From Pirellulaceae bacterium (GTDB lineage Bacteria > Planctomycetota > Planctomycetia > Pirellulales > Pirellulaceae), in assembly GCA_030744095.1 (NCBI GenBank), contig JASLRF010000363.1:1-7328 (forward strand): DNA of 7,328 nucleotides. The letters are read 5' to 3'. Under the pieces are notes generated by a model. That model worked only from the letters and a program-made list of their open reading frames with translations. It was not told the DNA's origin and did not search any database. Both the position numbers and the translations under genes were made by a program. Shown here in pieces: positions 1 through 7,328 of the stretch; position 1 is the stretch's first letter; the number at the start of each line of letters is the position of its first letter.

Positions 1-132
1 GGCTTTAACAACAAACTAAAACTGATCACCAGAAAATCATATGGCTTTCGCACGCAACAAGCCTATGAAATCGCTCTCTATCACAACCTCGGAGCACTTC
101 CTCAACCTGACTTCACCCACAGATTCTTCTGA
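1..132 (+). CDS. Transposase, C-terminal fragment (probably ISL3 family)
   Basis: This frame is open from the first base of the window to a TGA at 130-132, giving 43 residues with no start in view. It contains GFNNKLKLITRKSYGFR followed by EIALYHNLGALP and ends in THRFF. A G-F-N-N-K-x-K-L...R-K-x-Y-G-F-R block close to the C-terminus is what I know from DDE transposases of the ISL3 type; the longer tail with a THRF ending is how I remember planctomycete members. The catalytic DDE residues would lie upstream, outside the window. The protein would cut and rejoin the ends of its insertion sequence. It converges on the FG-GAP lipoprotein gene and overlaps its 3' end in antisense by about 30 bases. 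The transposase identity is fairly secure; the family name is from memory and less so. Confidence 0.72.
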   Translation, partial: GFNNKLKLITRKSYGFRTQQAYEIALYHNLGALPQPDFTHRFF

Positions 133-140
133 GGAGGCAA
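1..140 (+). mobile_element. Right-hand end of an insertion sequence (ISL3-like)
   Basis: The transposase reading frame stops at 132, so the element's terminus should follow within a few to a few tens of bases. From about 150 rightward the minus strand reads as ordinary FG-GAP protein sequence (through the motif CGPK). The junction therefore lies roughly between 133 and 147; 140 is a placeholder. The other terminal repeat and the target-site duplication are outside the window. Confidence 0.6.
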
Positions 141-938
141 ATGTTTTGGCCCGCAGGCGTCTCGGAACTTGCCGCGTTTGTCATGGCAAACGGGATGGTT
201 TTGGAACGACCAATTCAAGTAATGTGCAATGTAAAGATCCAGTGTTCCATCACCGTTAAGATCGCCCCAGGCGGCGCTCGTACTCCACGAGTCGTCGACT
301 AATCCCGTGTCGCGGGCGATTTCTGTAAACGTGCCGTCTCCCTGATTAGAAAAAAGCTGTAGTCCTCCGAAGCCGGTCACCAAGACGTCGGGGAAGCCAT
401 CGTTGTCATAATCGCCAACTTCGCAGCCGTGGCTATAGAATCCGGTCGCATCGCCCAAAGCCGTAGATGTAACGTCTTCAAATCGCCAGTGCCCGAAATT
501 GCGAAACAGAGCCGGCGGTCTTCCGAGAATCGCTTCCTCTTCAAAATATCCGCCTCCCGCGAAGAACAAGTCCGTATTGCCGTCTTGATCGTAATCCAGC
601 ATTGCAACGCCGCCGCCCAGCCATTCGAGAATGCTATGATGTCCAGACTCGTGTCCGCTGGTGAAGGTAAAGTCGATTCCGGATTGCTCGGTAACTTCCA
701 CCAGGCGCAATTCATGGTTTACGGCCGCGTCGTTTTGCGGCGACGGCGTTGGTAAAGGAGTCGATGGCCTGTTGCATCCCCAAAGTAGAACAACACTTAG
801 TATGGCTGCGCCGGGCAGGTGAGAGACCTTAGCAGTGTTCGATCTTCTATTGTCGTCTTTCGCTCCGCGAAAGCACGTTCCTTTCGTGGAGCGAAAGGCG
901 ACTATCGGATAGTAATTCCTCGAACGATCCTTAGTCAT
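102..938 (-). CDS. CRTAC1-like FG-GAP repeat lipoprotein, C-terminus cut off by an insertion sequence
   Basis: The 278-residue product has a lipoprotein-type export signal: a hydrophobic stretch (about 42-53) ending in LLWGC, with Cys55 as the likely lipidated residue. Three FG-GAP calcium-binding loops follow: DYDQDGNTD (115-123), DYDNDGFPD (177-185) and DLNGDGTLD (226-234). A Cys pair (251 and 262, the second in ACGPK) is typical of the family. Such proteins usually continue for some 250 more residues to an ASPIC/UnbV domain. Here the frame runs into the insertion sequence at the window's left edge and stops, with the last dozen or so residues probably encoded by the element, so the gene is probably inactive or chimeric. 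The ATG lies one base past the stop of the TPR gene, suggesting translational coupling. Residues 2-36 come from a 107-base palindromic repeat; no other ATG lies before the lipobox. Family assignment is secure, function is not known. Confidence 0.8.
   Translation of the reverse strand: MTKDRSRNYYPIVAFRSTKGTCFRGAKDDNRRSNTAKVSHLPGAAILSVVLLWGCNRPSTPLPTPSPQNDAAVNHELRLVEVTEQSGIDFTFTSGHESGHHSILEWLGGGVAMLDYDQDGNTDLFFAGGGYFEEEAILGRPPALFRNFGHWRFEDVTSTALGDATGFYSHGCEVGDYDNDGFPDVLVTGFGGLQLFSNQGDGTFTEIARDTGLVDDSWSTSAAWGDLNGDGTLDLYIAHYLNWSFQNHPVCHDKRGKFRDACGPKHLPPQKNLWVKSG
829..935. repeat. 107-base nested-palindrome element, copy 1
   Basis: This copy matches 2210-2316 at 102 of 107 positions without gaps, in the same orientation, and identity ends sharply on both sides. 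The core is a 22-base stem (852-873 with 881-902) around a 7-base loop. Each arm also contains its own smaller hairpin, CTTTCGC and GCGAAAG around a 3-base loop (TCC or GGA), so two alternative folds exist. A weaker outer symmetry (GTTCGA on the left, TCGAAC on the right) extends the structure. One substitution at 887 weakens a stem pair in this copy. It resembles a MITE or a REPIN-like element; no protein of its own is encoded. It begins immediately after the ATG of the FG-GAP lipoprotein gene. Confidence 0.9.
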
Positions 939-939
939 T

Positions 940-2373
940 TCAGTGTGATTTTTTTTCTGGTGTCGAACTCTCGCTCAGCGCATTACGGTGAAAGCTGGCC
1001 AATTCCCGATAACTTGGGTCCTCGGCCGACTTGCCTTCATAATAATCTGCCAAAGCTCTGTGCGTTGGAGCGTGATTGGGTACTTGATTCAGGACACTTC
1101 GCAGCCAGAAAATACCGTTCTTTGGAACGCCATACTCCAAATAGATCACACCCACTTGGTAACGCGTTTCGACATCCGGATCTGGCTGTTCCGCCATGAT
1201 CACGGCCTTCTGAAGTTGCTCGCGGGCAAAGATGACCGCGTCGAAGTGGCGATGTGCCTCGTCGTTGTGCCCGAGTCCGCGGAGGGCGGTTGCCAGCGCA
1301 TAACGTATGTCAAAATCTCCTGGCTCGCGCTGGTGAAGTAGCCTTAGTCGTCGCAAGGCCTGGTCGTATTTGCCCTCTTCGACGTCTAATCGTGCCAGCT
1401 CCAGAGCAGCCTTGGTGTTCTCTGGATCGCCTTCCAGCACATCTCGCAGCAACTGCGCTCCTTCGTCGTTCCGCCCCAGATCACACAGACAGAGAGCCTT
1501 CCCAATTGCCGCGTCGAGCTTCGCAACTGGCGAGCGACTTGCCAAATCGAAGTACACTAACGCCTCGGCGTGCTGCTTACTGGAATGCAAACAGTGTGCC
1601 AGATGCAGCGCGGCCCGTGGGTGTGAAGCGTCGATTTCCAACGCTCTCTCAAAATGCTCGATCGCGGGAGCCCAGCTATCGTTGTCTTGGTCCATGACCC
1701 CCCGCAAAAAGTGAGGCTCTGCGACATTTGGAAAATCCGCAGCCCAAACATCCAGTAACTGATTGGCCATGCGATGGTTTTGGGTCTTTAGATATCCGAT
1801 CGCAAAGGCGTGCACGATCTCTTCTCCGTCACCATCGGGATTGAATAGCAACTCCGACAAATGCGGCCCGGCTTCGCGCATTTGTCCATCCTGGGCCAGC
1901 GCCAACCAATGTTCGCGCTGGATACGATCGGCGGGAAGGCCGAACTCCCTGGCCGTTGCCAAGTGCTTTTGGACGGCAGACATCTTGCCTTGGTGTCGAG
2001 CCACCCGAGCCATCAACCACTGCGTTTCCGCGTTTCTTGGCGATAGCCAGCTTGCCCGGACAAGCCATGCCTGCGCCTCGGAATAACGGTGTCCGGCCAG
2101 ACAACGCTGAGCGGCCCAATTCGGTAAAGACGCCCAACGATTTCGCTGGGCGAAAAGACACACGAGTAACACCGCCAGTATTCCAACAAGCACAAACTTG
2201 CGACGTCGGTTAGCAGTGTTCGATCTTTTATTGTCGTCTTTCGCTCCGCGAAAGTACGTTCCTTTCGCGGAGCGAAAGGCGACTATCGGACAGTAATTCC
2301 CCGAACGATCCTTAGTAACGTCTATGAATGACGCCACACTGAATCGCGTGGACTCTTTCATTCTTGTTGGCAT
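940..2373 (-). CDS. Membrane-anchored tetratricopeptide repeat (TPR) protein
   Basis: From ATG 2373 the product is 477 residues. A single hydrophobic helix (about 60-75, KFVLVGILAVLLVCLFA) follows a basic RRRK cluster, giving a signal anchor. The rest is helical TPR sequence; clear units include HFLRGVMDQDN...AIEHFERALEIDASHP, GKALCLCDLGRNDEGAQLL and LARLDVEEGKYDQALRRL. TPRs are protein-binding scaffolds, and the domain would lie outside the cytoplasmic membrane. The next gene in the operon is an FG-GAP lipoprotein, one base after this stop; such pairs are common in planctomycetes and may act together. Residues 20-54 are encoded by the 107-base palindromic repeat. The start is uncertain: the frame is open from a GTG at 2463, and ATGs at 2373 and 2361 are equally plausible. 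None has a good Shine-Dalgarno sequence. I chose 2373 because it leaves only a short leader before the repeat and anchor. Confidence 0.82.
   Translation of the reverse strand: MPTRMKESTRFSVASFIDVTKDRSGNYCPIVAFRSAKGTYFRGAKDDNKRSNTANRRRKFVLVGILAVLLVCLFAQRNRWASLPNWAAQRCLAGHRYSEAQAWLVRASWLSPRNAETQWLMARVARHQGKMSAVQKHLATAREFGLPADRIQREHWLALAQDGQMREAGPHLSELLFNPDGDGEEIVHAFAIGYLKTQNHRMANQLLDVWAADFPNVAEPHFLRGVMDQDNDSWAPAIEHFERALEIDASHPRAALHLAHCLHSSKQHAEALVYFDLASRSPVAKLDAAIGKALCLCDLGRNDEGAQLLRDVLEGDPENTKAALELARLDVEEGKYDQALRRLRLLHQREPGDFDIRYALATALRGLGHNDEAHRHFDAVIFAREQLQKAVIMAEQPDPDVETRYQVGVIYLEYGVPKNGIFWLRSVLNQVPNHAPTHRALADYYEGKSAEDPSYRELASFHRNALSESSTPEKKSH
2210..2316. repeat. 107-base nested-palindrome element, copy 2
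   Basis: This is the second copy of the element at 829-935, with the same length and orientation. Its core stem (2233-2254 with 2262-2283, loop TACGTTC) is nearly perfect, with one G-T pair. The two copies differ at 2228, 2255, 2268, 2291 and 2301, all C/T transitions on this strand. It sits inside the TPR coding frame between the presumed start region and the basic, hydrophobic anchor. GACGT occurs just outside each end (about 2203-2207 and 2317-2321), but not adjacent in the same way, so I do not claim a target duplication. Confidence 0.9.
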
Positions 2374-2419
2374 AGCGGTCGGAGATTTCGCATGGGCGGT
2401 TTTGTGCTTGGATTCTATC

Positions 2420-2425
2420 AATATA
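2420..2425 (-). promoter_or_regulatory. Possible -10 element for the TPR/FG-GAP operon
   Basis: On the minus strand TATATT lies about 47 bases upstream of ATG 2373, in the otherwise unassigned stretch before the TPR gene. No convincing -35 box precedes it; the hexamer 18 bases upstream is TGTACT. If this is the promoter, the GTG at 2463 cannot be the start, which would support 2373 or 2361. This is a weak call. Confidence 0.2.
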
Positions 2426-2605
2426 CACTCCCGTCCGATCGGCAGTACACCAAACTTCAACACGCCTTAGCGGCCATGTTGACTGAGGGAGCAACGATGC
2501 CGGTTGGCCGCGTAGCTGCGGAATCGATATGCAAGCGCAATAGTGATAGTAGTAAGCACACGGAGTACGCCTGCTACTTTGGTTGCGGCGGTCACACCGT
2601 ATTCC

Positions 2606-2643
2606 AAAAAACGCCCGCCGGTTGGAATCAATCGGCGAGCGTT
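2606..2643 (-). terminator. Intrinsic terminator of the small membrane protein gene
   Basis: Read on the minus strand, AACGCTCGCCG (2643-2633) pairs with CGGCGGGCGTT (2620-2610). This gives an 11-base stem with one G-U pair and a 12-base loop, followed directly by a run of six T (2611-2606). It starts 37 bases after the stop of the 3096-2680 gene. It should separate that gene from the TPR/FG-GAP operon downstream, which then needs its own promoter. Confidence 0.85.
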
Positions 2644-2679
2644 GGGTTGGCTTTGGTCCGAGGTTCAAAATAGACGAAG

Positions 2680-3096
2680 CTACGGCTGTTCCGTTGGGGT
2701 TCCTTCCGGTTCCGGAAAGCCCTCTGGGATGCCAAAATCGGTATCGTCCATGTCGATTTCAATTTCCATAGAATCCGGATCGAAATTGAAGTTGCCCGCG
2801 TCCGTCGCCACGGCACCAGCTTGCAAAGCAACCACGAGCCCGAAAAGAACGAGATTCAAGACGAAGACAACTGTCCAGACGATCATGATGTTCTTAATGT
2901 CCCATGCTGCTGCTTTCGTCCACCCATAAACGAATGCGATTAAAGAGCCGATCCCACAACAAAGAATCGTCACGATGCAAACGATCCCCATGGTGGACTC
3001 GTCACGCTTGAACATCTGCACGATAACCATGATGAAACACACTAAACTTACGAGGCCGCACAAGAAAGAAAGACCTTGCAAAAGTACAATGAGCAT
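2680..3096 (-). CDS. Small three-helix membrane protein with acidic C-terminal tail
   Basis: The product is 138 residues from ATG 3096, chosen because GAAGGAG lies 7 bases upstream; the frame could extend to 3171, but that adds a non-conserved-looking leader and loses this site. Three hydrophobic helices are visible at about 4-28, 37-59 and 68-92. Between the second and third is the motif CGIGSLIAFVYGW followed by a short polar loop. The last 40 residues are soluble and very acidic (MEIEIDMDDTD at 110-120) and end in a Pro/Glu-rich stretch. I recognise the helix pattern as a hypothetical inner-membrane protein type met in planctomycetes, but know no function for it. It is transcribed alone: a terminator follows and a divergent gene lies upstream. 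Confidence 0.8.
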   Translation of the reverse strand: MLIVLLQGLSFLCGLVSLVCFIMVIVQMFKRDESTMGIVCIVTILCCGIGSLIAFVYGWTKAAAWDIKNIMIVWTVVFVLNLVLFGLVVALQAGAVATDAGNFNFDPDSMEIEIDMDDTDFGIPEGFPEPEGTPTEQP

Positions 3097-3103
3097 TGTT
3101 CGA

Positions 3104-3110
3104 CTCCTTC
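3104..3110 (-). promoter_or_regulatory. Strong ribosome binding site of the small membrane protein gene
   Basis: GAAGGAG on the minus strand, 7 bases before ATG 3096, is the best Shine-Dalgarno match in the window. It fixes the start at 3096 rather than 3171. Confidence 0.75.
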
Positions 3111-3227
3111 GAAATGATGGTAATGGCCTGTGCTGCAGTCGAAAGAAGAGAAAAACCGTTGGCTGCAACACCGTCGAAATCCCGATGTTTCCCGATTGGG
3201 TTCAGCTTGTAACCGCTCCACGCTGCT

Positions 3228-3248
3228 AGTGTATAGGATCATAACACT
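3228..3248. promoter_or_regulatory. Small AT-rich palindrome in the divergent promoter region
   Basis: AGTGT (3228-3232) and ACACT (3244-3248) flank an AT-rich centre, and the symmetry continues inward with one bulge. It lies 60 bases before the SASA start and 132 bases before the small membrane protein start. On the + strand TATAGG (3232-3237), with TTGTAA (3207-3212) 19 bases upstream, could be a weak promoter overlapping it. An operator role is a guess. Confidence 0.25.
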
Positions 3249-3308
3249 TTACGCCCCCCCCGTGCCAATCACTGGGCGATCCACAAGACCATTTCCGAAG
3301 GGACCATC

Positions 3309-4055
3309 ATGACGTTTCACAATCATAACTCCTTGCGGCTGCCGCTTTTGTTGGCGGTTCTGTTTTTCGTCAAGTTCGCTGAGGCTCAGGAATCCACGCG
3401 TCCACGGCATCTGATTCTCGTCGCCGGTCAATCGAACGCGGTTGGGTTTGATGCCAGGCCGACCGAGTTGCCACCAAATGAGCGCGATAGAGACGTCATG
3501 TTCTGGTGGCGCTGCGGTGATCCACCGCCAGACGAGCATGATTCGATCGGAGCTAAGTGGTCTCACTTGCAACCGCAGCCGCTGGGCAGCCCCATCACTC
3601 CGCGACGCGACCGACAGTATGGCAATTTTGCTCAGGCCGAGGGTGGATTTGGGCCGGAGATCGGCCTGGCCAGACACCTCCTTGCCAGGCAGCCAGCTCA
3701 GCGACTGGCAATTGTCAAAGCGGCGTTCAGCGGAACTGGCATGCGGACGGACTGGGATCATTCCAGTGAAGGCGACGAAGGCAGTTGCTACCGCTCGCTG
3801 GTTCGTGAAACGCGGTCGGCATTGAAATCCGCGAGAAACGACGGACAGGAATTGCAGCTGCGGGCCATGGTCTGGGTCCAAGGCGAAAGCGATGCGAACG
3901 CGGAAGATGCGCCGCAGTACACCGGACGGCTGCGTGCGATGATCGCCGCGTTGCGACAAGATCTGAAGGCACCCGGACTGACGGTGCTGCTGGGCGTCAA
4001 CACGCGATTTCTGGAAGGACGAAACAAGTTCATGCCGAAAATTGTGGCGGCATAA
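3309..4055 (+). CDS. Secreted SASA-domain carbohydrate esterase, cut short by an in-frame stop
   Basis: The 248-residue product begins with a signal peptide (hydrophobic about 11-21, likely cleavage after AEA at 26). The start is supported by GAAGGG 6 bases upstream. The body is a sialate O-acetylesterase (SASA) domain of the SGNH type: GQSNAVG with nucleophile Ser42, GGFGPEIG (112-119) and WVQGESDA (189-196). Such enzymes remove acetyl groups from sugars outside the cytoplasm. The frame stops at TAA 4053-4055, just after FMPKIVAA. The same frame then resumes with KEVAGSDPLVEYVDTS and ANPVHFDAKG, which is the normal end of a SASA domain and carries its catalytic His. As written, the product lacks that residue and is probably inactive. 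One C-to-T change (CAA, Gln, to TAA) explains it. The intact gene would be 3309-5066, 585 residues, a SASA plus alpha/beta hydrolase fusion. Confidence 0.82.
   Translation: MTFHNHNSLRLPLLLAVLFFVKFAEAQESTRPRHLILVAGQSNAVGFDARPTELPPNERDRDVMFWWRCGDPPPDEHDSIGAKWSHLQPQPLGSPITPRRDRQYGNFAQAEGGFGPEIGLARHLLARQPAQRLAIVKAAFSGTGMRTDWDHSSEGDEGSCYRSLVRETRSALKSARNDGQELQLRAMVWVQGESDANAEDAPQYTGRLRAMIAALRQDLKAPGLTVLLGVNTRFLEGRNKFMPKIVAA
4053..4055 (+). other. In-frame TAA splitting the SASA-hydrolase fusion gene
   Basis: The stop is in frame with both flanking coding segments (3309 to 4083 is 774 bases, 258 codons), and no insertion or deletion is needed to join them. In SASA proteins this position, between MPKIV-A-A and K-x-V-A, commonly holds a glutamine, so TAA most simply derives from CAA. 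It could be a true nonsense mutation, a sequencing error or a read-through codon. Confidence 0.8.
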
Positions 4056-4082
4056 AAGGAAGTCGCCGGTTCTGATCCTCTG

Positions 4083-5066
4083 GTGGAGTACGTCGACACG
4101 TCAAAGGCATCGATCGCCAATCCCGTGCACTTCGACGCGAAAGGAACCCTCGAGGTCGGTCGACTGTTCGCCGAATGCCTGATTGAACTCGAAAATGACA
4201 AACTTGCTGCCGCTGCCAAACCAGCAGATCAGATTGTTTCCGTCTGGCCGAACGATCCTCCCGGAGATGATCGTGACGTGGGACCGGAACGGGACTTCAC
4301 AAAGCCAGCCGATAAGCTGATCGCAGGTCGTCGCATCATCAAACTCGGCAACGTCTCCAAACCCGAACTTCATCTGTATCTGCCGCCAGAGGAGATACGA
4401 AATGGCTCGGCAATGGTGATCTGCCCGGGCGGTGGATTTCACATTTTGGCCTGGGACCTGGAAGGGACCGAAGTGGCCGAGTGGCTGACGTCGATCGGCG
4501 TGACGGCAATTGTCCTGAAGTACCGTGTCCCGACCAACAGCATCGATCCCGCCTGGCTGCCACCGGTCCAGGATGCGCAGCGCGCGATGAGTCTGGTGCG
4601 GCAGCGTGCGTCGCAATGGCATCTGAACGAAGACCGGATTGGCATCCTTGGTTTTTCCGCCGGTGCCGTCACTGCCGTTCGGACATCGCTTGCTACAGAG
4701 CGACTCTACGAGTCTTGCGACGATGCCGACTCCAAGCCATTTCACGCCAACTCGGCGGTAATCCTCTACCCCGGCGGTCTGGTCAACAAAGACGGCACGG
4801 CGCTGCTGGACGACATCATTGTCACCAAAGACGCACCGCCGATGTTCTTCGCGCACGCCTTCGATGATCGTGTTCGAGTCGAAAGCAGCCTGCAACTTTT
4901 CCTAGCCTTGAAACGCGCCAACGTACCATCCGAACTGCATGTCTACGACGCCGGCGGACACGGTTATGGACTGCGGCCTGTTCTTAAACACCCCGTGACA
5001 ACCTGGCCCGCACGGTGCGAAGACTGGCTGCGACGCCTGGAGTGGGTCAGTCGTTTGGAGGATTGA
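4083..5066 (+). CDS. Alpha/beta hydrolase (feruloyl/xylan-esterase-like), distal part of the SASA fusion
   Basis: The 327 residues start at a GTG; no good ribosome binding site precedes it, and the true translation may begin elsewhere or need read-through of the TAA at 4053. Residues 1-40 are the tail of the SASA domain (NPVHFDAKG with its catalytic His). After a linker comes an alpha/beta hydrolase of the BD-FAE/Aes type: oxyanion loop CPGGGFH (PGGG at 115-118), nucleophile elbow GFSAG with Ser192, acid residue in HAFDDRV (Asp261 or Asp262) and GGHGYG with His293. All triad residues are present, so this domain could fold and act if made. Without the upstream signal peptide it would stay in the cytoplasm. 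Relatives cleave acetyl or feruloyl esters on plant or algal polysaccharides; the substrate here is unknown. An intact CocE-like hydrolase gene follows on the same strand. Confidence 0.8.
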   Translation: MEYVDTSKASIANPVHFDAKGTLEVGRLFAECLIELENDKLAAAAKPADQIVSVWPNDPPGDDRDVGPERDFTKPADKLIAGRRIIKLGNVSKPELHLYLPPEEIRNGSAMVICPGGGFHILAWDLEGTEVAEWLTSIGVTAIVLKYRVPTNSIDPAWLPPVQDAQRAMSLVRQRASQWHLNEDRIGILGFSAGAVTAVRTSLATERLYESCDDADSKPFHANSAVILYPGGLVNKDGTALLDDIIVTKDAPPMFFAHAFDDRVRVESSLQLFLALKRANVPSELHVYDAGGHGYGLRPVLKHPVTTWPARCEDWLRRLEWVSRLED

Positions 5067-5174
5067 CGTTCTATGACCGGGACCTATTGATCCGCCTCCG
5101 AAATACGGACCAACATGCTGGTAGTGGTTCATCGCCTGCGAGTGTGACTACAATGCACCATGAATGAACGAACG

Positions 5175-5198
5175 AATCAATCAATCAATCAATCAATC
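5175..5198 (+). repeat. Tetranucleotide microsatellite, six AATC units
   Basis: AATC is repeated six times without interruption, preceded by GAAC/GAAT units of the same period and flanked by GAACG on the left and CGTTC on the right. It lies 40 bases upstream of the preferred CocE-like start (5238). It is also inside an in-frame extension of that gene beginning with ATG 5160, where it would encode alternating NQSI. Repeats of this kind can gain or lose units by slippage. Confidence 0.85.
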
Positions 5199-5237
5199 GT
5201 TCTTTTTGTCTCCGAGAACGGGTTAGGAAGTATAGCG

Positions 5238-7124
5238 ATGAATCTCCTCGGGCGTTCGAACTGTGCCATCTTTGTGGTTCTGCTGGGGACGATGGTGCCG
5301 GGCATTGCCGATGCTCAAGGGCTGCAGTACGTCAAGGCTCACTATACGAAGTACGAACACCGCATCCCCATGCGCGACGGCAAGCGTCTTTTCACGTCTG
5401 TCTATGTGCCCAAAGACGATTCGCAAACGTATCCGATGTTGTTGAAACGGACACCGTATAGCCTCCGCCCCTACGGTGCGGATCAGTATCCCGAGAACCT
5501 CGGCCCTTCGCCGCTGCTGGCCAAGGCGGGTTACATCTTCGTCTATCAGGATGTGCGAGGCCGCTGGATGTCCGAAGGCGACTTCATCCAGATGCGACCA
5601 CACCGCCCGCAAAAGTCGACGACCATCGAGAACGACGAGAGCACTGATACATGGGACACCGTCGAGTGGTTACTGAAACACGTCGATGGCCACAACGGCA
5701 GGGTCGGCATTGCCGGGATTTCCTATCCGGGTTTCTACACAGCGGCGGGAATCATCGACTCGCATCCGGCCATCAAAGCCGCCTCGCCGCAAGCACCGGT
5801 CAATGACTGGTTCATGGGTGACGATTGGCATCACAACGGAGCATTTTTTTTGGCTCACATGTTTAACTGGATGTCTCGCAACGGTCGGGACCGCCCCCAG
5901 CCGACAAAGGACTTTTCCCAAACCACGTTCGAATACGGCACTCCCGATGGCTACGAGTTCTATCGCCGCATCAAAATACTGCGAGAGATCGACGACAAAT
6001 ATCTGAAAGGCGATGTCCCGTTCTGGATCGAAACCATGCGGCACGACACCTATGACGATTTCTGGAAGTCTCGCGACATCCGACGGCATCTCAAGAACGT
6101 CAAGCCCGCCGTGATGACGGTTGGCGGCTGGTTCGATGCGGAGAATCTATTTGGTGCCCTGGAGACCTACAAGTCCATCGAAGCCCGTAATCCTCAGACC
6201 GTCAACACGCTCGTGATGGGGCCCTGGCGACACGGTGGGTGGGCTCGCGGTGACGGTTCGTTTTTCGGAGATATCCCATTCAATTCGAAAACGTCCGAGT
6301 TCTATCGCGAGCAGATCGAGCTCCCTTTTTTCGAACGGCATTTGAAGGACAAAGGCGATTCGAAGCACCCCGAGGCCTGGGTATTCGAGACGGGGACCAA
6401 TCAGTGGAAGAAGTACGACAAGTGGCCACCCGCGCAAGCTCGGCCAAAGTCGCTGTACTTTCATGCCGGCGAGCAGTTGTCTTTCGATCCGCCGAAAGGG
6501 AACGGGGATCAGAGACCCTACGACCAGTACGTCAGCAACCCGTCCAAGCCTATCCCATACATGGACGGAGTTCGCACGGGCATGACGGCCGAGTACTTGG
6601 TTGCCGACCAGCGTTTCGCATCACGACGTCCGGACGTCCTGGTATATCAAACGGGCGAATTGGACGAAGACGTGACGCTCGTCGGTCCAATCGAAGTCAA
6701 CTTGGTTGTCTCGACTTCGGGCACGGACAGTGACTGGGTGGTGAAGCTGATCGACGTCTATCCGGACGATTATCCTGACCCCAAGGAGAATCCCAAGGAG
6801 GTCCGCATGGGCGGCTACCAGCAGCTTGTGCGTGGCGACGTGATGCGAGGAAAGTTCCGCAACAGCTTCGAGAAGCCCGAGCCGTTCGAACCAAATCAGC
6901 CGACCCGAGTGCGTTTCACAATGCCCGACACCTATCACTGCTTCCGCTCGGGACACCGCATCATGATCCAAGTGCAAAGCTCGTGGTTCCCGCTGGTGGA
7001 TCGTAATCCACAAAAGTTTTGCGACATCTTTCAGGCAAAAGAAACGGATTTTCAATCGGCGACGCAACGGGTTTTTCGGTCAACGCAGGCGCTATCGCAA
7101 TTGAACGTGCGAGTGCTGCCGTAG
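5238..7124 (+). CDS. Secreted CocE/NonD family hydrolase (X-Pro dipeptidyl-peptidase S15 type)
   Basis: The 628-residue product starts at ATG 5238, supported by AGGAAG 7 bases upstream and by a proper signal peptide (residues 1-26, cleavage after ADA). ATG 5160 is in frame but would add 26 residues including a microsatellite and bury the signal. The catalytic domain has the family's marks: YQDVRGRWMSEGDF, the nucleophile elbow GISYPG with Ser162, VGGWFD with Asp300, and GPWRHGGW with His332. After about residue 420 comes the C-terminal jelly-roll (PepX_C) domain, ending in VRVLP. The length is normal and all triad residues are present, so it appears intact. The family includes cocaine esterase, glutaryl-7-ACA acylase and X-Pro peptidases; whether this one cuts esters or amides cannot be told. 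A transposase gene converges on its 3' end, and the insertion sequence begins only about 10 bases after the stop. Confidence 0.9.
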   Translation: MNLLGRSNCAIFVVLLGTMVPGIADAQGLQYVKAHYTKYEHRIPMRDGKRLFTSVYVPKDDSQTYPMLLKRTPYSLRPYGADQYPENLGPSPLLAKAGYIFVYQDVRGRWMSEGDFIQMRPHRPQKSTTIENDESTDTWDTVEWLLKHVDGHNGRVGIAGISYPGFYTAAGIIDSHPAIKAASPQAPVNDWFMGDDWHHNGAFFLAHMFNWMSRNGRDRPQPTKDFSQTTFEYGTPDGYEFYRRIKILREIDDKYLKGDVPFWIETMRHDTYDDFWKSRDIRRHLKNVKPAVMTVGGWFDAENLFGALETYKSIEARNPQTVNTLVMGPWRHGGWARGDGSFFGDIPFNSKTSEFYREQIELPFFERHLKDKGDSKHPEAWVFETGTNQWKKYDKWPPAQARPKSLYFHAGEQLSFDPPKGNGDQRPYDQYVSNPSKPIPYMDGVRTGMTAEYLVADQRFASRRPDVLVYQTGELDEDVTLVGPIEVNLVVSTSGTDSDWVVKLIDVYPDDYPDPKENPKEVRMGGYQQLVRGDVMRGKFRNSFEKPEPFEPNQPTRVRFTMPDTYHCFRSGHRIMIQVQSSWFPLVDRNPQKFCDIFQAKETDFQSATQRVFRSTQALSQLNVRVLP

Positions 7125-7130
7125 CTGGGG

Positions 7131-7328
7131 AAAAGGGGTCGGGACTGAATGGCACTTAATCGACGTAAATTCTATGCTTCGCCCGGTTTGTAGTGGTGTC
7201 TCGGCTTTTGCATGAGTTTGTACGACTTGGGTCTGCGTTTGACAACTCTCGGTTCGTAGCGGTCGGGGCGGTTGCCTACGGTGTGTTGTCGGCAGCAGGC
7301 TAATAACACTCGACAGAGTTCCGCCGGG
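7131..7328 (-). mobile_element. End of a second insertion sequence (IS4-like)
   Basis: The region between the CocE-like stop (7124) and the transposase stop (7172) contains AAAAGGGGTCGGGACTGAAT and then GGCACTT. I recall this kind of sequence as a terminus of IS4-type elements in planctomycetes and other bacteria. The exact outer boundary is not visible, because the partner end is outside the window; 7131 is an estimate. Confidence 0.5.
7172..7327 (-). CDS. Transposase, C-terminal fragment (probably IS4 family)
   Basis: On the minus strand the frame is open from the window's right edge to TAG at 7174-7172, giving 51 residues without a start in view. The key part is VGNRPDRYEPRVVKRRPKSY followed by KLMQKPRHHYKPGEA. 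A strongly basic tail of the form N-R-P-x-R-x-E-P-R-x-x-K-R-R-P-K is what I know from the C-terminus of IS4-type DDE transposases. The catalytic domain lies outside the window. It converges on the CocE-like gene. Family name is from memory. Confidence 0.65.
   Translation of the reverse strand, partial: PAELCRVLLACCRQHTVGNRPDRYEPRVVKRRPKSYKLMQKPRHHYKPGEA

Follow-up and report, generated by a model that had tools for sequence, protein, structure and literature searches.

A REP-dimer palindrome lying in frame in two adjacent planctomycete genes, one of which has an element-free orthologue

Two adjacent genes, one for an FG-GAP lipoprotein and one for a TPR protein, each contain a copy of the same palindromic element in their reading frame, and the FG-GAP protein has an orthologue that lacks it. 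We assume, with a probability of roughly 0.8, that the element is a mobile REP-dimer palindrome, which inserted twice independently and in frame and which is kept as a tolerated, selfish insert that is translated. In this uncultured planctomycete the insertion is probably tolerated mobile DNA. With this finding, mobile palindromes that lie in frame and code for protein, for which Rickettsia is the best-known example, are extended to a REP-dimer family of many planctomycete genomes. Given the element-free protein for one insertion and an insert in a tRNA synthetase, one can now test directly if proteins only tolerate such inserts or profit from them. Annotators should note that parts of some planctomycete proteins, at the N-terminus as well as internally, are mobile DNA.

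Two copies of the element in the window

A repeat search of the window, i.e. the whole stretch of 7,328 nt that was analysed, yielded two copies of 107 nt in the same orientation and with 95% identity (Table 1), exactly where a preliminary description of this DNA had placed them. By our estimate, this identity over 107 nt is far beyond chance. Each copy harbours an inverted repeat of 25 nt around a 7-nt loop, and the core consists of GTCG(C/T)CTTTCGCTCCGCGAAAG, present twice in inverted orientation with a spacer of 7 nt. By inspection, the REP unit forms a hairpin CTTTCGC-TCC-GCGAAAG with a 7-bp stem and a 3-nt loop. The window gave no match in Rfam at gathering scores, and a search of a plasmid collection at 1e-5 returned no match either.

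Table 1. Features of the window and their positions.
Feature	Position	Strand	Remarks
ISL3-type transposase, C-terminal end	1..132	+	PF01610, E 1.2e-4, 22.4 bits, just below the 23-bit cut-off
FG-GAP (CRTAC1-like) lipoprotein ORF	102..938	-	ATG 938-936; homology to P0057 ends near 141
Element copy 1	829..935	-	follows codon 2 or 3 of the FG-GAP ORF; missing from the orthologue P0057
TTAG, copy 1 boundary	829..832		possible target duplication (TAA or CTAA, coding strand)
REP-dimer core, copy 1	852..902		two inverted GTCG(C/T)CTTTCGCTCC(G/A)CGAAAG arms, 7-nt spacer
TTAG, copy 1 other boundary	931..934		102 nt from TTAG 829..832
TPR ORF	940..2463	-	uncertain start; codons 1, 2, 15, 31, 35 and 43 are candidates ahead of the element
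TTAG, copy 2 boundary	2210..2213
Element copy 2	2210..2316	-	in the TPR reading frame just before RRRK and the membrane anchor; P0004 also carries a copy
REP-dimer core, copy 2	2233..2283		inverted REP arms
TTAG, copy 2 other boundary	2312..2315		102 nt from TTAG 2210..2213

Measured between the TTAG repeats, the net gain per copy is 102 nt or 34 codons, which corrects the 35-residue stretch of the preliminary description. On the minus strand of this 102-nt unit only frame 1 is open and frames 0 and 2 contain stops, as had been claimed, and the plus strand has exactly one open frame as well. The ORF translations confirmed that the FG-GAP and the TPR gene both read the open minus-strand frame, which appears as ...DRSRNYYPIVAFRSTKGTCFRGAKDDN... 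ahead of the lipoprotein signal of the FG-GAP ORF and as ...DRSGNYCPIVAFRSAKGTYFRGAKDDN... ahead of the TPR membrane anchor. Taken alone, this sharing of the frame is weak evidence, since we estimate that a random phase opens both copies in about 1 of 9 cases.

The shared frame directly before a signal or an anchor, together with the net basic charge of the encoded peptide (+6 and +5 in the two copies, hand count), would also suit a peptide that was selected as a useful N-terminal segment, for example as a basic n-region aiding export or anchoring. Considering the homologues and the dimers discussed below, we regard such a selection as very improbable. The two copies differ at five positions and all of these differences are non-synonymous (5/5), so that no constraint on the peptide is seen, although five changes are too few to decide and cannot exclude constraint. 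Compared with a near-consensus copy from another locus (L008), copy 1 has three private changes and copy 2 has two (read by eye). This fits separate inserts and disfavours a local duplication of one window copy from the other. The window looks like a metagenome contig, which could raise the suspicion of an assembly or duplication artefact, but this is hardly credible, as the flanks of the copies differ, the copies themselves differ at the five sites and a related protein from other contigs (P0004) carries the TPR copy at the corresponding position.

The FG-GAP gene and its element-free orthologue

The ATG at 938 is the sole ATG, GTG or TTG among the first 60 codons of the FG-GAP ORF. It lies upstream of the element and 1 nt past the TPR stop. 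As this only early start precedes the element, copy 1 falls inside the predicted FG-GAP coding region, after codon two or three. From the flanks, the start of the empty FG-GAP gene was forecast as ATG ACT AAG GTC TCT CAC before the protein P0057 surfaced in the searches, and the N-terminus of P0057 (437 aa), MTKVSHLPGAAILSVV (MTKVSHLPGAA...), equals the start forecast for the empty site. A comparison of the N-termini of P0057 (MTKVSHLPGAAILSVVLLLGCNRSS) and of the window protein (MTKDRSRNYYPIVAFRSTKGTCFRGAKDDNRRSNTAKVSHLPGAAILSVVLLWGCNRPS) shows that the latter corresponds to P0057 plus 34 residues. Both proteins are 96% identical over 83% of the query, with 9 differences among the 230 residues that lie outside the element. 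P0057 is a protein record from a 1519-bp contig and the comparison with an element-free orthologue, which the preliminary description had envisaged, was made at the protein level. In the DNA of the P0057 lineage, a precise empty site would show the junction ATGACTAAGGTCTCT. Judged by these sequences, copy 1 is an insertion within the predicted FG-GAP coding sequence, of which the uninterrupted protein was found. A reading of copy 1 as an untranslated leader is ruled out for the usual start codons and is contradicted by P0057.

The REP-type peptide was present in 0 of 239 listed FG-GAP homologues (the top 120 of 443 matches and the top 120 of 1220), and this, like its absence from P0057, speaks against a peptide selected for its use. 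The position of the element at the start of the FG-GAP gene had been recognized correctly in the preliminary description, but the gene itself is not intact. In the window contig it is broken, with homology to P0057 stopping near 141 and the gene cut short by the end of a DDE_Tnp_ISL3-like transposase (Table 1). Two orthologous pairs (L031 and L051) show a 4-nt overlap between the TPR stop and a candidate start of the FG-GAP gene, and in a third pair (L042) this overlap is 11 nt long. Altogether, such an overlap of start and stop was seen in 3 of 11 same-strand FG-GAP/TPR pairs, the remaining pairs having larger or unclear spacing, and at 5 further loci the FG-GAP match is located on the opposite strand or upstream.

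The TPR copy

The TPR copy is in frame as well, and by its sequence the predicted start may lie above or below the element, which makes it uncertain. In addition to the upstream candidates (Table 1), there is a GTG at codon 91, six codons past the element and into the anchor region. The homologue P0003 starts with MKVSRRRKLLVG at the point that corresponds to the end of the element in the window protein (NRRRKFVLVG). The database entry P0001, which is the window's own TPR product, has a start prediction far downstream. P0004 is 93% identical to the window protein over the aligned 44% of the query and has the element at the same place; among the matches listed it is the only one of 56 TPR homologues with a REP-type peptide. 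The retention of the copy in P0004 could be taken as a sign of a useful peptide. Further on, P0004 is frameshifted, and this frameshift together with the transposase end in the FG-GAP gene indicates that both genes may be decaying.

When the window is compared with P0004, the element and the part upstream of it have 8 differences in 68 residues and the part after it has 5 in 152 (p = 0.026), whereas for the element alone the 3 of 33 differences are non-significant (p = 0.15). The higher number of differences in and above the element suggests that TPR translation may begin downstream. Copy 2 would then be an extragenic 5' leader, through which the ORF merely extends. This seems possible, though doubtful to us. 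It would agree with the GTG at codon 91 and with loci such as L063, L066, L070, L074 and L080, where, among the matches listed, the dimer adjoins likely starts from upstream and the frame is open through the element, but a start at GTG 91 would lose the RRRK stretch that is common to P0003. A search of 170 and 397 genomes for a closer TPR orthologue gave none with more than 40% identity among the matches listed, and a close element-free TPR orthologue was not found in the same genomes and matches. The exact REP-core pattern was absent from all 30 TPR homologue loci inspected (0/30).

The element family and the proposed route of insertion

In one planctomycete order, that of G002, the REP-dimer core gave matches in at least 38 of 170 genomes (E 1e-6), a lower bound as at most five candidates were scored per genome. 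In the order of G001, 1 of 154 genomes is a carrier, namely G001 itself. A specific pattern search gave matches in two planctomycete MAGs with a few copies in each genome, and contigs from a viral collection also carry core dimers and single units. The locus L007 has single REP units. The core is repeated within genomes: several matching genomes have at least 10 matches and G256 contains 13 to 17 exact cores per strand. Among the matches listed, there was no literature account of this planctomycete element.

Four copies of the 107-nt type are placed elsewhere (L008, L009, L012 and L018), upstream of or between likely genes, and open frames without clear genes cross or touch some of them. The L008 copy is near the consensus and the L018 copy lacks much of the core. 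TAA flanks both sides of the two window copies and of those at L012 and L018; the left side of L008 is without TAA and the ends at L009 differ. The location of these four copies would also be expected if the element acted as an RNA hairpin near the 5' end of each of the two window genes, by attenuation, through mRNA stability or by modulating coupled translation, with the open frame being incidental. The predicted RNA folds of the two window copies are indeed strong (-40.4 and -46.6 kcal/mol, z -4.8 and -6.6 versus shuffles), and the available part of PMC3733652 argues that many REPs in N-terminal ORF regions of some species are non-coding post-transcriptional elements. However, any REP dimer folds strongly, the sole early start of the FG-GAP gene precedes the element, so that the hairpin is read through if the usual start is used, and the arrangement is not conserved in the TPR homologue loci mentioned above. 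Hence, we consider a hairpin function unlikely.

Under our preferred reading of a mobile and tolerated insert, the element would be a non-autonomous mobile palindrome of about 98-99 nt, in which a REP dimer (a REPIN-like core) is embedded in a longer imperfect inverted repeat. By transposition, the two copies would have entered two coupled genes of one operon independently, at sites that read ACTAA on the coding strand. TAA or CTAA was apparently duplicated, and this repeat would bring the net gain to 102 nt. With such a gain the frame would be kept whenever the phase matches the single open frame of the element on that strand. If translated, the 34 extra basic residues would lengthen the cytoplasmic segment before the lipoprotein signal (FG-GAP) or the membrane anchor (TPR). 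We assume that the inserts survived since this segment probably tolerates extra residues, which would make them close to neutral.

With regard to a possible mobiliser, Y1 transposases (PF01797) were detected in 12 of 12 genomes checked with 79 matches, and the REP was found within the fetched flanks of 1 of 30 examined Y1_Tnp loci (30 of the 79 matched, sampled relatives). A RAYT flanked by the same REP, considered as mobiliser, was not encountered in these sampled relatives.

Dimers inside genes

To describe the position of dimers relative to genes we used 115 unique dimers from 166 loci, a non-random sample, since most loci were picked because they resembled the window element or matched the exact core pattern. 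The in-gene classifier relies on a codon-usage score and needs coding sequence on both flanks, and N-terminal cases consequently fall outside of it. Four of the 115 dimers are located at contig edges and were left out. Of the remaining 111, which could be classified, 14 keep the frame of coding sequence that flanks them on both sides, three are on the same strand in another frame and none combines the same frame with a stop. Coding sequence adjoins a further 32 dimers on one side, and 62 have it on neither. Variation of the classifier (five settings) gave 14-17 in-frame dimers, with 15-17 in the four other settings, and with looser thresholds the number of same-strand dimers in another frame was 8-9 and one setting gave one in-frame dimer with a stop. 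In contrast, 2300 positions drawn at random from these loci gave 42-54% over the five settings, so that in-frame dimers are rarer than random placement would predict. Dimers are therefore depleted in genes, but where one does lie inside a gene, the frame is mostly kept.

The preliminary description had proposed that a MITE/REPIN-like element can become a ready-made N-terminal segment. For the FG-GAP protein this holds, given P0057 as the window protein minus 34 residues and, for an insert inside a gene, the valyl-tRNA synthetase relatives described below, but a general role at the N-termini of exported or anchored proteins is not supported, given the large share of dimers with coding sequence on one side or on neither. 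Copies mainly outside genes, together with protein starts downstream of the element, had been foreseen as arguments against the proposal, and the first of these was indeed found. The dimers not called in frame comprise 37 gene arrangements in which coding sequence reads away from the dimer, with 24 open through it and 16 having an upstream start. Only two (L063 and L080) have no start codon within 30 codons after the dimer, and an ATG follows soon after in both, among the matches listed. A second N-terminal case as clear as FG-GAP was not found in the sampled dimer loci, which argues against selection of the peptide as a useful N-terminus.

The 14 in-frame dimers fall in 13 proteins, 12 of which match Pfam families. 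The hosts include a sulfatase, a DUF1553 protein, a valyl-tRNA synthetase and several DUF1592/DUF1588 proteins, of which L095 holds two dimers. The synthetase (valS of the MAG G271) contains a 20-residue REP insert, ESVGVRSANAIPFAERKATM, which is missing in 20 of 20 aligned relatives (24 fetched); one relative (L197) has a longer, unrelated insert nearby. Residues 256 and 287 of the G271 enzyme align to 204 and 209 of the Thermus enzyme. The only other match to valS in this MAG is a partial one with 30% identity, and thus no second valS copy is seen in the MAG, which may be incomplete.

In 8 of the 14 in-gene dimers the register is VAFRSAK followed by FAERKAT, and LSRSERR occurs in none of them (0/14). 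This bias could likewise point to a useful peptide. In the dimers not called in frame (194 readings), the open registers are LSRSERR in 72, FRGAKGD in 77 and FAERKAT in 112. Stops thus account for the register bias in part only, the number of in-gene dimers being small. The divisibility of the net length by three, the stop-free core arms of most copies and the preferred register could further suggest that the element is shaped to be translatable and repeatedly provides proteins with basic peptides, including the N-termini of exported ones; we regard this as quite improbable.

Comparison with known systems

MITEs are short, non-autonomous elements with terminal inverted repeats and a target-site duplication. 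The planctomycete element resembles them in being short and non-autonomous, with imperfect terminal inverted repeats and an apparent short target repeat, but it differs in that no parent transposon was found for it in our searches. The target duplication is a possible one, TAA being absent from the left side of L008. REPINs, reportedly described by Bertels and Rainey in 2011, consist of two inverted REPs with a short spacer and are scattered through genomes. Here, the element has in common the inverted pair of REP hairpins, the short spacer, the repetition within and across genomes and the presence of single REPs, whereas a RAYT gene with the same flanking REP was not seen in the sampled relatives, in which one of 30 Y1_Tnp loci is near a REP.

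The preliminary description knew of no described function for such an element, but the available parts of two papers do describe related in-frame REPs and Rickettsia palindromic elements, RPEs (PMC3733652; PMC10969869). Intragenic REP dimers encode 20-30 residues, sometimes two per gene (Di Nocera et al. 2013, PMC3733652). As far as the accessible text goes, they come from several bacteria, have tRNA synthetases and repair genes among their hosts, are N-terminal in a notable share of cases and are in part nested in longer palindromes (PMC3733652). The planctomycete dimer is similar to these intragenic GTAG- or CGTC-tagged REPs in its location in ORFs, the 20 residues it adds to a tRNA synthetase, the two dimers in one gene and the longer palindrome around the dimer. 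According to the same excerpts, CGTC-tagged REPs have a stem of 8-9 bp, a loop of 4-5 nt and mostly a CCA tail (PMC3733652). The planctomycete unit, with its 7-bp stem and 3-nt loop after GTCG(C/T), is set apart from these families by this description, and the different stem and loop sizes place it outside of the CGTC-tagged REPs.

RPEs are palindromes of about 150 bp that have inserted in frame into unrelated genes and whose peptide reading is conserved; some are N-terminal and reported as expressed (PMC10969869; PMC3733652, each in the parts available). Like them, the planctomycete element inserts in frame and stop-free in genes, as seen for FG-GAP against P0057, for valS and for 14 of 111 dimers. 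Unlike them, it belongs to a different phylum, and these 14 of 111 sampled dimers in frame within genes stand against nearly half of the reported RPEs in ORFs, a share taken from the available part of PMC10969869. Judging from these portions of the literature, in-frame insertion of palindromes has already been described for Rickettsia and several further bacteria; the planctomycete family adds to these. By analogy, the planctomycete element probably works like RPEs and intragenic REPs, the likeness being one in the mode of insertion.

REP dimers in other palindromes and proteins

In planctomycete genome G256 (L056 and several of the loci L119-L131), a second longer palindrome (GGATCGGCGCATCAAT...ATTGATGCGCCGGTCC) encloses the same REP-dimer core as the 107-nt element, and therefore different outer shells have cores in common. 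The inter-arm spacers of the REP dimers at these loci are variable.

Locus L095 of the MAG G259 encodes one DUF1592-type protein with two in-frame REP dimers (1501-1550 and 2109-2164), and its contig carries additional REP dimers. The valyl-tRNA synthetase of G239 (L197) contains a glycine/proline-rich insert of about 30 residues, which is distinct from the REP insert in the G271 enzyme and lies at nearly the same site.

Genes of the window

The two hydrolase ORFs (see table) may represent two genes or a single split fusion gene.

Hydrolase ORFs in the window
Feature	Position	Strand	Remark
SASA-type acetylesterase ORF	3309-4055	same as BD-FAE-like ORF	TAA at end
BD-FAE-like hydrolase ORF	from 4083, within region 3309-5066	same as SASA-type ORF	

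The S15 peptidase ORF has an AATC tetranucleotide run at its start (5160-5200), so that its true start is uncertain. The later part of P0004, the 93% identical relative of the TPR protein, is out of frame, which may reflect a pseudogene or a sequence error. In the region 1-141, an ISL3-like transposase end cuts the FG-GAP gene, and the element-free FG-GAP protein P0057 runs on past this point.
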